This document shows, piece by piece, positions 1-64,000 of a stretch of 64,000 nt of DNA; position 1 is the first letter of the stretch; each line of letters opens with the position of its first letter. A program made the translations under genes and the position numbers. The DNA comes from Wenyingzhuangia aestuarii. GTDB taxonomy: Bacteria; Bacteroidota; Bacteroidia; Flavobacteriales; Flavobacteriaceae. The stretch spans positions 124,001-188,000 of the forward strand of contig NZ_JAATJG010000004.1 of the NCBI RefSeq assembly GCF_011927765.1, given 5' to 3'. A model generated the notes under the pieces. It ran no database searches. It was not told the origin of the DNA and saw only the letters and a list, made by a program, of their open reading frames with translations.

Positions 1-2972
1 GTCTAAAAACTCCCCTCCTGCTTCTATTCATCCTATTATCTTACTGTACTAGTTACAGTCAAGCAAGGGAAAATCATGCCTATAAATCTTTTAAATATGT
101 TGATGAAACATCAGATATAGGTACCAGATTAAAAAAAGAAATCATTAATGTTAAAAATGGAGAAATTGTAACAAACGTTCTTCAAATTTATAACAGAACC
201 TCACTTGCACCTATTAAATTTAGGTTAGAGTTATTAACTCCTAAAGGATGGACTCCCCTAGTCAATCCAAAAGATATTCATAGAGTTTTAATTCAAGATA
301 CAATTTCTATTCCTATTGTTTATATTCCAAGTAAAAAACTACAATCTATTAACGAAATCAACATCAATGTTTTTGTGTTAGATTTAGATGGTAGACAACT
401 TGCTGATAATTATTTTACAGTAGTAAGTCATCACAAAAAAGGATGGACTGTAAATGTAGAAAAGAATACAGAATATTTAAAAAACGGAGAAAACACAGCT
501 GAATTAAATTATCACATTCAGAACACAGGTAATTATGATCAAGATATTTATATACAACATAAAGTACCTAAAAAAAACATTACAGTTACAGATACGCTTG
601 CAGAACCAATTAGTAACACTACAATTACCCTAAAGCCTAAAGAGACATACAATCAAAAATTAAATCTTGAATTTGTAAAAAAAGAAGAACGAAACAACAG
701 ACGTGTGTCTACCAATAGCTACGATCCTTATAAAAAAGAAGAAAAAGTAGTTCACGATATTATTATAGAATCTACCGAGCCCAAATACACTAGTGGAAAA
801 AGCACTGTTAGAAACTCTAAAGTTTCATATATTAAACTGCCTCATGAAATAGTAGCCGATAAATATGGTTACACCACATTACCTTTAACTATAGATTTTA
901 GTGTGCAAAACATTATGGGAGATTATTCTTTTGCATCTTTAAACATTAGAGGTTATAAAGAACTTTCTCCAAGTTCTCAATTAATATATTCTACTCAATT
1001 AAATTATTCTAGCTCTGTTTTAAATAATGAGGTTTTTAAAAATGCTCCTTGGTACATTGGTTATTTTGACAATAAACAATCCTTAGAGTTAGGATTGGTA
1101 AGTGGTAATTTATTAGGAATTCAATCTTCTGGTTATGGGGTTAAAGGAGGTTATCAAATTAGCGATAGTCAAAAAATAAGCGCATTTTATATTAGACCCG
1201 ATAGTTTTTTTGATCAGGAAAGTAAAAATGAAACCTATGGAGGTGAATATCAATTTAACTACAAAGGTTTATTGGGAACCAAAATTGGAGCCGGTAGAAA
1301 TGTAAACTTAGGATTAAATAGAATTACAAACGTAGCCAATGTTCAACCAAGTGTTACCCTATTTAATCAACACAGAATTGGATTTTACGCAGCTTACACA
1401 CAATTAACAAACAGCACAGAAAAAGAAAAACTAAACGAAGGCTATGCGGCCGGATTTAGTTTTTCTTCTAACTTTTTTAACAAATTATGGAGACCGGTAA
1501 TTAGTGCTAGAACCAATACTAAAGGATTTGGAAATGGAAATTACATTAGAGAATTAATTAACCACAGATCTACCTTTTCTTTAAATAGCAGAGTAGATTT
1601 ATTGGCGACCAACTCTTTTCAAACCTATGAAAACTATAGTAGTATTACAGATGCACTTCTTAGTTCTCAAAAAATAAACACCAACACCTTACTTTTTTCT
1701 ACCCACAAACAAAGAAACACTTTACAATACGGTGGTTATTATCATTTTTACGATACACAAAACCTACCCAGAGTAGAAAGAGGACTTATTGTAAGACACT
1801 CAAGTTCTAATTTTAAAACAAACTTTTTATCTTCTTTATATTTAAGAGCTGGTTACAACAAGGCAACTAGTGTGGGAGCTCAAGACTTTTTTAATCTAGA
1901 ACTATCTTCTTATTTAAAATACAAAACCTATACGTTTAGCAACCGTTATTTTTATGGTTCTAATTCTATAGAAACCACATTGTACGGAATTGCTTCTAGT
2001 TTAAAAACTCCACAAAGATTTAGAAGTTCCTTAAACCATCAATATCAATTTAAAAACAAACATTTAATTTTAGAAAACAACGTTGTTTTTAACTACCTAA
2101 ATACTAGTAAAAAAGTAGGCTTAGGTCTGTTTAACTATTTGTATTATTTTGGAAAATACGGAATTAGATATGGTATACAATCTAATCTTAGCTACTCTTC
2201 TAGTTCTTTGTTGCTAAACACATATAACGCAAGTACAGGAACATATAATTTTGCAGAGGAAACACAGAACATTCGCGATTTAAACTTTAATTTAAATTTT
2301 AGTGTTCGTAAAGATTTTGCCATTCCAATTCCTTTTCTAAAAGATAAAAAAACAGACTTAAATTTTGTTGCCTTTATGGATATTAACGGTGATGGTAAAA
2401 AAGATTTTGACGAAGTTCCTATTAACAATGTGGTCATTAAAGTTGGGAACGATGAAGTAATTACCAATCATTTAGGAAAAGCAAGTGTAAAACAAAAGTT
2501 TAAAGGTTTTTACAAAGTTGATATTATTCCTTTAGAAAAAATTAACGGATGGTTTCCAAACATTAACACAAGTACTCCTATGGAGTTTAAAGAAAAGCTG
2601 GTGTACATACCGTTTTCTAGAGGAGTTAAAATTGTAGGAGATGTAATTTTAGATAGACAAGAAATAGCCAACGTAAACAATACAAGAACCGATTTATCTA
2701 ACATAAAAATTGTAGCCACAGGTAAAACTGCCGAAGGTAGAGATAGAACTAGCCAAGCATTAACAGATGTAAACGGACATTTTGAACTGTTTATTTCTAA
2801 CGGAAACTACATTTTAACAATGGACGAAGGTATTTTAGATGATGATTTAAAATTATCTAGAAACAACATTCCAATTACCTTAAAAAACACACAAGAAAGT
2901 GTGTACACTGCTTTTTACATCCGTGAAATAAGACGAGAAGTAAAAATAAAAGACTTTACCAAAAGAAAATAA
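1..2972 (+). CDS. Large usher-like outer-membrane/surface protein, 5' end cut by window
   Basis: The frame is open from base 3, so 989 residues are visible and only a few codons are missing. The first about 20 residues (LKTPLLLLFILLSYCTSYSQ) are most of a signal peptide, so a start at the GTG at 375 would be wrong. Residues about 25-125 look like a beta-sandwich. The region about 270-760 is rich in alternating aromatic/polar strands, as in an outer-membrane beta barrel. Near residue 790 is a calcium-loop-like DINGDGKKDFDE, followed by two Cna-B/carboxypeptidase-regulatory-like sandwiches. The layout recalls fimbrial ushers and large Bacteroidota outer-membrane proteins, but I do not recognise the family. 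It probably ends an operon that begins left of the window; rsmB-like has its own -7 box 33 bp downstream. Seen: signal peptide, strand pattern, EF-like loop. Inferred: barrel and location. Confidence 0.75.
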   Translation, partial: LKTPLLLLFILLSYCTSYSQARENHAYKSFKYVDETSDIGTRLKKEIINVKNGEIVTNVLQIYNRTSLAPIKFRLELLTPKGWTPLVNPKDIHRVLIQDTISIPIVYIPSKKLQSINEININVFVLDLDGRQLADNYFTVVSHHKKGWTVNVEKNTEYLKNGENTAELNYHIQNTGNYDQDIYIQHKVPKKNITVTDTLAEPISNTTITLKPKETYNQKLNLEFVKKEERNNRRVSTNSYDPYKKEEKVVHDIIIESTEPKYTSGKSTVRNSKVSYIKLPHEIVADKYGYTTLPLTIDFSVQNIMGDYSFASLNIRGYKELSPSSQLIYSTQLNYSSSVLNNEVFKNAPWYIGYFDNKQSLELGLVSGNLLGIQSSGYGVKGGYQISDSQKISAFYIRPDSFFDQESKNETYGGEYQFNYKGLLGTKIGAGRNVNLGLNRITNVANVQPSVTLFNQHRIGFYAAYTQLTNSTEKEKLNEGYAAGFSFSSNFFNKLWRPVISARTNTKGFGNGNYIRELINHRSTFSLNSRVDLLATNSFQTYENYSSITDALLSSQKINTNTLLFSTHKQRNTLQYGGYYHFYDTQNLPRVERGLIVRHSSSNFKTNFLSSLYLRAGYNKATSVGAQDFFNLELSSYLKYKTYTFSNRYFYGSNSIETTLYGIASSLKTPQRFRSSLNHQYQFKNKHLILENNVVFNYLNTSKKVGLGLFNYLYYFGKYGIRYGIQSNLSYSSSSLLLNTYNASTGTYNFAEETQNIRDLNFNLNFSVRKDFAIPIPFLKDKKTDLNFVAFMDINGDGKKDFDEVPINNVVIKVGNDEVITNHLGKASVKQKFKGFYKVDIIPLEKINGWFPNINTSTPMEFKEKLVYIPFSRGVKIVGDVILDRQEIANVNNTRTDLSNIKIVATGKTAEGRDRTSQALTDVNGHFELFISNGNYILTMDEGILDDDLKLSRNNIPITLKNTQESVYTAFYIREIRREVKIKDFTKRK

Positions 2973-3005
2973 TTTGCTTTCATCTACATAAGGCAAAAAA
3001 ACACG

Positions 3006-3013
3006 TAACTTTG
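3006..3013 (+). promoter_or_regulatory. -7 box of the rRNA methyltransferase gene
   Basis: TAACTTTG matches the Bacteroidota -7 consensus TAnnTTTG, 22 bp before the ATG. No TTG is well placed upstream. Confidence 0.5.
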
Positions 3014-3035
3014 CCCCCAAATAGTTCACAATAGT

Positions 3036-4244
3036 ATGAGACTTCATAGAAATTTAGTATTCACAGTTATAGACTCCCTAGAGGCAGTTTTTAACGAACA
3101 AGAATACGCTGATAAAGTTGTACAAAAAGCTTTAAAAAAAGATCCTCGTTGGGGAGCCAGAGATAGAAAATTTGTTGCCGAAACCTTTTATGAAATTGTA
3201 AGATGGAAACGTTTATACAATGAAATTGCAGGTACAAAAGACCATTACTCTAGAGAAAACCTTTGGAAAATATTTGCTGTATGGGCAGTCCTTAGAGGAA
3301 TTAACTTACCGGACTGGAAATACTTTTCTGAAACTCCTGTAAGAAGAATTAAAGGTAAGTTTGATGAGTTACAGAGTAACAGAGCCATTGCTCAATCTAT
3401 TCCAGATTGGATGGATGAGTTATGTGCTAAAGAATTAGGAGAAAAAAAATGGACTGCTGAGTTAACCGCTCAAAACATTCCTGCTTCTGCTATTCTAAGA
3501 GTAAATACCTTAAGAGGTAGTAAAAAGCAATTGCAAGATTTACTAGCTAAAGATGAAATTATTACCAAACCCATCAAAGGATATCCTTGTGCTTTAGAGT
3601 TGGAAGAACGCAAAAACGTATTTAAAACCGCTGCATTTCAAAGCGGATTGTTTGAAATGCAAGATGCTTCTTCTCAATTAGTAGCCGAGTTTTTAGAAGT
3701 GGAACCTGGAATGCGAGTAGTAGATACTTGTGCAGGTGCAGGTGGTAAAACTTTACATATTGCGGCTTTAATGGAAAACAAAGGTTCTATTATTGCTACT
3801 GATATTTATGGTGGTAAATTGGTAGAGTTAAAAAAACGTGCAAAACGTGCAGGTGCTTTTAACATTACTACTAAAAAAATTGAATCGTCTAAGACCATCA
3901 AAAAACTATACAACACTGCTGATAGAGTTTTAATTGATGCACCCTGTTCTGGTTTAGGAGTTTTAAGACGTAATCCTGATAGTAAATGGAAACTACAACC
4001 AGAATTCATTGATAACATTAAAGATATTCAAAGAGATATTTTAGAACGTTACTCTAAAATTGTAAAAGTGGGTGGTAAAGTAGTATATGCTACTTGTTCT
4101 ATTTTACCTTCAGAAAACCAAGAGCAAGTTGCTCGTTTCTTAGGTTTAAATCCAAACTTTAAATTGATTAAAGACAAAAAGATATTAGCTTCACAATCTG
4201 GTTACGATGGCTTTTACATGGCCTTGCTAGAAAGAATTGAATAA
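3036..4244 (+). CDS. RsmB/NOP2-type 16S rRNA (cytosine-C5) methyltransferase
   Basis: A SAM-dependent enzyme that methylates cytosine at C5 in 16S rRNA. The 402 residues show an N-terminal NusB-like helical part (about 1-130), then a Rossmann methyltransferase domain. The SAM loop is DTCAGAGGKT near 230-239. The two cysteines of the family mechanism are in DAPCSG (C304) and ATCS (C354), and the usual C-terminal GYDGFYMALL is present. Length and motifs are complete, so it should be active. Whether it modifies the RsmB site (C967) or the RsmF site (C1407) cannot be told by eye. It stands alone, with its own -7 box and a strong terminator straight after the stop. Confidence 0.93.
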   Translation: MRLHRNLVFTVIDSLEAVFNEQEYADKVVQKALKKDPRWGARDRKFVAETFYEIVRWKRLYNEIAGTKDHYSRENLWKIFAVWAVLRGINLPDWKYFSETPVRRIKGKFDELQSNRAIAQSIPDWMDELCAKELGEKKWTAELTAQNIPASAILRVNTLRGSKKQLQDLLAKDEIITKPIKGYPCALELEERKNVFKTAAFQSGLFEMQDASSQLVAEFLEVEPGMRVVDTCAGAGGKTLHIAALMENKGSIIATDIYGGKLVELKKRAKRAGAFNITTKKIESSKTIKKLYNTADRVLIDAPCSGLGVLRRNPDSKWKLQPEFIDNIKDIQRDILERYSKIVKVGGKVVYATCSILPSENQEQVARFLGLNPNFKLIKDKKILASQSGYDGFYMALLERIE

Positions 4245-4245
4245 T

Positions 4246-4278
4246 AAAAAAGCCGAGCAATATTGCTCGGCTTTTTTA
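4246..4278 (+). terminator. Bidirectional terminator
   Basis: AGCCGAGCAA and TTGCTCGGCT form a stem flanked by A and T runs. It lies between convergent genes and can serve both strands. Confidence 0.88.
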
Positions 4279-4300
4279 TTTACATCTGTTAAGAGGTTGG

Positions 4301-6481
4301 TTATTTAACCATTCCCTCTAAATCAAACAAAAAGCTATATTCTTTGGCTACTTCTTTTAAAGCATCAAATCTACCTGAAGCTCCACCATGTCCTGCTTCC
4401 ATGTTGGTATGCAAGTACAATTTATTGTTATCTGTTTTTAACTCTCTTAATTTTGCTACATATTTAGCTGGCTCCCAATACTGAACCTGAGAATCGTGTA
4501 AACCTGTTGTTACCAACATATTTGGATACGCTTTGGCTTCTATATTATCATACGGAGAATAGGTTTTAATATAATCGTAATATTCTTTATCATTAGGATT
4601 TCCCCATTCGTCATACTCTCCTGTGGTTAAAGGAATACTTTCGTCTAACATAGTTGTAACTACATCTACAAAAGGTACAGCAGATATAATTCCGTTAAAC
4701 AATTCAGGATTCATGTTTGCTACAGCTCCCATTAGCAAACCTCCTGCAGAACCTCCCATGGCATATAAATGCGCTGGAGAAGTCTTTTTATGATCTACTA
4801 AATATTTAGCACAATCCACAAAGTCGTAAAAAGTATTGTTTTTGGTTAGCAATTTTCCATCTTCGTACCAAGGTCTTCCTAAATATTCCGATCCTCTAAT
4901 ATGTGCCAAGGCAAAAATAAATCCTCTATCTAACAAACTTAATCGTGTGGTACTAAAACTATCATCTACCGTGTGTCCATAAGAACCGTAAGCGTACATT
5001 AGTACAGGAGTATTTTCATCTACCTTAGTATCTTTTCTGTGTACAATAGACAATGCTACTTTTTTACCATCTCTGGCTGTTACCCAAATACGCTGACTGG
5101 TATAGTTCTTTTTATCAAACTTACCTCCTAGCACTTCTTGCTCCTTTAACAAGTTTTCTTGTTTAGTAACCATGTTAAAATCTATCACAGAACTTGGTGT
5201 GGTCATAGAATTGTATCCGTAACGCAACCATTCGGTATCAAATTCAGGATTGCTATAAGCGTAACAAGAATAAGTTTCTTCAGAAAATGGTAAATAGTAA
5301 TCTTGAGCACCATCCCAACGGATTACTCTAATTTTCCCAAGTCCTTCTGCTCTTTCTTCTAAAACTAAAAAGTCTTTAAAAATAGTAGCATCTTCTAACA
5401 ATACATCTTCTCTGTGAGCAATTACATCTACCCAATTTTCTTTTGATGTTGCCGTTACCGGAGTTTTCATCAACTTAAAATTAGTAGCTCCATCTTTATT
5501 GGTTAAAATGTAAAAATAATCACCATAATGCATTACGCTATATTCCAAATCATCTTCTCTTGTTTGAAAAATTTGAAATTCGCTAGTAGGCTTATCGGCT
5601 TCTATAAATTGATATTCTGTTTGTAAAGTACTGTAAGAACCTATCACAATATATTTCTTAGATTTTGTTCTTCCTACATATACATTATAAGTTTCGTCTT
5701 TTTCGTGATACACCAAAACATCATCATAAGTAGCCGTTCCTAAAACGTGTCTATATACTTTATCACTTCTTAAAGTAACATGATCTTTTTTGTTGTAAAA
5801 CAAGGTAGAATTATCGTTTGCCCAAGTTGCAGAACCTGTGGTAAATTCAATAGTATCTTTTAAAACCTCACCTGTTTCTAAATTTTTAAAACGAAGTGTG
5901 TATTGTCTTCTTCCCGTTTCATCGGTACTATAAATCATTAATTTGTTGTTATTACTAACAGACAAACCTCCTACATCAAAATACTCGTATCCTTCTGCCA
6001 AAACATTTACGTCTAGCAAAATTTCTTCCTCTGCATCTAAAGAACCTTTTTTACGAGTGTAAATTGGATATTGATTTCCTATTTCGTAACGAGTTACATA
6101 GTAATATCCGTTTTTAAAGTAAGGTACAGAACTATCGTCTTCTTTAATTCTACCTTTCATTTCCTGAAACAACTCTTCTTGAAATTCTAAGGTATGTTTT
6201 GTTTCTTCTTCGTAAAAAGCATTTTCTTCACTTAAATAAGACAATACTTTTTGTGTTTTTTCTGACGGAAGTTCTGCTTCTTTTTCGTCATCAGATAATC
6301 GTAACCAATAATAGTTATCTATTCTAACATCACCGTGTTTTACTAATTCTGTTGGAATTTTATCTGCAATTGGAGCTTCTATTACCTTCATTTTTTGACA
6401 TTTAATTAAGACCGTAAAAGTAATAAATCCCATGAGGATAGTACTATTTCTTTTTAGAATGTTTGGCAGCATAAAAATCAA
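4301..6481 (-). CDS. S9 family oligopeptidase (oligopeptidase B type)
   Basis: A serine peptidase of the prolyl-oligopeptidase clan that cleaves peptides, usually after basic residues. An N-terminal beta-propeller (about 60-440) is followed by an alpha/beta-hydrolase domain. The nucleophile is in GGSAGG (Ser near 577), the Asp in GLHDSQ (near 662) and the His in EAGHGG (near 699). The typical N-terminal signature HGDVRIDNYYWLR is present. The start is uncertain: 726 residues includes a hydrophobic leader ending in a Cys (LIKCQ), which would make a lipoprotein, though Lys before the Cys is not ideal. The alternative Met at 6391 gives a 696-residue cytoplasmic form, close to the E. coli PtrB length. 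It is divergent from the YbaB gene. Confidence 0.88.
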   Translation of the reverse strand: MIFMLPNILKRNSTILMGFITFTVLIKCQKMKVIEAPIADKIPTELVKHGDVRIDNYYWLRLSDDEKEAELPSEKTQKVLSYLSEENAFYEEETKHTLEFQEELFQEMKGRIKEDDSSVPYFKNGYYYVTRYEIGNQYPIYTRKKGSLDAEEEILLDVNVLAEGYEYFDVGGLSVSNNNKLMIYSTDETGRRQYTLRFKNLETGEVLKDTIEFTTGSATWANDNSTLFYNKKDHVTLRSDKVYRHVLGTATYDDVLVYHEKDETYNVYVGRTKSKKYIVIGSYSTLQTEYQFIEADKPTSEFQIFQTREDDLEYSVMHYGDYFYILTNKDGATNFKLMKTPVTATSKENWVDVIAHREDVLLEDATIFKDFLVLEERAEGLGKIRVIRWDGAQDYYLPFSEETYSCYAYSNPEFDTEWLRYGYNSMTTPSSVIDFNMVTKQENLLKEQEVLGGKFDKKNYTSQRIWVTARDGKKVALSIVHRKDTKVDENTPVLMYAYGSYGHTVDDSFSTTRLSLLDRGFIFALAHIRGSEYLGRPWYEDGKLLTKNNTFYDFVDCAKYLVDHKKTSPAHLYAMGGSAGGLLMGAVANMNPELFNGIISAVPFVDVVTTMLDESIPLTTGEYDEWGNPNDKEYYDYIKTYSPYDNIEAKAYPNMLVTTGLHDSQVQYWEPAKYVAKLRELKTDNNKLYLHTNMEAGHGGASGRFDALKEVAKEYSFLFDLEGMVK

Positions 6482-6540
6482 TTTTTGTGAAGATATTGAT
6501 AATCTTTTTATCTTGCGGAAAATTCTAAAATTAGGAGATT

Positions 6541-6846
6541 ATGTTTGGAGATATGTCTAAAATGATGGGGCAATTACAAGAAGCACAAAAACACGTAGAA
6601 GCCGCTAAAGAACGATTAAATACCATTTTAGTAGATGGTACTTCTGGTGGTGGATTGGTAAATGTTACTGTAACAGCTAACCGAGAAGTTAAGAAAATTG
6701 ACATTAATGAAAATGTATTAGAAGACAAAGAGGCTGTGGAAGATTATTTAATTTTAGCTTTAAATAATGCCTTAAAAAAAGCTGATGCTATTAACGAACA
6801 AGAAATGGCTGCAGCTGCCAAAAAAGGAATGCCTTTTGGAATGTAA
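6541..6846 (+). CDS. YbaB/EbfC family nucleoid-associated protein
   Basis: A small DNA-binding protein of 101 residues that forms dimers and coats DNA. The N-terminal Met-rich amphipathic helix ([20 protein letters not shown]), the central [14 protein letters not shown] strand pair and the GMPFGM C-terminus are hallmarks of the family. The ATG follows an AGGAG-like sequence, one of few Shine-Dalgarno sites in this window. In many bacteria ybaB sits with dnaX and recR, but here it is alone between a divergent peptidase and a strong terminator. Confidence 0.92.
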
Positions 6847-6865
6847 CAAATTCTAACTTTCTTTT

Positions 6866-6909
6866 AAGGCTTCTATTTTACATTCTAAAAAATAGAAGCC
6901 TTCTTTTTT
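6866..6909 (+). terminator. Terminator of ybaB-like gene
   Basis: AAGGCTTCTATTTT and AAAATAGAAGCCTT form a 14-bp stem followed by a T run. Confidence 0.88.
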
Positions 6910-7128
6910 TTGGGGAACATCAATTCTTTAACAGTTCTCTGTTTTTACCATCCCTTTTTTCATACGTAAAAATAAAGTAATAAAGCTTAACGCAAACACC
7001 TCTTACTAAAACAATTCTAAAACACAACACATAACCCTCTAAATAACAAAACCTTAACACACAAAAAGAGTCTTGTTGTTTTTTTACTACTTTTTTCAAA
7101 AAAAACTTTTTCAGTTCAAAAAAAAAAT

Positions 7129-7136
7129 TACTTTTG
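7129..7136 (+). promoter_or_regulatory. -7 box of the speA operon
   Basis: TACTTTTG matches TAnnTTTG exactly. No TTG sits at -33, so the promoter may be weak or need an activator. Transcription would begin about 7140, some 270 nt before speA. Confidence 0.5.
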
Positions 7137-7157
7137 CTCCTATATAGAACTGTAAAA

Positions 7158-7328
7158 ATGTATCAATTTTTATTTTTCGGTTATGTAAGCACGAAGATAT
7201 TAAGCCTGCATAATATGACGGATAGTTATAACGAAATAAAAAAGTTTTCTTCAAAATTTTTCCTTTTTGTAAACAACCCTTTCAAAGTTTTAAGGCTTAG
7301 ACACGTATACCTAGTAATTAGAGTGTAA
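7158..7328 (+). CDS. Possible leader peptide ORF upstream of speA
   Basis: A 56-codon ATG ORF beginning about 18 nt after the predicted transcription start and ending 85 nt before speA. It is hydrophobic and aromatic, and its tail reads RLRHVYLVIRV, with three AGR arginine codons in the last 11. Position and tail would suit a regulatory leader peptide that senses arginine or polyamines, as leader peptides do for some other amino acid and polyamine genes. This is inference: the ORF resembles no family I know and could be a chance ORF in an AT-rich leader. Confidence 0.3.
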   Translation: MYQFLFFGYVSTKILSLHNMTDSYNEIKKFSSKFFLFVNNPFKVLRLRHVYLVIRV

Positions 7329-7356
7329 TACCATTATTTATTATCATTTACAATTA

Positions 7357-7382
7357 GATGACTTTCCTATTGGAATAGCATC
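7357..7382 (+). promoter_or_regulatory. Weak hairpin in the speA leader
   Basis: GATG pairs with CATC outside an inner TTCC-TATT-GGAA hairpin, with an internal loop between. It lies between the leader ORF stop and the speA ATG and could influence speA translation. The stem is short. Confidence 0.25.
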
Positions 7383-7413
7383 TCTATTTTCATCATAATT
7401 TATAAATAACATA

Positions 7414-8814
7414 ATGCGTAATAAATACAAAGATCTAATCAATCAAACTTTTTACTTTCCTCAAGAAGAATTTAAATTAACTGAAAAGAACGAATTAACT
7501 TTTCATGACATTGACATTGCTGGCTTGATTAAAGAACACGGAACTCCTTTAAAAGTTACTTACTTACCAAAAATTTCTGAAAACATTCAGAAAGCAAAAA
7601 CTTGGTTTGCCAACGCTTTTGAAAAACACAACTACAAAGGAAAATATTTTTACTCTTACTGTACTAAGAGTTCTCACTTTAAGCACGTTTTAGACGAGGC
7701 ATTGTCTAACAACATCCATATAGAAACCTCATCTGCTTTTGATATTAATATTGTTAATTCATTATTAGATTCTGGTAAAATAAACAAAGACACCTTTGTA
7801 ATTTGCAATGGATTTAAAAGAGAGCAGTACATTAACAACATTGCAGATTTAATTAACAACAAACACAAAAACTGTATTCCTATTATTGATAATTACGAAG
7901 AATTATCTTTACTAGAAGAGCAAGTTGATGAGTGTCTTAACGTAGGAATTAGAATTGCATCAGAAGAAGAACCCAAATTTGAGTTTTATACTTCTAGGTT
8001 AGGTATTGGGTACAAAAACATTGTACCGTTTTACAAAAGACAAATAGAAGAAAACCCAAATGTAAACTTAAAAATGTTGCACTTTTTTATCAATACAGGT
8101 ATTAAAGACAATGCTTACTATTGGAACGAATTGCACAAGTGTTTAAAGGTATATGTGTCTTTAAAAAAGATATGTCCAACCTTAGACTCTTTAAATATTG
8201 GTGGTGGTTTTCCTATTAAAACCTCTTTAGGATTTGAGTACGATTATGAATATATGATTGATGAAATCGTAAATCAAATAGACACTGTTTGTAAAGAAGC
8301 AAGTGTAGATGTTCCTAATATTTTTACAGAATTTGGAAGTTTTACTGTAGGAGAAAGCGGAGCTAACTTTTACAAAGTTTTGTATCAAAAACAACAAAAT
8401 GATAGAGAGCTTTGGAACATGATTGATTCTTCTTTTATAACAACTTTACCAGACTCTTGGGCTATTAACAAGCGTTTTATTATGCTACCTATTAACCGTT
8501 GGGAAGAAAGCTACGAAAGAGTTTTACTAGGAGGATTAACTTGTGATAGTGATGATTATTACAATAGCGAACAACACAGTAACGCTATTTATTTACCCAC
8601 TTATCATCCTGATAAACCCTTGTATTTAGGATTTTTTAACACCGGAGCCTATCAAGAATCTATAGGTGGTTTTGGAGGTTTGCAACACTGCTTAATTCCA
8701 CAACCCAAACAATTAATACTAAACAGAGATAAAGACGGAAAATTAACAACCACCGTTTTTAGAGAAAAACAAACACATCAAGAATTTTTAAAAATTTTAG
8801 GTTATGAAAACTAA
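7414..8814 (+). CDS. speA: Biosynthetic arginine decarboxylase (short Bacteroidota type)
   Basis: Converts arginine to agmatine and CO2, the first step of the agmatine route to putrescine. The protein is a PLP-dependent fold-III (alanine racemase-like) decarboxylase of 466 residues, much shorter than E. coli SpeA (658) but usual for Bacteroidota. The PLP lysine lies in CTKSSHF (K85), the phosphate-binding glycines in NIGGGFP (near 263), and the active-site Cys in TCDSDD (near 378). GAYQESIGGFGG near the C-terminus is also conserved. No key residue is missing. Its last 11 bases overlap the start of the SpeB-like gene, so the two are translationally coupled. A long leader precedes it. Confidence 0.9.
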   Translation: MRNKYKDLINQTFYFPQEEFKLTEKNELTFHDIDIAGLIKEHGTPLKVTYLPKISENIQKAKTWFANAFEKHNYKGKYFYSYCTKSSHFKHVLDEALSNNIHIETSSAFDINIVNSLLDSGKINKDTFVICNGFKREQYINNIADLINNKHKNCIPIIDNYEELSLLEEQVDECLNVGIRIASEEEPKFEFYTSRLGIGYKNIVPFYKRQIEENPNVNLKMLHFFINTGIKDNAYYWNELHKCLKVYVSLKKICPTLDSLNIGGGFPIKTSLGFEYDYEYMIDEIVNQIDTVCKEASVDVPNIFTEFGSFTVGESGANFYKVLYQKQQNDRELWNMIDSSFITTLPDSWAINKRFIMLPINRWEESYERVLLGGLTCDSDDYYNSEQHSNAIYLPTYHPDKPLYLGFFNTGAYQESIGGFGGLQHCLIPQPKQLILNRDKDGKLTTTVFREKQTHQEFLKILGYEN

Positions 8815-9736
8815 CTACGCTAGCATTTCTAACGAATATGCAAAAAAAGAAACCTCTAAAGTAGTTGTAATTCCTGTTCCTTATAAAGGAACTAATACTT
8901 GGCAACAAAACAGTCACAAAGGACCTCAAGCTTTTTTAGAAGCTTCTAATCATATGGAATTGTATGATATAGAAACAGAGTCTGAAGTGTACAAGCAAGG
9001 AATTTATTTAGCTGACGAAGTGGTTGAGAACAACAATCCAGAAGCTATGTCTGCTGCTGTATACGAAAACGTAAAGAGTCATTTAAAAACCAATAAATTT
9101 GTATCTGTAATTGGAGGAGATCACGCAGTGGTAATTGGAGCTATTAAAGCTTTTAATGAGCATTACGAGAACTTAACTGTTTTACAAATAGATGCACAAG
9201 CACGTTTGCACAAAGAGGTTAACGGAGAAAAAGTAAACAGTCAATGTGCTATGTACCATGCAAGTCAGGCTACCAACTTAATTCAGGTTGGAATTAGAAG
9301 CATGGCCAGTATAGAAAAAACCGTATTAGATACTGATAAAGCTTTTTTTGCAAACGAATTAGCTACCGATGATTATTGGATGGAAAACGCTATTGAAGCA
9401 ATGACAGACAATGTGGTTATCTCTTTAAGTTTAGACGGATTAGATCCATCTATTATGCCTGGAGTAGACAAACCTGTACCGGGTGGTTTATTTTGGTACG
9501 AAATTTTAGAATTCTTAAAAAGTGTTTTTGCAGAGAAAAACGTTATTGGAATTAATTTAGTTGGTTTATCTCCTTTAGAAGCAGATAAATCTTCAGAAGC
9601 CTTAGCTGCTAAATTATTCTACAAAATGTTAAGCTATAAATACGAGTTAGAAAAAGAAGATAACTTAGATATTGATGAGAATAGTTTTGCCAAAAGTGAA
9701 AACAAATTTGGTAAATTTAATGATGAAGACGAATAA
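8804..9736 (+). CDS. Agmatinase/arginase-family protein lacking catalytic residues (probable pseudoenzyme)
   Basis: The fold and position are those of agmatinase (SpeB), which turns agmatine into putrescine and urea at a two-manganese site. The family frame is clear: GGDH at 104-107, LDPSIMPG and PVPGG near 213-228. The metal motif DAHxD, however, reads DAQAR (Q132 for His, R134 for Asp), and the second motif DxD reads SLD (S209 for Asp, D211 kept). The HAC motif that carries the proton-shuttle His reads SQC (146-148), and the usual Glu in VELCP is Gly254. H107, D130 and D211 remain. Hydrolysis therefore looks impossible. An acidic tail (281-310) extends past the normal end. It overlaps speA by 11 bp, so a regulatory or scaffolding role for SpeA is plausible but inferred. 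Confidence 0.85.
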   Translation: MKTNYASISNEYAKKETSKVVVIPVPYKGTNTWQQNSHKGPQAFLEASNHMELYDIETESEVYKQGIYLADEVVENNNPEAMSAAVYENVKSHLKTNKFVSVIGGDHAVVIGAIKAFNEHYENLTVLQIDAQARLHKEVNGEKVNSQCAMYHASQATNLIQVGIRSMASIEKTVLDTDKAFFANELATDDYWMENAIEAMTDNVVISLSLDGLDPSIMPGVDKPVPGGLFWYEILEFLKSVFAEKNVIGINLVGLSPLEADKSSEALAAKLFYKMLSYKYELEKEDNLDIDENSFAKSENKFGKFNDEDE

Positions 9737-9779
9737 TAGGTAAACAAACACAACATATCCCATAACATTAACCGTAGTA

Positions 9780-10091
9780 ATGATGAAAAGAATTATTATA
9801 GACCACACAAAAGTTACTGATGAAATTTTAAATATCATTATGGAAGATTATCCTGATGGATATACTGATAGAGATGTTTTAAAATTTAAAAATCATAAAG
9901 GTGAGCAAGTTGAAGCTTTAGAAATTAGACTAAATGATGATATTTATTTGGTAAAAGTTGGAACAAAATTAGACAAAGCTATTGATGCTTTTGTAGAAGA
10001 TGATTCTGATGATGAACCTGTTGACGAACCCAAAGACATTGAAGTTGACGACGACATTATTTCTGAGGATGATTCTGATGACGACAAATAG
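9780..10091 (+). CDS. Small acidic protein of unknown function
   Basis: A 103-residue protein, 43 bp after the SpeB-like gene and before a terminator, so likely the last gene of the speA transcript. Residues 1-72 look folded, with alternating strands and a helix (KRIIIDHTKV, EALEIRLNDDIYLVKVG). Residues 74-103 are almost wholly Asp/Glu. I recall similar short proteins with acidic tails as conserved hypotheticals in Flavobacteriia, but no function is known to me. There are two possible Met starts (9780 and 9783). The acidic tail echoes the acidic tail of the preceding protein. Confidence 0.75.
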   Translation: MMKRIIIDHTKVTDEILNIIMEDYPDGYTDRDVLKFKNHKGEQVEALEIRLNDDIYLVKVGTKLDKAIDAFVEDDSDDEPVDEPKDIEVDDDIISEDDSDDDK

Positions 10092-10100
10092 AAAACAAAA

Positions 10101-10136
10101 ACAGCCTAGTAAATATTTACTAGGCTGTTTTATTTT
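10101..10136 (+). terminator. Bidirectional terminator
   Basis: ACAGCCTAGTAAA and TTTACTAGGCTGT form a stem followed by TTTATTTT. It separates the polyamine cluster from convergent folE. Confidence 0.85.
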
Positions 10137-10170
10137 ATAAAATAAAGAGTTGTTTTTACAACAATTCTTT

Positions 10171-10857
10171 TTAAAATTTAGTTTCTAACTTAATGTAATC
10201 TCTAAATTCTTTTTGCTTATCTACATTTTTAAAAGCACCTCCAAATTCTGCCGTTACGGTAGAACTTTCAATATCTTTTACTCCTCTAGAGTTTACACAT
10301 AAATGTTTTGCATCAATAATACACGCAACATCTTCTGTTCCTAAAGCTCCTTGTAATTCTTTTACAATTTGCCTTGTTAAACGCTCTTGTACCTGAGGCC
10401 TTTTTGCAAAGTGATCTACAATTCTGTTCATTTTAGACAAACCTACAACTGTTCCTTTAGAGATATAAGCAACGTGTGCTCTACCAATAATAGGTAACAA
10501 ATGGTGCTCGCAAGTAGAATAAACAACAATGTTTTTTTCCACTAACATTTCACCATACCTATAGCTATTGCTAAATGTAGATAATCTAGGCCTATTTTTA
10601 GGATTTAACCCTCCAAACAATTCATTAACAAAAGCTTTAGCAACACGTTTTGGTGTTCCTTTTAAACTATCATCTGTTAAATCTAAACCTAAAGTCTCCA
10701 TGATTTCAAGAACATTTCCTTGAATCTTTTCAATCTTTTCCTCATCTGATAACTCAAACGCATCATCACGTAACGGTGTACGCGTTACATCTCCAATGTG
10801 GTTATCACCTATATCATCTATTTCTTCGTAGCTCATTATGTCAATTTCTTGGGACAT
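10171..10857 (-). CDS. folE: GTP cyclohydrolase I
   Basis: Catalyses GTP to 7,8-dihydroneopterin triphosphate, the first step of tetrahydrofolate synthesis. The 228 residues contain the zinc and active-site motif STCEHHLLP, the QVQERLT helix and the HLCVNSRGV segment that supplies the second zinc Cys. An N-terminal extension of about 40 acidic residues precedes the conserved core; the core begins near EKIEKIQ. It lies 25 bp after hisS on the same strand, so the two are probably cotranscribed. Confidence 0.95.
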   Translation of the reverse strand: MSQEIDIMSYEEIDDIGDNHIGDVTRTPLRDDAFELSDEEKIEKIQGNVLEIMETLGLDLTDDSLKGTPKRVAKAFVNELFGGLNPKNRPRLSTFSNSYRYGEMLVEKNIVVYSTCEHHLLPIIGRAHVAYISKGTVVGLSKMNRIVDHFAKRPQVQERLTRQIVKELQGALGTEDVACIIDAKHLCVNSRGVKDIESSTVTAEFGGAFKNVDKQKEFRDYIKLETKF

Positions 10858-10882
10858 ATTTATAAAATTATAAGATGCAAAT

Positions 10883-12259
10883 TTACGAATTAATTATTAC
10901 TTCAAGCAATTCGTTTAACTTATACATCATTTGTTTACCTGACTCCATGTTTTTCACGGTGTACGTATCTTCTTCCATCTCTTTTTCTCCCACTAAAACC
11001 ACAAATGGTATACTTCTTCTGTTGGCATACATCATCTGTTTTTTCATTTTGGCAGCACTTGGATACAATTCTGACTTAATTCCACCTTGTCTTAACTTGG
11101 CTATTGCTTTGGTCGCATATAAAGCCTCATCATTACCAAAGTTGATAAATAAAACATCTGGTCTTGGTTGAGCTACTTCTTTAAATAAGTTTAACTCCTC
11201 TAGCACCAAATAAATTCTATCTAATCCAAACGAAATTCCAACTCCACTCATATCTTTTAAACCAAAGATTCCTGTTAAGTCGTCATAACGTCCACCTCCA
11301 CCAATAGATCCCATTTTTACACCTTCTGGTGCTCCAACTTCAAAAATAGCTCCCGTGTAATAGTTTAACCCTCTGGCCAAAGTTACATCTAAAGTTAAAC
11401 TTGCTGTCTGTAATCCTATTGCTTCTATATTATCAATAATAAATCTTAATTCTTCTACACCTTTAGTTCCCTCTTCCGAAGTTGCTAACATTTCTTGGAG
11501 TTGATTTAATTTTTCTTGATTGGTTCCTGTAAAAGAAAATAAAGGAGCTACTTTTTCTATAGCCTCTTCAGAAATTCCTTTTCCAATCATTTCTTTAGTA
11601 ACACCTTCTTTTCCAATTTTATCTAACTTATCTAAAGCTACGGTAAAGTCAATCAACTTATCACTTGCTCCAATAATTTCAGCAATTCCTGATAAAATTT
11701 TACGGTTATTCATTTTAATTGAAACACCTTCTAAACCTAATTTAGAAAATACCGTATCATATAATTGAATAAAGTCTATTTCCTGCCATAAAGAATCACT
11801 TCCCACAACATCTGCATCACACTGGTAAAACTCTCTAAAACGACCTTTCTGAGGTCTATCAGCTCTCCAAACAGGTTGAATTTGATATCTCTTAAACGGA
11901 AATTCAATTTCGTTTTGATGCTGTACTACATAACGAGCAAAAGGTACGGTTAAATCGTAACGCAATGCTTTTTCAGAAATGGTACTAATCAACTTCTGAC
12001 TATCTTTGTTTTCTAACAAAGTAGCATCTGCTTTTCCTAAATAATCCCCCGAGTTTAGTATTTTAAAAATCAAACGATCTCCTTCTTCTCCATACTTCCC
12101 CATTAGGGTTTGTAAGTTTTCAAAAGACGGAGTTTCTATAGATTGAAATCCAAATGTTTGAAATACCGATTTAATTGTAGAAAAAATATAATCTCTTTTT
12201 GCTACTTCTACCGGTGAAAAATCTCTAGTTCCTTTAGGAATACTTGGTTTCTGTGCCAT
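10883..12259 (-). CDS. hisS: Histidyl-tRNA synthetase
   Basis: A class II aminoacyl-tRNA synthetase that charges tRNA-His. Of 458 residues, the N-terminal catalytic core shows PKGTRDF, the motif-2 region [13 protein letters not shown] and [17 protein letters not shown], and the histidine-binding segments [12 protein letters not shown] and GGGGRYDDL. The C-terminal anticodon-binding domain covers about the last 95 residues. The start is the Met before AQKPSIPKG, 26 bp after a -7 box. It is upstream of folE in one apparent operon. Confidence 0.96.
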
Positions 12260-12284
12260 TTAGGTGCTTATTTTTTAGAAAGCA

Positions 12285-12292
12285 CAAATATA
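12285..12292 (-). promoter_or_regulatory. -7 box of hisS-folE
   Basis: On the minus strand this reads TATATTTG, a perfect TAnnTTTG, 25 bp before the hisS ATG. Confidence 0.5.
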
Positions 12293-12342
12293 AATAAACT
12301 ACCGCCTATTTTATCTATAATTCACCAGCTATTTCTAGCTAC

Positions 12343-12378
12343 AAAAAAAGCATCTGTAAAAAATTACAGATGCTTTTT
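12343..12378 (-). terminator. Terminator of the 1024-residue T9SS protein gene
   Basis: AGCATCTGTAA and TTACAGATGCT form the stem within A and T runs. The same stem follows the neighbouring paralogue at 15590-15619. Confidence 0.85.
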
Positions 12379-12401
12379 AAATTTTATAGATGGCTATGTC
12401 T

Positions 12402-15400
12402 TTATAAAAACATTTTTTTTACTAAAACTCCTTCTTTACTTTCTATTTTTAGAATGATAATCTTAGAAGAAATTCCAAAAACATCAATGGAACTGGAGTT
12501 AGATGTTTTTACTGTTTTACCTGTAAAATCAATAATACTTAATCCTGTAATATTATATTCATCAGAAGAAACTGTAATTGTTTTTTGATGAACTTGCACA
12601 TTTACTTTACTGGCATTTATCTTTTTGGTTGATAATTCTTTATCCTGTTTAAAAATCAAAGAGAATCTATCATTATAGACACCTGAAGTTAATGTTTTAT
12701 TTACTTTTTGATTTTTTAACGACTCGCTAGTTGCTAACTCTTTGTCTTTTAAAAAGACTTCTTCATCAATATTGTTAGTACCGTCTAGCATAAACGCTAC
12801 GTTACTGTCTTTTTCTAACACAACCTTTAAAGGAATTTCTGTTTCTTCGGACAAACTACCTGCACTAGCTAAAACATATTTATTTTTGTTGTGTTCTATA
12901 TAAATATCTGTAGGATTTTCATCGTACAGTTCTGCATAATACCCTGGTTTACGATCTCCAAAACTATTTCCCTCTTTAAAGTTAACACCTATTTGTCTGT
13001 GGAATTTTGTAGCATCATCTACATTAAATTCAAATCCTAATCTTAAAGATGTGGTTTCATTTTGAGGTACAGGTTCCTCAGAAACAACAGGAGAACTTCC
13101 TGTTTCATTCTCTAATTCTGCTAGTAAAGATTCTAAATCATCACTACTTTCTTTTGTTTTTAATGTTTTTAATTTTGCTGTTTTAAAGAATTTTGAAGCA
13201 CTTCCTATTTTTCGAATTACTCTTTGAGAATTCTTAAACTGAATTTTTCCTTTGATATCAGTTGGAGTACTTACCATAAACCCTTGTCCTACGGGAATAT
13301 ATCTTGTAGGTATTTTTCCTTCAAACTTTTCTCCATTTACAGTTACCGAAGCTGCAACTCCTCCTCCATATCTGGTATAAACTCCGTATCCTCCTTGATA
13401 TTCTACCGTATAATGACTTTTACTTTTATCTTCGTAAAAGTACAAAGCATCTACAATATTACTATTATCGTCTAAAAATTTATTAGCATCCAAAGCACTA
13501 GGATAAGGGTTTCCTAACAAGCTAGTAGAATAACTACTTACTGTAAATTCATAATCTCCACTATTGGGAATTCCTTTGGCTACATAAGTTTGTGCCAACG
13601 TACCTGGTTCTTTAATAGCTAATCCTTGACCAATAGGAACAGCTCCTGTACTTCTCTCCATTTTCCAACTTCCATTGTTAAAATAGCTATTCATCCATTC
13701 AGTACTCATGGTTGTTTTGCTACTTTCTTGCACTCCGTCAGATTCCTTATCATCATAATAAAAGTTTGTTCCCAATAAGGGACTTATTCTTCCATCCTTT
13801 AAACTTTCTGAGAATGAATAATTTAATTTATTTTGACTTACAGGAGAACTTATATAACTATATGAATATATATTTTTAGCTGGTGGTGTAAAAGAAATAT
13901 AAAAATTTGTTCCGGAGTTTTTATTTTCTCCAGAATGTGTTTGTATCAACTGACTACCGTCGGCCAAAATTAGTAAAGAATTTCTATCAGAATCAGCTAT
14001 TACCACTTCTCCTTTAACCGTAACATTTGCTCCTGTTAAAATTAAACCTCCCCCGTATTGAATTTCTAATTTACTTGTACTAAAATCATTAAAAGACCTT
14101 GCAAGTCCTCTTTTAATTACAACATGAGAAAAAACATCTGAATCTGTTGGTTCCTTAGGACTCCATCCTCCATTACGGCTATCATACACATAAGTAATAG
14201 GGTACTGAAAAGTAAAATAATCTGCATCTTGTAAATCTACCCCTGTAAAAGTTGCCACTCCATTGGCAATACTAGCTGTATAAATATGATCTACAGTTTC
14301 AAAACCAGACTTAGATGAAACTAACATTTTAAAATCTGTTGGAGCTTTATCTGTTCCAAAATCTAAATCTGATAATTTGACACTTACCGTAACTGTACCT
14401 ATATCTGCTTTATTATTTCCATTAGAGGTTCTTGATGAGGCAGCCCAAACAGCATTTAATCTTTTTGCTCCTGACACTTCTTCAAAAGAATAATCGTTTA
14501 TTTTATTTTTCCCCCATATTAAATACTCATTTTTATCTAAATCACTAGGGTTACTTACTGCTATAATTCCTGTTCCTTTAGCAGAAGTACGAGAGTTATT
14601 ATTGGTGTCTTTACCAATACCTGCAACATCATAATCATATCCTATATCATCACCTTTGTATACATCGTTAGCCTCTAAATCTATATCATATTTTGCTGAT
14701 AAATAATTTTCTATTAAAATTTTATCTACAATCTCAGCATCAAAATCTTCTCTAGAATGAATTACTTCATAAATATTTTGCTTTATAGCTTTATTATGGG
14801 AAGTTCTATAATAATCCAAATCTCCAAACATAATACTCATATTTGAAGTCCATTTAAAATGATTGGAGTCTGAAATACTTGTTGTTGACTCTAAGGCACC
14901 GTTTTTATAAATTTTTAATTTATTATCAGCTGTTCTGCTAATAAAAGTTATGGTTGGTTTTAAATACTCTTTTACTTTTCCAAAAGAGTATTTTTTTGGA
15001 GAACCACTTGGAAAGTTAAATTCAAAATTCTTTCTGTTAGTACTTACTGATAATTCGTAACCACCGTTGGTTGAAAAAACTCTTCTTCCTTTAGCTGGAT
15101 TGGATTCATTACTATTCCATACTAAAATAATAGTATGTGTACTTTGACTTATTTGTCCGTTAATAGGATCACTATATAATTTTTCTGCTTTGTTATCAAA
15201 AACAATAGCAGGCATACCGTTAGTATTATTTGCTTCAAATTTAGGAGTTTTGCTGGGACCATGCGGTGTATACAAGTTTCCCTTTCCTGACAAGTCAGAC
15301 CATTGAAGTCCTACACTGTTAAGATTACTAATATCTACATCTTTGTCTGCTCTTAACCAAATCATATAATCTGAACCGTTTGAGGCAGTAGAACCTACAC

Positions 15401-15476
15401 CTCCTGGACCTAAGTCTTGAGCACGAACACCTATTACCATTAAAAGAAACATACTTATACTTAGAAAAAACTTCAT
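12402..15476 (-). CDS. Large secreted protein with T9SS C-terminal sorting-like domain (paralogue 1)
   Basis: 1024 residues with a signal peptide (1-19, ending VRAQ). A module starts at GPGGVG (about 23) and continues YMIWLRADKDV...WSDLSGKGN, a pattern I associate with LamG-like lectin modules. At about 255-340 it has ENYLSAKYDIDL, YDVAGIGKD and AKGTGIIAVSNPSDLDKNEYLIWG. A long Ser/Asn/Gly-rich beta region follows. The last about 75 residues (ITVSSDEYNITGLSIIDF, GVLVKKMFL) match a T9SS type A sorting domain in shape, though the usual YPNP opening is absent. It would be exported across the outer membrane and possibly anchored. A second, larger paralogue lies immediately upstream. The role is unknown; an adhesin or polysaccharide-binding protein is a guess. 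Confidence 0.85.
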   Translation of the reverse strand: MKFFLSISMFLLMVIGVRAQDLGPGGVGSTASNGSDYMIWLRADKDVDISNLNSVGLQWSDLSGKGNLYTPHGPSKTPKFEANNTNGMPAIVFDNKAEKLYSDPINGQISQSTHTIILVWNSNESNPAKGRRVFSTNGGYELSVSTNRKNFEFNFPSGSPKKYSFGKVKEYLKPTITFISRTADNKLKIYKNGALESTTSISDSNHFKWTSNMSIMFGDLDYYRTSHNKAIKQNIYEVIHSREDFDAEIVDKILIENYLSAKYDIDLEANDVYKGDDIGYDYDVAGIGKDTNNNSRTSAKGTGIIAVSNPSDLDKNEYLIWGKNKINDYSFEEVSGAKRLNAVWAASSRTSNGNNKADIGTVTVSVKLSDLDFGTDKAPTDFKMLVSSKSGFETVDHIYTASIANGVATFTGVDLQDADYFTFQYPITYVYDSRNGGWSPKEPTDSDVFSHVVIKRGLARSFNDFSTSKLEIQYGGGLILTGANVTVKGEVVIADSDRNSLLILADGSQLIQTHSGENKNSGTNFYISFTPPAKNIYSYSYISSPVSQNKLNYSFSESLKDGRISPLLGTNFYYDDKESDGVQESSKTTMSTEWMNSYFNNGSWKMERSTGAVPIGQGLAIKEPGTLAQTYVAKGIPNSGDYEFTVSSYSTSLLGNPYPSALDANKFLDDNSNIVDALYFYEDKSKSHYTVEYQGGYGVYTRYGGGVAASVTVNGEKFEGKIPTRYIPVGQGFMVSTPTDIKGKIQFKNSQRVIRKIGSASKFFKTAKLKTLKTKESSDDLESLLAELENETGSSPVVSEEPVPQNETTSLRLGFEFNVDDATKFHRQIGVNFKEGNSFGDRKPGYYAELYDENPTDIYIEHNKNKYVLASAGSLSEETEIPLKVVLEKDSNVAFMLDGTNNIDEEVFLKDKELATSESLKNQKVNKTLTSGVYNDRFSLIFKQDKELSTKKINASKVNVQVHQKTITVSSDEYNITGLSIIDFTGKTVKTSNSSSIDVFGISSKIIILKIESKEGVLVKKMFL

Positions 15477-15498
15477 TCTTATTAATTTTTTGTCAATG

Positions 15499-15528
15499 CA
15501 AAAGTACTAAAAAGATAACATTTATCAA
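15499..15528 (-). promoter_or_regulatory. Promoter of T9SS paralogue 1
   Basis: On the minus strand: TTG (15526-15528), 19-bp spacer, then TACTTTTG (15499-15506), 22 bp before the ATG. Both elements fit the Bacteroidota consensus. Confidence 0.6.
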
Positions 15529-15542
15529 TATTAAATAAACTT

Positions 15543-15552
15543 AACATATGTT
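15543..15552. promoter_or_regulatory. Palindrome AACATATGTT upstream of T9SS paralogue 1
   Basis: A perfect 10-bp palindrome 37 bp upstream of the -7 box. The same palindrome occurs twice upstream of the adjacent paralogue and I saw it nowhere else in the window, so it may be a shared operator. Confidence 0.4.
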
Positions 15553-15587
15553 GCTTTCTGCAAAAAAAAAGAATACTACCTATATAA

Positions 15588-15621
15588 AAAAAAGCATCTG
15601 TAAAATTACAGATGCTTTTGA
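15588..15621 (-). terminator. Terminator of T9SS paralogue 2 gene
   Basis: AAAAGCATCTGTAA and TTACAGATGCTTTT form a 14-bp stem, nearly the same as the terminator after paralogue 1. Confidence 0.85.
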
Positions 15622-15642
15622 TTTTTAAATATTTAAGAAAAT

Positions 15643-18600
15643 TTATATGGATATTTTTTTTATTAAAACTCCTTGTTTACTTTCTACTTTTAATATAATC
15701 ATATTAGAAGATACTCCCGAAATATTGATTGAGTTGGTATTAGACGTTTTAATCGTTTTACCTGTAAAATCAATAATACTTAATCCTGTAATATTATATT
15801 CATCAGAAGAAACTGTAATTATTTTTTGATAAACTTGCACATTTACTTTATTGGCATTTATTTTTTTAGTTGATAATGCTTCATCCTGTTGAAAGGTTAA
15901 AGAGAATCTATCATTATAAACACCTGAAGTTAATGTTTTTGTAATCACATTTCCTTTTAAAGGTAATGTTGTTTCCTCTACATTATCTTTTAAATACACT
16001 TCATCAACTCCCTCGCTATCATCTAACATAAACGACACCTCTTTATCTTCGTCTAAAACAACTTTGATCGGAATTTCTGTTTCTTCTGAAATTGCAGAAG
16101 CACTAGCCAATACATATTTTTTACCTCCTGCTTCTATAAATGCATCTTTTCCTCTTTCATCAAACAAACCTGCATCGTATCCAAAATCAAATGTTTCTAA
16201 ATCATTTCCTTCTTTAAAACTTACACCTATTTGTCTGTGATATAAATTATTATTTACTTCCATTTCAACTCCTAAACGGATTGATGGCAAAACATCTCTG
16301 TTTTTTTCTAAATTCTTTAAACTGTTTTGCTTAAAAAACACAGATGAATTTCCTAATACTGCCGACACTCTTTGTGAATTCTTAAACACAACAGAAGTAG
16401 TCGTCGCTCCAGGAACATCTTCTTCTATGGACACAAAGAAACCTTGTCCTACAGGTATATTTACTTCTGGAGTTATTGTCCCTGCAAAAGAACCACCATT
16501 ATAAGCAGTAGAAGAAGCCGCAACTCCACCTCCGTTTAAGGTGTACACAGCATACCCTGCTTGATAATCTTCGGAATAATGATTGATACTTTGATCTTCA
16601 TAAAAATACAAGGCATCTACACTAGAATTGTCTGTTAAAAATATATCTGAATTTAATGCACTTGGATATGGGTTTCCTAATAAAGCTACCGAATTTTCTG
16701 CCACAGTAAAACTATATTCTCCTGCATTAGGAATTCCTTTAGAAATATAAGTTTGCGCTGTAGTTCCTGGCTCCTTAATAGTAAAACCTAATCCTGTAGC
16801 AACGTTGCTAGATGGTGACTGTAGTACAAAACCTGAAGCAACACTCGGATAGGTATGCAACCACTCTTCACTTAAAGTTGTAGAACTCGCTGACTGAACA
16901 CCATCACTGTTTACATCATCAAAAACAAAATTAGCTCCATCGTTTGTTATTGTTAATGCATTAGAACCTCTACCATCCTTTATGTTGGTACTAAAATTAT
17001 AGGTAGTCCCATTACTTGCTGATGGACTTATATACGAGAACGAATACACATTTTTTGCTGGGGTTGTAAACTGATTGTAGAAACCAGAACCTGTATTAGG
17101 ATTGGTTGTTATCAATCCGTTAGGATCTTGTACCAATTGAGCCGTACCTAACATTTTAAGTTTTCCGCTAGTATTTAATGTTATTCCTTTTGTAACTGTT
17201 AATGTTCTTGCTGTAGCCATCGCTAAAACACTGCTATTTGCAACATTCACTGAATTTACTTCTACATCGTTATTTACAGTAACACTTCCACTCACTACTC
17301 TTAAATCAAAACAATCATCACTTGTATTGGGTGCGCTAGAACCAGATCTAGAAGCTAAGGGATGATTCCAAGAACCATCATACACAATAGTATTAGCCAA
17401 TTGCAATGTAAAATAATCTTCATCTGCAAAATCAACACCTGTTGCACTTATTTTTCCATCAGATAAAGTCATTTCAATTTGTTGTGATGGTGAACTAAAA
17501 TCTGAGTTGTTATCGATAATCAACACATAATTTACACAACCATCAGACACATCTGTAGTAATATTTAAATCCGATGCTGTAAAGCTAACATCTACAGTTC
17601 CTACACTTCCACCACTTTCATCAACTCTCCATTTAGTTGTTAGTCTGTCTACATAATTACTAGAGGTTAGTGTATTAAAGCTAAATGTTGAGTTAATCTC
17701 ATCACAAGCCCATAACATATATTCCCCAACATCTAAATCAGAGGCATTCTTTATTCTAACAGGCCCTGTTCCTTTAGCATCTAAATTATAGTCAGTAGCT
17801 GTCTCTCTACCAATACCAGCCAAATGATGATCAAATAAACCAGAACCATTATCGTAGCTATATTTATCATTAGAGCTTAAACTAATATTATACTTGGCAC
17901 TTAAATAGTTATGTAATATTATTTTTTGAGTTTCGTTAATATTTTTGTTAAACATTAACACCTCTGCTAAGTCTAATCCTAAAAACTTACCGTTACCTCT
18001 ATTTACACCTAGCTTAATATTATTAAAGCCAGCCATATTTGTTGCGTTTGTTAAAGATGTTCCTGTTTGTTGAGAAACTCCATCAATATAAGTATCAAGT
18101 GTATTGTCTAGATTTCTACTAAATCCTAAAATATTATTAGATTCTGTAAAAGAATAGTCTCCTAAGCTTATATTACCTGAACCAACTGATTTTATATAAA
18201 AATTAGCATCATTAGAATATGATATTTGAAGAGAACCACTATTACTTCCATTACTATTTGAAAACAAAGAGGCATTACCTTCTTTAGCTTCATTGTTTTT
18301 CCAGACAAAATACATATCGTAAGAACTGTCTGTAAAATCATTGATATCAAAAATCATAGCATCTGCAACACCATCTAAGGTTAACACATCATAATTATTA
18401 ATTTGATTCGCTCCAAATTCTGGATTGGTAGAATTAGGTGTTAATGAATAAGTACTTACACCATTATGCAAATAACCCGATTGATCTGCCCAAGCAGTAA
18501 TCTCTCCTGACGAAGACGTTACTCCTGTATCTGGTCGTAACCACATATACATAGCACCTCCATCTACAGAACCAATTCCTCCGGGTCCTTCAAAACCAGC

Positions 18601-19935
18601 AACTCCTTTGTCTACTGGATCTCCTCCTCCTGTTCCTGATGTTCCAAAATAATAAGGAGTTGCATCGTTACTTGCTATAGTTATATAATCATTATCTGAA
18701 ATATCTACATTTTCAAAAACTGCAATCCCTGTAGAACTATTATAACTAGAGGCATTATAAACAGTTGTTCCTGTAACAAAATCAGTATCATCATCCACTA
18801 ATAATTTTAAACCAGAGCTTGTAAAATTAGCTTTGTTTGCCGAGAAACTTAAGTCCATAGTTACGGTTACTGTACCTAAATCATTTCTTTTACTAGCTCT
18901 CCATAACCTAGACAATCTATTTTTTAACCCTGATGGTAAATTAGATTCTTCATCTATAGTTACAGAAACATTGTTGTGTCCTATAAATAAATATTCATCA
19001 TTACTTAATGATGACGGGTTACTTAATCCTAACGCTCCTGTTCCCTGTGCACTAACACTATTAGAACCATTTGTTGCTTGTCCAATTCCTACTACATCAA
19101 AATCAAAATTTCCGTTTGCAGAATTATCCTCGTTGTAAAAATCATTTGTAATAGCAATAGCATACTTAGCGCTTAAATAATTACTTACTATAATTCTTTC
19201 TGCTATATTTAAAGTGTATTTGTAGTGAATAATTTCTGCTACATTTGATTCTAAATGCTTAGAACTTTCTCCTAAATAATTAACTCCAATTCTAAATCTT
19301 GTTCCTAAATCATATGATCGACTTCCAGATGATAAATTATGATTTGATCTTATTACTGATTCATTTCTATAGATATCTAGTGTATTATTAGAATTTCTAA
19401 AGGCATTAAATATTACTGGGTTACTATAGTTAGTAAGAGATTCAATAGTAGTATTATCTTGTCCATAATACCATAAATTATTGTTATAGGTATCAAAATT
19501 AAACCCACCAGAACCAAAACTACCTGACATTGAATATATTGCAGATTCATTAACAGGACTTGTTGTTTCTATATCCCAAACAATAAATAATGTATGACTT
19601 GGATCCGTAATATCACTAAAAGTAGAAGAGTTTAACTCATCTCCACTAGTTCCGTTTATCCCATCAAAATCTATGATAGGCATATTGTTATAAGCACTAG
19701 AACTAGCTACATAAGCAGGTCTTTGATTAAAACTTGGAGCTGTTACATTGGTTCCGTTTCCAGATTGATCTGCCCAAGAACTTACTCCCGAAGATTGCGT
19801 TACTCCTGTATCTGCTTTTAACCACAAATACATATCAGAACCATTTGTATTTCCAATACCTCCTGGTCCTTGTTGAGCAAAGAGACATAAAGAAAGTAAA
19901 CAAAACACTGTTGTTATTTTTGTTTGTAGTAGCAT
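15643..19935 (-). CDS. Very large secreted protein with T9SS C-terminal sorting-like domain (paralogue 2)
   Basis: 1430 residues from the Met at 19935. The frame extends 34 codons further, but those codons run through the promoter and operators, and the signal peptide MLLQTKITTVFCLLSLCLFA begins here. The module of paralogue 1 is present twice: GPGGIG near 23 with YLWLKADTGV and WADQSGNG, and again GPGGIGS near 450 with YMWLRPDTGV and WADQSG. Each copy carries NYLSAKY, a GIG segment and AQGTG or AKGTG. From about residue 880 to the end it parallels paralogue 1, including KNVYSFSYISP, YISKGIPNAGEY, LLGNPYPSAL, VPVGQGF-like segments and the sorting-like tail. It probably arose by tandem duplication and is exported by T9SS. 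Confidence 0.85.
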   Translation of the reverse strand: MLLQTKITTVFCLLSLCLFAQQGPGGIGNTNGSDMYLWLKADTGVTQSSGVSSWADQSGNGTNVTAPSFNQRPAYVASSSAYNNMPIIDFDGINGTSGDELNSSTFSDITDPSHTLFIVWDIETTSPVNESAIYSMSGSFGSGGFNFDTYNNNLWYYGQDNTTIESLTNYSNPVIFNAFRNSNNTLDIYRNESVIRSNHNLSSGSRSYDLGTRFRIGVNYLGESSKHLESNVAEIIHYKYTLNIAERIIVSNYLSAKYAIAITNDFYNEDNSANGNFDFDVVGIGQATNGSNSVSAQGTGALGLSNPSSLSNDEYLFIGHNNVSVTIDEESNLPSGLKNRLSRLWRASKRNDLGTVTVTMDLSFSANKANFTSSGLKLLVDDDTDFVTGTTVYNASSYNSSTGIAVFENVDISDNDYITIASNDATPYYFGTSGTGGGDPVDKGVAGFEGPGGIGSVDGGAMYMWLRPDTGVTSSSGEITAWADQSGYLHNGVSTYSLTPNSTNPEFGANQINNYDVLTLDGVADAMIFDINDFTDSSYDMYFVWKNNEAKEGNASLFSNSNGSNSGSLQISYSNDANFYIKSVGSGNISLGDYSFTESNNILGFSRNLDNTLDTYIDGVSQQTGTSLTNATNMAGFNNIKLGVNRGNGKFLGLDLAEVLMFNKNINETQKIILHNYLSAKYNISLSSNDKYSYDNGSGLFDHHLAGIGRETATDYNLDAKGTGPVRIKNASDLDVGEYMLWACDEINSTFSFNTLTSSNYVDRLTTKWRVDESGGSVGTVDVSFTASDLNITTDVSDGCVNYVLIIDNNSDFSSPSQQIEMTLSDGKISATGVDFADEDYFTLQLANTIVYDGSWNHPLASRSGSSAPNTSDDCFDLRVVSGSVTVNNDVEVNSVNVANSSVLAMATARTLTVTKGITLNTSGKLKMLGTAQLVQDPNGLITTNPNTGSGFYNQFTTPAKNVYSFSYISPSASNGTTYNFSTNIKDGRGSNALTITNDGANFVFDDVNSDGVQSASSTTLSEEWLHTYPSVASGFVLQSPSSNVATGLGFTIKEPGTTAQTYISKGIPNAGEYSFTVAENSVALLGNPYPSALNSDIFLTDNSSVDALYFYEDQSINHYSEDYQAGYAVYTLNGGGVAASSTAYNGGSFAGTITPEVNIPVGQGFFVSIEEDVPGATTTSVVFKNSQRVSAVLGNSSVFFKQNSLKNLEKNRDVLPSIRLGVEMEVNNNLYHRQIGVSFKEGNDLETFDFGYDAGLFDERGKDAFIEAGGKKYVLASASAISEETEIPIKVVLDEDKEVSFMLDDSEGVDEVYLKDNVEETTLPLKGNVITKTLTSGVYNDRFSLTFQQDEALSTKKINANKVNVQVYQKIITVSSDEYNITGLSIIDFTGKTIKTSNTNSINISGVSSNMIILKVESKQGVLIKKISI

Positions 19936-19953
19936 ATTTTTCCTTTTAAAATA

Positions 19954-19961
19954 CAAAATTA
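19954..19961 (-). promoter_or_regulatory. -7 box of T9SS paralogue 2
   Basis: On the minus strand this reads TAATTTTG, 18 bp before the ATG. The place where -33 should be holds TCG and the start of the operator repeat, so an activator may be needed. Confidence 0.5.
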
Positions 19962-19980
19962 ACTGATTAATACTCAATAA

Positions 19981-20018
19981 ACGATAACATATGTTTAAAA
20001 CGATAACATATGTTAATT
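19981..20018. repeat. Tandem operator-like repeat with two AACATATGTT palindromes
   Basis: Two 19-bp units begin ACGATAACATATGTTT and ACGATAACATATGTTA. Palindromes lie at 19986-19995 and 20005-20014, exactly 19 bp apart (nearly two helix turns), upstream of the promoter of paralogue 2. This spacing suits a dimeric regulator binding twice on one face. Confidence 0.5.
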
Positions 20019-20065
20019 TAATAAAAAAACATTCCATTTTTCATCAAACTCATAAACCTAGCAAC

Positions 20066-20104
20066 AAAAAAACGGTTGCTCTGTAATAAAGCAACCGTTT
20101 TTTG
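20066..20104 (-). terminator. Terminator of the nrdB-nrdA operon
   Basis: AAAAAACGGTTGCT and AGCAACCGTTTTTT form the stem, directly after nrdA on the minus strand. Confidence 0.88.
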
Positions 20105-20126
20105 TTTTGTATATTATATAAAAATC

Positions 20127-22514
20127 TTAAGACCCACACATTTCACAATCATCTGGATTTTCTTTAGAATTTAAAACCATGGCTTTAAATTCTTCTGCTG
20201 TCATTGGAGCATCTTCTACTACTTTTTTCTTTTCGTTAGACAACGTAAATTTAATTGCATTTACTGCCGACTTTGTTCTTAAATAATACATTCCTGTTTT
20301 TAATCCAGATTTCCAAGCATAAAAGTGCATTGATGTTAATTTAGAGTAATTAGCATCTTCCATAAACAAGTTTAAAGACTGAGATTGATCTATAAAATAT
20401 CCTCTCTGACGAGACATATCAATAATATCTTTCATACTTAACTCCCAAACCGTTTTGTATAATTCTTTTAAGTCTTGAGGAATTTCTTCAATATGCTGAA
20501 TAGAACCATTGGCTCTCATCAACTCTTCTTTTAAAGCATTGTTCCACAATCCTAATTCAACTAAATCTTCTAACAGATGCTTGTTTACTACAATAAACTC
20601 ACCTGACAATACTCTACGTGTGTAAATATTAGAGGTATAAGGTTCAAAAGCTTCGTTATTTCCTAAAATTTGAGAAGTAGATGCTGTTGGCATTGGAGCG
20701 ACTAACAATGAGTTACGAACACCATTTTTCATTACTTTTTCTCTTAAAGCTTTCCAGTCCCAACGACCACTTAAATCTTCATCGTTTACTCCCCACATAT
20801 TGTATTGGAACTCTCCTTTAGACATTGGAGAACCTTCAAAAGTAGAATAAGCTCCTTTTTTTACAGCAATTTCCATAGATGATTCTACAGCTGCAAAATA
20901 TAAAGTTTCAAAAATATCTTTATTCAATTGCTTAGCCTCATCAGAGGTAAACGGCATACGTAACATAATAAAAGCATCCGCCAATCCTTGAATCCCCAAT
21001 CCTACCGGACGGTGTCTCATGTTAGAATTTTCTGCTTCTTTTACAGGATAATAGTTTCTATCAATAACCGTATCTAGGTTTCTAGTTATTTTTTTAACTA
21101 CCTTATAAAAATGCTGATGATTAAAGAATTTTTCTCCTTTATCATTGGTTTCCACAAACATTGGAATAGAAACAGAAGCCAAGTTACATACTGCAACTTC
21201 GTCTTTAGCTGTGTATTCCATAATTTCTGTACACAAGTTAGAAGAACGAATGACTCCTAAATTCTTTTGATTGGATTTACGGTTTGCTGCATCTTTATAC
21301 AACATATAAGGATTTCCTGTCTCTATTTGAGACTCCAACACCTTTTCCCATAATTCACGAGCTTTAATGGTTTTACGTCCTTTTCCTTGTGCTTCGTAAC
21401 TAGTATACAACGCTTCAAACTCATCTCCGTAGGTATCATATAAACCAGGACATTCGTTAGGACACATTAACGTCCATTCCCCGTTTTCTTCTACACGCTT
21501 CATAAATAAATCAGAAATCCACAAAGCCAAGAACAAGTCTCTTGCTCTTTTTTCTTCTGCTCCTGTATTTTTTCTTAAATCTAAAAACTCAAAAATATCT
21601 GCATGCCAAGGCTCTATATAAATAGCAAAAGAACCTTTACGTTTTCCTCCTCCTTGATCTACATAGCGTGCTGTATCGTTATATACTTTTAACATCGGAA
21701 CAATTCCGTTAGAAGTTCCGTTAGTACCACGAATGTAAGAACCTGTAGCTCTAATATTATGAATAGATAAACCAATACCTCCTGCTGATTGAGATATTTT
21801 TGCTGTTTGTTTTAACGTATCATAAATACCATCAATACTATCATCTTGCATTTGTAATAAAAAACAAGAAGACATTTGAGGTTTTGGCGTACCTGAGTTA
21901 AATAATGTTGGAGTTGCATGAGTAAAGAATTTTTTACTCATTAAGTTATAGGTTTCAATAGCTTCTTCAATATCATCTAAATGAATACCAATAGACACAC
22001 GCATTAACATTTGCTGTGGACGTTCAGCAATTTCTCCGTTAATTTTTAATAAATAAGAACGCTCTAAAGTTTTAAAACCAAAATAATCGTAGTTAAAGTC
22101 TCTATCGTAAACAATGGAAGAATCTAGTAATGCTGAATTTTTCTCTATCACATTAAATACTTCATCAGACAACAAAGGAGATTTTAAACCTGTACGTGGG
22201 TTTACATACTCATACAATGCTTTCATAGTTGCTGAAAAAGATTTTTCTGTATTCTTATGTAGGTTAGAAACAGAAATTCTAGCAGCTAATTTTGCGTAAT
22301 CAGGATGTGCGGTTGTTAAAGTTGCTGCAATTTCGGCAGCCAAGTTATCTAATTCTGATGTAGTTACACCATCATACAAACCTTCAATCACTCGCATTGC
22401 TACTTTTACTGGATCTACCAAAGGGTTTAATCCGTAACAAATTTTTCTAATTCTTGCTGTGATTTTGTCAAACATCACAGACTCTTTGTGTCCATCTCTT
22501 TTGATTACGTACAT
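20127..22514 (-). CDS. nrdA: Class Ia ribonucleotide reductase alpha subunit (with ATP-cone)
   Basis: Large catalytic subunit (795 residues) that reduces ribonucleoside diphosphates to deoxy forms. Residues 1-95 form an ATP-cone ([22 protein letters not shown]), the overall activity switch. The catalytic barrel has the first redox Cys in [15 protein letters not shown] with the thiyl Cys and Glu, and AVCNLASVS with the second redox Cys. The C-terminal shuttle pair is DDCEMCGS. The gene lies 99 bp after nrdB on the same strand. A second, cone-less alpha is encoded about 3 kb away on the other strand. Confidence 0.95.
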
Positions 22515-22613
22515 CGTCTTAAAGTTTTATTAGTTTATAGAGAATAATATCCTAACAACACGGCAAAATGCAGTACTGCAAAACATTAAAATATTTTTTA
22601 TATTTACTTTTTC

Positions 22614-23585
22614 CTAGAAATCAGCATCAAAGCTAATTTCTCCAGTTCCACCAGATTTTACTCCAGCTTTTTGATATTCAGAAACTCTTTTTTCAAAGAA
22701 ATTTGTTTTTCCTTCTAAAGAAATCATATCCATAAAATCAAATGGGTTTTCTGAATTGTATACTTTTTCACATTCAAACTCCACCAACAATCTATCGGTA
22801 ACAAATTCTAAATATTGACTCATCAACTTAGAATTCATTCCAATTAAACTTACAGGTAAAGATTCTGTAATAAATACTTTTTCTATATCTAAAGCATCGG
22901 TAATAATTTCTTTAATACGATCTTTAGGAACTTTGTTTACAATGTGTTTGTTGTGTAAATGCACTGCAAAATCACAGTGTAATCCTTCGTCACGAGAAAT
23001 TAACTCGTTAGAAAATGTTAAACCTGGTAATAAACCTCTTTTTTTCATCCAGAAAATAGCACAAAAACTTCCTGAAAAGAAGATTCCTTCTACCGCTGCA
23101 AATGCAATTAATCGCTCTGCAAAAGATTCAGATTCTATCCATTTTAAAGCCCAATCCGCTTTTAACTTAATGGCTGGAAAATATTCTATGGCTTTAAATA
23201 ACTTATTTTTTTCTACTTCATTCTTTACATATGTATCTATTAATAAAGAATACACCTCTGAATGAATGTTTTCCATCATAATTTGAAAACCGTAGAAAAA
23301 CTTAGCTTCTGCATATTGAACTTCGCTTACAAAATTCTCTGCTAAATTCTCGTTTACAATACCATCAGAAGCCGCAAAAAATGCTAAAATATGTTTGATA
23401 AAATAACGTTCGTCATCATTTAATTTATTCTCCCAATCTACAACATCTTGGTGCAAATCAATTTCTTCAGCAGTCCAAATACTAGCTTCTTGTTTTTTAT
23501 ACCACTCCCAAATATCTTGGTGTTGTATTGGAAAAATTACAAATCTATTTGGGTCATCTTGTAAAATTGGTTCTATTTGAGACAT
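22614..23585 (-). CDS. nrdB: Class Ia ribonucleotide reductase beta subunit
   Basis: Radical-generating small subunit, 323 residues from MSQIEPIL. The frame extends 30 codons upstream with a hydrophobic, non-conserved stretch, so the inner Met is chosen. The dimetal and radical motif ENIHSEVY gives Glu105, His108 and the radical Tyr112, matching E. coli Glu115, His118 and Tyr122. The second helix pair has [12 protein letters not shown] and [14 protein letters not shown] with the other ligands. It is the first gene of nrdB-nrdA and divergent from the second RNR operon. Confidence 0.93.
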
Positions 23586-23621
23586 CTTTATTCTTGTATA
23601 TAAATTAGTTAGCATTTTTTG

Positions 23622-23859
23622 ACACCTAACAAAGATTATAAAAAATAGTCTTAAAAGAAAGATATACTTTTCCACAAAGAGTTAAAGTTCTTAACAATTA
23701 TATTTGAAAAAATAGTTCTGATTTGAGTATAAAATAACTTTTTTTCTGCAAACTTTAGGTGCAAAAATTGACTAATAATCCATTTTATTTTTCTTCACTT
23801 AAAAATGTTAAAAACTAATTTTATTTTCTCTCAAAAGCAACAATATCAACACCTAACAA
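23622..23859 (+). repeat. 11-bp direct repeat flanking the divergent RNR promoters
   Basis: ACACCTAACAA at 23622-23632 and again at 23849-23859, one near each RNR gene start. It could be a regulator site or chance. Confidence 0.3.
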
Positions 23860-23919
23860 GCTAGTTTAAATTGTGAATATCTAAATCTTGTAAACTCTTC
23901 TAAATATCTATTTATTCAA

Positions 23920-23927
23920 TAATTTTG
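23920..23927 (+). promoter_or_regulatory. -7 box of the second RNR operon
   Basis: TAATTTTG, 25 bp before the ATG of the ATP-cone beta subunit gene. No clear -33 TTG. Confidence 0.5.
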
Positions 23928-23952
23928 TAGGTCACAAAAATCCGCAATTGTA

Positions 23953-25224
23953 ATGATATCAAAAGTCATAAAAAGAGACCATACCACCACCGATTTTAAA
24001 ATTTCTAAAATAAGCAGTGCTATTTATGCATCTATGAAATCTGTTAATACAGGGTCTTTCACAGAGGCAAACTCTATAGCTATTAGAGTATCGGAAAAAT
24101 TAAATATTCGATCCCAAGAAACAAAATACTACACTCCTACCGTTGAAGATATTCAAGATTTGGTAGAAGCAGAGTTAATGCATAGTGAATTTACAGAAGT
24201 TGCTAAATCTTACATTTTATATAGAAACGAACAAAAAAGAAAACGTAAGAAAAATGTTTTTGAAAAAAGGTTAAACTTAAAACCTTATGAATATCCTGAG
24301 TTAAACGAGTACGTTGATGCAATTAGACACTCTTATTGGATTCATACAGAATTTAACTTTACTAGCGATATCCAAGATTTTAAATCTAGATTAAATCCTA
24401 TAGAAAAAAGTGCCATTAAAAATACCATGTTGGCTATTTCTCAGATAGAGGTTGCTGTAAAAAACTTTTGGGGAGATTTACATCATAAAATGCCTAAACC
24501 AGAAATTGGTGCCGTAGGAGCTACTTTTGCAGAAAGTGAAGTAAGACATCATGATGCTTATTCTCACTTGTTAGAAATTTTAGGATTAAACGAAGAGTTT
24601 AACAATCTTAAAAAGAATCCAAGTATTATGAAAAGGGTTCATTATTTAGAAAAATCTTTAACCAATTCTAAAAGCAGCAATAACAAAGAATACACAGAGG
24701 CTATTTTATTATTTTCTTTATTTATAGAACACGTTTCTTTATTCTCTCAGTTCTTAATTATCATGGCTTTTAACAAGCACAAAAACATGTTAAAAGGAAT
24801 TTCTAATGCTGTAGAAGCTACTTCTAAAGAAGAGCAAATACACGGAGATTTTGGAATTGATTTACTTAAAATTATCAAAGAAGAAAACCCAGAATGGTTT
24901 ACAGAAGATTTTGAGCAAATGATTCAATTAATTTGCGCAGAAGCATATCAAGCAGAAACAGGTGTTGTAAACTGGATTTTTGAAAACGGAGAATTAGACT
25001 TTTTACCTGTTAACGTAATTAATGAATTCATTAAAAACCGCTTTAACAAATCTCTTGAAAGTATTGGAATTGGCTCCATCTTTAAAATTGATAAAAAATT
25101 ACTAGCCGAAACGGAATGGTTTGATGATGAAATTATAGGAACCAAACATGGTGATTTCTTTGTAAAACGCTCTATTAATTATAGCAAAAGAACACGTAGT
25201 ATTACTAAAGACGATTTATTTTAA
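23953..25224 (+). CDS. Ribonucleotide reductase beta subunit with N-terminal ATP-cone (class Id-like)
   Basis: A 423-residue radical subunit with an added domain. Residues 1-95 are an ATP-cone (KVIKRDHTTTDFKISKISSAIY, PTVEDIQDLVEAELM, KSYILYRNEQKRKRKK), normally found on alpha. The ferritin-like body has FAESEVRHHDAY, which gives Glu196, His199 and Tyr203, and SKEEQIHGDFGIDLL with the later ligands. This architecture was described in the flavobacterium Leeuwenhoekiella blandensis, where ATP/dATP control acts through the beta subunit and the cofactor is a dimanganese centre. Here that assignment is by analogy. The partner alpha follows after 21 bp. Confidence 0.88.
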   Translation: MISKVIKRDHTTTDFKISKISSAIYASMKSVNTGSFTEANSIAIRVSEKLNIRSQETKYYTPTVEDIQDLVEAELMHSEFTEVAKSYILYRNEQKRKRKKNVFEKRLNLKPYEYPELNEYVDAIRHSYWIHTEFNFTSDIQDFKSRLNPIEKSAIKNTMLAISQIEVAVKNFWGDLHHKMPKPEIGAVGATFAESEVRHHDAYSHLLEILGLNEEFNNLKKNPSIMKRVHYLEKSLTNSKSSNNKEYTEAILLFSLFIEHVSLFSQFLIIMAFNKHKNMLKGISNAVEATSKEEQIHGDFGIDLLKIIKEENPEWFTEDFEQMIQLICAEAYQAETGVVNWIFENGELDFLPVNVINEFIKNRFNKSLESIGIGSIFKIDKKLLAETEWFDDEIIGTKHGDFFVKRSINYSKRTRSITKDDLF

Positions 25225-25245
25225 GCCCCTCAAAACTCAAATATC

Positions 25246-26961
25246 ATGATAGATATCAATACAGAAAATACAATAAAAAAAGAAACTGAATTTGAATGGC
25301 TTACAGATCATAGTAGACATTTTTTAGGTGCAGGTTATCTTTTAGAAGGTGTTAGCCCAGAAGAACGTATTAGAGAAATAGCAGAACACGCAGAAAAAAT
25401 ATTAAAGTTAGATGGATTTGCAGACAAGTTTTACTACTACATGTCTCAAGGATACTATTCTTTAGCCTCTCCTGTATGGTCTAACTTTGGTAAAAAAAGA
25501 GGATTGCCTATTAGCTGTTTTGGATCTCACGTAGCCGATGATATAGGAGACATTTTATATGCTCAATCTGAAGCCGGAATGATGTCTAAACTAGGCGGAG
25601 GAACTTCTGGTTACTTTGGTAAATTAAGACCACGTGGATCGGCAATTAAAAACAACGGAAAATCTTCAGGAGCTGTACACATGATGCAACTTTTTGAAAC
25701 CATGGTAGACGTTGTAAGTCAAGGTTCTGTTAGAAGAGGACGTTTTGCTCCTTACTTAGATATAGAACATGCAGATATTATGGAGTTCTTAGAAATTGGT
25801 ACCGAAGGAAATCCTATTCAAGAATTAACACACGGAGTTTGTGTGGGTAACGATTGGATGCAAGAAATGATTGATGGTGACGAACAAAAAAGAACCGTTT
25901 GGGCTAAAGTTTTACAAAGAAGATGTGAAATAGGATACCCTTATGTTTTCTTTAAAGATAATGCTAACAACGGTACTGTAGATGTTTATAAAGACAAAGG
26001 TCATACTATTTATGGTAGTAACTTATGTTCTGAAATTATGCTACCTACCAACGATGATTGGTCTTTTGTATGTGTGCTTTCTTCTGTAAACATTTTACAT
26101 TACGACAAATGGAAAGATACAGATGCTGTAGAGACTATGGTGTACTTTTTAGATGCCGTATTAGAAGAATTTATTACCAAACTAGAAGATTATAGAGATT
26201 CTGAAAACAAAGACGATCAATTAGTTTTCCATTTTATGGAAAAAGCTTACAATTTCTCTAAAGAGAATCGTGCTTTAGGTTTGGGAGTTTTAGGATGGCA
26301 CTCTTTCTTACAATCCAAAAATTTAGCTTTTGATTCTCAGGAAGCGTATAACTACAATTCTGAGATCTTTAAACTAATTAAAGAAAGATCTTACAAAGCA
26401 TCTGAAGAGATGGCTAAATTATATGGAGAACCAGAAGTTCTAAAAGGATATGGTCGTAGAAACACAACCTTAAATGCCATTGCTCCTACTACTTCTTCTG
26501 CATTTATTTTAGGACAAGTATCTCAGGGAATAGAACCTATTTGGTCTAACTGTTATGTAAAAGATATTGCGAAAGTTAAAACCACTATCAAAAACAAATA
26601 CCTTGAAGATCTTTTAGAAACAAAAGGTAAAAACACCAAAGACGTGTGGTTAAGTATTAGAGATAGAGATGGATCTGTACAACACTTAGACTTCTTAACA
26701 ACAGAAGAAAAAGATGTATTTAAGACTTATTCAGAACTAGATCAACTTTCTATTATTTATCAGGCTGCCAATAGACAAAACCATATAGATCAAGGACAAT
26801 CTATCAACATTATGGTACACCCAGAAATGCCTATTAAAGACTTAAATAAAATACATACAACCGCATGGGAATTAGGAGTAAAATCTCTTTATTACCAACA
26901 CAGCATGAACGCTGCTCAAAAATTTAAGCAGAAAAAAGAATGTACTAGCTGCGAAGGTTAG
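25246..26961 (+). CDS. Ribonucleotide reductase alpha subunit lacking ATP-cone
   Basis: 571 residues, about 200 shorter than the other NrdA in this window because the N-terminal ATP-cone is absent. Catalytic motifs are complete: LPISCFGS (first redox Cys), SNLCSEI (thiyl Cys and Glu), FVCVLSSVNI (second redox Cys) and the C-terminal shuttle pair CTSCEG. LGGGTSGYFGKLRPRGS, VRRGRFAPY and TTSSAFILGQVSQGIEP are also typical. It pairs with the preceding cone-bearing beta subunit in a two-gene operon closed by a perfect 15-bp terminator. Activity control must come from the beta subunit. Confidence 0.92.
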   Translation: MIDINTENTIKKETEFEWLTDHSRHFLGAGYLLEGVSPEERIREIAEHAEKILKLDGFADKFYYYMSQGYYSLASPVWSNFGKKRGLPISCFGSHVADDIGDILYAQSEAGMMSKLGGGTSGYFGKLRPRGSAIKNNGKSSGAVHMMQLFETMVDVVSQGSVRRGRFAPYLDIEHADIMEFLEIGTEGNPIQELTHGVCVGNDWMQEMIDGDEQKRTVWAKVLQRRCEIGYPYVFFKDNANNGTVDVYKDKGHTIYGSNLCSEIMLPTNDDWSFVCVLSSVNILHYDKWKDTDAVETMVYFLDAVLEEFITKLEDYRDSENKDDQLVFHFMEKAYNFSKENRALGLGVLGWHSFLQSKNLAFDSQEAYNYNSEIFKLIKERSYKASEEMAKLYGEPEVLKGYGRRNTTLNAIAPTTSSAFILGQVSQGIEPIWSNCYVKDIAKVKTTIKNKYLEDLLETKGKNTKDVWLSIRDRDGSVQHLDFLTTEEKDVFKTYSELDQLSIIYQAANRQNHIDQGQSINIMVHPEMPIKDLNKIHTTAWELGVKSLYYQHSMNAAQKFKQKKECTSCEG

Positions 26962-26980
26962 GAAATAATTTTTACATAAA

Positions 26981-27010
26981 AAAGGCTCAAATTTTAAAAT
27001 TTGAGCCTTT
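26981..27010 (+). terminator. Bidirectional terminator (perfect 30-bp palindrome)
   Basis: AAAGGCTCAAATTTT and AAAATTTGAGCCTTT form a perfect 15-bp stem, shared by the RNR operon and the convergent DUF3109 gene. Confidence 0.88.
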
Positions 27011-27040
27011 TTTACTTTTATAGAATAAAACACTTTGTGT

Positions 27041-27619
27041 TTATTGTTTTTGTTTTTTCCACTCTTCTGCAACTTTTTCTAACTCCATATACCAATTTTC
27101 TCCAAACTTTAAAATCAGTGCATTTTTTAAGAATTTATACACAGGAACTTGTAGTTCTTTTCCTAACGTACAGGCATCATCACAAATATCCCAAGTATTG
27201 TAATTTACTGCAGAAAATTCTGAATAATCTTGTACTCGTATAGGATACAAATGGCAAGAAATTGGTTTTTTCCAATCTACCAAACCTTTGTTATAAGCCT
27301 GCTCTATTCCACAAGAGGTAACTCCTTTATCATCAAAAGTAACAAAAGCACATTCTTTATTATTTACCAAAGTAGTTTCGTGCTCACCAAACTTAGATGT
27401 AGTATACGTTCCTTGCGCTTCTATAGCCGCTACTCCTTCTGGTCTTAAAAGGTGTTTAATTTTAGGATATACCTCGTTCAACTTTTCTATCTCTTCATCT
27501 AAAACGGGGGCTCCAGCATCACCTGCTACACAACATTCTCCTTTACATGCAGAAATATTACACACAAAATCTTTTTCTAAAACCTCTTCAGAAACAATTG
27601 TTTTTCCTATTTGAAACAT
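27041..27619 (-). CDS. DUF3109 family cysteine-rich protein
   Basis: A 192-residue protein recognised as DUF3109, common in Bacteroidota and of unknown function. Cysteines cluster as FVCNISACKGECCVAGDAGAP near the N-terminus, then NKECAF, TSCGIEQAY, SCHLYP and ICDDAC. The pattern resembles the zinc/iron-binding YkgJ-like proteins, so metal or Fe-S binding is plausible. No signal peptide or membrane segment is seen, so it should be cytoplasmic. It stands alone between two terminators. Confidence 0.85.
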   Translation of the reverse strand: MFQIGKTIVSEEVLEKDFVCNISACKGECCVAGDAGAPVLDEEIEKLNEVYPKIKHLLRPEGVAAIEAQGTYTTSKFGEHETTLVNNKECAFVTFDDKGVTSCGIEQAYNKGLVDWKKPISCHLYPIRVQDYSEFSAVNYNTWDICDDACTLGKELQVPVYKFLKNALILKFGENWYMELEKVAEEWKKQKQ

Positions 27620-27640
27620 AACTTAATTATTATAAGATAA

Positions 27641-27671
27641 AAAAAGAGCCTATTTAAAATAGGCTCTTTTT
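27641..27671 (-). terminator. Terminator of hemD-like gene
   Basis: AAAGAGCCTATTT and AAATAGGCTCTTT form the stem, followed by a T run on the minus strand. Confidence 0.8.
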
Positions 27672-27694
27672 AATATATTCACAAAAATATAAAA

Positions 27695-28444
27695 TTATTT
27701 TTTGTTTACTTCTTTTATATACTTCTCAATAGCCATAGTCATAGACGGACTCTCTGGTGAAGGTGCAGCAATATCAACTTTTAAACCAGCCTCAGTAGCT
27801 GCTTTTACTGTTGAATTTCCATAAACTGCTATTCTAGTATTATTTTGTTTAAACTCTGGAAAGTTTTTAAACAAAGACTGAATTCCTGATGGGCTAAAGA
27901 ACACCAACACATCATAAAACACATCTTCTAAGTCAGACAAATCACTAGTTACAGTTCTATACAAATCAGCTCTTTTCCATGTAATTCCCATCTCATTTAA
28001 AGCTTCAGGAATTGCATCCTTTAACTTATCAGATGATGGCAACAAGAATTTTTCTGATTTGTGCTTTTTAATCACTTCACATAATTCAGGAAAATGTCTT
28101 TTACCAACATAAATTTTACGTTTTCTGTATACTACATATTTTTGCAAATAATAAGCTACAGCTTCTGATTGGCAAAAATACTTTAATTCGTTAGGATCCT
28201 TGTAACGCATTTCTTCTGCAATTCTAAAGAAATGATCTACAGCGTTTCTACTTGTTAAAATAATAGCAGAATACTTACTTAAATCAATTTTCTGATTACG
28301 TACGTCTCTTACCGTTAATGCCTCAACATGTATAAAAGACCTAAAGTCAACTTTAACTTTCTGTTTTTCTGATAATATTGAAAATGGAGACAGTTGATCT
28401 GATTTAGGTTCTGGTTGAGATACCAATATTGTTTTTACTTTCAT
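27695..28444 (-). CDS. hemD: Uroporphyrinogen-III synthase family protein
   Basis: Cyclises hydroxymethylbilane to uroporphyrinogen III in haem synthesis. The 249-residue protein has the family's two-domain layout: KTILVSQPEP and SAIILTSRNAVDHFF in the first half, KFLLPSSDKLKDAIPEAL and DVLVFFSPSGIQSLF in the second, then IAVYGNSTVKAATEAGL and APSPESPSMTMAIEKY. The family has low sequence identity, so the name rests on these short conserved segments. The gene is 7 bp after a DUF4271 membrane protein gene, a pairing I recall from other Bacteroidota. Confidence 0.85.
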   Translation of the reverse strand: MKVKTILVSQPEPKSDQLSPFSILSEKQKVKVDFRSFIHVEALTVRDVRNQKIDLSKYSAIILTSRNAVDHFFRIAEEMRYKDPNELKYFCQSEAVAYYLQKYVVYRKRKIYVGKRHFPELCEVIKKHKSEKFLLPSSDKLKDAIPEALNEMGITWKRADLYRTVTSDLSDLEDVFYDVLVFFSPSGIQSLFKNFPEFKQNNTRIAVYGNSTVKAATEAGLKVDIAAPSPESPSMTMAIEKYIKEVNKK

Positions 28445-28451
28445 CTTTTTC

Positions 28452-29108
28452 TTACTCTATATAGCCCTTAAACAAATAAATAAACGGGAATATTTCTAGG
28501 GTGCAAAGATACAAAATAATATAAAACAATCTGCCCGACATCAAGTTTTTATTATTACTTAACAATGCTATAAGCCTAATAAAATATAAAACTAAAGCAC
28601 TAATCAACAAAACATTAGAGAACCAACTTTGATGATTTAAGTGTAAAAAATCGTAAAAAACCAAGACATACAAAACCAAGAATATAGATGCTAAATAGCT
28701 GGTTTCCAGTATTAACATTTGTTTACAGTGTTTCTTTTTGTTAGAAAATTGGTACAAAAATTCTGAAACTAAATATTTCACAAAACCATAGACAACACTC
28801 CCTAAAAGTGCCCCAAAATAAAGAGGAATAAAATTTGTAAATATTTCTACATCATTATACAATAAAGGCATCAAAAACAAGGCTAAAAGCGTAGAAATGA
28901 AACCAAAACCAAAAACATGATACATAGAAACATTTGAAACTACATCTGTAGAATAGGCATAAAAGTACTGGTTAGAACTAAAAACTCTAAAAAGCAATTT
29001 GGTTCTTTTTAAATCTACCATACACATTAAAAACACAAAAACTAAAGGCAACAACAATACTATTCCAACTTGTGTATAGTAAGTAAAATCTATTATTTCT
29101 CCAATCAT
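28452..29108 (-). CDS. DUF4271 domain membrane protein
   Basis: A 218-residue integral membrane protein with about six hydrophobic segments, beginning VGIVLLLPLVFVFLMC and followed by the SSNQYFYAYSTDV loop. It belongs to the DUF4271 family, whose function is unknown. It is the first gene of an operon with hemD, so a role near haem biosynthesis or envelope function is possible but unproven. It is divergent from the glycosyltransferase gene. Confidence 0.8.
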   Translation of the reverse strand: MIGEIIDFTYYTQVGIVLLLPLVFVFLMCMVDLKRTKLLFRVFSSNQYFYAYSTDVVSNVSMYHVFGFGFISTLLALFLMPLLYNDVEIFTNFIPLYFGALLGSVVYGFVKYLVSEFLYQFSNKKKHCKQMLILETSYLASIFLVLYVLVFYDFLHLNHQSWFSNVLLISALVLYFIRLIALLSNNKNLMSGRLFYIILYLCTLEIFPFIYLFKGYIE

Positions 29109-29164
29109 GCTAAATCTGTGTAAAAGGGTATAAATGTTGCTGTAAAATTAGGAATAAAAAAACG

Positions 29165-29172
29165 TAAATTTG
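29165..29172 (+). promoter_or_regulatory. -7 box of the glycosyltransferase operon
   Basis: TAAATTTG lies 18 bp before the ATG at 29191. The TTG that would give a longer protein (29170) is part of this box. A TTG at 29137-29139 is 25 bp upstream, slightly far. Confidence 0.55.
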
Positions 29173-29190
29173 GCAAAACAAAATTCAAGT

Positions 29191-29910
29191 ATGCACCAAG
29201 CGTTAATTATTATCCCTACACTTAATGAAGTTGAAAACATCAATTCCATTATAGCAGCTGTGTTTAATATTGATGCTACTTATCATATATTAATTGTAGA
29301 TGATAATTCTACAGATGGTACTATACAAGTTGTAAAAGAACTACAAAACACTTACAAACATTTATATTTAGAAATACGAACCAAAGAAAGAGGACTTGGA
29401 AAAGCCTACATACACGGTTTTTTGTGGGCTTTAAAAAGAAAATATGATTACGTTTTAGAAATGGATGCAGATTTTTCTCACAATCCTAAAGACTTACCTA
29501 GATTGATAAATGCTTGTGAACAAGGTGCAGATTTAGCTATTGGATCTAGATACATTAACAACAAGATTAATGTAATTAATTGGGATTTTAAAAGATTGAT
29601 ACTTTCTTATTTTGCCTCTAAATACGTTAAATTTGTAACCGGAATACCTGTATTTGATACAACTGCTGGATTTATTTGCTACAAAAGAAGAGTTTTAGAA
29701 AGTATTGATTTTAGCAATATTAGATTTACAGGATATGCCTTTCAAATAGAAATGAAATTTAAGGCATGGTTACGCAACTTTTCTATCAAAGAAGTAGCCA
29801 TTATATTTACCGATAGAACCAAAGGAACTTCAAAATTAGACAGCTCTATTATTAGTGAAGCTATTTTTGGAGTGATTAAAATGAAATTTAAAGGACTGAC
29901 AAAAAAATAA
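29191..29910 (+). CDS. Polyprenol-phosphate mannose synthase-like glycosyltransferase (GT2)
   Basis: 239 residues from MHQALIIIP. It transfers a sugar from a nucleotide donor, probably to a polyprenyl phosphate carrier at the membrane. IIPTLNEVENI and VDDNSTDGT are the GT2 nucleotide-binding motifs, EMDADFSHNP carries the metal-binding DxD and GSRYI follows. No C-terminal membrane segments are present, so it is the short soluble DPM1 type. The ATG was chosen because the only longer start is a TTG inside the -7 box. The dihydroorotase gene follows after 3 bp and a DUF4296 lipoprotein gene after that, a conserved flavobacterial trio as far as I recall. Confidence 0.88.
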   Translation: MHQALIIIPTLNEVENINSIIAAVFNIDATYHILIVDDNSTDGTIQVVKELQNTYKHLYLEIRTKERGLGKAYIHGFLWALKRKYDYVLEMDADFSHNPKDLPRLINACEQGADLAIGSRYINNKINVINWDFKRLILSYFASKYVKFVTGIPVFDTTAGFICYKRRVLESIDFSNIRFTGYAFQIEMKFKAWLRNFSIKEVAIIFTDRTKGTSKLDSSIISEAIFGVIKMKFKGLTKK

Positions 29911-29913
29911 ATT

Positions 29914-31251
29914 ATGGGATGTACTGTTATTAAGGGTGCTAAAATTATTAACGAAGGAAAAATCTTTAAACGTGATCTTTTGATTGAAAACGAAATCATC
30001 AAAACCATTGCTAAAGACATTAAAATTCCTAGAAGCGCAACCGTTATAGAAGCAAAAGGTAAATTTTTATTACCCGGAGCTATTGATGACCAAGTACATT
30101 TTAGAGAACCAGGTTTAACACACAAAGCCAACATAGCTACAGAAAGTAGAGCTGCTGCTGCTGGAGGAATTACTACATTTATAGAAATGCCTAACACAGT
30201 ACCACAGGCTACTACTCAAGAATTGTTAGAAGATAAATTTACCATTGCATCTAAAGACTCTTACATCAACTATTCTTTTATGTTTGGTGGAACTAACGAT
30301 AACTTGGATGAGTTATTAAAAACAGATCCTAAAAAAGTAGCCGGAATTAAATTATTCTTAGGTTCATCTACAGGAAATATGTTGGTAGATAACCCAGAAG
30401 TGTTAGAAAAAATATTTTCTTCTACAGACATGGTTATTTCAGTTCACTGTGAAGATGAAGAAACCATTAAAGCAAACATGCAAAAAGCTTTAGAAGAATT
30501 TGGAGAAGACATTCCAATTGCACAACACCCTATTATTAGAAGTGCAGAGGCTTGTTACCTATCATCTTCAAAAGCGATTGAATTGGCTAAAAAAACAGGA
30601 GCTAGATTGCATATTTTCCACTTATCAACAGCAATTGAAACTGAATTATTTAGAAATGACATTCCTTTAAAAGACAAAAAAATAACTTCGGAAGTTTGTG
30701 TACATCACCTAAATTTTAACAGTGATGATTATGCTAAAAAAGGAACATTCATCAAATGGAATCCAGCAGTAAAAACTAAAAATGATCAAGGAGCTTTATG
30801 GAAAGCTTTATTAGATGATAGAATTGATGTAATTGCAACAGACCATGCTCCTCACACTTTAGAAGAAAAGCAAAATAGCTATACCAAAGCACCAAGTGGA
30901 GGTCCTTTAGTGCAGCATGCCTTACCAGCTATGTTAAACTTTGTTGATCAAGGTAAAATAACTATTGAAAAAGTTGTTGAAAAAATGTGTCACAACCCTG
31001 CTATTTTATTCGACATTGAAAAACGAGGTTTTGTAAAAGAAGGCTATTATGCAGATTTAGTATTGGTAGATTTAGACAGAAAATGGACGGTAAACAAAGA
31101 CAACATTTTATACAAATGTGGATGGAGTCCTTTTGAAGGAACAACTTTTAGCAGCTCTATTACTCATACTTTTGTAAACGGGAATTTAATTTACAACAAA
31201 GGAGTTTTTAACGATGAACTAAAAGGAAAACGAATTACTTTTAATAGATAA
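29914..31251 (+). CDS. pyrC: Dihydroorotase-type amidohydrolase
   Basis: Acts in pyrimidine synthesis, closing carbamoyl aspartate to dihydroorotate. 445 residues in the class I (multifunctional complex) form. FLLPGAIDDQVHFREPGLTH holds the first metal motif, in which the usual HxH is QxH (Q60, H62). MPNTVP, KLFLGSSTGNM, ISVHCEDE, LHIFHLSTA and VIATDHAPHT with its Asp are as expected. I recall DDQVHFREPG as usual in Bacteroidota, so the Gln is a lineage trait and not decay. Translation is coupled on both sides by gaps of 3 bp and 1 bp. Confidence 0.88.
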   Translation: MGCTVIKGAKIINEGKIFKRDLLIENEIIKTIAKDIKIPRSATVIEAKGKFLLPGAIDDQVHFREPGLTHKANIATESRAAAAGGITTFIEMPNTVPQATTQELLEDKFTIASKDSYINYSFMFGGTNDNLDELLKTDPKKVAGIKLFLGSSTGNMLVDNPEVLEKIFSSTDMVISVHCEDEETIKANMQKALEEFGEDIPIAQHPIIRSAEACYLSSSKAIELAKKTGARLHIFHLSTAIETELFRNDIPLKDKKITSEVCVHHLNFNSDDYAKKGTFIKWNPAVKTKNDQGALWKALLDDRIDVIATDHAPHTLEEKQNSYTKAPSGGPLVQHALPAMLNFVDQGKITIEKVVEKMCHNPAILFDIEKRGFVKEGYYADLVLVDLDRKWTVNKDNILYKCGWSPFEGTTFSSSITHTFVNGNLIYNKGVFNDELKGKRITFNR

Positions 31252-31252
31252 T

Positions 31253-31657
31253 ATGAGAGCTCTTTTTTACACTTTCTTTCTTTTTACAGCACTTGTTGCC
31301 TGCAATAGTAATACTATTATTAAAAAACCAGAAAATCTAATTCCAAAAGATAAAATGGTTGACATTTTATTAGATACATATATTGCCAAAACAGCAAGAA
31401 ACATTAAGAATGTAAATGGAGAGAGAACAGTAAATTACCATGCGCTTATTTACAAAGAACACGGTACAGATTCTTTAGCTTTTAATAAAAGTTTAAAATA
31501 CTACACTTCGGATATTAAACAGCACGAAGAAATTTTAAAACTAGTAGAAGCTAAACTTGAATATAGAATTACTGCTACCGAAAAAAAACTTCAACAGGAA
31601 GAAGAAGCTCATCAAAAAGAAATGGATGAAGCCAACAAAAAAGACACTATTAAATAA
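31253..31657 (+). CDS. DUF4296 family lipoprotein
   Basis: 134 residues with a lipoprotein signal (FFLFTALVAC, Cys17). The conserved part (ENLIPKDKMVDILLDTYIAKTARN, YKEHGTDSLAFNKSLKYY) is that of DUF4296, a Bacteroidota-specific family of unknown function. The C-terminus is a charged helix (VEAKLEYRITATEKKLQQEEEA), probably a coiled coil. It starts 1 bp after the dihydroorotase stop and closes the operon. Confidence 0.85.
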   Translation: MRALFYTFFLFTALVACNSNTIIKKPENLIPKDKMVDILLDTYIAKTARNIKNVNGERTVNYHALIYKEHGTDSLAFNKSLKYYTSDIKQHEEILKLVEAKLEYRITATEKKLQQEEEAHQKEMDEANKKDTIK

Positions 31658-31660
31658 ACC

Positions 31661-31694
31661 AAAAAACGACTTTAGGAATCTAAAGTCGTTTTTT
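31661..31694 (+). terminator. Bidirectional terminator overlapping the DUF423 3' end
   Basis: AAAAAACGACTTTA and TAAAGTCGTTTTTT form a 14-bp stem. The stop and last few codons of the minus-strand DUF423 gene lie inside it. Confidence 0.85.
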
Positions 31695-32058
31695 GATTTA
31701 ATACATATACAGCAATCATTAACCAAGCAGCTAATAACAAGGTTCCTCCCAAAGGAGTTACAAACCACAAATATTTAGTAGAAACCAAACCTGGGGCTAA
31801 AAGATAAATAGAACCAGAGAACATGACAATTCCTAAAACTAATACATTGGCTATTTTCTTTTTCTGAGAAACTGACAACAAGGGCAACATAACAACTAAT
31901 AATAACAACAAGCTGTGTATAGCCTGATACCTAACTCCTGTAGCAAAACTATTTAATGCCGTTTCAGACAATACATTTCTTAATCCATGAGCACCAAATG
32001 CCCCCAAACCTACAGATGTAGCTCCACTAATTGCAGCTATAACAATATACTTTTTCAT
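31672..32058 (-). CDS. DUF423 family membrane protein
   Basis: 128 residues, four hydrophobic segments, with the family signature GATSVGLGAFGAHGL at the N-terminus and LLAPG and TPLGGTLLLAAWLM later. It is an inner-membrane protein of unknown function (E. coli YgdD family). It follows the trmN6-like gene by 5 bp. Its final codons are built from the arm of the terminator hairpin, so the C-terminus (KTTLDS) is set by that stem. Confidence 0.85.
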   Translation of the reverse strand: MKKYIVIAAISGATSVGLGAFGAHGLRNVLSETALNSFATGVRYQAIHSLLLLLVVMLPLLSVSQKKKIANVLVLGIVMFSGSIYLLAPGLVSTKYLWFVTPLGGTLLLAAWLMIAVYVLNQKTTLDS

Positions 32059-32063
32059 ATTTC

Positions 32064-32759
32064 TTACATTTTTAAATAAAACGATTGTGTTAGTTCAATA
32101 TAGGCTTCTGTGTAAACATGTCTATCAATTTCAATAATTAAATCATCATCTGCACAAACTTGTTTTGTTTTAGAAAAACAAAGTAAACTTCTTTTATACT
32201 CCAAATCCTTTCTTCCTTTTACTCTTGTTCGCTTTATTAAAAACAAGCCTAACTGTTCTGCTAGTAAAACAAAATTAACTTCTTCTTTATAAGGTATTAT
32301 ATAAGCACAAACTCCATTATTGGTTACTAAAGTTTTTGAATAGCTTAATAAATTTTCAAAAGACAATCCATCAACATGCCTAGCTAACGTACGCTGTGTT
32401 TTTTTAGATTTAAATGTATCTGTATAATAAGGAGGATTGGAAACTATTAAATCGTACTTTTTAGAAGTACTATACAATGCTAAAGACACTTTGTGTAATT
32501 CTAGTCTATCACTCCAATTAGAGTTCTTAAAATTGACCTTAGCTTCTTCACAAGCATCTTCATCAATCTCAACAGCATCTATATTTGCCATAGCATTTCT
32601 TTGAGCCAACATTAAAGCAATTAAGCCTGTACCTGTACCAATATCTAAGATTGATTTTTTTTGAGTAACAGGAACCCATGCACCTAATAAAACACCATCA
32701 GTACCCACTTTCATGGCTGATTTGTTTTGAACTATAGAAAATTGTTTGAATTGAAACAT
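32064..32759 (-). CDS. tRNA1(Val) A37 N6-methyltransferase (YfiC/TrmN6 family)
   Basis: A SAM-dependent methyltransferase that makes m6A at position 37 of tRNA-Val in E. coli. The 231 residues show FKQFSIVQNKSAMKVGTDGVLLGAWV, the SAM motif DIGTGTGLIALMLAQR, the acidic VEIDEDACE and the catalytic IVSNPPYYTD. All expected motifs are present. It heads a two-gene unit with DUF423. Confidence 0.88.
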   Translation of the reverse strand: MFQFKQFSIVQNKSAMKVGTDGVLLGAWVPVTQKKSILDIGTGTGLIALMLAQRNAMANIDAVEIDEDACEEAKVNFKNSNWSDRLELHKVSLALYSTSKKYDLIVSNPPYYTDTFKSKKTQRTLARHVDGLSFENLLSYSKTLVTNNGVCAYIIPYKEEVNFVLLAEQLGLFLIKRTRVKGRKDLEYKRSLLCFSKTKQVCADDDLIIEIDRHVYTEAYIELTQSFYLKM

Positions 32760-32804
32760 AGATGTATTTACAAAGCGTAAAAATACAAATGTTTCGTTAA
32801 GGAT

Positions 32805-33332
32805 TTAAGACAAATACATATCAATTAAACCAGGAGGTGTTTCTAAAACAACACGTTTTCCTTTTCTATCTATTTCTTTGATAAACTCATCTATCATTGG
32901 AATTAAAATTTCTACTCCCTCGTTATCAATCTCAAACAAAGCTTGTGCTGTAGTATCGTTAATTCCATTTACAACACCAAATTCACCATAGTTTACATCT
33001 ACAGCTGTAAAGCCAACTACTTCGTGAAAGTAAAATTTATTCCCTGTTAATTTAGGTAAGAATTGAAGTGGTAAGTATATTCCGGAATTCATAATAGCAT
33101 CCGCATCTTGCTCCGTATCTACAGATTCAAAACGCACACGTAATTGATTTCCTTTTTGCAATAAACTTTCTTCAATAAAAAATGGAATCAAGTCTTTGCC
33201 GTGTTCGACAAAAACTGATTCCAAATCTCTGTAAAGTTCGGGTTCGTCTGTATCTAATTTGATAACAACTTCCCCTTTAAAACTGTGTTTTCTAACGATT
33301 TTACCTAAATAGAAACATTCTTCTTTGTGCAT
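32805..33332 (-). CDS. rimM: Ribosome maturation factor RimM
   Basis: Needed for maturation of the 16S rRNA 3' domain; binds S19. In 175 residues the N-terminal RimM barrel begins YLGKIVRKHSFKGEVVIKL, and the C-terminal PRC-barrel holds LPKLTGNKFYFHEVVGFTAVD and EILIPMIDEFIKEIDRKGKRVVLETPPGL. It follows rpsP by 18 bp, the usual ribosomal order, here without trmD and rplS. Confidence 0.95.
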   Translation of the reverse strand: MHKEECFYLGKIVRKHSFKGEVVIKLDTDEPELYRDLESVFVEHGKDLIPFFIEESLLQKGNQLRVRFESVDTEQDADAIMNSGIYLPLQFLPKLTGNKFYFHEVVGFTAVDVNYGEFGVVNGINDTTAQALFEIDNEGVEILIPMIDEFIKEIDRKGKRVVLETPPGLIDMYLS

Positions 33333-33350
33333 AAATCGTTTATTTAGAAA

Positions 33351-33896
33351 TTACTCAGCAGTTTCTTCTGTAGTTTCTTCAGCTACCTCTTCTGTTGCGT
33401 TAGCAGCTTCCTCAGCAGCTTTTGCCTCTGCGATTAAAGCTTCTTCAGCTTCTTTTACAGCAGCAATACGAGCTTCGTTAACAGCTTTTTCAGCCTCAAG
33501 AGCTTTTGCTTTTTCAGCAGCTTGACCAGCAGTTAAACCATCTTTCTTAGCTTGAATAGCAGCTTCTTTAGCCTCTACCCATGCTTTAAATTTAGCTTCT
33601 GCTTGCTCTTCTGTGATAGCACCTTTTAATACTCCACCTTGTAAGTGTTTTTTGTATAAAACACCTTTAGTAGATAAAATTGTTTTAGCAGTATCAGTTG
33701 GCTGTGCTCCATTGTTTAACCATTTTACAGATGCATCAACATCTAAATCAATGATTGCTGGATTAGCATTTGGATTGTAAGTTCCTAATTTTTCTAAGAA
33801 TTTACCATCTCTTTTTGCACGAGCATCAGCTGCTACTACGTAGTAAAAAGGTTTTCCTTTTTTACCGTGTCTTTGTAATCTAATTTTTACTGACAT
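33351..33896 (-). CDS. rpsP: 30S ribosomal protein S16 with long C-terminal tail
   Basis: The first about 80 residues are typical S16 (MSVKIRLQRHGKKGKPFYYVVAADARAKRDGKFLEKLGTYNP split by family motifs). The protein runs to 181 residues, twice the E. coli length, because of a tail very rich in Ala, Glu and Lys (about 110-181) that is probably helical and acidic at its end. Such tails are usual in Bacteroidota. It heads rpsP-rimM. A 6-bp hairpin sits in its leader, 13 bp before the ATG. Confidence 0.95.
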   Translation of the reverse strand: MSVKIRLQRHGKKGKPFYYVVAADARAKRDGKFLEKLGTYNPNANPAIIDLDVDASVKWLNNGAQPTDTAKTILSTKGVLYKKHLQGGVLKGAITEEQAEAKFKAWVEAKEAAIQAKKDGLTAGQAAEKAKALEAEKAVNEARIAAVKEAEEALIAEAKAAEEAANATEEVAEETTEETAE

Positions 33897-33909
33897 AATT
33901 TAAAATTGT

Positions 33910-33926
33910 GTAGGTTCACGACCTAC
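33910..33926 (-). ncRNA. Hairpin in the rpsP leader, possible S16 leader element
   Basis: GTAGGT and ACCTAC form a perfect 6-bp stem with a 5-nt loop between the predicted transcription start (about 33943) and the ATG. I recall an S16 leader motif being proposed in Flavobacteria, which would autoregulate rpsP-rimM; whether this is that motif needs a covariance search. Confidence 0.4.
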
Positions 33927-33946
33927 GTTATTAATTTTTGAGAGTG

Positions 33947-33954
33947 CAAATATA
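33947..33954 (-). promoter_or_regulatory. -7 box of rpsP-rimM
   Basis: On the minus strand this reads TATATTTG, 50 bp before the ATG. No -33 TTG. Confidence 0.5.
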
Positions 33955-33992
33955 CAATTATTATTTGCTCCTTTCTAAGTTATTTTTAAAAA

Positions 33993-35834
33993 TTATTTAT
34001 CGATAACTATCTGTTTTTTAGACAGTGGCTCTCCTATATACACTAGCTTGCAATTTTTACCAATCTTAATCTTTTCATTTGCTGCTGCTATTACATACAA
34101 CTCTCCTTTTTCATCGGCTACAAACAAAGGAATGGTATTAGGTTGCTCCGTTAACAATTGATTTTTCTCCATAAAATCATCTTGAGAAGTTAAATTAACT
34201 TCGTTGACTTGTGGATACTCACGAATTAGTTCACTAAACTTAATAAAATCATCTTCTAAAGATAAAAAATTAGCACCTTCTTCTCTAGCCCCATCACTTA
34301 GTTCTGTTTCTGACACAAATCTAAATGCCGATTCTGGGTCTATTCTTTTTCTAAAACTATGAACGGTATGTGTATTTACTTTTTTACTTCCTGTTAAAGC
34401 CAATAAATATCCCATATCTGGAAACTCAATACTATTCACTACATCATCTGAAAACACATCTACAACTTCAGCATTTAGTCCCATATCTTGAGCTAACTTT
34501 ATTTTATCGGCATTGTTATCTATTAACAAAACATATCTGTTCTTTTTCTCTAAATACTTAGCAATAACTCTAGAAATTTCTGAAGCTCCAACAATTAAAA
34601 TCCCTTTAGAAGATCTCATAAAAACACCTAATAACCTTGCAACCAATCTAGCTGTAGTTGCATTTAGCAAAACAGTTCCTAATACAATTACAAATACCAA
34701 AGGAGTAATATATTCTGCTCCTGGTTCTCCTTTAGCAACTAGTTTTAATCCAAATAAAGAAGCAATACCCGCTGCTACAATCCCTCTTGGCCCTACCCAA
34801 CTTATAAATGCTTTTTCTGTAAACTTTAAACCCGAACCTCTTGTACTTAAAAAGACTCCCAAAGGTCTAACTACCAAAATAATTACTCCAAATAAAGCTA
34901 AGGTTTGCCAGTTGTTAATTAAATCAAAATCTCTAACATTCATATTTGCTGATAATAGAATGAATAGAATTGAGATTAACAGCACACTTAAAGATTCTTT
35001 AAAGTCTAAAATTTCTTTTAAATGTGGCATATCTATATTTCCTAAGACCATTCCCATTACAACTACAGAAAGTAAACCAGATTCGTGCGCAAAAGCATCA
35101 GACAGTACAAAAACTCCTAAAACATAGGCTAGTGTAAATACATTTAATAAGTATTTAGGAACTAAACTCTTTTTTAATATAAAATTAAAAGCGTGGGCAA
35201 ACGTAAATCCAAATGTAGATCCAAACAAGACAATTTTTCCAAATTCTATTAAGGCTGTTTGTGTATAATCTCCTGTATTTTCTATACTGATAAATTCAAA
35301 AACCAATACTGCTACCAAGGCTCCAATAGGATCTATTAAAATTCCCTCCCATTTTAAAATGGCAGAAACATCTCTTTTTAAGCGAATGTTTCTTAAAATA
35401 GGTGTAATTACCGTAGGCCCTGTAACTATAATTAAAGAAGAAAATAATAAAGAAATAGACCAACTTAAATTAAATAAATAATGAACGGCAATTCCTGCTC
35501 CAAAAAAGGTAATAATAGTTCCTAAGGTTATCAACCTCATAATAGAAGGTCCTACATTTAAAATTTCCTTTTTCTTTAGAGTCAACCCTCCTTCAAACAA
35601 AATAATACTAATTGCTAAAGACACAAAATAGAATAAACTTTCCCCTGCAAACAAACCATTCGTTCCATTCCATACAGGTTCTATCCATTTAGAACCATCT
35701 ACCGTAATTAAGGTAGAAACAGGTCCTACAATTAATCCTATTAATATTAGCGGTAAAATAGCAGGTAACTTTAGTTTCCAAGCTGCCCACTGTGCAGTAA
35801 TTCCCAAAATAACAATCCCAGCTAACTCTATCAT
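33993..35834 (-). CDS. Cation:proton antiporter with C-terminal RCK (TrkA) domains
   Basis: 613 residues. The first about 395 form roughly 12 membrane helices of the NhaP/CPA type (LPLILIGLIVGPVSTL, LFEGGLTLKKKEI, IVTGPTVITPILR, FISWVGPRGIVAAGIASL). A cytoplasmic TrkA-N-like nucleotide-binding domain follows (GILIVGASEISRVIAKYL near 405), then a TrkA-C-like part (EGANFLSLEDDFIKF). It probably exchanges Na+ or K+ for H+ across the inner membrane, gated by nucleotide. It is a single gene with no visible partner. Confidence 0.85.
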   Translation of the reverse strand: MIELAGIVILGITAQWAAWKLKLPAILPLILIGLIVGPVSTLITVDGSKWIEPVWNGTNGLFAGESLFYFVSLAISIILFEGGLTLKKKEILNVGPSIMRLITLGTIITFFGAGIAVHYLFNLSWSISLLFSSLIIVTGPTVITPILRNIRLKRDVSAILKWEGILIDPIGALVAVLVFEFISIENTGDYTQTALIEFGKIVLFGSTFGFTFAHAFNFILKKSLVPKYLLNVFTLAYVLGVFVLSDAFAHESGLLSVVVMGMVLGNIDMPHLKEILDFKESLSVLLISILFILLSANMNVRDFDLINNWQTLALFGVIILVVRPLGVFLSTRGSGLKFTEKAFISWVGPRGIVAAGIASLFGLKLVAKGEPGAEYITPLVFVIVLGTVLLNATTARLVARLLGVFMRSSKGILIVGASEISRVIAKYLEKKNRYVLLIDNNADKIKLAQDMGLNAEVVDVFSDDVVNSIEFPDMGYLLALTGSKKVNTHTVHSFRKRIDPESAFRFVSETELSDGAREEGANFLSLEDDFIKFSELIREYPQVNEVNLTSQDDFMEKNQLLTEQPNTIPLFVADEKGELYVIAAANEKIKIGKNCKLVYIGEPLSKKQIVIDK

Positions 35835-35889
35835 TTACTTTTTATTTGAAGTTCTAAAATACTCATTTTTACAATAATCCCACAACAAA

Positions 35890-35921
35890 AAAAGCTGCTC
35901 TTACACATAAGAACAGCTTTT
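35890..35921 (-). terminator. Terminator of rseP
   Basis: AAAAGCTGCTCTTA and TAAGAACAGCTTTT form a stem with one mismatch, next to AT-rich sequence. Confidence 0.7.
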
Positions 35922-35940
35922 GAATTTTTAATTTTTATTC

Positions 35941-37269
35941 TTACAACCAGCTCATCACTAATTTGTATAAATCATTTCCGTTGGCAAAGGCTAACAGAGA
36001 CAATAATAATACAAAACCGGTAATTTGAGCATATTCTAAAAATTTATCTCCAGGCTTTCTACCTGTAATCATTTCGTATAAAGTAAACACTACGTGTCCA
36101 CCGTCCAATGCAGGAATAGGTAACAAGTTCATAAACCCTAACATAATTGATAAAAATGCGGTATTAGACCAAAATACTTTCCAATCCCAAACAGGCTTAA
36201 ATATTTTTGCAATAGAAATAAACCCTCCCATGCTAGATGCTCCTTTTTTAGTAAACACATACTTAAACTGAGCCATATAATCCTTTAATGTCCAATAAGC
36301 TTTTGAATATCCTTTAGAAACACTTTCTCCAAATCCGTATGTTTTATGATCTACAGTAACTATTTCATCTACCTTAAACAAAGGAGCTACTCCTATTTTG
36401 TTTTCTTCTGGACTAACGGTCAAAGTTACCAAAGCGTTTTCTCTGTTTACAACAACCTCTAAAGGCTTATCTTCTGACTGTTGAATTTTAGCTGTAAAAT
36501 CTGACCAATAAGGAGTCTCTTCTCCATCTACAGAAACTACTTTATCTCCTTTTATAAAGCCAGACTTAAATGCAGGTTTGTCAGCAATTACAGAATCTAT
36601 AACAGCAGGAAACAATGGAGTAAAAGGTTCCATTATACTTTGTTGCCACATTTCTTTTCCAATATTCTCTGGCACTGTTAATACTTCTGTAGTACCGTCT
36701 GCATGTAAAACTTCTATATTTTTTACATCTCTTAAAAACAATTGCTTGCTAACTTTTAAAACGTTCTCTACAGGTTTACCATCAACGCTTAAAAAAGTAT
36801 CTCCTTTTCTAAATCCATATTGTTCAAAATGTTGAGCAACAGCAAAACCATTTTTTACGTTTTTAGGACTCACTACATCTTCTCCCCAAACAGAAAAAAT
36901 CATAATATAGATAAGTAACCCTAAAATAAAGTTTACAATTACACCACCTAACATAATAATTAAACGTTGCCAAGCTGGTTTAGAACGGAACTCCCAAGGT
37001 TGTGCTGGTTGTTTCATTTGCTCAGTATCCATGCTCTCGTCAATCATACCCGCAATTTTCACATATCCTCCTAAAGGAATCCAACCAATACCATAAACGG
37101 TACCTCCAATTTTTTTCTTGAATAAAGAAAACTTGTAATCAAAAAATAAATAGAACTTTTCAACTCTAGTTTTAAATAATTTAGCGGGAATAAAATGCCC
37201 TAATTCGTGTAATACAATCAATAAAGAAAGGCTTAACAAAAACTGCCCTGCAATAATTAAATTCTCCAT
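35941..37269 (-). CDS. rseP: RseP site-2 metalloprotease
   Basis: An intramembrane zinc protease that cleaves anti-sigma factors and signal-peptide remnants. In 442 residues: HELGH (H21, E22, H25) in the first membrane helix, two PDZ domains (about 125-200 and 210-290; FRKGDTFLSVDGKPVENV and FIKGDKVVSVDGEETPYW), and the second zinc-site motif PALDGGHVVF near the C-terminus. Two or three more hydrophobic helices follow. All catalytic residues are present. A -7 box lies 29 bp upstream. Confidence 0.95.
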   Translation of the reverse strand: MENLIIAGQFLLSLSLLIVLHELGHFIPAKLFKTRVEKFYLFFDYKFSLFKKKIGGTVYGIGWIPLGGYVKIAGMIDESMDTEQMKQPAQPWEFRSKPAWQRLIIMLGGVIVNFILGLLIYIMIFSVWGEDVVSPKNVKNGFAVAQHFEQYGFRKGDTFLSVDGKPVENVLKVSKQLFLRDVKNIEVLHADGTTEVLTVPENIGKEMWQQSIMEPFTPLFPAVIDSVIADKPAFKSGFIKGDKVVSVDGEETPYWSDFTAKIQQSEDKPLEVVVNRENALVTLTVSPEENKIGVAPLFKVDEIVTVDHKTYGFGESVSKGYSKAYWTLKDYMAQFKYVFTKKGASSMGGFISIAKIFKPVWDWKVFWSNTAFLSIMLGFMNLLPIPALDGGHVVFTLYEMITGRKPGDKFLEYAQITGFVLLLSLLAFANGNDLYKLVMSWL

Positions 37270-37298
37270 GTAATAGTGTAATTCTTTAATAAGTCGAA

Positions 37299-37306
37299 CA
37301 AATGTA
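37299..37306 (-). promoter_or_regulatory. -7 box of rseP
   Basis: Minus strand TACATTTG, 29 bp before the ATG. No -33 TTG at normal spacing. Confidence 0.45.
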
Positions 37307-37333
37307 CAACTTTAATTATGTGTTCATATTTTT

Positions 37334-37366
37334 TTGGCTAAGTTTCTAAAATGCTTTGTAACTTTG
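37334..37366 (+). promoter_or_regulatory. Promoter of the SCO-like gene
   Basis: TTG (37334-37336), 22-bp spacer, TAACTTTG (37359-37366), then 14 bp to the ATG at 37381. Both elements match. An ATG at 37351 lies inside this promoter and is not used. Confidence 0.6.
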
Positions 37367-37380
37367 ATAAAAATTTAAGC

Positions 37381-38052
37381 ATGTCTCAAAACTTTTTTGC
37401 TAAATCTAAATACACCTTTATTGCCATGGGTGTACTTTCTGTGGTTATTATATCTTATTTATACCACCTCAACAACAAAGCAAAATCTTTGCCAATATAT
37501 AACCCTATTGACATTAATCCAAGATTAGTTGATGAAAGTCTTTTAAACAAGGCTAAAAATCATAAAATAGCTTCTTTTACACTAACGGATCAGGATGGGA
37601 AAACAGTGACGGAAGCAGATTTTGATAACAAAATTTATGTTGCTGATTTCTTTTTTACAAGATGTGGAACTATTTGCCCTATTATGACTAACAATATGGC
37701 TATTCTGCAAACTGAATTTATAAACAATCCTAGCATAAAATTCTTATCACACTCTGTAACCCCTGTTATGGATAGTGTTCCCGTTTTAAAAACATATGCT
37801 GAGGCTCATGGGGCAATTTCTGGAAAATGGCACATTACTACAGGGGCTAAAAAAGACATTTACAATTTAGCTCGTAAAAGTTATTTTGCTGTTTTAGATG
37901 AAGGTGATGGTGGCGATCAGGATTTTATACATACCGAACAATTTATATTGATAGATACTGAAAAAAGAATTAGAGGTTTTTACGATGGAACCAACAAAAA
38001 TGAAGTAAACCAAGCTATTAAAGACATCTATTTACTATTAACCGAAAATTAA
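37381..38052 (+). CDS. SCO1/SenC family copper chaperone
   Basis: 223 residues from MSQNFFAKSK. One N-terminal membrane anchor (YTFIAMGVLSVVIISYLYHL) precedes a thioredoxin-fold domain facing the periplasm. The copper site is complete: CGTIC in the RCGTICPIM segment and the distal His in FIHTEQF. The family delivers copper to the CuA site of cytochrome oxidase and may act in redox defence. The start was moved 10 codons downstream because the upstream ATG overlaps the promoter. Confidence 0.88.
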   Translation: MSQNFFAKSKYTFIAMGVLSVVIISYLYHLNNKAKSLPIYNPIDINPRLVDESLLNKAKNHKIASFTLTDQDGKTVTEADFDNKIYVADFFFTRCGTICPIMTNNMAILQTEFINNPSIKFLSHSVTPVMDSVPVLKTYAEAHGAISGKWHITTGAKKDIYNLARKSYFAVLDEGDGGDQDFIHTEQFILIDTEKRIRGFYDGTNKNEVNQAIKDIYLLLTEN

Positions 38053-38054
38053 AA

Positions 38055-38086
38055 CCTCCGGCACTAAACTGAATTAATGCCGGAGG
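38055..38086 (-). terminator. GC-rich hairpin, terminator of HD/5-FCL operon
   Basis: CCTCCGGCA and TGCCGGAGG form a 9-bp stem with a 14-nt loop. On the minus strand it is followed by TTTTAATTTT. A second hairpin (GTTAAGC, loop ATT, GCTTAAC) lies at 38104-38120. Confidence 0.6.
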
Positions 38087-38151
38087 AAAATTGCTATGAA
38101 AAAGTTAAGCATTGCTTAACAGTACCTTGAGTCGTACATTATATGGAGTCC

Positions 38152-38802
38152 TTACAAATCCCCTTCCCATTCTTTATAAAATTGTTCTAAATACAATTCC
38201 ATAAACTGATGTCTTTTTTCTGCAATCTGTTTACCTGTCTGTGTATTCATCTTATTTTTTAGGAGTAATAATTTCTCATAAAAATGATTAATGGTTGGAG
38301 CTGTACTATTTTTATACTCTTCTTTAGTCATTTCTAAATTAGGAGCAATTTCAGGATTGTACATACCTCTGTTTTTAAAACCTCCATAATTAAATGCTCT
38401 TGCAATTCCTATAGCTCCAATAGCATCTAATCTATCTGCATCTTGAACCACATCTAACTCTTTTGAGCTAAATGCTTGCTTTACTTTTCCTCCTTTAAAA
38501 GAAATGTTTTCTATAATTTTTACCACATGCTCTATCACCTCATCACTTACCAATTGTGATTTTAAAAAATCTCTAGCTGTTTTAGGTCCTATTTGCTCAT
38601 CTCCATTATGGAATTTAGAATCAGCAATATCATGTAGTAAAGCTCCCAAGGCAACAACTTCTATATTACAAGTTTCTGTTTTGGCAATGGTTAAAGAGTT
38701 TTTATACACTCTTTCTATATGGAACCAATCGTGACCACCTTCTGCATTTTTTAATTGCTCTTTTACAAAAGCAATGGTATTGTTTACTACTGTCTTATTC
38801 AT
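38152..38802 (-). CDS. HD domain phosphohydrolase
   Basis: A 216-residue metal-dependent hydrolase. The HD motif pieces are HDWFHIERVYKNSL, the HD pair in GALLHDIADSKFH, and the later Asp in VVQDADRLDAIGAIGIARAF. The family (E. coli YedJ-like) hydrolyses phosphate esters or nucleotides; the substrate is unknown. Its start overlaps the upstream 5-formyltetrahydrofolate cyclo-ligase gene by 8 bp, so the two are coupled. Confidence 0.87.
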   Translation of the reverse strand: MNKTVVNNTIAFVKEQLKNAEGGHDWFHIERVYKNSLTIAKTETCNIEVVALGALLHDIADSKFHNGDEQIGPKTARDFLKSQLVSDEVIEHVVKIIENISFKGGKVKQAFSSKELDVVQDADRLDAIGAIGIARAFNYGGFKNRGMYNPEIAPNLEMTKEEYKNSTAPTINHFYEKLLLLKNKMNTQTGKQIAEKRHQFMELYLEQFYKEWEGDL

Positions 38803-39364
38803 GAAACTGATAAATTTTAGTTGGAGTTACACAATAATCCAATGGAATATCTCCTTCATAAGCATCTGTAATTTCTGATTCAGCCTCGTAAAAAGACAAA
38901 CCAATTTTTAACACATCTGGATTGCATTTACTTAAAAAATCATCATAAAAACCTTTACCATAACCTACTCTATTTCCTTTTACATCAAAAGCTAATAAAG
39001 GAACAAAAACTACATTTATCCTGTTTTCTGGAACAGGCAATCCGTTGGTTGGCTCTGGAATTCCATAAGTATTCACCACCAATTTTGTGTTTTCTGTTAA
39101 TAAAAAATGAGACAATGTATTTTCTTTAAAGTCTGATTTTGATACAACAACCTCTTTATTTCTAGCAAACAAAACGTGTAAAATTTGCTCTGTATCTATC
39201 TCTTTCTGATTGGCAATACTTAAGAATAAATGATAGTAAATTTTATCCCAAACATCTAATTTTAAAAGCTGATTGGCTATTGCCATACTTTTAGCTGTAA
39301 TATCCTCTTCTGACAAAGAAGCTCTTAATAATTTGTATTTTTTTCTTAATTCGTTTTTAATCAT
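38795..39364 (-). CDS. 5-formyltetrahydrofolate cyclo-ligase
   Basis: Converts 5-formyl-THF to 5,10-methenyl-THF with ATP, salvaging a folate storage form. In 189 residues: KNELRKKYKLLRASLS at the N-terminus, VPLLAFDVKGNRVGYGKGFYDDFL with the phosphate-binding loop, and the closing LDYCVTPTKIY. It is first in an operon with the HD hydrolase. folE and glyA elsewhere in the window are in the same folate network. Confidence 0.92.
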   Translation of the reverse strand: MIKNELRKKYKLLRASLSEEDITAKSMAIANQLLKLDVWDKIYYHLFLSIANQKEIDTEQILHVLFARNKEVVVSKSDFKENTLSHFLLTENTKLVVNTYGIPEPTNGLPVPENRINVVFVPLLAFDVKGNRVGYGKGFYDDFLSKCNPDVLKIGLSFYEAESEITDAYEGDIPLDYCVTPTKIYQFHE

Positions 39365-39383
39365 TTTAAAAAACTTTGAAAAG

Positions 39384-39391
39384 CAAAATTA
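39384..39391 (-). promoter_or_regulatory. -7 box of the cyclo-ligase operon
   Basis: Minus strand TAATTTTG, 19 bp before the ATG. Confidence 0.45.
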
Positions 39392-39428
39392 ACAATTAAT
39401 ATCTCCTAAAATTGATTATTTTCGGGTT

Positions 39429-40430
39429 ATGATTTTAGTTACAGGAGGTACTGGTTTAGTAGGAGCACATTTGTTATACAATTTATGTAAAACAAACAGC
39501 CAAATAGTGGCTATTTATAGAAATAAAGAAACACAAAACACAACCAAAGAAATTTTTGAATTGTATGGTGACACAAGCAACTATCAAAACATTATCTGGA
39601 AAAAAGCTGACATTGTTAATATTCCTGAAATAGAACTCGTTTTTAACGGAATTACGCATGTTTATCATGCAGCAGCTAAGGTATCTTTTGACAGTAAAGA
39701 CAGTGAACAGCTTAGAAAAGTAAACGTTGAAGGAACTGCCAACATTGTAAATTTGTGCATTAAAAACAACATAGAAAAACTTTGTTATGTAAGCTCTATA
39801 GCTACTCTTGCCAAAACTCCTGGTGTTAATTTTATTGATGAAGATTGCGAATGGAATCCGGAAGGAGACCATAGCGATTACAGTCTTACAAAATATGGTG
39901 CCGAAATGGAAGTTTGGAGAGCTTCTCAAGAAGGAGTTCCTGTGGTTATTGTAAATCCGGGAGTTATTTTTGGATTTGGAGCATGGAATGTAAATTCTAG
40001 TCAACTATTTAAAAAAATTAAAAAAGGACTTTCTTTCTATACAAATGGAACCGTAGGTGTTGTTGCTGTACAAGATGTTGTAAATGCCATGATTTTATTA
40101 ATGAATAGCAACATTAGCAATCAACGTTTTGTTCTGGTCGCTCAAAACAGCAATTACAAAGCTATTTTTAGTTTAATTGCTCAACATCTAAATGTTACTC
40201 CTCCTAAATTTAAAGCAGGTAAAACCGTTACAGAAATTGCATGGAGGCTAAATAGTCTTATAGCTACTTTAACCTTTGGAACTCTAGATTTTGGTTTGAA
40301 CAAATACAGCGCTCGTGCTGCTCACAAAAAAAGATATTACAACGGTAATAACATCAAAAAGAGCATAACTAATTTTAGCTACACTCCTTTTGATATGGTG
40401 ATTAAAGAAATTTGCTCTAAACTATCGTAA
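39429..40430 (+). CDS. NAD-dependent epimerase/dehydratase (extended SDR)
   Basis: 333 residues. The nucleotide-binding motif TGGTGLVGAHL opens the protein, HVYHAAAKVSF is the substrate-domain strand, and the catalytic YxxxK is DYSLTKYGAE. It resembles dihydroflavonol-reductase-like SDRs; the substrate cannot be told. Its last 9 bases overlap the end of the convergent LysM gene, so no terminator fits between them. Confidence 0.87.
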   Translation: MILVTGGTGLVGAHLLYNLCKTNSQIVAIYRNKETQNTTKEIFELYGDTSNYQNIIWKKADIVNIPEIELVFNGITHVYHAAAKVSFDSKDSEQLRKVNVEGTANIVNLCIKNNIEKLCYVSSIATLAKTPGVNFIDEDCEWNPEGDHSDYSLTKYGAEMEVWRASQEGVPVVIVNPGVIFGFGAWNVNSSQLFKKIKKGLSFYTNGTVGVVAVQDVVNAMILLMNSNISNQRFVLVAQNSNYKAIFSLIAQHLNVTPPKFKAGKTVTEIAWRLNSLIATLTFGTLDFGLNKYSARAAHKKRYYNGNNIKKSITNFSYTPFDMVIKEICSKLS

Positions 40431-42572
40431 TCTAATAATTCTTAAACCTTCTTCTTTTGAGTTTTCAATAGCGTTTACAAATACTGCTTGATTGTCGTTA
40501 ACTTTCTTTCCGTTTTTATCGTAATAAAAAGCTTGTCTGTATCTGTGCGATGCTCCAGAAGCATCTTTAGAATTTCCTTTTACGGTTCTTAAAATAGCAT
40601 CGTAGGTTACATTAAATCCTTTGATTGCATAATCGTTAGGAAAAACATTGTTCTTTTTAGCATATGCATTTTCAAAACTATTATTTTTAACCTCTATGTA
40701 TTCTACCTCATCAGTTCCGTAGGTATAATGATACTTTGCCAACGTTTCAAAAGAAATTTTGTTTGCATAGCCCGATTTTTCAAAAGACAAAACTCTAATA
40801 GGTGTTTCTAAAACATTAGACCTAGGAATAGACCTTGTATTGTTAAACACATCTGCTGTAATTACATTGCTATTTTCTGCTATTAAAATCCAATTTGCTT
40901 GTTCTAGTTTTAATTTGCTTAAAAAATCTTGTCTAGAAATATATCCTTTAGACAAGGTTAACAAACTAACATCATCTTCTATAATAGCTCCAGAACTATC
41001 TCTTTTTGCCAATAAGCTTTTGTATTTTTTTAATGTAGCCATGTTTTGACTATTTCCCACAATAATTAAATGTTCTCCTTTTCTGTTTTCTTGAATAAAG
41101 GACAACACTTCCTTTTCTAACAAGTCCTTATGAGTTGCTGTTTTGATGATATTACTATTTCTAAAACGGTTTTGTTTTTGTGAGTAAATAGGATAATATA
41201 CCGGTACCGATGGAAATTGTGTTGCTACATACATCGTATTATTTGTATACAACGGACCAATAATTACATCAGGATCTAAAGCTCTTATAGATTCCATTTT
41301 TTTATGAATAGAATCTACTGACTTTTCTGTATCTACCACAGATAAGTTAATTTTAATTCCTTGCTTTTGTAAAGAATCAATAGCCATTTGAGCTCCCAAA
41401 TAAAAATCTGAAACAATACTTGGTAAACCACTAGGGTTGGCAAATAGTGTTTCTTGAGACAACGTATCGTTCTTTTTAAAATTAAACGGCAACATTATCA
41501 TAGTATTCAACACTTTATCTACCACGATAGAATCTTTAAACCATTGATGATCTTCAAATATTAAATGAGTCTTTTTTAAACCCACTAAAAAATTCCCTCC
41601 ATTTTCTAGAATAGAATCAAAACTAGGATTTATAGACTGTAAAGAATCTTTACTAATTCCTAATTCTTCTAAAACCATCTGTAAAGAATCTCCTTGATTG
41701 TATTGATAGGTTAAAGGCACTCTTTTATATATAGGAGATACTGTACTTTCTGTGACTTTAGCAATTACTTTACTTGGTAATTTTATAGCAGAACCAATTA
41801 CCAAACTATCTATAACCACTGTATCATTTACCGCTAAAAGTTCTGGAACACTAATTCCATATTTTCTAGACACACTATACAATGTTTCTCCTTGAGCAAT
41901 TATATGTTTGCTAGGATCTGTAACAACTTCTTGTTGGGTAACTGTTGGTATTTTTAAAACAGTACCTAATTTTAATCCTTCTTTTAAGACTTCTGTATTG
42001 GCATTTTTTAATTCAGAAATACTTACTCCATATTGCTTAGAAATTCCATACAAAGTTTCTTGAGCAATAACTGTATGAAATGTTGCTTTTTCTTTATCAA
42101 CAGGTTTTTTAACTGCTACAGGAACTTGTAACTCTTGCCCTATTTTTAACCCATCAACCGCCAAAAAAGGATTTTGTTTAATTAATGTAGCCATAGACAC
42201 ATTGTACTGCTTAGACAAACTATACAACGTTTCTTTGGCTTGTACCTTGTGTATTCCTATAGAATCATTCTCTTGTGTTGGAAGTTTAAAATAATCACTA
42301 CTTGCATTTGGTCTAGCATCTTTTGGATGTTTTACACTTTTAAATGTCCTAGCAGGAATTTTTACAAGAGTTCTTTTTTTAGGCTTTTTTGGAATTTCTG
42401 GATTCGCTTTTAACAAATCCGTGTAACTTACGTCAAACTTTTCTGCAATATCTTTTAAAGACTCTCCTCTTTTCACTTTATATTCTTTTAGTTCTTGTGC
42501 TGATATAGAAAGACTTATCATTACAAATAACAAACTAAAAACTTTAAATACTCGTATCATATTGGGATTCAT
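40422..42572 (-). CDS. LysM-repeat lipoprotein-like fusion to a periplasmic-binding-protein fold
   Basis: 716 residues with a signal peptide (about 1-25, ending SISA). Four LysM repeats follow (YKVKRGESLKDIAEKF near 30, HKVQAKETLYSLSKQY near 110, HTVIAQETLYGISKQY near 170, HIIAQGETLYSVSRKY near 225), and a degenerate fifth near 290. From about 345 a Leu/Ile/Val-binding-protein-like fold begins (DFYLGAQMAIDSLQKQGIKINL, PDVIIGPLYTNN, HLIIVGN). It should sit in the periplasm on peptidoglycan. It lies downstream of guaA but has its own promoter, and guaA its own terminator. Confidence 0.85.
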   Translation of the reverse strand: MNPNMIRVFKVFSLLFVMISLSISAQELKEYKVKRGESLKDIAEKFDVSYTDLLKANPEIPKKPKKRTLVKIPARTFKSVKHPKDARPNASSDYFKLPTQENDSIGIHKVQAKETLYSLSKQYNVSMATLIKQNPFLAVDGLKIGQELQVPVAVKKPVDKEKATFHTVIAQETLYGISKQYGVSISELKNANTEVLKEGLKLGTVLKIPTVTQQEVVTDPSKHIIAQGETLYSVSRKYGISVPELLAVNDTVVIDSLVIGSAIKLPSKVIAKVTESTVSPIYKRVPLTYQYNQGDSLQMVLEELGISKDSLQSINPSFDSILENGGNFLVGLKKTHLIFEDHQWFKDSIVVDKVLNTMIMLPFNFKKNDTLSQETLFANPSGLPSIVSDFYLGAQMAIDSLQKQGIKINLSVVDTEKSVDSIHKKMESIRALDPDVIIGPLYTNNTMYVATQFPSVPVYYPIYSQKQNRFRNSNIIKTATHKDLLEKEVLSFIQENRKGEHLIIVGNSQNMATLKKYKSLLAKRDSSGAIIEDDVSLLTLSKGYISRQDFLSKLKLEQANWILIAENSNVITADVFNNTRSIPRSNVLETPIRVLSFEKSGYANKISFETLAKYHYTYGTDEVEYIEVKNNSFENAYAKKNNVFPNDYAIKGFNVTYDAILRTVKGNSKDASGASHRYRQAFYYDKNGKKVNDNQAVFVNAIENSKEEGLRIIRLR

Positions 42573-42602
42573 TTTCAGAACACAATATTACATATATTAT
42601 AC

Positions 42603-42636
42603 CAAATATAAAGACCTTGTAAAAGTTAAAAAACAA
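42603..42636 (-). promoter_or_regulatory. Promoter of the LysM protein gene
   Basis: Minus strand TTG (42634-42636), 23-bp spacer, TATATTTG (42603-42610), then 30 bp to the ATG. Confidence 0.5.
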
Positions 42637-42665
42637 TCTCTATAGTTTAAAAATAATGCGCATAA

Positions 42666-42695
42666 AAAAACACCAACCGCATGGTTGGTGTTTTT
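42666..42695 (-). terminator. Terminator of guaA
   Basis: AAAAACACCAACC and GGTTGGTGTTTTT form a 13-bp stem with a GCAT loop. Confidence 0.88.
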
Positions 42696-42711
42696 ATTTT
42701 ATATTCTAAGC

Positions 42712-44244
42712 TTATTCCCACTCAATAGTTGCAGGTGGTTTAGAACTAATATCATAAACAACTCTGTTAACACCTTTCACATTGTTGATAATTTTATTAG
42801 AAATTTCTTGTAAAAATTTATAAGGTAAATCTACCCAGTCAGCAGTCATACCATCTGTAGACTCTACAGCACGTAAAGCAACCGCTTTTTCGTAAGTACG
42901 CTCATCTCCCATTACTCCTACAGATTGTACAGGTAATAAAATAGCTCCAGCTTGCCAAACAGAATCATACAATCCGTGTTCTTTTAATCCGTTGATAAAA
43001 ATAGCATCTACCTCTTGTAGCATGGCTACTTTTTCAGCAGTAATATCTCCTAAAATACGAATCGCTAATCCTGGTCCAGGAAAAGGATGACGTCCTAACA
43101 ATTCAGGATCAATTCCCATAGATTTTCCTGCTCTACGAACTTCATCTTTAAAAATCATACGTAAAGGCTCCACTATCTTTAATTTCATAAAATCTGGTAA
43201 TCCTCCTACGTTGTGATGAGATTTAATGGTTGCTGATGGACCTCCATCTGCAGAAACAGATTCAATTACATCTGGATAAATAGTTCCTTGTGCCAACCAT
43301 TTTACGTCTTCAATTAAATGAGACTCTGCATCAAAAACATCAATAAATGCTTTACCAATGGCTTTACGTTTTAATTCAGGATCAGACAAACCTTCTAATT
43401 CTTTCATAAATCTGTCGGTAGCATCTACTCCTTTTACGTTTAAGCCCATACCTTCGTATTGCTTTAACACAGCTTCGAATTCATTTTTACGTAACAATCC
43501 GTTGTTCACAAAAATACAGTAAAGATTTTCTCCAATCGCTTTGTTTAATAAAACGGCTGCTACGGTAGAATCTACTCCTCCAGACAATCCTAAAACAACT
43601 TTATCGTTTCCTACTTTGTCTTTAATTTCTTGAACGGTAGTTTCTACAAAGTTATTAGGTGTCCACTCTTGAGCAACTCCTGCAATTTTTACTAAAAAGT
43701 TTTCTAACAATTTAGATCCATCTGATGAATGATATACTTCTGGGTGGAATTGAATTGCAAATGTATCTTCACCTTTTACGTGGTATGCTGCGTTCTTCAC
43801 ATCTGGAGTACTCGCAATACACTCGTAATTATCTGGTAAGTTTAAAATAGTATCAGAGTGGCTCATCCAAACCTGACTTCCTGCTCCAATTTCATCGAAT
43901 AAAGGATTGTCATGATTAATGTAAGATAAGTTGGCTCTACCATATTCTCTGGTGTTAGAGGCTCCTACTTCTCCACCAAAAAAGTGTGCTAAGTATTGAG
44001 CTCCATAACAGATCCCTAATAATGGTTTTTTACCTTTTACTTCTGATAAGTCTATTTTAGGTGCATTCTCTCCTCTTACTGAGTGTGGAGATCCTGATAA
44101 AATGACTGCTTTGTAATCAGCAAAATTGTATTTTTCGCTGTTGTATGGGTGAATTTCACAATAAATGTTCAACTCTCTCACTCGACGAGCTATCAGCTGC
44201 GTAACTTGAGATCCGAAATCTAGAATAAGTACTTTTTGTTGCAT
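42712..44244 (-). CDS. guaA: GMP synthase (glutamine-hydrolysing)
   Basis: Makes GMP from XMP using glutamine amide nitrogen. In 510 residues the class I glutaminase has [17 protein letters not shown], the nucleophile Cys in GICYGAQ, and HPEVYH. The ATP-pyrophosphatase domain has [14 protein letters not shown], and the dimerisation domain ends in PPATIEWE. The ATG at 44244 begins [17 protein letters not shown] two codons upstream is part of the -7 box. The box ends 3 bp before the ATG, so the message may start at the A of the start codon. No purine riboswitch is possible in so short a leader. Confidence 0.95.
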
Positions 44245-44247
44245 GCG

Positions 44248-44277
44248 CAAAAGTAACTTTTTATTTACTGATTACAA
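44248..44277 (-). promoter_or_regulatory. guaA promoter placed for a leaderless mRNA
   Basis: Minus strand TTG (44275-44277), 19-bp spacer, TACTTTTG (44248-44255), CGC, ATG. With the usual 4-5 nt from the box to +1, transcription would begin at the start codon. Confidence 0.6.
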
Positions 44278-44294
44278 AAAATTAACAACGGGTT

Positions 44295-44785
44295 TTACAC
44301 ATCTTTAAAAGCTTGTTGTACCATACGCTTTACCACTAATTTGTGAAAAGGTTTTATCAATCGCATATATACAACTCCTTTTCTGTTATGATACTGTACC
44401 AATGTGGTTACCTTTATATTATAGGTTTTAGATTTTGTGTTGTTAATAAGGGCTCTAAAATTTAAATGATGATCATTTGCTCCTACTATAACTTCAGTCT
44501 CATCAACTTTGTAAATAGTAAAAAACCTATGGTCCTTCCTTCTTTTATTTCTTGAAATTCTTTTTTAACGCTCCCCTGCTTTAAACCTATAACCCCACCT
44601 ATTTTATCTCTAATTTTAAATAAAAAAACAATCCAAACTGGCATTGTACCAAATACCAACTGCGTAACTGTCTTTAAATCATCTATAAAGTTCGTTGTAG
44701 AAAATGTATCAGAAAAATGAATGCTTTCCAAACTTTTTCTACCAGCTTCCGTAATATAAACATCGTCCTTTATTACCTTTTTCAT
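44295..44785 (-). pseudogene. DUF2867-like gene with a single-base frameshift
   Basis: The frame from the ATG at 44785 encodes DDVYITEAGRKSLESIHFSD and VFGTMPVWIVFLFKIRDKIG, then stops at 44486 after 99 codons. From the six-base T run (minus strand; A run 44520-44525) the next frame continues the family: FTIYKVDETEVIVGANDHHLNFRALI split as FTIYKVDETEV and GANDHHLNFRA, then VTTLVQYHNRKGVVYM and IKPFHKLVVKRMVQQAF, ending at 44295. One added T restores about 163 residues. I recall this family as DUF2867, function unknown. It follows the monooxygenase by 8 bp. It may be a true pseudogene, slippage, or a sequencing error. Confidence 0.8.
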
Positions 44786-44793
44786 TGTATATA

Positions 44794-45912
44794 CTATTCA
44801 AGTTCATGAATTTTAAATAAAGTCTCTAATTGTTTTCTATTCACAAATCCAGGAGTTATTCTCAACAAAAAATCTCTGATTGTTCTTAATAAAGGATTAG
44901 ACAAATGAGCTATTTTCCCCACCTGCCAACTTGTGGTTACTACCTTATGTGCTTTTTTAATTCTGATGGATTCGTATTCATCAAACACCTTGGTTCTATT
45001 TTTATTTTTCTTAAAACATGCAGCCAACACATACGCATCTTCTATAGCCTGACAAGCTCCTTGTCCCAAATTAGGTGTGGTTGCATGGGCTGCATCTCCC
45101 AACAAACAAACATTTCCTACACTCCAGTTTTTAAAAGGTTGGATATCTGAGATTTCTGACAGATGAATATCCTTTGTCACCTTTATCATTTTGGTTACCA
45201 AAGATCCATATTCTTTAAAGTCTTCTATACGCATAGTTGTTTGCTTCTGTCCTGATTTTAAAGCATACCAATAAACCAATCCTTTATTTAGTTGTACAAA
45301 ACCAAAACGAGTATTGTTTCCCCATCCTTCTATAGCTTTCTGCTGATACTCTTTAGGCAAATCAAATTTTAACATTCCTCTCCAACACAATTGATTTGCT
45401 TTTCTTAGTTGCACAGCATCAAACAAACATGTTCTAACCTTGGAATAAATTCCATCAGCACCTACAACTAATTCAGATAAGTAAGTCTTCCCATTTTCAA
45501 ATTTTAATGTTGATATAGTATTACCTAAAACAATGGATTCTAATTTATGATCTAAAAACAATTCTTCCTCAGAAAATTGATTGATTAATATTTGCTGTAA
45601 TACTGCTCTGTGAATAGCCACATTTTTAAGATTGTGTTTTTTCTCAAAATACTGCAAATTGGTATTCGAAATTATTTTAAACTTCTGATCAACAATATTT
45701 ATTTGTGATATGGTATTCCCTTTAGAGGTAATTTCATCAGAGAGCCCTAACCTTTTATAGACCTGCATAGCATTGTTTGCCAAAACAATTCCGGCTCCTA
45801 CATTTTTTAGTTCACTTGCTTGTTCAAAAATACGCACTGTAAATCCTTTTCTTTTTAAAGCAATTCCCGTTGTTAAGCCTCCTATTCCTCCTCCAATAAT
45901 ATCAATTGTCAT
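44794..45912 (-). CDS. FAD-dependent monooxygenase (UbiH/PHBH type)
   Basis: A 372-residue flavin aromatic hydroxylase. The FAD motif GGGIGGLTTGIALKRKG is at 7-23, the second VGADGIYSKVR is near 150, and the FAD ribityl motif LLGDAAHATTPNLGQGACQAIED is near 270. Such enzymes insert one oxygen from O2 using NAD(P)H; some inactivate antibiotics such as tetracyclines. The substrate here is unknown. It is divergent from a TetR repressor whose putative twin operators cover its promoter, so induction by a small ligand is likely. Confidence 0.9.
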   Translation of the reverse strand: MTIDIIGGGIGGLTTGIALKRKGFTVRIFEQASELKNVGAGIVLANNAMQVYKRLGLSDEITSKGNTISQINIVDQKFKIISNTNLQYFEKKHNLKNVAIHRAVLQQILINQFSEEELFLDHKLESIVLGNTISTLKFENGKTYLSELVVGADGIYSKVRTCLFDAVQLRKANQLCWRGMLKFDLPKEYQQKAIEGWGNNTRFGFVQLNKGLVYWYALKSGQKQTTMRIEDFKEYGSLVTKMIKVTKDIHLSEISDIQPFKNWSVGNVCLLGDAAHATTPNLGQGACQAIEDAYVLAACFKKNKNRTKVFDEYESIRIKKAHKVVTTSWQVGKIAHLSNPLLRTIRDFLLRITPGFVNRKQLETLFKIHELE

Positions 45913-45929
45913 TTTGTTGATTTAAAAAC

Positions 45930-45978
45930 ATTAGGTCAAATGTACTAATTTTATTTAATTAGGTCAAAACTACTAATT
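45930..45978. promoter_or_regulatory. Twin operators for the TetR regulator, overlapping the monooxygenase promoter
   Basis: Two near-identical 21-bp units: ATTAGGTCAAATGTACTAAT at 45930 and ATTAGGTCAAAACTACTAAT at 45958, 28 bp apart. Each has inverted ends ATTAG...CTAAT. Unit 1 contains the monooxygenase -7 box (45937-45944, minus TACATTTG). Unit 2 contains its TTG (45965-45967), spacer 20 bp. Binding would block the promoter completely. Confidence 0.7.
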
Positions 45979-45981
45979 ATT

Positions 45982-45989
45982 TATATTTG
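45982..45989 (+). promoter_or_regulatory. -7 box of the tetR-family gene
   Basis: TATATTTG, 9 bp before the ATG, so the leader would be only about 5 nt. Operator unit 2 covers the -33 position, which suggests autorepression. Confidence 0.55.
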
Positions 45990-45998
45990 TAAAGAATT

Positions 45999-46613
45999 AT
46001 GAGTACAACCAAACAAAAAATACTAGCAACATCTTTAGTTTTATTCAATCAATATGGATTGTCAAAAATCACATTAAGAAGTATAGCCAAAGAAATAGGA
46101 ATGAGTCAAGGAAACTTGAGTTATCATTATAAAAAAAGAGAAGACATTATAGAAGCTTTATATCACCAATTGGTTTTAAAAATTGATGAGAAAATACAAG
46201 CTACAACACCCTCATCTGTAACAGTTAAAACACTATACGATATTGCTAGGACTACAATTACTTTGTTTTATGAATACCGTTTTTTCTTTTTAGATTTTAC
46301 ACAAATCATGAGAGAACATGAGAATATCAGAATTCATTACAATCAGTTAATGACTTTAAGAAAAAAACAAACGTTGGATTTGTTTGAAATACTTATAAAA
46401 CAGGAATTGATTAGACCCGAAAAAATAGCTAATGAATATGATCATTTGTATACTCGAATTCAAATAATAAGCGATTTTTGGATGACTTCTAAAAGTTTAG
46501 AACATGCATCAATCTCTTTAAAAACTACAGAAGATTATATCAAAATAATATCTGAAAGTATCTATCCATATCTTACTCAAAAAGGAATTAAAGAGTATCA
46601 AAAAATCCAATAA
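45999..46613 (+). CDS. TetR family transcriptional regulator
   Basis: 204 residues. The N-terminal helix-turn-helix is clear: KILATSLVLFNQYGLSKITLRSIAKEIGMSQGNLSYHYKKREDII (split here only for reading; HTH about residues 20-45). The C-terminal part is a helical ligand-binding domain without a recognisable subfamily; its YEYRFFFLDFTQIMREH segment is common in Bacteroidota members. It is divergent from the monooxygenase over 86 bp holding two operator-like units, so it probably represses the monooxygenase and itself. Confidence 0.9.
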   Translation: MSTTKQKILATSLVLFNQYGLSKITLRSIAKEIGMSQGNLSYHYKKREDIIEALYHQLVLKIDEKIQATTPSSVTVKTLYDIARTTITLFYEYRFFFLDFTQIMREHENIRIHYNQLMTLRKKQTLDLFEILIKQELIRPEKIANEYDHLYTRIQIISDFWMTSKSLEHASISLKTTEDYIKIISESIYPYLTQKGIKEYQKIQ

Positions 46614-46654
46614 CAATTCTTTCCTGTTCCATTTTTAATCTACAATTAATAGCC

Positions 46655-46662
46655 TATCTTTG
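46655..46662 (+). promoter_or_regulatory. -7 box of the thrS operon
   Basis: TATCTTTG, 20 bp before the thrS ATG. No T-box or other leader structure fits in this short region. Confidence 0.5.
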
Positions 46663-46682
46663 CTCAGCAAAAAAAAAATATA

Positions 46683-48626
46683 ATGATTCACATTACTTTA
46701 CCAGATGGAAGTGTAAGAGAGTACGAAAAAAACAGTACTCCAATGGATGTGGCTATTAGTATTAGCCAAGGTTTCGCCAGAAATGTAATTTCGGCAAATT
46801 TTAACGGAACTACCGTTGAAACCAAAACCCCATTAACCACCGACGGTAACTTAACCTTATATACATTTGAGCAACCAGAAGGAAAAAAAGCTTTTTGGCA
46901 TTCATCTGCACACGTTTTAGCACAAGCTATTCAAAAATTATATCCTGGTGTAAAATTAACCATTGGTCCTGCCATTGAAAACGGTTTTTACTACGATATT
47001 GATTTTGGAGAACACAAAGTATCTGAAAACGATTTTCCTAAAATTGAGCAAAAATTCTTAGAATTGGCTAGAGGAAAACACGAATTTACATTACGTGAAG
47101 TTTCTAAAGCAGATGCTTTAGCTAAATATAAAGAAGAAGGAAATCCTTTTAAAATTGAGTTGATAGAAAACTTAACCGATGGAGAAATTACTTTTTGTGA
47201 TCATGATGATTTTACAGATTTATGTAGAGGAGGTCATATTCCAAATACAGGAATTTTAAAAGCTATTAAAGTAATGAGCGCTGCTGGTGCTTATTGGAGA
47301 GGTGATGAAAAAAATCCTCAGTTAACACGTATTTATGGAATTTCATTCCCTAAAGCTAAATTGTTAACCGAATATTTAGAGTTATTAGAATTAGCAAAAC
47401 AACGTGACCACCGTAAATTAGGTAAAGAATTAGAATTGTTTACTTTTTCTCAAAAAGTAGGACAAGGATTGCCTTTATGGTTGCCTAAAGGAGCTGCTTT
47501 AAGAAGTAGATTAGAAGACTTTTTAAAGAAAGCTCAAAAGAAGGCAGGTTACGAAATGGTGATGACACCTCATATTGGTCAAAAAGAATTATACGTGACT
47601 TCTGGTCACTATGAAAAATATGGAGAAGATAGTTTTCAACCTATCAAAACTCCAAAAATGGACGAAGAGTTCTTGTTAAAACCAATGAACTGTCCTCATC
47701 ACTGTGAAGTATACAACTACAAACCTTGGTCTTATAAAGAATTACCTAAACGTTATGCTGAATTTGGTACTGTTTATAGATACGAGCAAAGTGGTGAATT
47801 ACACGGAATGACACGTGTACGTTGTTTTACACAAGATGATGCACATATTTTTTGTACTCCAGATCAATTAGATCAAGAGTTTAAAGATGTTATTGATTTG
47901 GTATTGTATGTATTTACAGCTTTAGGTTTTGAAGACTTTACAGCACAAGTATCGTTAAGAGATCCAGAGAATCCAGAAAAATATATTGGTTCTGATGAAA
48001 ATTGGGACAAGGCAGAAAATGCCATTATAAATGCTGCAAAAGAAAAAGGTTTAAACTATGTGGTAGAAACAGGTGAAGCTGCTTTTTACGGACCTAAGTT
48101 AGACTTTATGGTAAAAGATGCGTTGGGAAGAAGTTGGCAGTTAGGAACTATTCAAGTAGATTACAATTTACCTGAAAGATTTGACTTAACTTACAAAGGT
48201 TCTGACAATGCAGAACATAGACCTGTAATGATTCACCGTGCTCCTTTTGGATCTATGGAACGTTTTATTGCCGTGTTATTAGAGCATACTGGAGGTAATT
48301 TCCCTCTTTGGTTAATGCCAGAGCAAGTTATTATCCTACCAATCAGTGAGAAATATCAGAAATATGCCGAAAAAGTTTCAGAATTGCTAGAAAATTCCGA
48401 AATTCGCACGCTAATTGATGACCGAAGTGAGAAAACAGGTCGTAAAATTAGAGATGCTGAGGTTAGCAAAATTCCTTACATGATTATTGTAGGAGAAAAA
48501 GAAGAAGGAGAAGAAAGTGTTTCTGTTAGAAAACACGGAGAAGGAGATCTAGGAACGTTTACTATTGGTGATTTTACAAAAATTATTACCGAAGAAGTAG
48601 AAAAGACCTTAGTATCATTTAAATAA
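46683..48626 (+). CDS. thrS: Threonyl-tRNA synthetase
   Basis: Class II synthetase charging tRNA-Thr, 647 residues. An N-terminal TGS domain ([13 protein letters not shown], about 1-60) is followed by the editing domain with HSSAH (about 77) and CRGGH. The catalytic core has the zinc-binding Cys in [10 protein letters not shown] and motif 2 [15 protein letters not shown]. Motif 3 with [11 protein letters not shown] is followed by the anticodon domain starting [15 protein letters not shown]. It heads thrS-infC-rpmI-rplT, the usual order. Confidence 0.97.
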
Positions 48627-48637
48627 AGAGTTTAATT

Positions 48638-48655
48638 TCTCATAGCAATATGAGA
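48638..48655 (+). ncRNA. GCAA-tetraloop hairpin between thrS and infC
   Basis: TCTCATA and TATGAGA form a perfect 7-bp stem capped by GCAA (a GNRA loop), 16 nt upstream of the probable infC start. It could be a control or processing element. Confidence 0.4.
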
Positions 48656-48671
48656 GTAAAAAGATAAAGCC

Positions 48672-49232
48672 ATAGCAATTAAGAGAAGAAGGTCTAAGGG
48701 ACCTGCGAGAATTATCAAAGAGAATCCACACAGAATTAACGAACACATTCGTTACGTGGATGAAGTTCGTTTAGTTGGAGAAAACATTGAGATAGGAGTT
48801 TATCCTATTGCAAAAGCCAAGCAATTTGCAAGAGAACAAGAACTAGATTTAGTAGAAATATCTCCTAAAGCGGTTCCTCCTGTTTGTAAAATTATTGACT
48901 ACAAGAAGTTCTTGTACGAGCAAAAGAAACGTGATAAAGCTATTAAGTCTAAAGCGACGAAAGTAACTGTAAAAGAAATACGTTTTGGCCCACAAACAGA
49001 TGAACACGATTACGAGTTTAAGAAAAAACATGCCATTAAGTTTTTGCAAGAAGGAGCAAAATTAAAAGCATATGTATTCTTTAAAGGTCGTTCTATTATA
49101 TTTAAAGATCAGGGGCAAATTTTATTATTAAAATTAGCTCAGGAATTAGAAGAATATGGTAAAGTAGAACAAATGCCAAAACTTGAAGGTAAACGTATGA
49201 TTATGTTTATTGCACCTAAGGTGAAAAAGTAA
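48672..49232 (+). CDS. infC: Translation initiation factor IF-3, probable AUA or AUU start
   Basis: IF-3 binds the 30S subunit and checks the start codon. The conserved N-terminus [17 protein letters not shown] is encoded in frame upstream of the first GTG (48756), so that GTG cannot be the start. The frame is open back to a stop at 48657 and has no ATG, GTG or TTG in between. The best fit is ATA at 48672, giving [14 protein letters not shown], or ATT at 48678. Rare start codons are known for infC, where IF-3 represses its own translation. The rest is normal: [31 protein letters not shown] and the C-domain to KVKK. Confidence 0.88.
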
Positions 49233-49288
49233 ACAGTAGTTTTATTACTGATAAAATAAAGTAAGCAAGAATTAAAACTTAATTAGAG

Positions 49289-49486
49289 ATGCCTAAATTA
49301 AAAACAAAATCTAGTGCTAAGAAGAGATTCAAAGTAACTGGAACTGGAAAATTAAAAAGAAAGCACGCTTTTAAAAGTCACATCTTAACAAAGAAGTCTA
49401 AAAAGCGTAAATTGAAGTTAACTCATGATGGGTTAGTTCACAAAAGTGATGAAGCAAACATCAAAAATCAATTAAACTTAAAGTAA
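49289..49486 (+). CDS. rpmI: 50S ribosomal protein L35
   Basis: 65 residues, very basic: [20 protein letters not shown] at the start and [20 protein letters not shown]-like core, as in all L35 proteins. It lies 56 bp after infC and 93 bp before rplT in the standard operon. Confidence 0.97.
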
Positions 49487-49579
49487 TTTAAGTTTAACGG
49501 GAATATTTAATTATTAACCATGGAGTGGGCAAATTAAAGAACAAGAAATTGTCGCCTTACTACAAAAAACATTGAAATT

Positions 49580-49924
49580 ATGCCAAGATCAGTAAATTCA
49601 GTAGCCTCAAGAAGAAGAAGAAAAAAAATCTTGAAGCTTGCAAAAGGTTATTTTGGAAGACGTAAAAACGTTTACACAGTAGCAAAAAATGCGGTTGAGA
49701 AAGCAATGTGCTATTCTTACCGTGACAGAAAAAACAAGAAAAGAAGCTTCCGTGCTTTATGGATTACTCGTATTAACGCGGGTGCTCGTATTCATGGATT
49801 GTCTTATTCTCAGTTTATGGGGAAAGTAAAAGCTAACAATATCGAATTAAACCGTAAGGTTTTAGCTGATTTAGCGATGAACAACCCAGAAGCTTTTAAG
49901 GCCATCGTCGAAAAAGTAAAATAA
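49580..49924 (+). CDS. rplT: 50S ribosomal protein L20
   Basis: 114 residues, needed for early 50S assembly. [30 protein letters not shown] and [20 protein letters not shown] are the family motifs. The 93-bp gap before it shows no L20 autoregulatory structure that I can recognise. The operon ends just after it. Confidence 0.97.
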
Positions 49925-49950
49925 TTTTAAACAACATCTTGCTTATATTT

Positions 49951-49978
49951 AACCCTCTAACTTGTTAGAGGGTTTTTT
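49951..49978 (+). terminator. Terminator of thrS-infC-rpmI-rplT
   Basis: AACCCTCTAA and TTAGAGGGTT form a 10-bp stem with a CTTG loop, followed by a T run. Confidence 0.88.
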
Positions 49979-49993
49979 TATTTGTTAAATTTG
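49962..49993 (+). promoter_or_regulatory. Promoter of the TerC-like gene, overlapping the terminator
   Basis: TTG (49962-49964, in the terminator loop), 21-bp spacer, TAAATTTG (49986-49993), then 16 bp to the ATG. Confidence 0.5.
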
Positions 49994-50009
49994 AAAAAAA
50001 AATGAAACT

Positions 50010-50702
50010 ATGCTACAAGAAATCATCATCCCTTTAATATCGCTTGTGTTTTTAGAAGTGGTATTAGGAATAGATAACATTATCTTTATTTCTATTTTAA
50101 CAGATAAACTTCCTGCTGAAAAAAGAGACAAACTTAGAATTATAGGATTGGCTTTGGCAGCTATTATAAGAATTGGACTATTAACTGTTGTTTCTTGGAT
50201 TCTAAAATTAGATAATGATTTATTTAGAGTATTTGGCTTAGGTTTTAGCGGTAAGAATTTAATTCTACTTTCTGGAGGAATCTTCTTATTATACAAGGCT
50301 AGTACAGAAATTTTTCATCATACAGAAAACCATCAAAATAATTCTGATAAAGTTGTTAAAAAACCAACCTTTGCTAACTTATTAATAGAAATTTTAATTT
50401 TAGATATTGTATTTTCCATAGATTCTATTATTACTGCCGTTGGTATGGTAAGTAACCTATACGTAATGTACGCAGCTGTAATCATAAGTGTTTTAATTAT
50501 GATTTTTGCATCTAAACCTATTGTGAATTTTATTAACAAACACGTGTCTTTTAAAATATTAGCACTTTGTTTTTTAATGATGATTGGTGTTTCTTTAATT
50601 GGTGAAGGATTGCATTTTGAAATTCCTAAAGGATATATTTATTTTTCTATGCTATTTGCCTTTTTAGTAGATTTAATACAAATTAAGACCGTAAAAAAAT
50701 AA
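50010..50702 (+). CDS. TerC family integral membrane protein
   Basis: 230 residues with about seven membrane helices. The family motif LEVVLGIDNIIFISIL opens the protein and repeats as EILILDIVFSIDSIITAVGM in the second half, each with the acidic residue pair expected to bind a metal. TerC-type proteins are linked to manganese efflux and tellurite resistance; which applies here is unknown. A promoter overlaps the upstream rplT terminator, so it is transcribed on its own. Confidence 0.9.
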   Translation: MLQEIIIPLISLVFLEVVLGIDNIIFISILTDKLPAEKRDKLRIIGLALAAIIRIGLLTVVSWILKLDNDLFRVFGLGFSGKNLILLSGGIFLLYKASTEIFHHTENHQNNSDKVVKKPTFANLLIEILILDIVFSIDSIITAVGMVSNLYVMYAAVIISVLIMIFASKPIVNFINKHVSFKILALCFLMMIGVSLIGEGLHFEIPKGYIYFSMLFAFLVDLIQIKTVKK

Positions 50703-50721
50703 CCTAAAATATTTTTAATAT

Positions 50722-50757
50722 AAAAAGCTCGATAGAAATTCTATCGAGCTTTTTTGT
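50722..50757 (+). terminator. Bidirectional terminator
   Basis: AAAAAGCTCGATAGAA and TTCTATCGAGCTTTTT form a long stem between the convergent TerC and lipoprotein genes. Confidence 0.88.
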
Positions 50758-50821
50758 TTGAATTTATAACTAAAACTAATCAACTAAATGATTAATCTTT
50801 TAAAGCAATAAGTTTTTCTAA

Positions 50822-51754
50822 TTATTTTCTTGTAATTGTTCCAGCAGGAAAACTAGATAAATTTGCAGTTAAACTATGAACTGTTGGTGCAAATTCTGCA
50901 GTATCACTTACTGTTCCTACTAAAGGCTTTATAGAAAAAGGAGCTGCTGAATTATCAGGATAAGGCTCTAAAGAAATTACTGCTGTTTTACCTCTAACAT
51001 CTAAAGGAAAAACAACTCCTGTAGGTGCATTTAAGAAAAAGTCTTCTCCAGGAATTGGAGGACCAGCATTAGCTTCGGCACCACTAAATTGATTAGAAGC
51101 ATCTGCTTTTATAAAACTAGTAAATGTACCTGTAGAAATTGGTGTTCCATTAACTACAACCCAACCTTCATATCTCCATCCAGAAGTTACCTCTAACTCA
51201 GGCATTCCTCCTAAACCTGCCGTTGGTGGTGCTCCTGGAGTTCCAAACCAAATTCCGTTTTCGTCATTACCATTGTTTGTTCCTGTTTCATCGGTTGGAG
51301 TTCTTAAAAAATAGTTACCCCAAGCTCCAGAAAACTCTCCATCACCATTCGTATTAATTCCAGGAACTGTGGTTGCTACAACTGTAGCTGAATTTCCTGA
51401 AAAATCTGCTACTAAAATTTTTGTTGCTGATGGTGCTGGATCTGTATCTACTTTAGGTTCTATTGATAATACAAAATTAGTAGCGCTTGCTAAAGTTGAT
51501 TCGTCTACATTAAAAGAATTTGCAGACCATTTTCCTTCACCATCTATAGTAAACACACCTGTAGATACTGGGCTTCCGTTTACAATTACCCAACCTTCAT
51601 ATACAAAGTTATCTCCTAAGTTAGCTAAACCACTTATGGATAGTTCTAAGTTATGATTACTTTCTATTACGGATTTGTTTTGATCGTCATTATCACATGA
51701 TCCTAATAACATTCCAAATGCTAAAATACCTGCTGTAAAAAATTTCTTGTTCAT
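50822..51754 (-). CDS. Lipoprotein with two anti-sigma-like repeats
   Basis: 310 residues with a lipoprotein signal (FGMLLGSC, Cys at about 20). Two repeats begin FVYEGWVIVNGSPVSTGVF (near 50) and WRYEGWVVVNGTPISTGTF (near 195), each followed by a strand-rich part ending in a VLSIEP or ISLEPYPD segment. The YxxWxxxxGxPxxxGxF pattern is like the extracellular domain of RskA-type anti-sigma factors, but no membrane helix or sigma-binding part is present. It should sit on the periplasmic or outer face. A Crp/Fnr regulator lies directly upstream, and an inverted repeat covers its -7 box. Confidence 0.75.
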   Translation of the reverse strand: MNKKFFTAGILAFGMLLGSCDNDDQNKSVIESNHNLELSISGLANLGDNFVYEGWVIVNGSPVSTGVFTIDGEGKWSANSFNVDESTLASATNFVLSIEPKVDTDPAPSATKILVADFSGNSATVVATTVPGINTNGDGEFSGAWGNYFLRTPTDETGTNNGNDENGIWFGTPGAPPTAGLGGMPELEVTSGWRYEGWVVVNGTPISTGTFTSFIKADASNQFSGAEANAGPPIPGEDFFLNAPTGVVFPLDVRGKTAVISLEPYPDNSAAPFSIKPLVGTVSDTAEFAPTVHSLTANLSSFPAGTITRK

Positions 51755-51765
51755 CTTAAATTGAT

Positions 51766-51787
51766 TTTGATTATAAAATCAAATGTA
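51766..51787 (-). promoter_or_regulatory. Inverted repeat on the -7 box of the lipoprotein gene
   Basis: TTTGATT-ATAA-AATCAAA (51766-51783) overlaps the minus-strand -7 box TACATTTG (51780-51787). It resembles Crp/Fnr-type sites in symmetry, and a Crp/Fnr gene is adjacent. Confidence 0.45.
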
Positions 51788-51814
51788 GAACAGATTCTTT
51801 TTTTGTTTTGTTAG

Positions 51815-52495
51815 CTAGCTAACACTAAGGTCTTTTTTTAAAATAATTTTAGTTCTTGTAAATTCTATTTGACCTTGTTCCTTTAATTCGTTTAAAATAA
51901 TATTTAAACTAGGCCTAGAAGCTCCAATTAAATTGGCTATATCTTTTTGAGTATACGGATGTTCTATTTCTATACTTTTGTTTTTATGATTGATAACTCC
52001 AAAATCTTTAGACAAATCTGTTAAAAACTCTGTAACTCTTGTTTTACAATCTTTAAACATTAGAATTTCTAACCTTCGCTCTAATTTTTTTATTCTGTAA
52101 TTGATGAACTTATAAATATTTAAAGCAAAATTCTGATTGTCTCTCATCAAATTGTGTAAAGTAGCCACATCAATAGGGCAAACTGTAGTGGTGTTATTTA
52201 ATACTTGTGCAAATTCACTTCTAGTATCTTGACCTAACAATGCTTTTTCTCCAAACACTTGTCCTTTACTTAAAATAGCTTTTACAACCTCCTCTCCATC
52301 GGGAGTATAGTAGCCTAGTTTTATTTTACCGGATTGAATTAAAAACAGTTTATTAGCTCTATCCGAAGAAAAATAAACATAGTCATTCTTTTTAAAATCT
52401 ATAAACTGATGACAAGATGCATACTCTTTAAACTTATGAGGGCAAAGTTTACCAAATAGATTTACATTTTCTATAAACCACAATTGTTGAGACAT
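51815..52495 (-). CDS. Crp/Fnr family transcriptional regulator
   Basis: 226 residues. A cyclic-nucleotide-binding-like barrel (about 20-125; LFLIQSGKIKLGYYTPDGEEVV, GQVFGEKALLG) is followed by a long dimer helix and a winged HTH (about 155-220; YTQKDIANLIGASRPSLNIILNELKEQGQI). The glutamate/arginine cAMP pocket of E. coli Crp is not evident, and cysteines are too few and wrongly placed for an Fnr Fe-S cluster, so the ligand is unknown. It is upstream of the lipoprotein gene on the same strand and is probably its regulator. Confidence 0.88.
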   Translation of the reverse strand: MSQQLWFIENVNLFGKLCPHKFKEYASCHQFIDFKKNDYVYFSSDRANKLFLIQSGKIKLGYYTPDGEEVVKAILSKGQVFGEKALLGQDTRSEFAQVLNNTTTVCPIDVATLHNLMRDNQNFALNIYKFINYRIKKLERRLEILMFKDCKTRVTEFLTDLSKDFGVINHKNKSIEIEHPYTQKDIANLIGASRPSLNIILNELKEQGQIEFTRTKIILKKDLSVS

Positions 52496-52553
52496 ACGTT
52501 TAGGGTAATAATTAGCATCTTATAAGTCGCACAAAACATAGCTCTATTACATA

Positions 52554-52584
52554 CAAAAGCCCCTATTTAAATATAGAGGCTTTT
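52554..52584 (-). terminator. Terminator of pta-ackA
   Basis: AAAAGCCCCTAT and ATAGAGGCTTTT form a stem with one mismatch. Confidence 0.75.
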
Positions 52585-52603
52585 ATCTCTTTTTTTAATC
52601 ACA

Positions 52604-53794
52604 CTAAATCAATTCATAAGATTGTTTAGCAATTTCTAACTCCTCATTTGTAGGAATAATTAAAATTTTAACTTTAGCATTTTTCACCTGAATTTCAGTC
52701 AACGTTTTAGGTCTTTGATTATTTAAGTCTTTATCAATTTCAATTCCTAAATACTCTAGCTCTTTACATACTAAATCACGAATTTCAATACAATTTTCTC
52801 CTGCTCCAGCTGTAAAAACAATTGCATCCAAGCCATTCATAGCAGCAGCATAAGCTCCAATATATTTTTTAACCCTATATGCGTATAATTCTAAAGCCTC
52901 TGTACATTCTTTATTTCCGTTGTTAGATTGATTGACTAAATCTCTAAAATCTGAGTAACCAGTCATCCCTAACATTCCGCTTTGTTTGTTAATTAAATCA
53001 CTAACCTCTTGAGCAGAATATCCTAAGTTTTTAATTAAATGTACAATTACAGCAGGATCAATATCTCCTGTACGAGTTCCCATTGCCAAACCTGTAGTTG
53101 GAGAAAATCCCATAGAATGATCTACACAAAGTCCATTTTGTACAGCAGATAAAGAGGCTCCGTTTCCAATATGCAATGTCACTAATTTGGTATTGGTAGT
53201 TCCTAAAAATTCATTTGCTTTTTCTGACACGTATTTATGACTCGTTCCATGAAAACCGTATACACGAATCTTTTTTTCCTCTGCCAATTGTTTTGGTAAG
53301 GCATATTTGTAAGCTTTTGAAGGCATTGTTTGATGAAAAACCGTATCAAAAACGACTACTTGCTTTGCTTGTGGAAACAAATCTTCACAAACTTCTATTC
53401 CTAATAAATGAGCAGGGTTATGTAATGGTGCTAAGGAGAACAGCTCCTTAATTTCATCCTTTACAGCTGGAGTTACAATTTCTGCTTTGTCAAAAGCACT
53501 TCCTCCATGTACAACTCTGTGTCCTATAACTTTTAAGTCTTCTTTTTTAGCAATAACTCCTACGTTTGTATCAAATAAATGAGACACTAACAAAGACAAA
53601 CCTTCTTTATGGTCTGCAATCGCTCCTTCTATTTTAATTTCATCGCCGTTAACAGGTTGGTAAACAAAATTTGAGTTTTCTTGTCCTACTCCAATACGTT
53701 CTATTAAACCTTCGCAAACTACATTTTCTGCAGGCATTTCAATCAATTGATATTTGATAGATGAACTTCCTGAATTGATAATTAATACATTCAT
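52604..53794 (-). CDS. ackA: Acetate kinase
   Basis: Interconverts acetyl phosphate and acetate with ADP/ATP. In 396 residues: NVLIINSGSSSIKYQLIEM at the start, RVVHGGSAF, LHNPAHLLGIEVC, FDTVFHQTMP, YGFHGTSHKYVS, HIGNGASLSAV and FTAGAGENC are all conserved. It follows pta by 3 bp, the standard Pta-AckA pathway for overflow acetate and acetyl phosphate signalling. Confidence 0.97.
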   Translation of the reverse strand: MNVLIINSGSSSIKYQLIEMPAENVVCEGLIERIGVGQENSNFVYQPVNGDEIKIEGAIADHKEGLSLLVSHLFDTNVGVIAKKEDLKVIGHRVVHGGSAFDKAEIVTPAVKDEIKELFSLAPLHNPAHLLGIEVCEDLFPQAKQVVVFDTVFHQTMPSKAYKYALPKQLAEEKKIRVYGFHGTSHKYVSEKANEFLGTTNTKLVTLHIGNGASLSAVQNGLCVDHSMGFSPTTGLAMGTRTGDIDPAVIVHLIKNLGYSAQEVSDLINKQSGMLGMTGYSDFRDLVNQSNNGNKECTEALELYAYRVKKYIGAYAAAMNGLDAIVFTAGAGENCIEIRDLVCKELEYLGIEIDKDLNNQRPKTLTEIQVKNAKVKILIIPTNEELEIAKQSYELI

Positions 53795-53797
53795 GTT

Positions 53798-55891
53798 TTA
53801 TAATTCTTGTGCTTGTATAGCGGTAATGATTACAGTGTTAAAAATATCGTCTACGGTACAACCTCTACTTAAATCGTTTACGGGTTTGTTTAATCCTTGT
53901 AACATAGGTCCAATGGCCAATGCTCCTGTTTCTCTCTGAATAGCTTTATAGGTATTATTTCCTGTATTTAAATCTGGAAAAACCAAAACGGTTGCTTTAC
54001 CTGCTACCTCTGAGTTTGGCATTTTACTTTTTGCTACTCCAGGATCTACAGCAGCATCATACTGTATAGGTCCCTCTACCTTTAAATCGGGTCTTTTTTG
54101 TTTTACAATTTCTGTAGCGGTTCTCACTTTATCTACTTGAGCTCCTTTTCCTGAAGATCCTGAAGAATAAGAAAGCATTGCTACCCTTGGTTCTATTCCA
54201 AAATTAGCGGCTGAATCTGCCGATGAAATAGCTATTTCTGCCAACTGTTCTGCTGTTGGATCTGGGTTAATGGCACAATCTCCAAAAATAGCTACTCTGT
54301 TTTCCATACACATAAAAAAGATAGATGAAACTACAGATACTCCTGGTTTCGTTTTTATAAACTGCAAAGCAGGTCTAATGGTATGTTGTGTAGTGTTTAC
54401 AGCTCCAGAAACCATTCCGTCTACCATTCCTTTATGCACCATCATCGTTCCAAAATAAGATACATCTGTCATGGTATCTTTGGCCATGTCTAAATTCATT
54501 CCTTTATGCTTTCTTAATTCGTAAAGCGTATTGGTAAAATCTTCAAAATGTTCAGATTCTATAGGATTGATGACTTTAATTTTTTCAAAATTAATAGCGA
54601 CGTCTATTTTTTCTGCTTTAACTTTTAACTCATCTATATTTCCTAATAAAACAATATCAACAATATTTAAAGTCGCCAACATTGCTGCTGCTTCTAAAAT
54701 ACGCGGATCGTTTCCTTCTGGTAGAACAATTCTCTTTTTTGTTTTACTAGCTCTATCAATCATATTGTATTGGAACATCTTAGGTGTCATTCCGTTTACC
54801 TTAAAATTGATTAATTTATTGGTTAAATCTTCGGTAGGAACGTATTTATCAAAAATTCTAAGCGATGCTAAAATCTTATCTGTATTCTCTGAATAAATTT
54901 GTGCTTGTACATTGGCTACATCTGTAGTAGCCTCAAAAGTTCCTGTTTTTACTGATAAAATTGGCACTACATCAGACAAACCATCAATTAATTTTAAAAT
55001 TGTTTTTTCTGGTTTTAAGCCTCCTGTTAATACAATTCCAGATACTTTAGGATAATTTTTAGAGCTGTTTGCCTGTAAAGAACCTAAAATAATATCGGCT
55101 CTATCTCCAGGAGTTACCACCAAATAATTATCTACATAATGTTCTAAGTGGTTTCTTAACTGCATAGCTCCTACTCCGTAAGCACTAATAGGGTTGTTTA
55201 ATCCGTTTTCTCCAAACAAAACCTCAGCATTTAATTCTCTTACAATTTCTGCTACCGTTGGGCTAGATAATTTATTAGAATAAGGAATTACAGATTTAAC
55301 AACAGACTTAGGTAATATGTTGTCTAAATGATTTTCAATCATTTCTTTGTGATTCTTATTCGCCTTGTTTATAATAACCGACAATACATTTACTTGATCA
55401 TTAATAAAGGTATCGTATATTAATTTGGTGTTTTCTATTAAATCGTGTACCGAAATTCCTTTTTTAGCCTTACTAATAATCAATGCAGGAATTCCTAAGT
55501 TTTTGGCAATCATTACGTTTAACTCAGCCTCATACGAAGTAGCATCTCCTTCAAAATCAGTCCCTTCTACCAAAACAAAATCATATTTAGATTCCATTTT
55601 TTTGTAGCGTTTGATAATTGTATCTATAATTTCTCCGCTTTTTCCCTGATTTCTTTTAGTGATGACTTCTTTACCTGTAAACACAAAAGCATCTTTGTAG
55701 TCAATATCTAAATCAAAGTGAGACAAAATGGTCTCTATATGAAAATCTTTTTGACTTTTCCCGATAGTAATTATAGGTTTTAAATATCCTACTTTAGTTG
55801 TTTTTCCTAACAACAATCGCATTAAACCAAGGGTTACAATAGATTTCCCACTGTTAGAATGTGAAGCTGCAATGTAGATGGCTTTACTCAT
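53798..55891 (-). CDS. pta: Phosphate acetyltransferase (long form)
   Basis: Converts acetyl-CoA and phosphate to acetyl phosphate. The 697 residues show the long three-domain form: an N-terminal BioD/CobQ-like P-loop domain (AASHSNSGKSIVTLGLMRLL), a DRTGG domain (about 210-320), and the C-terminal catalytic domain from about 375 (RIVLPEGNDPRILEAAAML, VSGAVNTTQHTIRPALQFI, MLSYSSGSSGKG). Motifs are complete. It heads pta-ackA with a good promoter 20 bp upstream. Confidence 0.96.
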   Translation of the reverse strand: MSKAIYIAASHSNSGKSIVTLGLMRLLLGKTTKVGYLKPIITIGKSQKDFHIETILSHFDLDIDYKDAFVFTGKEVITKRNQGKSGEIIDTIIKRYKKMESKYDFVLVEGTDFEGDATSYEAELNVMIAKNLGIPALIISKAKKGISVHDLIENTKLIYDTFINDQVNVLSVIINKANKNHKEMIENHLDNILPKSVVKSVIPYSNKLSSPTVAEIVRELNAEVLFGENGLNNPISAYGVGAMQLRNHLEHYVDNYLVVTPGDRADIILGSLQANSSKNYPKVSGIVLTGGLKPEKTILKLIDGLSDVVPILSVKTGTFEATTDVANVQAQIYSENTDKILASLRIFDKYVPTEDLTNKLINFKVNGMTPKMFQYNMIDRASKTKKRIVLPEGNDPRILEAAAMLATLNIVDIVLLGNIDELKVKAEKIDVAINFEKIKVINPIESEHFEDFTNTLYELRKHKGMNLDMAKDTMTDVSYFGTMMVHKGMVDGMVSGAVNTTQHTIRPALQFIKTKPGVSVVSSIFFMCMENRVAIFGDCAINPDPTAEQLAEIAISSADSAANFGIEPRVAMLSYSSGSSGKGAQVDKVRTATEIVKQKRPDLKVEGPIQYDAAVDPGVAKSKMPNSEVAGKATVLVFPDLNTGNNTYKAIQRETGALAIGPMLQGLNKPVNDLSRGCTVDDIFNTVIITAIQAQEL

Positions 55892-55911
55892 AATGATTCA
55901 TTAGTTTTAAA

Positions 55912-55940
55912 CAAAAATAAGACATCAGAATAGTAAACAA
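55912..55940 (-). promoter_or_regulatory. Promoter of pta-ackA
   Basis: Minus strand TTG (55938-55940), 18-bp spacer, TATTTTTG (55912-55919), 20 bp before the ATG. Confidence 0.55.
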
Positions 55941-55985
55941 ACTAATATATGTCATACTTTTAAAATTATTTAAACTTAATTTAAA

Positions 55986-56510
55986 ATGATTTATATAGTA
56001 CTATTAAGAGGCATAAACGTTTCTGGAAAAAACAAAATGATCATGAAAGATTTTGTAAGCCTCTTAGCTAATGTTGATGAATTTACAAAAGTTAATAGCT
56101 ATATCCAAAGTGGAAATTTTGTAATTAAAAGTAATCTTAATACTGTTAAAGATATTTCCTTAATTATTAACAACGTTATTACAAACCACTACGGATATAA
56201 TATAGAAGTGTTTACCTACACTTTAACACATTTTAAAGAACTAGTAAATAAGCATCCTTTTGAAATTATTGACAAACGAAATTATGTTGTTTTCACCAAA
56301 AATGGGTCTCAAAATCCAAAGGGATTAGATCAAAAAAACTTTGGTAGCGACAACTATAGGGTTGATTCCCTAATTATACATATATGTTATGCCACAAAAT
56401 ACAGTGACTCTAAGTTAAATAACAACAGTATAGAAAAACTATTACAAACAACAGCTACTAGCCGAAACTGGAACACGGTTCAAAAATTAATAGCTATGGC
56501 TAGTGCATAA
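55986..56510 (+). CDS. DUF1697 family protein
   Basis: 174 residues. YIVLLRGINVSGKNKMIMKDF, YIQSGNFVIKS and ATSRNWNTVQKLIAMA are the DUF1697 signatures. The family is widespread and of unknown function; the fold is predicted alpha/beta. The protein is complete and cytoplasmic. It stands alone between divergent pta and a bidirectional terminator. Confidence 0.9.
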   Translation: MIYIVLLRGINVSGKNKMIMKDFVSLLANVDEFTKVNSYIQSGNFVIKSNLNTVKDISLIINNVITNHYGYNIEVFTYTLTHFKELVNKHPFEIIDKRNYVVFTKNGSQNPKGLDQKNFGSDNYRVDSLIIHICYATKYSDSKLNNNSIEKLLQTTATSRNWNTVQKLIAMASA

Positions 56511-56543
56511 AAAAAGCTCCAAATATACATGGAGCTTTTTTTA
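56509..56543 (+). terminator. Bidirectional terminator
   Basis: AAAAAGCTCC and GGAGCTTTTT form the stem between the convergent DUF1697 and FKBP-like genes. Confidence 0.85.
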
Positions 56544-56558
56544 TATTGATAAATTTTA

Positions 56559-57179
56559 TTATTCATCGTCATTTTCTATTTGACCTACAGATCTTAATAC
56601 AATTTTAAAGATTAATGTTTCATTTGCAGAAATTAAACCACTTCCAAAATTTTGATAAGCCAAACCTGAAGGAACAATCATTAACCCCTCTCCAGAATTG
56701 CTATATTGTCTTGGTAAAGTTGGATCATCTTCATTAGATTCACCTTCTTTAAAATTAGGTAATCCTACTTGCCATCCAGGTATTAAACCTGTTAAATCTA
56801 AAAATGCATCATTCACATCATTTTCTTGATACAATAGATTTTCTAAAGACGTTAACTTGTAAGTTATATTTACAATGTCATTAGCATCTGGACTATTTCC
56901 TGTACCCTCAACAGTCTCGTAAGTGTACATGGTATAATCAATATCTAAATAAGTAGTTTCTACAGCCTTTAAATTATCATCATTGGCTAAAGAAGTTTTT
57001 CCTTCAATCAAATCTTCAAACTGGTCACTATCGCTATCATAGTAATGAGTGGCCAAATAGGTGTCTATTTCTACTTTTTCTTTATTGTATTGTGCTACAT
57101 GGTCAAAAACCTCTGTACCTTCCTGACATCCAACAACTAAAACTGCAAAAGCAGCCATTATTATTTTTTTAAAATTCAT
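56559..57179 (-). CDS. FKBP-type peptidyl-prolyl isomerase lipoprotein
   Basis: 206 residues with a lipoprotein signal (AFAVLVVGC, Cys near 18). The FKBP domain is in the second half: DIVNITYKLTS, FLDLTGLIPGWQVGLPNFKEGE, GLMIVPSGLAYQNFGSG and ETLIFKIVL follow the family order, with an acidic insertion (NEDDPTLPRQYSNSGE). It should act on folding in the periplasm or at the cell surface. Some Bacteroidota gliding and secretion proteins are of this type, but nothing nearby links it to those. Confidence 0.85.
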   Translation of the reverse strand: MNFKKIIMAAFAVLVVGCQEGTEVFDHVAQYNKEKVEIDTYLATHYYDSDSDQFEDLIEGKTSLANDDNLKAVETTYLDIDYTMYTYETVEGTGNSPDANDIVNITYKLTSLENLLYQENDVNDAFLDLTGLIPGWQVGLPNFKEGESNEDDPTLPRQYSNSGEGLMIVPSGLAYQNFGSGLISANETLIFKIVLRSVGQIENDDE

Positions 57180-57250
57180 TATCTATTGTTTTACAACTCG
57201 CAATTTACAATTTTCATATCTTAGCCGAAAGAATCATTTACAAATAACTA

Positions 57251-57637
57251 ATGAGAATTGACAAATATTTATGGACCATTAGAATGTTTAAGACTCGATC
57301 TATAGCTACTGAGGCTTGTAAAAAAGGTCATGTTAAGATTAACAATGTTAATGCCAAACCTTCTAAAGATGTGTTTATTGGTGAAAAACTTATTGTTCGT
57401 AAAAATCAAATCAACTATCAGTTAGAAGTTTTAGACATTCCACCCAATAGAGTTGGAGCTAAATTGGTGGATCTTTACAGAAAAGACACCACTCTTAAAG
57501 AAGCTTTTGAACACGAAGACATGTTAAAGTTTGCCAAAGACTATTACCGACAAAAAGGTGCAGGTAGACCTAGTAAAAAAGACAGAAGAGATTTAGACGA
57601 ATACCAAGAAAATGGTACTTTTGACAACGAAAATTAA
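57251..57637 (+). CDS. S4 domain RNA-binding protein (Hsp15/RqcP type)
   Basis: 128 residues. The S4 domain covers residues 1-60 (MRIDKYLWTIRMFKTRSIATEACKKGHVKIN in motif order, then PSKDVFIGEKLIV). The C-terminal part is charged. The E. coli relative Hsp15 recycles stalled 50S subunits that carry peptidyl-tRNA, and RqcP acts in Ala-tailing. It is followed 10 bp later by a phosphoribosyltransferase gene, whose -7 box lies within the end of this gene. Confidence 0.9.
   Translation: MRIDKYLWTIRMFKTRSIATEACKKGHVKINNVNAKPSKDVFIGEKLIVRKNQINYQLEVLDIPPNRVGAKLVDLYRKDTTLKEAFEHEDMLKFAKDYYRQKGAGRPSKKDRRDLDEYQENGTFDNEN
57616..57623 (+). promoter_or_regulatory. -7 box inside the S4 gene, for the phosphoribosyltransferase
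   Basis: TACTTTTG, 24 bp before the ATG at 57648. It may add a separate promoter for the second gene. Confidence 0.4.
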
Positions 57638-57647
57638 ATTGACATCC

Positions 57648-58148
57648 ATGAACAAGTCTATTATATTAAACCATCAAGAAATCACACAAAAAACAAGAAG
57701 AATTGCTTTTCAAATATTGGAGAGTAACTGTGATACGGACGAAATTATTTTAGCAGGTATTAATGGAAATGGATTTATATTTGCAGAACACCTAAAAGAA
57801 CACTTACAAGAAATTAGTGATCTTAAAATTACTTTGTGTGAGTTAATTCTTGATAAAAAAAATCCGCTTACAGAAATTACTACAAGTATTCCTAAAGAAG
57901 CCTACCAAAATAAAAACTTGGTTTTAATTGATGATGTTTTAAGTTCTGGAAAAACGTTAATCTATGGTGTAAAACACTTTTTACAAGTTCCTTTAGCTTC
58001 TTTTAAAACAGCTGTTTTGGTAAACAGAAATCACAAACAATACCCCGTAAAAGCAGATTTTAAAGGATTATCTTTATCTACCTCTTTACAAGAGCATATA
58101 GAAGTAGATTTTAGTAAAGAAAATGATGCAATTGCTTATTTATGCTAA
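57648..58148 (+). CDS. Phosphoribosyltransferase family protein
   Basis: 166 residues from MNKSIILNHQEI. The PRPP loop LVLIDDVLSSGKT at 91-103 is the type I PRTase signature, and ILAGINGNGFIFAEHL supplies the pyrophosphate loop. It is closest in layout to PyrR/Hpt-like enzymes, which either attenuate pyr transcription or salvage bases; the role here is uncertain. A longer frame from 57612 overlaps the S4 gene and the -7 box and was not used. It ends 3 bp from convergent aroK. Confidence 0.87.
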   Translation: MNKSIILNHQEITQKTRRIAFQILESNCDTDEIILAGINGNGFIFAEHLKEHLQEISDLKITLCELILDKKNPLTEITTSIPKEAYQNKNLVLIDDVLSSGKTLIYGVKHFLQVPLASFKTAVLVNRNHKQYPVKADFKGLSLSTSLQEHIEVDFSKENDAIAYLC

Positions 58149-58151
58149 AAA

Positions 58152-58661
58152 TTAAATAGCAGCTATTATTTCTGAAGCAATGGTATTTACAGATTTGTTA
58201 TCTACAGATACGGCTACTTTGGCTTGTAAATAATAATGTCTTCTTTCAAACAAATGTTTACCAATAAACTCTGGTAAATCTTCATTGCTAATTCTAGCTA
58301 TTAAAGGTCTTTTGCTTTTTTCGGGAAGTAATCTGTCTACTAATGTTGGAATGTTTGCACTTAAATATACCGAGGTAGATTTCTGGTTGATTAATTCCAT
58401 ATTATTTCCAAAGCACGGAGTTCCACCTCCTAACGATAAAATAAATTCTTCTTTACCATCTAACAATTCTTGCAAACAAGTTGTTTCAAGTTTTCTAAAA
58501 TAGATTTCTCCTTTGGTAGAAAATATTTCAGCAATTAACATTCCTTCTTTCTCTTCTATATAATCATCTAAGTCTATTCTTTTAAACTTTAAATGATGAC
58601 TTAATGATTTTGAAATTGCAGATTTACCACACCCCATATACCCTAAAAGAACTAGTTTCAT
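58152..58661 (-). CDS. aroK: Shikimate kinase
   Basis: Phosphorylates shikimate in aromatic amino acid synthesis. 169 residues, with the P-loop GYMGCGKS at 7-14, the shikimate-binding LDDYIEEKEG, FRKLET and SLGGGTPCF, and the lid region with KRPLIARI. All family motifs are present. It converges on the phosphoribosyltransferase gene with only 3 bp between stops. Confidence 0.95.
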   Translation of the reverse strand: MKLVLLGYMGCGKSAISKSLSHHLKFKRIDLDDYIEEKEGMLIAEIFSTKGEIYFRKLETTCLQELLDGKEEFILSLGGGTPCFGNNMELINQKSTSVYLSANIPTLVDRLLPEKSKRPLIARISNEDLPEFIGKHLFERRHYYLQAKVAVSVDNKSVNTIASEIIAAI

Positions 58662-58745
58662 GTTTTTATACTTACCAAATTAGACCTCACAAATATCAAA
58701 GAAAAAAACAACCTAAAAAAAGTTTTCATGATTTAAAAAAAGCTC

Positions 58746-58753
58746 TATATTTG
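58746..58753 (+). promoter_or_regulatory. -7 box of tRNA-Lys
   Basis: TATATTTG, 10 bp before the mature tRNA 5' end. A TTTTC at about 58723 may stand in for the -33 element. Confidence 0.5.
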
Positions 58754-58763
58754 CACCCTCATT

Positions 58764-58836
58764 GACCTGGTAGCTCAGTTGGTAGAGCATCTCCCTTTTA
58801 AGGAGAGGGTCCTGGGTTCGAGCCCCAGCCCGGTCA
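58764..58836 (+). tRNA. tRNA-Lys (anticodon UUU) with an acceptor-stem mismatch
   Basis: A 73-nt tRNA. The D arm (AGCTCAGTTGGTAGAGC), the anticodon arm with loop CTTTTAA (UUU), and the T arm (CTGGG TTCGAGC CCCAG) are perfect. CCA is not encoded. The acceptor strands GACCTGG and CCCGGTC pair except at position 5:68, which is T opposite C; G at position 5 would restore pairing. The gene has a -7 box and its own terminator, so it looks expressed. Confidence 0.97.
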
Positions 58837-58838
58837 CA

Positions 58839-58872
58839 AAAAGCCTAACTTTAATTAGTTAGGCTTTTTTAT
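58839..58872 (+). terminator. Terminator of tRNA-Lys
   Basis: AAAAGCCTAACT and AGTTAGGCTTTT form a 12-bp stem followed by T residues. Confidence 0.88.
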
Positions 58873-58992
58873 TTCAAACTAGCTATTATCTTTTAAAAAA
58901 AAATCCCATCAAACTATTTTAGATTAGCAAAACAACAAACGATAAAAAAAAGTTAGTAACTAATAAAACAATTTAATTTGTAGTCTATACAA

Positions 58993-59022
58993 ACAAAAAA
59001 AGCCACTATTACTAGTGGCTCT
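58993..59022 (-). terminator. Terminator of glyA
   Basis: AGCCACTA and TAGTGGCT form the stem, followed on the minus strand by a T run. Confidence 0.8.
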
Positions 59023-59044
59023 TTTTAATATTAAGTTATTTAGA

Positions 59045-60319
59045 CTACCATTGGAACAATGGTCTATCTTGCATAAATTCATTTACTTTATTAGCAATAG
59101 TTTCTAATACATCTTCATTTTCAAAGTTATTAATTACTTCATCAATAAAGTTAGCAATTACAGCCATATCATCTTCTTTTAATCCACGAGTCGTAACTGC
59201 AGAAGCTCCTAAACGGATTCCAGAAGTTACAAACGGAGAACGAGTATCATAAGGGACCATGTTCTTGTTAACAGTAATATCAGCTTTTACCAACGCTTGT
59301 TCAGCATCTTTACCTGATAAGTTCTTATTTCTTAAGTCAATTAACATACAGTGGTTATCTGTACCTCCAGAAATAATTTTATAATCTTTAGCTACTAATT
59401 CTTTAGCCAATCTTGCAGCGTTCTTTTTTACTTGAACTTGGTAGTGTAAGTACTCATCTGTTAAAGCTTCTCCTAAAGCAATTGCTTTTGCAGCAATAAC
59501 ATGCTCTAAAGGTCCACCTTGCATTCCTGGGAATACTGCGCTGTTAAGCATTGCAGACATTTTCTTTAAACTTCCGTTTTTTAAAGTAAGACCATCTCTG
59601 TTATCAAAGTCTTTCCCCATCATAATCATTCCTCCTCTTGGACCTCTTAAAGTCTTGTGAGTAGTAGTTGTTACAAAGTGACAGTGAGGCATAGGATCGT
59701 TTAAGATTCCTTTTGCAATCATTCCAGATGGGTGAGAAATATCAGCTAATAAATAAGCTCCTACTTCATCAGCAATTTCTCTAAATTTTGCAAAATCAAT
59801 ATCTCTTGAGTAAGAAGATGCACCCGCAACAATCATTTTAGGTTTTTCTGCTTTTGCAATTTCTAAAATGTTATCGTAGTTTAAAACCTCAGTTTCTTTA
59901 TCTACACCATAGTGAACTGCCTTGTAAATTTTCCCTGAAAAGTTTACTGGAGAACCGTGTGTTAAGTGACCTCCGTGAGATAAGTCAAACCCTAAAATTT
60001 TATCTCCTGGCTCTAATACTGCAAAATACACTGCTGCATTTGCTTGAGATCCTGAGTGAGGCTGTACGTTTACGTATTCAGCACCATATAATTCTTTAGC
60101 TCTATCTATAGCTAGTTGCTCAACAATATCTACTACTTCACATCCTCCATAGTATCTTTTACCTGGATATCCTTCAGCATATTTATTTGTTAAAACAGAA
60201 CCTTGAGCTTCCATTACTTGTTCACTAACGAAGTTTTCAGAAGCAATCAATTCAATTCCTTTTAATTGTCTTTCTTTTTCGTCTTGAATTAAATCAAAAA
60301 TGATTTGATCACGTTTCAT
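59045..60319 (-). CDS. glyA: Serine hydroxymethyltransferase
   Basis: Interconverts serine and glycine with tetrahydrofolate, the main source of one-carbon units. In 424 residues: [60 protein letters not shown] and the PLP lysine in [15 protein letters not shown]. All are as expected. It is a single gene with its own promoter and terminator. No glycine or folate riboswitch was recognised in the short leader. Confidence 0.97.
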
Positions 60320-60352
60320 ATTCTAGGTGTTTTTGAGGTTGAAAATGAATTG

Positions 60353-60386
60353 CAAAAATAATAAATATTTATTCATGCTTAACCAA
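60353..60386 (-). promoter_or_regulatory. Promoter of glyA
   Basis: Minus strand TTG (60384-60386), 23-bp spacer, TATTTTTG (60353-60360), 33 bp before the ATG. Confidence 0.5.
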
Positions 60387-60449
60387 AAGTAGTAAGAATA
60401 TATTTCTATAATATTCTTCTATTCAGAAAGCTATCCTTTATTGTGTTTT

Positions 60450-60482
60450 TTGATGGTACTAAAACAGAAAATTTTACTTTTG
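60450..60482 (+). promoter_or_regulatory. Promoter of the 387-residue lipoprotein gene
   Basis: TTG (60450-60452), 22-bp spacer, TACTTTTG (60475-60482), with a leader of about 80 nt. Confidence 0.55.
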
Positions 60483-60567
60483 TCTGCTAAAACTATAAAA
60501 GAACCTCATCATTTCTTTTCTGAAAGTTTGGCCTAAAAATTGGCTTAGCTTAAAAAACAATATTCTT

Positions 60568-61731
60568 ATGATAAAAAAACTACCTTTTTTCTTACTTTTT
60601 CTTTTTATGATGAGTTGTTCTGGGTTAAAAACTTCTCAAAAATATTTAGCACAAGGAAACTACGACCAAGCTATTCAGCAAGCTTTAACTTACTTACAAA
60701 GCAATAGGTATGGTAAAAAAGCTCCAGAATTTCATCAATTATTATTTGAATCTTACAACAAAGCTGTTGACAAAGACAAAAGAACTCTTGAATTTATAAA
60801 TCAAGATGTAAACCCAGAAAGTTTAGAGCGTAAATTTAATACGCTATTGCAATTAGAAAAAAGGCAAAATAAAATCCGTCCATTATTACCTATTGATGGC
60901 TTTCATTTTAAATTGGAAAACTATACCCGAGAAACATTAAGTGTTAGAGATCAACTTTCTGAATATTTATACAACAAAGCGAACAACAAGCTTGGTATGA
61001 ATGATAAGTTGATGGTTAGAGAAGCACATGATGATTTTAATTATTTACAAAAAATTAACCCTAACTATAAAAATGTACCAGAACTAGTGAACAAAGCTAG
61101 AGCAAAAGGAATGGATTATGTTTTGATAGATTTTAAAAACAAAACCGGAAAAGTAATTCCCAAAAGATTAGCCAACGATCTTTTAAATTTAAGCGAATAC
61201 AACTTAGATAATTACTGGGTAAGCTATCATAATTCTTTTGACAAGAAAATGAACTACGATTATGTAATGCTATTAACTTATGACGAAATAAACATTAGCC
61301 CAGAACGTATAAAAGAAACCTTGTTAGTAAAAGAAAAAGAAATTGTAGATGGTAAAAAATACGTGCTAGATGAAAAAGGAAATGTTAAAAAAGACGAAAA
61401 AGGAAACGATATTAAAGAAGATCGTTTGATAAAAGTTACAAGTTCTTTTCATCAGTTTTTACAAACCAAAAGCTGTAATGTAAAAGCTACGGCAAGTTTT
61501 TTAACATTTAAAAACAATCAACTACTTTCTAGCATTCCTTTAAATAGTGAATTTGTTTTTGAACATTATTATGCAAATCAAGAAGGAGACAAAAGAGCTT
61601 TATCTACCTTACACTTAAATATGTTAACTGGTAAAAAAATTCCATTTCCTACAAACAGTCAAATGATTTTAGACACTAGTAACGATGTAAAATCGCAACT
61701 TCAAAATATCTTAACTAAACAAAATTTCTAA
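60568..61731 (+). CDS. Lipoprotein of unknown function with TPR-like start
   Basis: 387 residues with a lipoprotein signal (FFLLFLFMMSC, Cys at 17). Residues about 20-60 look like one TPR-type helix pair (SQKYLAQGNYDQAIQQALTYLQ). A helical region to about 170 is followed by a strand-rich part (GMDYVLIDFKNKTGKVIP, NYDYVMLLTYDEINIS, CNVKATASFLTFKNNQLLSSI). I do not recognise the family. It seems complete, with a good promoter, and may be cotranscribed with the HAD phosphatase gene 57 bp downstream. Confidence 0.8.
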   Translation: MIKKLPFFLLFLFMMSCSGLKTSQKYLAQGNYDQAIQQALTYLQSNRYGKKAPEFHQLLFESYNKAVDKDKRTLEFINQDVNPESLERKFNTLLQLEKRQNKIRPLLPIDGFHFKLENYTRETLSVRDQLSEYLYNKANNKLGMNDKLMVREAHDDFNYLQKINPNYKNVPELVNKARAKGMDYVLIDFKNKTGKVIPKRLANDLLNLSEYNLDNYWVSYHNSFDKKMNYDYVMLLTYDEINISPERIKETLLVKEKEIVDGKKYVLDEKGNVKKDEKGNDIKEDRLIKVTSSFHQFLQTKSCNVKATASFLTFKNNQLLSSIPLNSEFVFEHYYANQEGDKRALSTLHLNMLTGKKIPFPTNSQMILDTSNDVKSQLQNILTKQNF

Positions 61732-61788
61732 CTACTTTTACCTCTTACACTATTTTAAAGAGTTAATTTTATTTTAAACCACAAGTCT

Positions 61789-62589
61789 ATGAAATACAAA
61801 ATGATTGTATTAGATATGGATGACACCTTATTAACGGACGATCATACCATATCAGACAGAAACAGAAAAGCCATTAAAGCTGCACAAGAAAAAGGTGTGT
61901 ATGTAGTATTGGCATCAGGAAGACCTACTGCAGCTATGACTAGCTATGCAAAAGAATTGGAATTAGACAAATACAACTCTTATATTATTTCTTTTAACGG
62001 AAGTCAAATTATAGACATGTCTACAGATAACTGTATTTTTGAACAAACTTTAGATGTAAAAGATATTCATGAATTGTTTGATTATAGTGAAGCAAACAAC
62101 ACTGCTTTTATTACTTACGAAAACGGTTCTATTATAGGAACTAAAGATTCTGAATATATAGATGTAGAAAAAAACATAACAGGAATGCTCTATATTAAAG
62201 TTCCAGATTTTAAAGCAAGCATTACTAAAAACTGTGTAAAATGTTTGCTATTAGAAGAACCTAGTTATTTAAAGACCGTAGAAGCTAAACTAAAAAAAAT
62301 TAGAACAGATTTAAGTATTTCTATGTCTAAGCCTTTTTTCTTAGAAGTAATGCCACAAGGAATAGACAAAGCTGCTACCTTAAACAGGTTAATTAAACAA
62401 TTAGGAATTGAGCAACACGAAACTATTGCTGTAGGAAATGCAGGAAATGATTTAACTATGGTAGAATTTGCTGGTTTGGGTGTTTGGGTAGACAATGTTA
62501 CTCCAGAACTAAGAGACAAAGCAGATGTTATTGTAGCCTCTAATAACCATGATGGTGTTGCAGAAGTTATAGAGAAATACATTTTATAA
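61789..62589 (+). CDS. Cof-type HAD-IIB phosphatase
   Basis: 266 residues. HAD motif 1 is LDMDDTLL (nucleophile Asp), motif 2 is LASGRPT, motif 3 is the Lys in DKAATLNRLI, and motif 4 is VGNAGNDLTMVEFAG. The large C2B cap lies between motifs 2 and 3. Such enzymes dephosphorylate sugar phosphates, flavin or pyridoxal phosphates; the substrate here is unknown. A strong terminator follows. Confidence 0.92.
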   Translation: MKYKMIVLDMDDTLLTDDHTISDRNRKAIKAAQEKGVYVVLASGRPTAAMTSYAKELELDKYNSYIISFNGSQIIDMSTDNCIFEQTLDVKDIHELFDYSEANNTAFITYENGSIIGTKDSEYIDVEKNITGMLYIKVPDFKASITKNCVKCLLLEEPSYLKTVEAKLKKIRTDLSISMSKPFFLEVMPQGIDKAATLNRLIKQLGIEQHETIAVGNAGNDLTMVEFAGLGVWVDNVTPELRDKADVIVASNNHDGVAEVIEKYIL

Positions 62590-62610
62590 ACACATTACTT
62601 ACTTAAAATC

Positions 62611-62650
62611 AATAGCCAATTAACAATAATCAAGTTAATTGGCTATTTTT
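62611..62650 (+). terminator. Terminator of the HAD phosphatase gene
   Basis: AATAGCCAATTAAC and GTTAATTGGCTATT form a 14-bp stem followed by a T run. Confidence 0.88.
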
Positions 62651-62690
62651 TTACATAGCTTTAACTTCTAGAAATCAGAAAATTAATATT

Positions 62691-62894
62691 ATGAAAAAAA
62701 GAATCTGTCCGTGTTGTACCTCAACACTGCGTTCTAAAAAACGCAAAAAGAAGTTTCTGAAACTATTATTTTTTGTTGAATTATTAAACTGTGCAAGATG
62801 TAGTACTTTTTATGCTTACCTAAAAGGACTAGATAAAACAATTTGCATTACTCAAGGAGTTTCAGAAGAAAACACAAAAGAAAGTGTTGCATAA
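62691..62894 (+). CDS. Small Cys-rich zinc-ribbon-like protein
   Basis: 67 residues. ICPCCTSTL near the N-terminus and NCARCSTFY near residue 37 form a CxxC...CxxC pattern typical of a zinc ribbon, separated by a very basic stretch (RSKKRKKKFLK). It lies between two terminators, so it is likely a separate small gene, although no good -7 box was seen. I do not recognise it. RNA or DNA binding is possible given the charge. Confidence 0.6.
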   Translation: MKKRICPCCTSTLRSKKRKKKFLKLLFFVELLNCARCSTFYAYLKGLDKTICITQGVSEENTKESVA

Positions 62895-62895
62895 A

Positions 62896-62922
62896 AAAAG
62901 CCACTCTATTGAGTGGCTTTTA
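62896..62922 (+). terminator. Bidirectional terminator
   Basis: AAAAGCCACTC and GAGTGGCTTTT form an 11-bp stem with a TATT loop. Confidence 0.85.
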
Positions 62923-62941
62923 TTTTTATTGAAAGAGATTG

Positions 62942-63313
62942 TTAATCTTCGCTTTCATTATCTGCTAACTGAGAATTTCCTTTCCATTCGTAAACACTTG
63001 CTACTCTGTAGTCAGAACCAAAGTCTACTTGAGTTAATGCTTCTTTATTACCTTTCCAGAAAAACCATCTACCTGTTTTCTTTCCGTTCTCATAATGTCC
63101 CATAGAAACTTTCTGACCTTTATTGTCATACGATTTCCATGTTCCGTGTAATTTTTTATCTGCAGTAACATATCCTGTTTGTGCTACTTCTCCATTAGTA
63201 TGGAAAAGAGTTACTTCATATAAATTTCCTTGTTTCTGAACTTTTACATTGTCTTTTTGACCATAAGTTACAAGTCCTACAAATAGTGATAATATTAATA
63301 ATGTGGTTTTCAT
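62942..63313 (-). CDS. Secreted MORN-repeat-like protein (YwqK-like)
   Basis: 123 residues from the Met at 63313, with a signal peptide (TLLILSLFVGLVTYGQ). The remainder has MORN/YwqK-like beta-hairpin repeats: VTLFHTNGEVAQTGYVTADKKLHGTWKSYDNKGQK, then GHYENGKKTGRWFFWKGN in part. Flavobacterial relatives are often misnamed nicotinate-nucleotide adenylyltransferase; nothing here supports that. The longer frame from 63349 overlaps the promoter, so the inner Met was used. The function is unknown, probably in the periplasm. Confidence 0.82.
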   Translation of the reverse strand: MKTTLLILSLFVGLVTYGQKDNVKVQKQGNLYEVTLFHTNGEVAQTGYVTADKKLHGTWKSYDNKGQKVSMGHYENGKKTGRWFFWKGNKEALTQVDFGSDYRVASVYEWKGNSQLADNESED

Positions 63314-63338
63314 AATAGTTGTATTTATGTTGATACTA

Positions 63339-63368
63339 CAAATATACATCTATTTTACACTTAAACAA
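63339..63368 (-). promoter_or_regulatory. Promoter of the MORN-like gene
   Basis: Minus strand TTG (63366-63368), 19-bp spacer, TATATTTG (63339-63346), 25 bp before the ATG. Confidence 0.6.
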
Positions 63369-63395
63369 CATTAAATTAACATTAAATTAACATTA
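63368..63395 (+). repeat. Tandem 11-bp repeat
   Basis: ACATTAAATTA occurs twice in tandem (63368-63378, 63379-63389) with a partial third copy, just upstream of the -33 element of the MORN-like gene. Confidence 0.55.
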
Positions 63396-63443
63396 GAAAC
63401 CAAAACAACAATAACTAACTGATTTACAGCAATAAAACCAAGG

Positions 63444-63815
63444 TTAGAATGTTAATTCTAGGATTCCATAATGTGAATCTTGCTGAGTTACTTTTCCATT
63501 TTCTAAGAAAATAGCCTGTGGAGATTGGTGTACAACCTTAAATTTATCAGCAATAGCCGCAGAAATATCCCTATGCGCTATTAAATCTAAAAAGTACAAC
63601 GTATACCCTTCTCCTATTTGTTTTTCAAATTTATTTAAAACACTTGCACTAATACTACAACGTGTACTGTGTTTAAAAATAACCACTTTATTTTCTTTAG
63701 AAGCTGCTACTACCTCTTCTAACTGAGCTACTGTAGTTAATTCATTCCATTTTACTTTTGATGTTTTTTGCTCACCTTCAGACTTGCTTCCTAATATTTT
63801 ATCAAAAAATCCCAT
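63444..63815 (-). CDS. YtxJ family thioredoxin-like protein (bacillithiol-linked)
   Basis: 123 residues of the YtxJ (DUF2847) family. The active-site region FKHSTRCSISA has one Cys in place of a CxxC, which is normal for this monothiol family. VAASKENKVVIF and VVHQSPQAIFLENGKV with the cis-Pro after Ser complete the thioredoxin fold. In Bacillus and Bacteroidota the family is tied to bacillithiol redox. The start MGFFDKILG is typical. It is a single gene. Confidence 0.9.
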   Translation of the reverse strand: MGFFDKILGSKSEGEQKTSKVKWNELTTVAQLEEVVAASKENKVVIFKHSTRCSISASVLNKFEKQIGEGYTLYFLDLIAHRDISAAIADKFKVVHQSPQAIFLENGKVTQQDSHYGILELTF

Positions 63816-64000
63816 AATATTTCTTATTTACATTATAACTAAAGCAAATATATTGCTTCTTTTACTATTAATAACATCTCAGTCGTTCTATTATGACTAG
63901 CTTACATACAAGACAAAAAGTCCTATAAACCTAAGTAAACACAGACATTATGTCTAGAAATCAGACAATTATTCATTTTGCTAGCAAGGGAATAACAATT
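63816..64000. other. Non-coding right edge
   Basis: 185 bp upstream of the YtxJ gene to the window end, AT-rich, with no ORF, hairpin or promoter I can support. A neighbouring gene must begin beyond the edge. Confidence 0.4.

Follow-up and report, generated by a model that had tools for sequence, protein, structure and literature searches.

Organization of the speA-speB locus

The window analyzed in this work (the whole stretch of 64,000 nucleotides from Wenyingzhuangia aestuarii, contig NZ_JAATJG010000004.1, positions 124,001 to 188,000) carries on its forward strand an agmatinase-like gene that overlaps a gene encoding a short arginine decarboxylase. The features of this locus, in window positions, are the following:

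7414-8814, + strand: speA-like gene encoding a short arginine decarboxylase, full length, 466 aa (PF02784, 2.1e-15)
8804-9736, + strand: pseudo-agmatinase gene, a SpeB orthologue with an incomplete metal site, 310 aa, ATG to TAA
9197-9205, + strand: codons 132-134, CAA GCA CGT (Q-A-R), where the ligands H-x-D are replaced
9239-9244, + strand: codons 146-147 (S-Q), replacing H-A of the HAC motif
9428-9430, + strand: codon 209 (S), replacing a metal-ligand Asp
9563-9565, + strand: codon 254 (G), replacing the substrate-binding Glu
9656-9733, + strand: acidic C-terminal tail, residues 285-310, predicted disordered; the intact SpeBs compared have similar tails
9780-10091, + strand: small acidic ORF without assigned family, probably the last gene of the operon; located 3′ of the deoxyhypusine-synthase-like gene (DHS) in relatives
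10098-10131, + strand: terminator-like hairpin of 15 pairs, 3′ of the small ORF, a consensus match only; probable end of the operon

The decarboxylase matches the NCBIfam model of biosynthetic arginine decarboxylases below its cut-off (7.9e-49), and its predicted model (pLDDT 78.6) matches the arginine decarboxylase structures 3nzp and 3n2o. The pseudo-agmatinase gene has an open frame, and its start overlaps the end of speA by 11 bp, as had been read from the sequence alone. Since speB is followed by the small ORF, which matches no Pfam or NCBIfam family, and then by the hairpin, speA, speB and the small acidic gene likely form an operon. In the outside relatives whose loci were compared, the operon comprises speA, an intact speB, DHS and the small acidic gene. 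DHS (PF01916) was not found in any of the six near-complete Wenyingzhuangia genomes, nor at the speA-speB locus of Ochrovirga. Whether or not DHS is present, the small acidic gene remains at the end of the speA operon in the loci compared.

The pseudo-agmatinase belongs to the ureohydrolases (Pfam Arginase PF00491, 1.4e-45), and its score against the NCBIfam agmatinase equivalog TIGR01230 is 171 bits for a cut-off of 174.3. Its nearest named records come from W. heitensis (90% identity), W. gilva (70%), W. marina (69%) and Ochrovirga pacifica (65%). Three of the six metal ligands are kept (H107, D130 and D211) and three are lost (H132Q, D134R and D209S), the HAC motif has become S146-Q147-C148 and the substrate-binding Glu is G254; intact relatives carry H, D, H, D and E at positions 132, 134, 146, 209 and 254. 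These substitutions are those first reported by the sequence-only reading, and the protein thus has neither the six Asp/His ligands nor the HAC His and substrate Glu of a functional agmatinase. The proposal that it is catalytically dead is well supported by these motif losses, and the ORF very probably encodes a pseudoenzyme. The predicted model (pLDDT 88.7) has a ureohydrolase fold that is confident up to about residue 284; its nearest solved structure is 3pzl (TM 0.81/0.85), and agmatinases and the metformin hydrolase also match. By operon position, tree and predicted fold, the protein resembles the agmatinase SpeB (EC 3.5.3.11, PF00491), from which it differs by the absence of the metal site, the HAC histidine and the substrate Glu. 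Judged from its sequence and model, it is a SpeB whose metal site and substrate pocket have been lost and whose predicted fold has been kept.

Its acidic tail had been described as an extra feature. However, Asp and Glu account for 10-12 of the last 32 residues in six dead SpeBs and for 9-12 in four intact ones, and the tail was rejected as a hallmark of dead copies.

A search of the PF00491 proteins of the window genome for a second speB, as had been advised, revealed neither an intact copy nor any other active-looking ureohydrolase. The sole other member of the family there (L002:1237-2391, 384 aa) is hutG-like but below the hutG cut-off and has neither the GGDH histidine nor the DAHxD motif. 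Both are absent from all 11 copies of this type, found in Wenyingzhuangia, Ochrovirga and Lutibacter (L097-L102 and L140-L143 in addition to L002). From these motifs, the L002-type protein is another conserved ureohydrolase pseudoenzyme; the gene adjoining it is presumably topA.

Distribution of dead SpeBs

All seven Wenyingzhuangia genomes compared, as well as Ochrovirga, carry at this locus a SpeB that has lost at least one catalytic residue. Among the eight catalytic positions, one is changed in G001, G003 and G004 (D134G), two in G005, four in W. heitensis (G002) and in Ochrovirga, five in the window protein and seven in the copy of G006. The eight positions were read in 175 SpeB-like sequences (115 + 60), 155 of which keep all of them. 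The 20 departing sequences are 18 dead SpeBs, the extra dead copy of G006 and a frameshifted copy in G098; leaving this last one aside, every SpeB read from a lineage other than the dead ones retains all eight residues. The frames of all 18 dead SpeBs are open, and 10 of the 18 have Asn at position 134, the commonest replacement there. On the SpeB tree, dead SpeBs result from about five losses, four of them forced by well-supported branches. The frameshifted G098 was left out of the tree and of the conservation and codon analyses, and the dead copy of G006 was counted apart; 12 distant rows were left out of the conservation and SpeA scans.

Full-length SpeA adjoins all 18 dead SpeBs, by overlap or within 13 bp, and DHS is present at 11 of these 18 loci. 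Nine SpeA residues (K85, which we take to be the PLP lysine, H223, G263-265, E306, C377, D378 and Y413) are identical in the 18 SpeAs encoded beside dead SpeBs.

Some genomes show particular situations. The speB of G098 (L183), an AguA-negative genome, is frameshifted with its readable motifs intact, which corresponds to a sequencing error or a fresh loss. G006 carries a much-altered dead speB at the old locus, where the neighboring SpeA is gone, and an intact speA-speB-DHS operon on another contig (L063, L065), a few kilobases from dnaN. The speA of this intact operon is 72% identical to that of the window, compared to 87-95% for other genomes, and the operon was probably re-acquired, as these identities suggest. 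Contamination was considered as the source of this contig and rejected: since dnaN is single in the genome and 95% identical to that of the window genome, the contig was taken as genuine. G005 encodes a separate arginase-like protein (L095) whose motifs look intact; the PF00491 matches of the other six genomes of the genus include no such protein. Its gene is flanked by what we take to be ornithine-aminotransferase-like and proline-dehydrogenase-like frames.

Selection on the dead protein

The sequence-only reading held that the gene is kept and not decaying. This is well supported by the open frames and by the low dN/dS of the dead clades: dead SpeBs recur across genera and are as constrained as intact SpeB. 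In nine pairs of species with dead SpeBs, codon models rejected neutrality each time (2dlnL 188-334), with dN/dS of 0.017-0.049 in eight pairs and a boundary value in one, for dS from 0.66 upwards, several pairwise dS being saturated. The dN/dS of thirteen intact pairs ranges from 0 to 0.131. On a Wenyingzhuangia tree, dN/dS of the Wenyingzhuangia/Ochrovirga dead clade (0.031) does not differ from that of intact branches (0.041; 2dlnL 1.4), and dN/dS = 1 is rejected for this clade (2dlnL 1060). The dead SpeB of G006, although fast-evolving and encoded at a locus devoid of SpeA, is also constrained (average dN/dS 0.044, 2dlnL 46). The terminal dN/dS of G298 is 0.188, a value not separable from 1 (2dlnL 2.3).

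The stems leading to dead lineages have dN/dS of 0.19 (G298), 0.23, 0.39 and 0.62, compared to 0.031, 0.059 and 0.043 for the crowns of the last three. The Lutibacter crown has a dN/dS of 0.016, its stem estimate being a boundary value on a near-zero branch. Comparison of stems with intact branches gave 2dlnL of 16.5, 3.3, 18.9 and 1.6, and 4.6 for Lutibacter; two stems (3.3 and 1.6) do not differ significantly from intact branches when taken alone. Overall, the branch classes suggest a burst of dN/dS at the loss followed by a return to an intact-like level. The dN/dS of SpeA lies between 0.01 and 0.09, with a mildly raised stem in two lineages (0.076 and 0.093; 2dlnL 4.6 and 5.2), and therefore a part of the rise of the SpeB stem in these two lineages may be non-specific.

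A comparison of 83 intact SpeBs gave 114 columns with almost no variation, and 58 of these columns are still conserved in at least 90% of the 18 dead SpeBs. The lost columns are led by D134, T223 and H146. Further ligands (D130, D209 and D211) and the substrate Glu are among them, as are loops near residues 28-36 and 221-225 that presumably line the pocket. Constraint is thus lost at pocket columns and largely retained elsewhere. Within four dead clades, 6, 5, 2 and 0 of the eight catalytic positions vary, and the contrast between catalytic and other conserved columns is weak (Fisher 0.056, 0.015, 1 and 1). Dead SpeB almost certainly has a selected function at the protein level.

The AguA/AguB route and the loss of catalysis

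The likely reason for the loss lies elsewhere in the genome, beyond what the sequence-only reading could see. The window genome carries an agmatine-deiminase-family gene (AguA) directly beside an N-carbamoylputrescine-amidase-like gene (AguB), a few kilobases from carboxynorspermidine synthase- and decarboxylase-like genes (CASDH and NspC). AguA, AguB and CASDH score below their equivalog cut-offs and NspC above. As annotated, this cluster could convert agmatine into putrescine and spermidine with neither SpeB nor DHS taking part. G002, G004, G005 and Ochrovirga have the same four-gene cluster. With these carboxyspermidine genes in the genomes read and no DHS found in the six near-complete ones, Wenyingzhuangia would be expected to contain spermidine and not homospermidine. 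Using PF04371 (1e-3 for named relatives, 1e-80 for a sample of 397 Flavobacteriaceae genomes), AguA was found in G000-G005, Ochrovirga and Lutibacter maritimus and was not found, at 1e-3, in L. flavus, whose SpeB is intact, or in G006, which has the intact operon elsewhere; the G006 genome is 85% complete, so that little weight can be given to the lack of AguA in it.

In the 397-genome sample, 254 genomes encode SpeB (1e-60), 54 encode AguA and 35 encode both; 19 AguA-positive genomes have no SpeB at 1e-60. The SpeBs of all 35 genomes encoding both were read, 13 being dead and 22 intact. Among the 219 AguA-negative genomes with SpeB, 123 were read, mostly high-scoring ones plus 14 low-scoring: 122 are intact, none of these being dead, and one is frameshifted (G098). 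Twelve rows had first been labelled AguA-untested; two of them, G035 and G048, belong to the sample and lack AguA, and were counted as AguA-negative. Dead SpeB is associated with AguA (Fisher 5.2e-10 on 13/22/0/120, calculated with 120 and not 122 intact AguA-negative genomes and ignoring relatedness). With genomes outside this sample included, 17 AguA-positive genomes have a dead SpeB; the 18th dead SpeB comes from one Lutibacter MAG whose AguA status is outside this count.

AguB adjoins AguA in all 15 dead-SpeB genomes read and in all 11 AguA-positive genomes with intact SpeB that were read. Since 22 of the 35 AguA-positive genomes keep an intact SpeB, with AguB beside AguA in each of those read, the AguA/AguB route permits the loss and does not force it. 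An example is that of the sister species G046 and G298, which belong to one genus and both carry AguA: SpeB is intact in G046 and dead in G298, so AguA is permissive but not sufficient. Their comparison also suggests that AguA arrived before SpeB was lost. Altogether, this route seems to have displaced SpeB catalysis, and in all likelihood it permitted the loss.

Two types of AguA loci were observed. In Wenyingzhuangia and Ochrovirga, the order is AguA-AguB-CASDH-CASDC (L184:3584-10281). Most others read have an AguB-AguA pair whose AguA is 29-39% identical to the Wenyingzhuangia/Ochrovirga type. Four AguA-positive stretches showed no AguB, and no gene for SpeA, SpeB or DHS was seen in any of the AguA stretches read.

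Proposed role of dead SpeB and alternative explanations

We propose that, in the family to which Wenyingzhuangia belongs, SpeB would always have served, besides catalysis, as a non-catalytic structural subunit, most likely by binding and stabilizing or tuning SpeA, the product of the overlapping gene. The AguA/AguB route would have made hydrolysis by SpeB dispensable and left the metal site free to erode, frequently to Asn, a residue that might also help folding without metal, and the binding job would preserve the rest of the protein. A binding role is the simplest reading, because the pocket is lost while much of the rest is strongly selected. SpeA is the best candidate partner, because it lies beside all 18 dead SpeBs with its key residues unchanged, compared to 11 of 18 for DHS. 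Taken as a whole, this explanation, drawn from sequence comparisons, has slightly better than an even chance of being right; for the identity of the partner as SpeA, we consider the chances evenly balanced. A more general version, in which Flavobacteriaceae SpeB has a second non-catalytic job needed by SpeA, as a cross-family analogue of prozymes, and in which AguA/AguB has separated both jobs through several independent losses, is tentative and somewhat less probable.

Several observations argue against SpeA as the partner. A scan of its conserved columns (SpeAs of at most 380 residues left out) showed no parallel changes in dead lineages: four of 245 columns changed lineage-wide, never in two lineages, and none of 235 changed in a chosen set of intact clades. 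Furthermore, G006 keeps a constrained dead SpeB without adjacent SpeA. Short SpeA homologues were also found on three Cytophagales plasmids, the only records from the plasmid searches; on the two annotated ones, SpeA is not adjacent to SpeB, one having an agmatinase-family gene about 4 kb away. Dead SpeB might thus be non-catalytic but work with a partner other than SpeA, serving as a scaffold or a regulator for DHS, AguA/AguB, the small acidic protein or an RNA. The selection evidence would fit such a role equally, as do the retention of the protein in G006 and the compensatory SpeA changes that were not found. However, SpeA is beside all 18 dead SpeBs, whereas DHS occurs at only 11 of 18 loci and at none of those of Wenyingzhuangia/Ochrovirga, and the AguA stretches read encode none of the three proteins, so that we regard a role without SpeA as rather unlikely. 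Acquisition of a new ligand or reaction by the pocket, for example as an agmatine sensor, is improbable. A raised stem dN/dS followed by constraint is what a gained function would produce as well, replacements are often Asn, and two of the four dead clades barely vary at catalytic positions (2/8 and 0/8); but the other two drift (6/8 and 5/8), replacements differ between lineages, and substrate-loop columns are among those lost.

The reading frame could be kept merely for the expression of speA or of a downstream gene by translational coupling or through the mRNA, as the 11 bp overlap, and the overlap or near-overlap at all 18 loci, might suggest; coupling would need neither the selection on amino acids nor that on non-pocket columns, making this very unlikely. 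Still less likely is an ordinary pseudogene, recently inactivated and decaying. Loss of the active site is what early decay would produce, and the terminal branch of G298, the lone dead SpeB in its genus here, does not reject neutrality; yet all 18 frames are open, the nine dead pairs have low dN/dS and dead SpeBs are shared across genera, which refutes decay for dead clades with more than one species. An agmatinase that would still be active with an altered metal site or another metal is equally hard to credit: it would fit G001, G003 and G004, with their single D134G change, but in the window protein three ligands are gone together with the HAC His and the Glu that binds the substrate, and the SpeBs read outside the dead lineages, G098 apart, depart at none of the eight positions.

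Comparison with known systems and significance

Ureohydrolase pseudoenzymes and prozymes of polyamine enzymes are already known. MetCb of the metformin hydrolase MetCaCb is a metal-free ureohydrolase pseudoenzyme with five of six ligands changed that acts as a protein binder (PMC11271267). Metformin hydrolase chains (8x3g and 8ryi) are among the nearest structures to the model of the window protein, which has lost three ligands and is predicted to keep the ureohydrolase fold. However, MetCb is the partner of an active ureohydrolase and probably arose by duplication (PMC11271267), whereas the window SpeB is the orthologue itself in a genome where no active-looking ureohydrolase was found. A MetCaCb-like partner was therefore rejected for the window genome; no adjacent active ureohydrolase was found, and in the genus only G005 (arginase L095) and G006 (intact SpeB) have another ureohydrolase with its motifs, neither adjacent.

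Oda of Fusobacterium combines, in one fusion protein, an ornithine decarboxylase with a dead arginase domain in which Ser and Asn replace two metal ligands, and it is conserved among genomes of F. nucleatum (PMC12826042). Oda thus resembles the window locus in tying a dead ureohydrolase to a basic amino-acid decarboxylase, but it is a fusion with an ornithine decarboxylase (PMC12826042), whereas the window has overlapping genes and an arginine decarboxylase. In Fusobacterium, the decarboxylase domain suffices for complementation and growth when its dead arginase partner is missing, which argues against a dependence of SpeA on dead SpeB (PMC12826042). As for the trypanosomatid prozymes of AdoMetDC and DHS (PMC5201418, PMC3663545 and PMC6221367), they are, like the window SpeB, dead proteins kept in polyamine-related metabolism. 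They are paralogues of the enzyme that they activate, encoded with it in one genome, whereas SpeB and SpeA have unrelated folds. A SpeA prozyme, the suggestion of the sequence-only reading, is possible, SpeA being the only neighbor shared by every one of the 18 dead SpeBs, but it would differ in this respect from the trypanosomatid type.

Searches of an open-access library revealed no agmatinase that had lost its activity several times at its own locus and was still maintained after AguA/AguB. With about five losses of the active site in lineages that have an alternative route, and with the protein kept, the present case looks like a replicated natural experiment. Comparing intact with dead relatives, such as G046 with G298 or Lutibacter flavus with L. 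maritimus, would allow a direct test for a hidden non-catalytic function in an ordinary housekeeping enzyme. The present case is also a warning for annotation: pathway reconstructions may credit bacteria carrying dead SpeB with an agmatinase that is probably absent, because three dead SpeBs pass the TIGR01230 cut-off (L086, 180.5; L156, 193.6; L005, 212.1) and the window protein, the only one below it among the four scored, falls just short.
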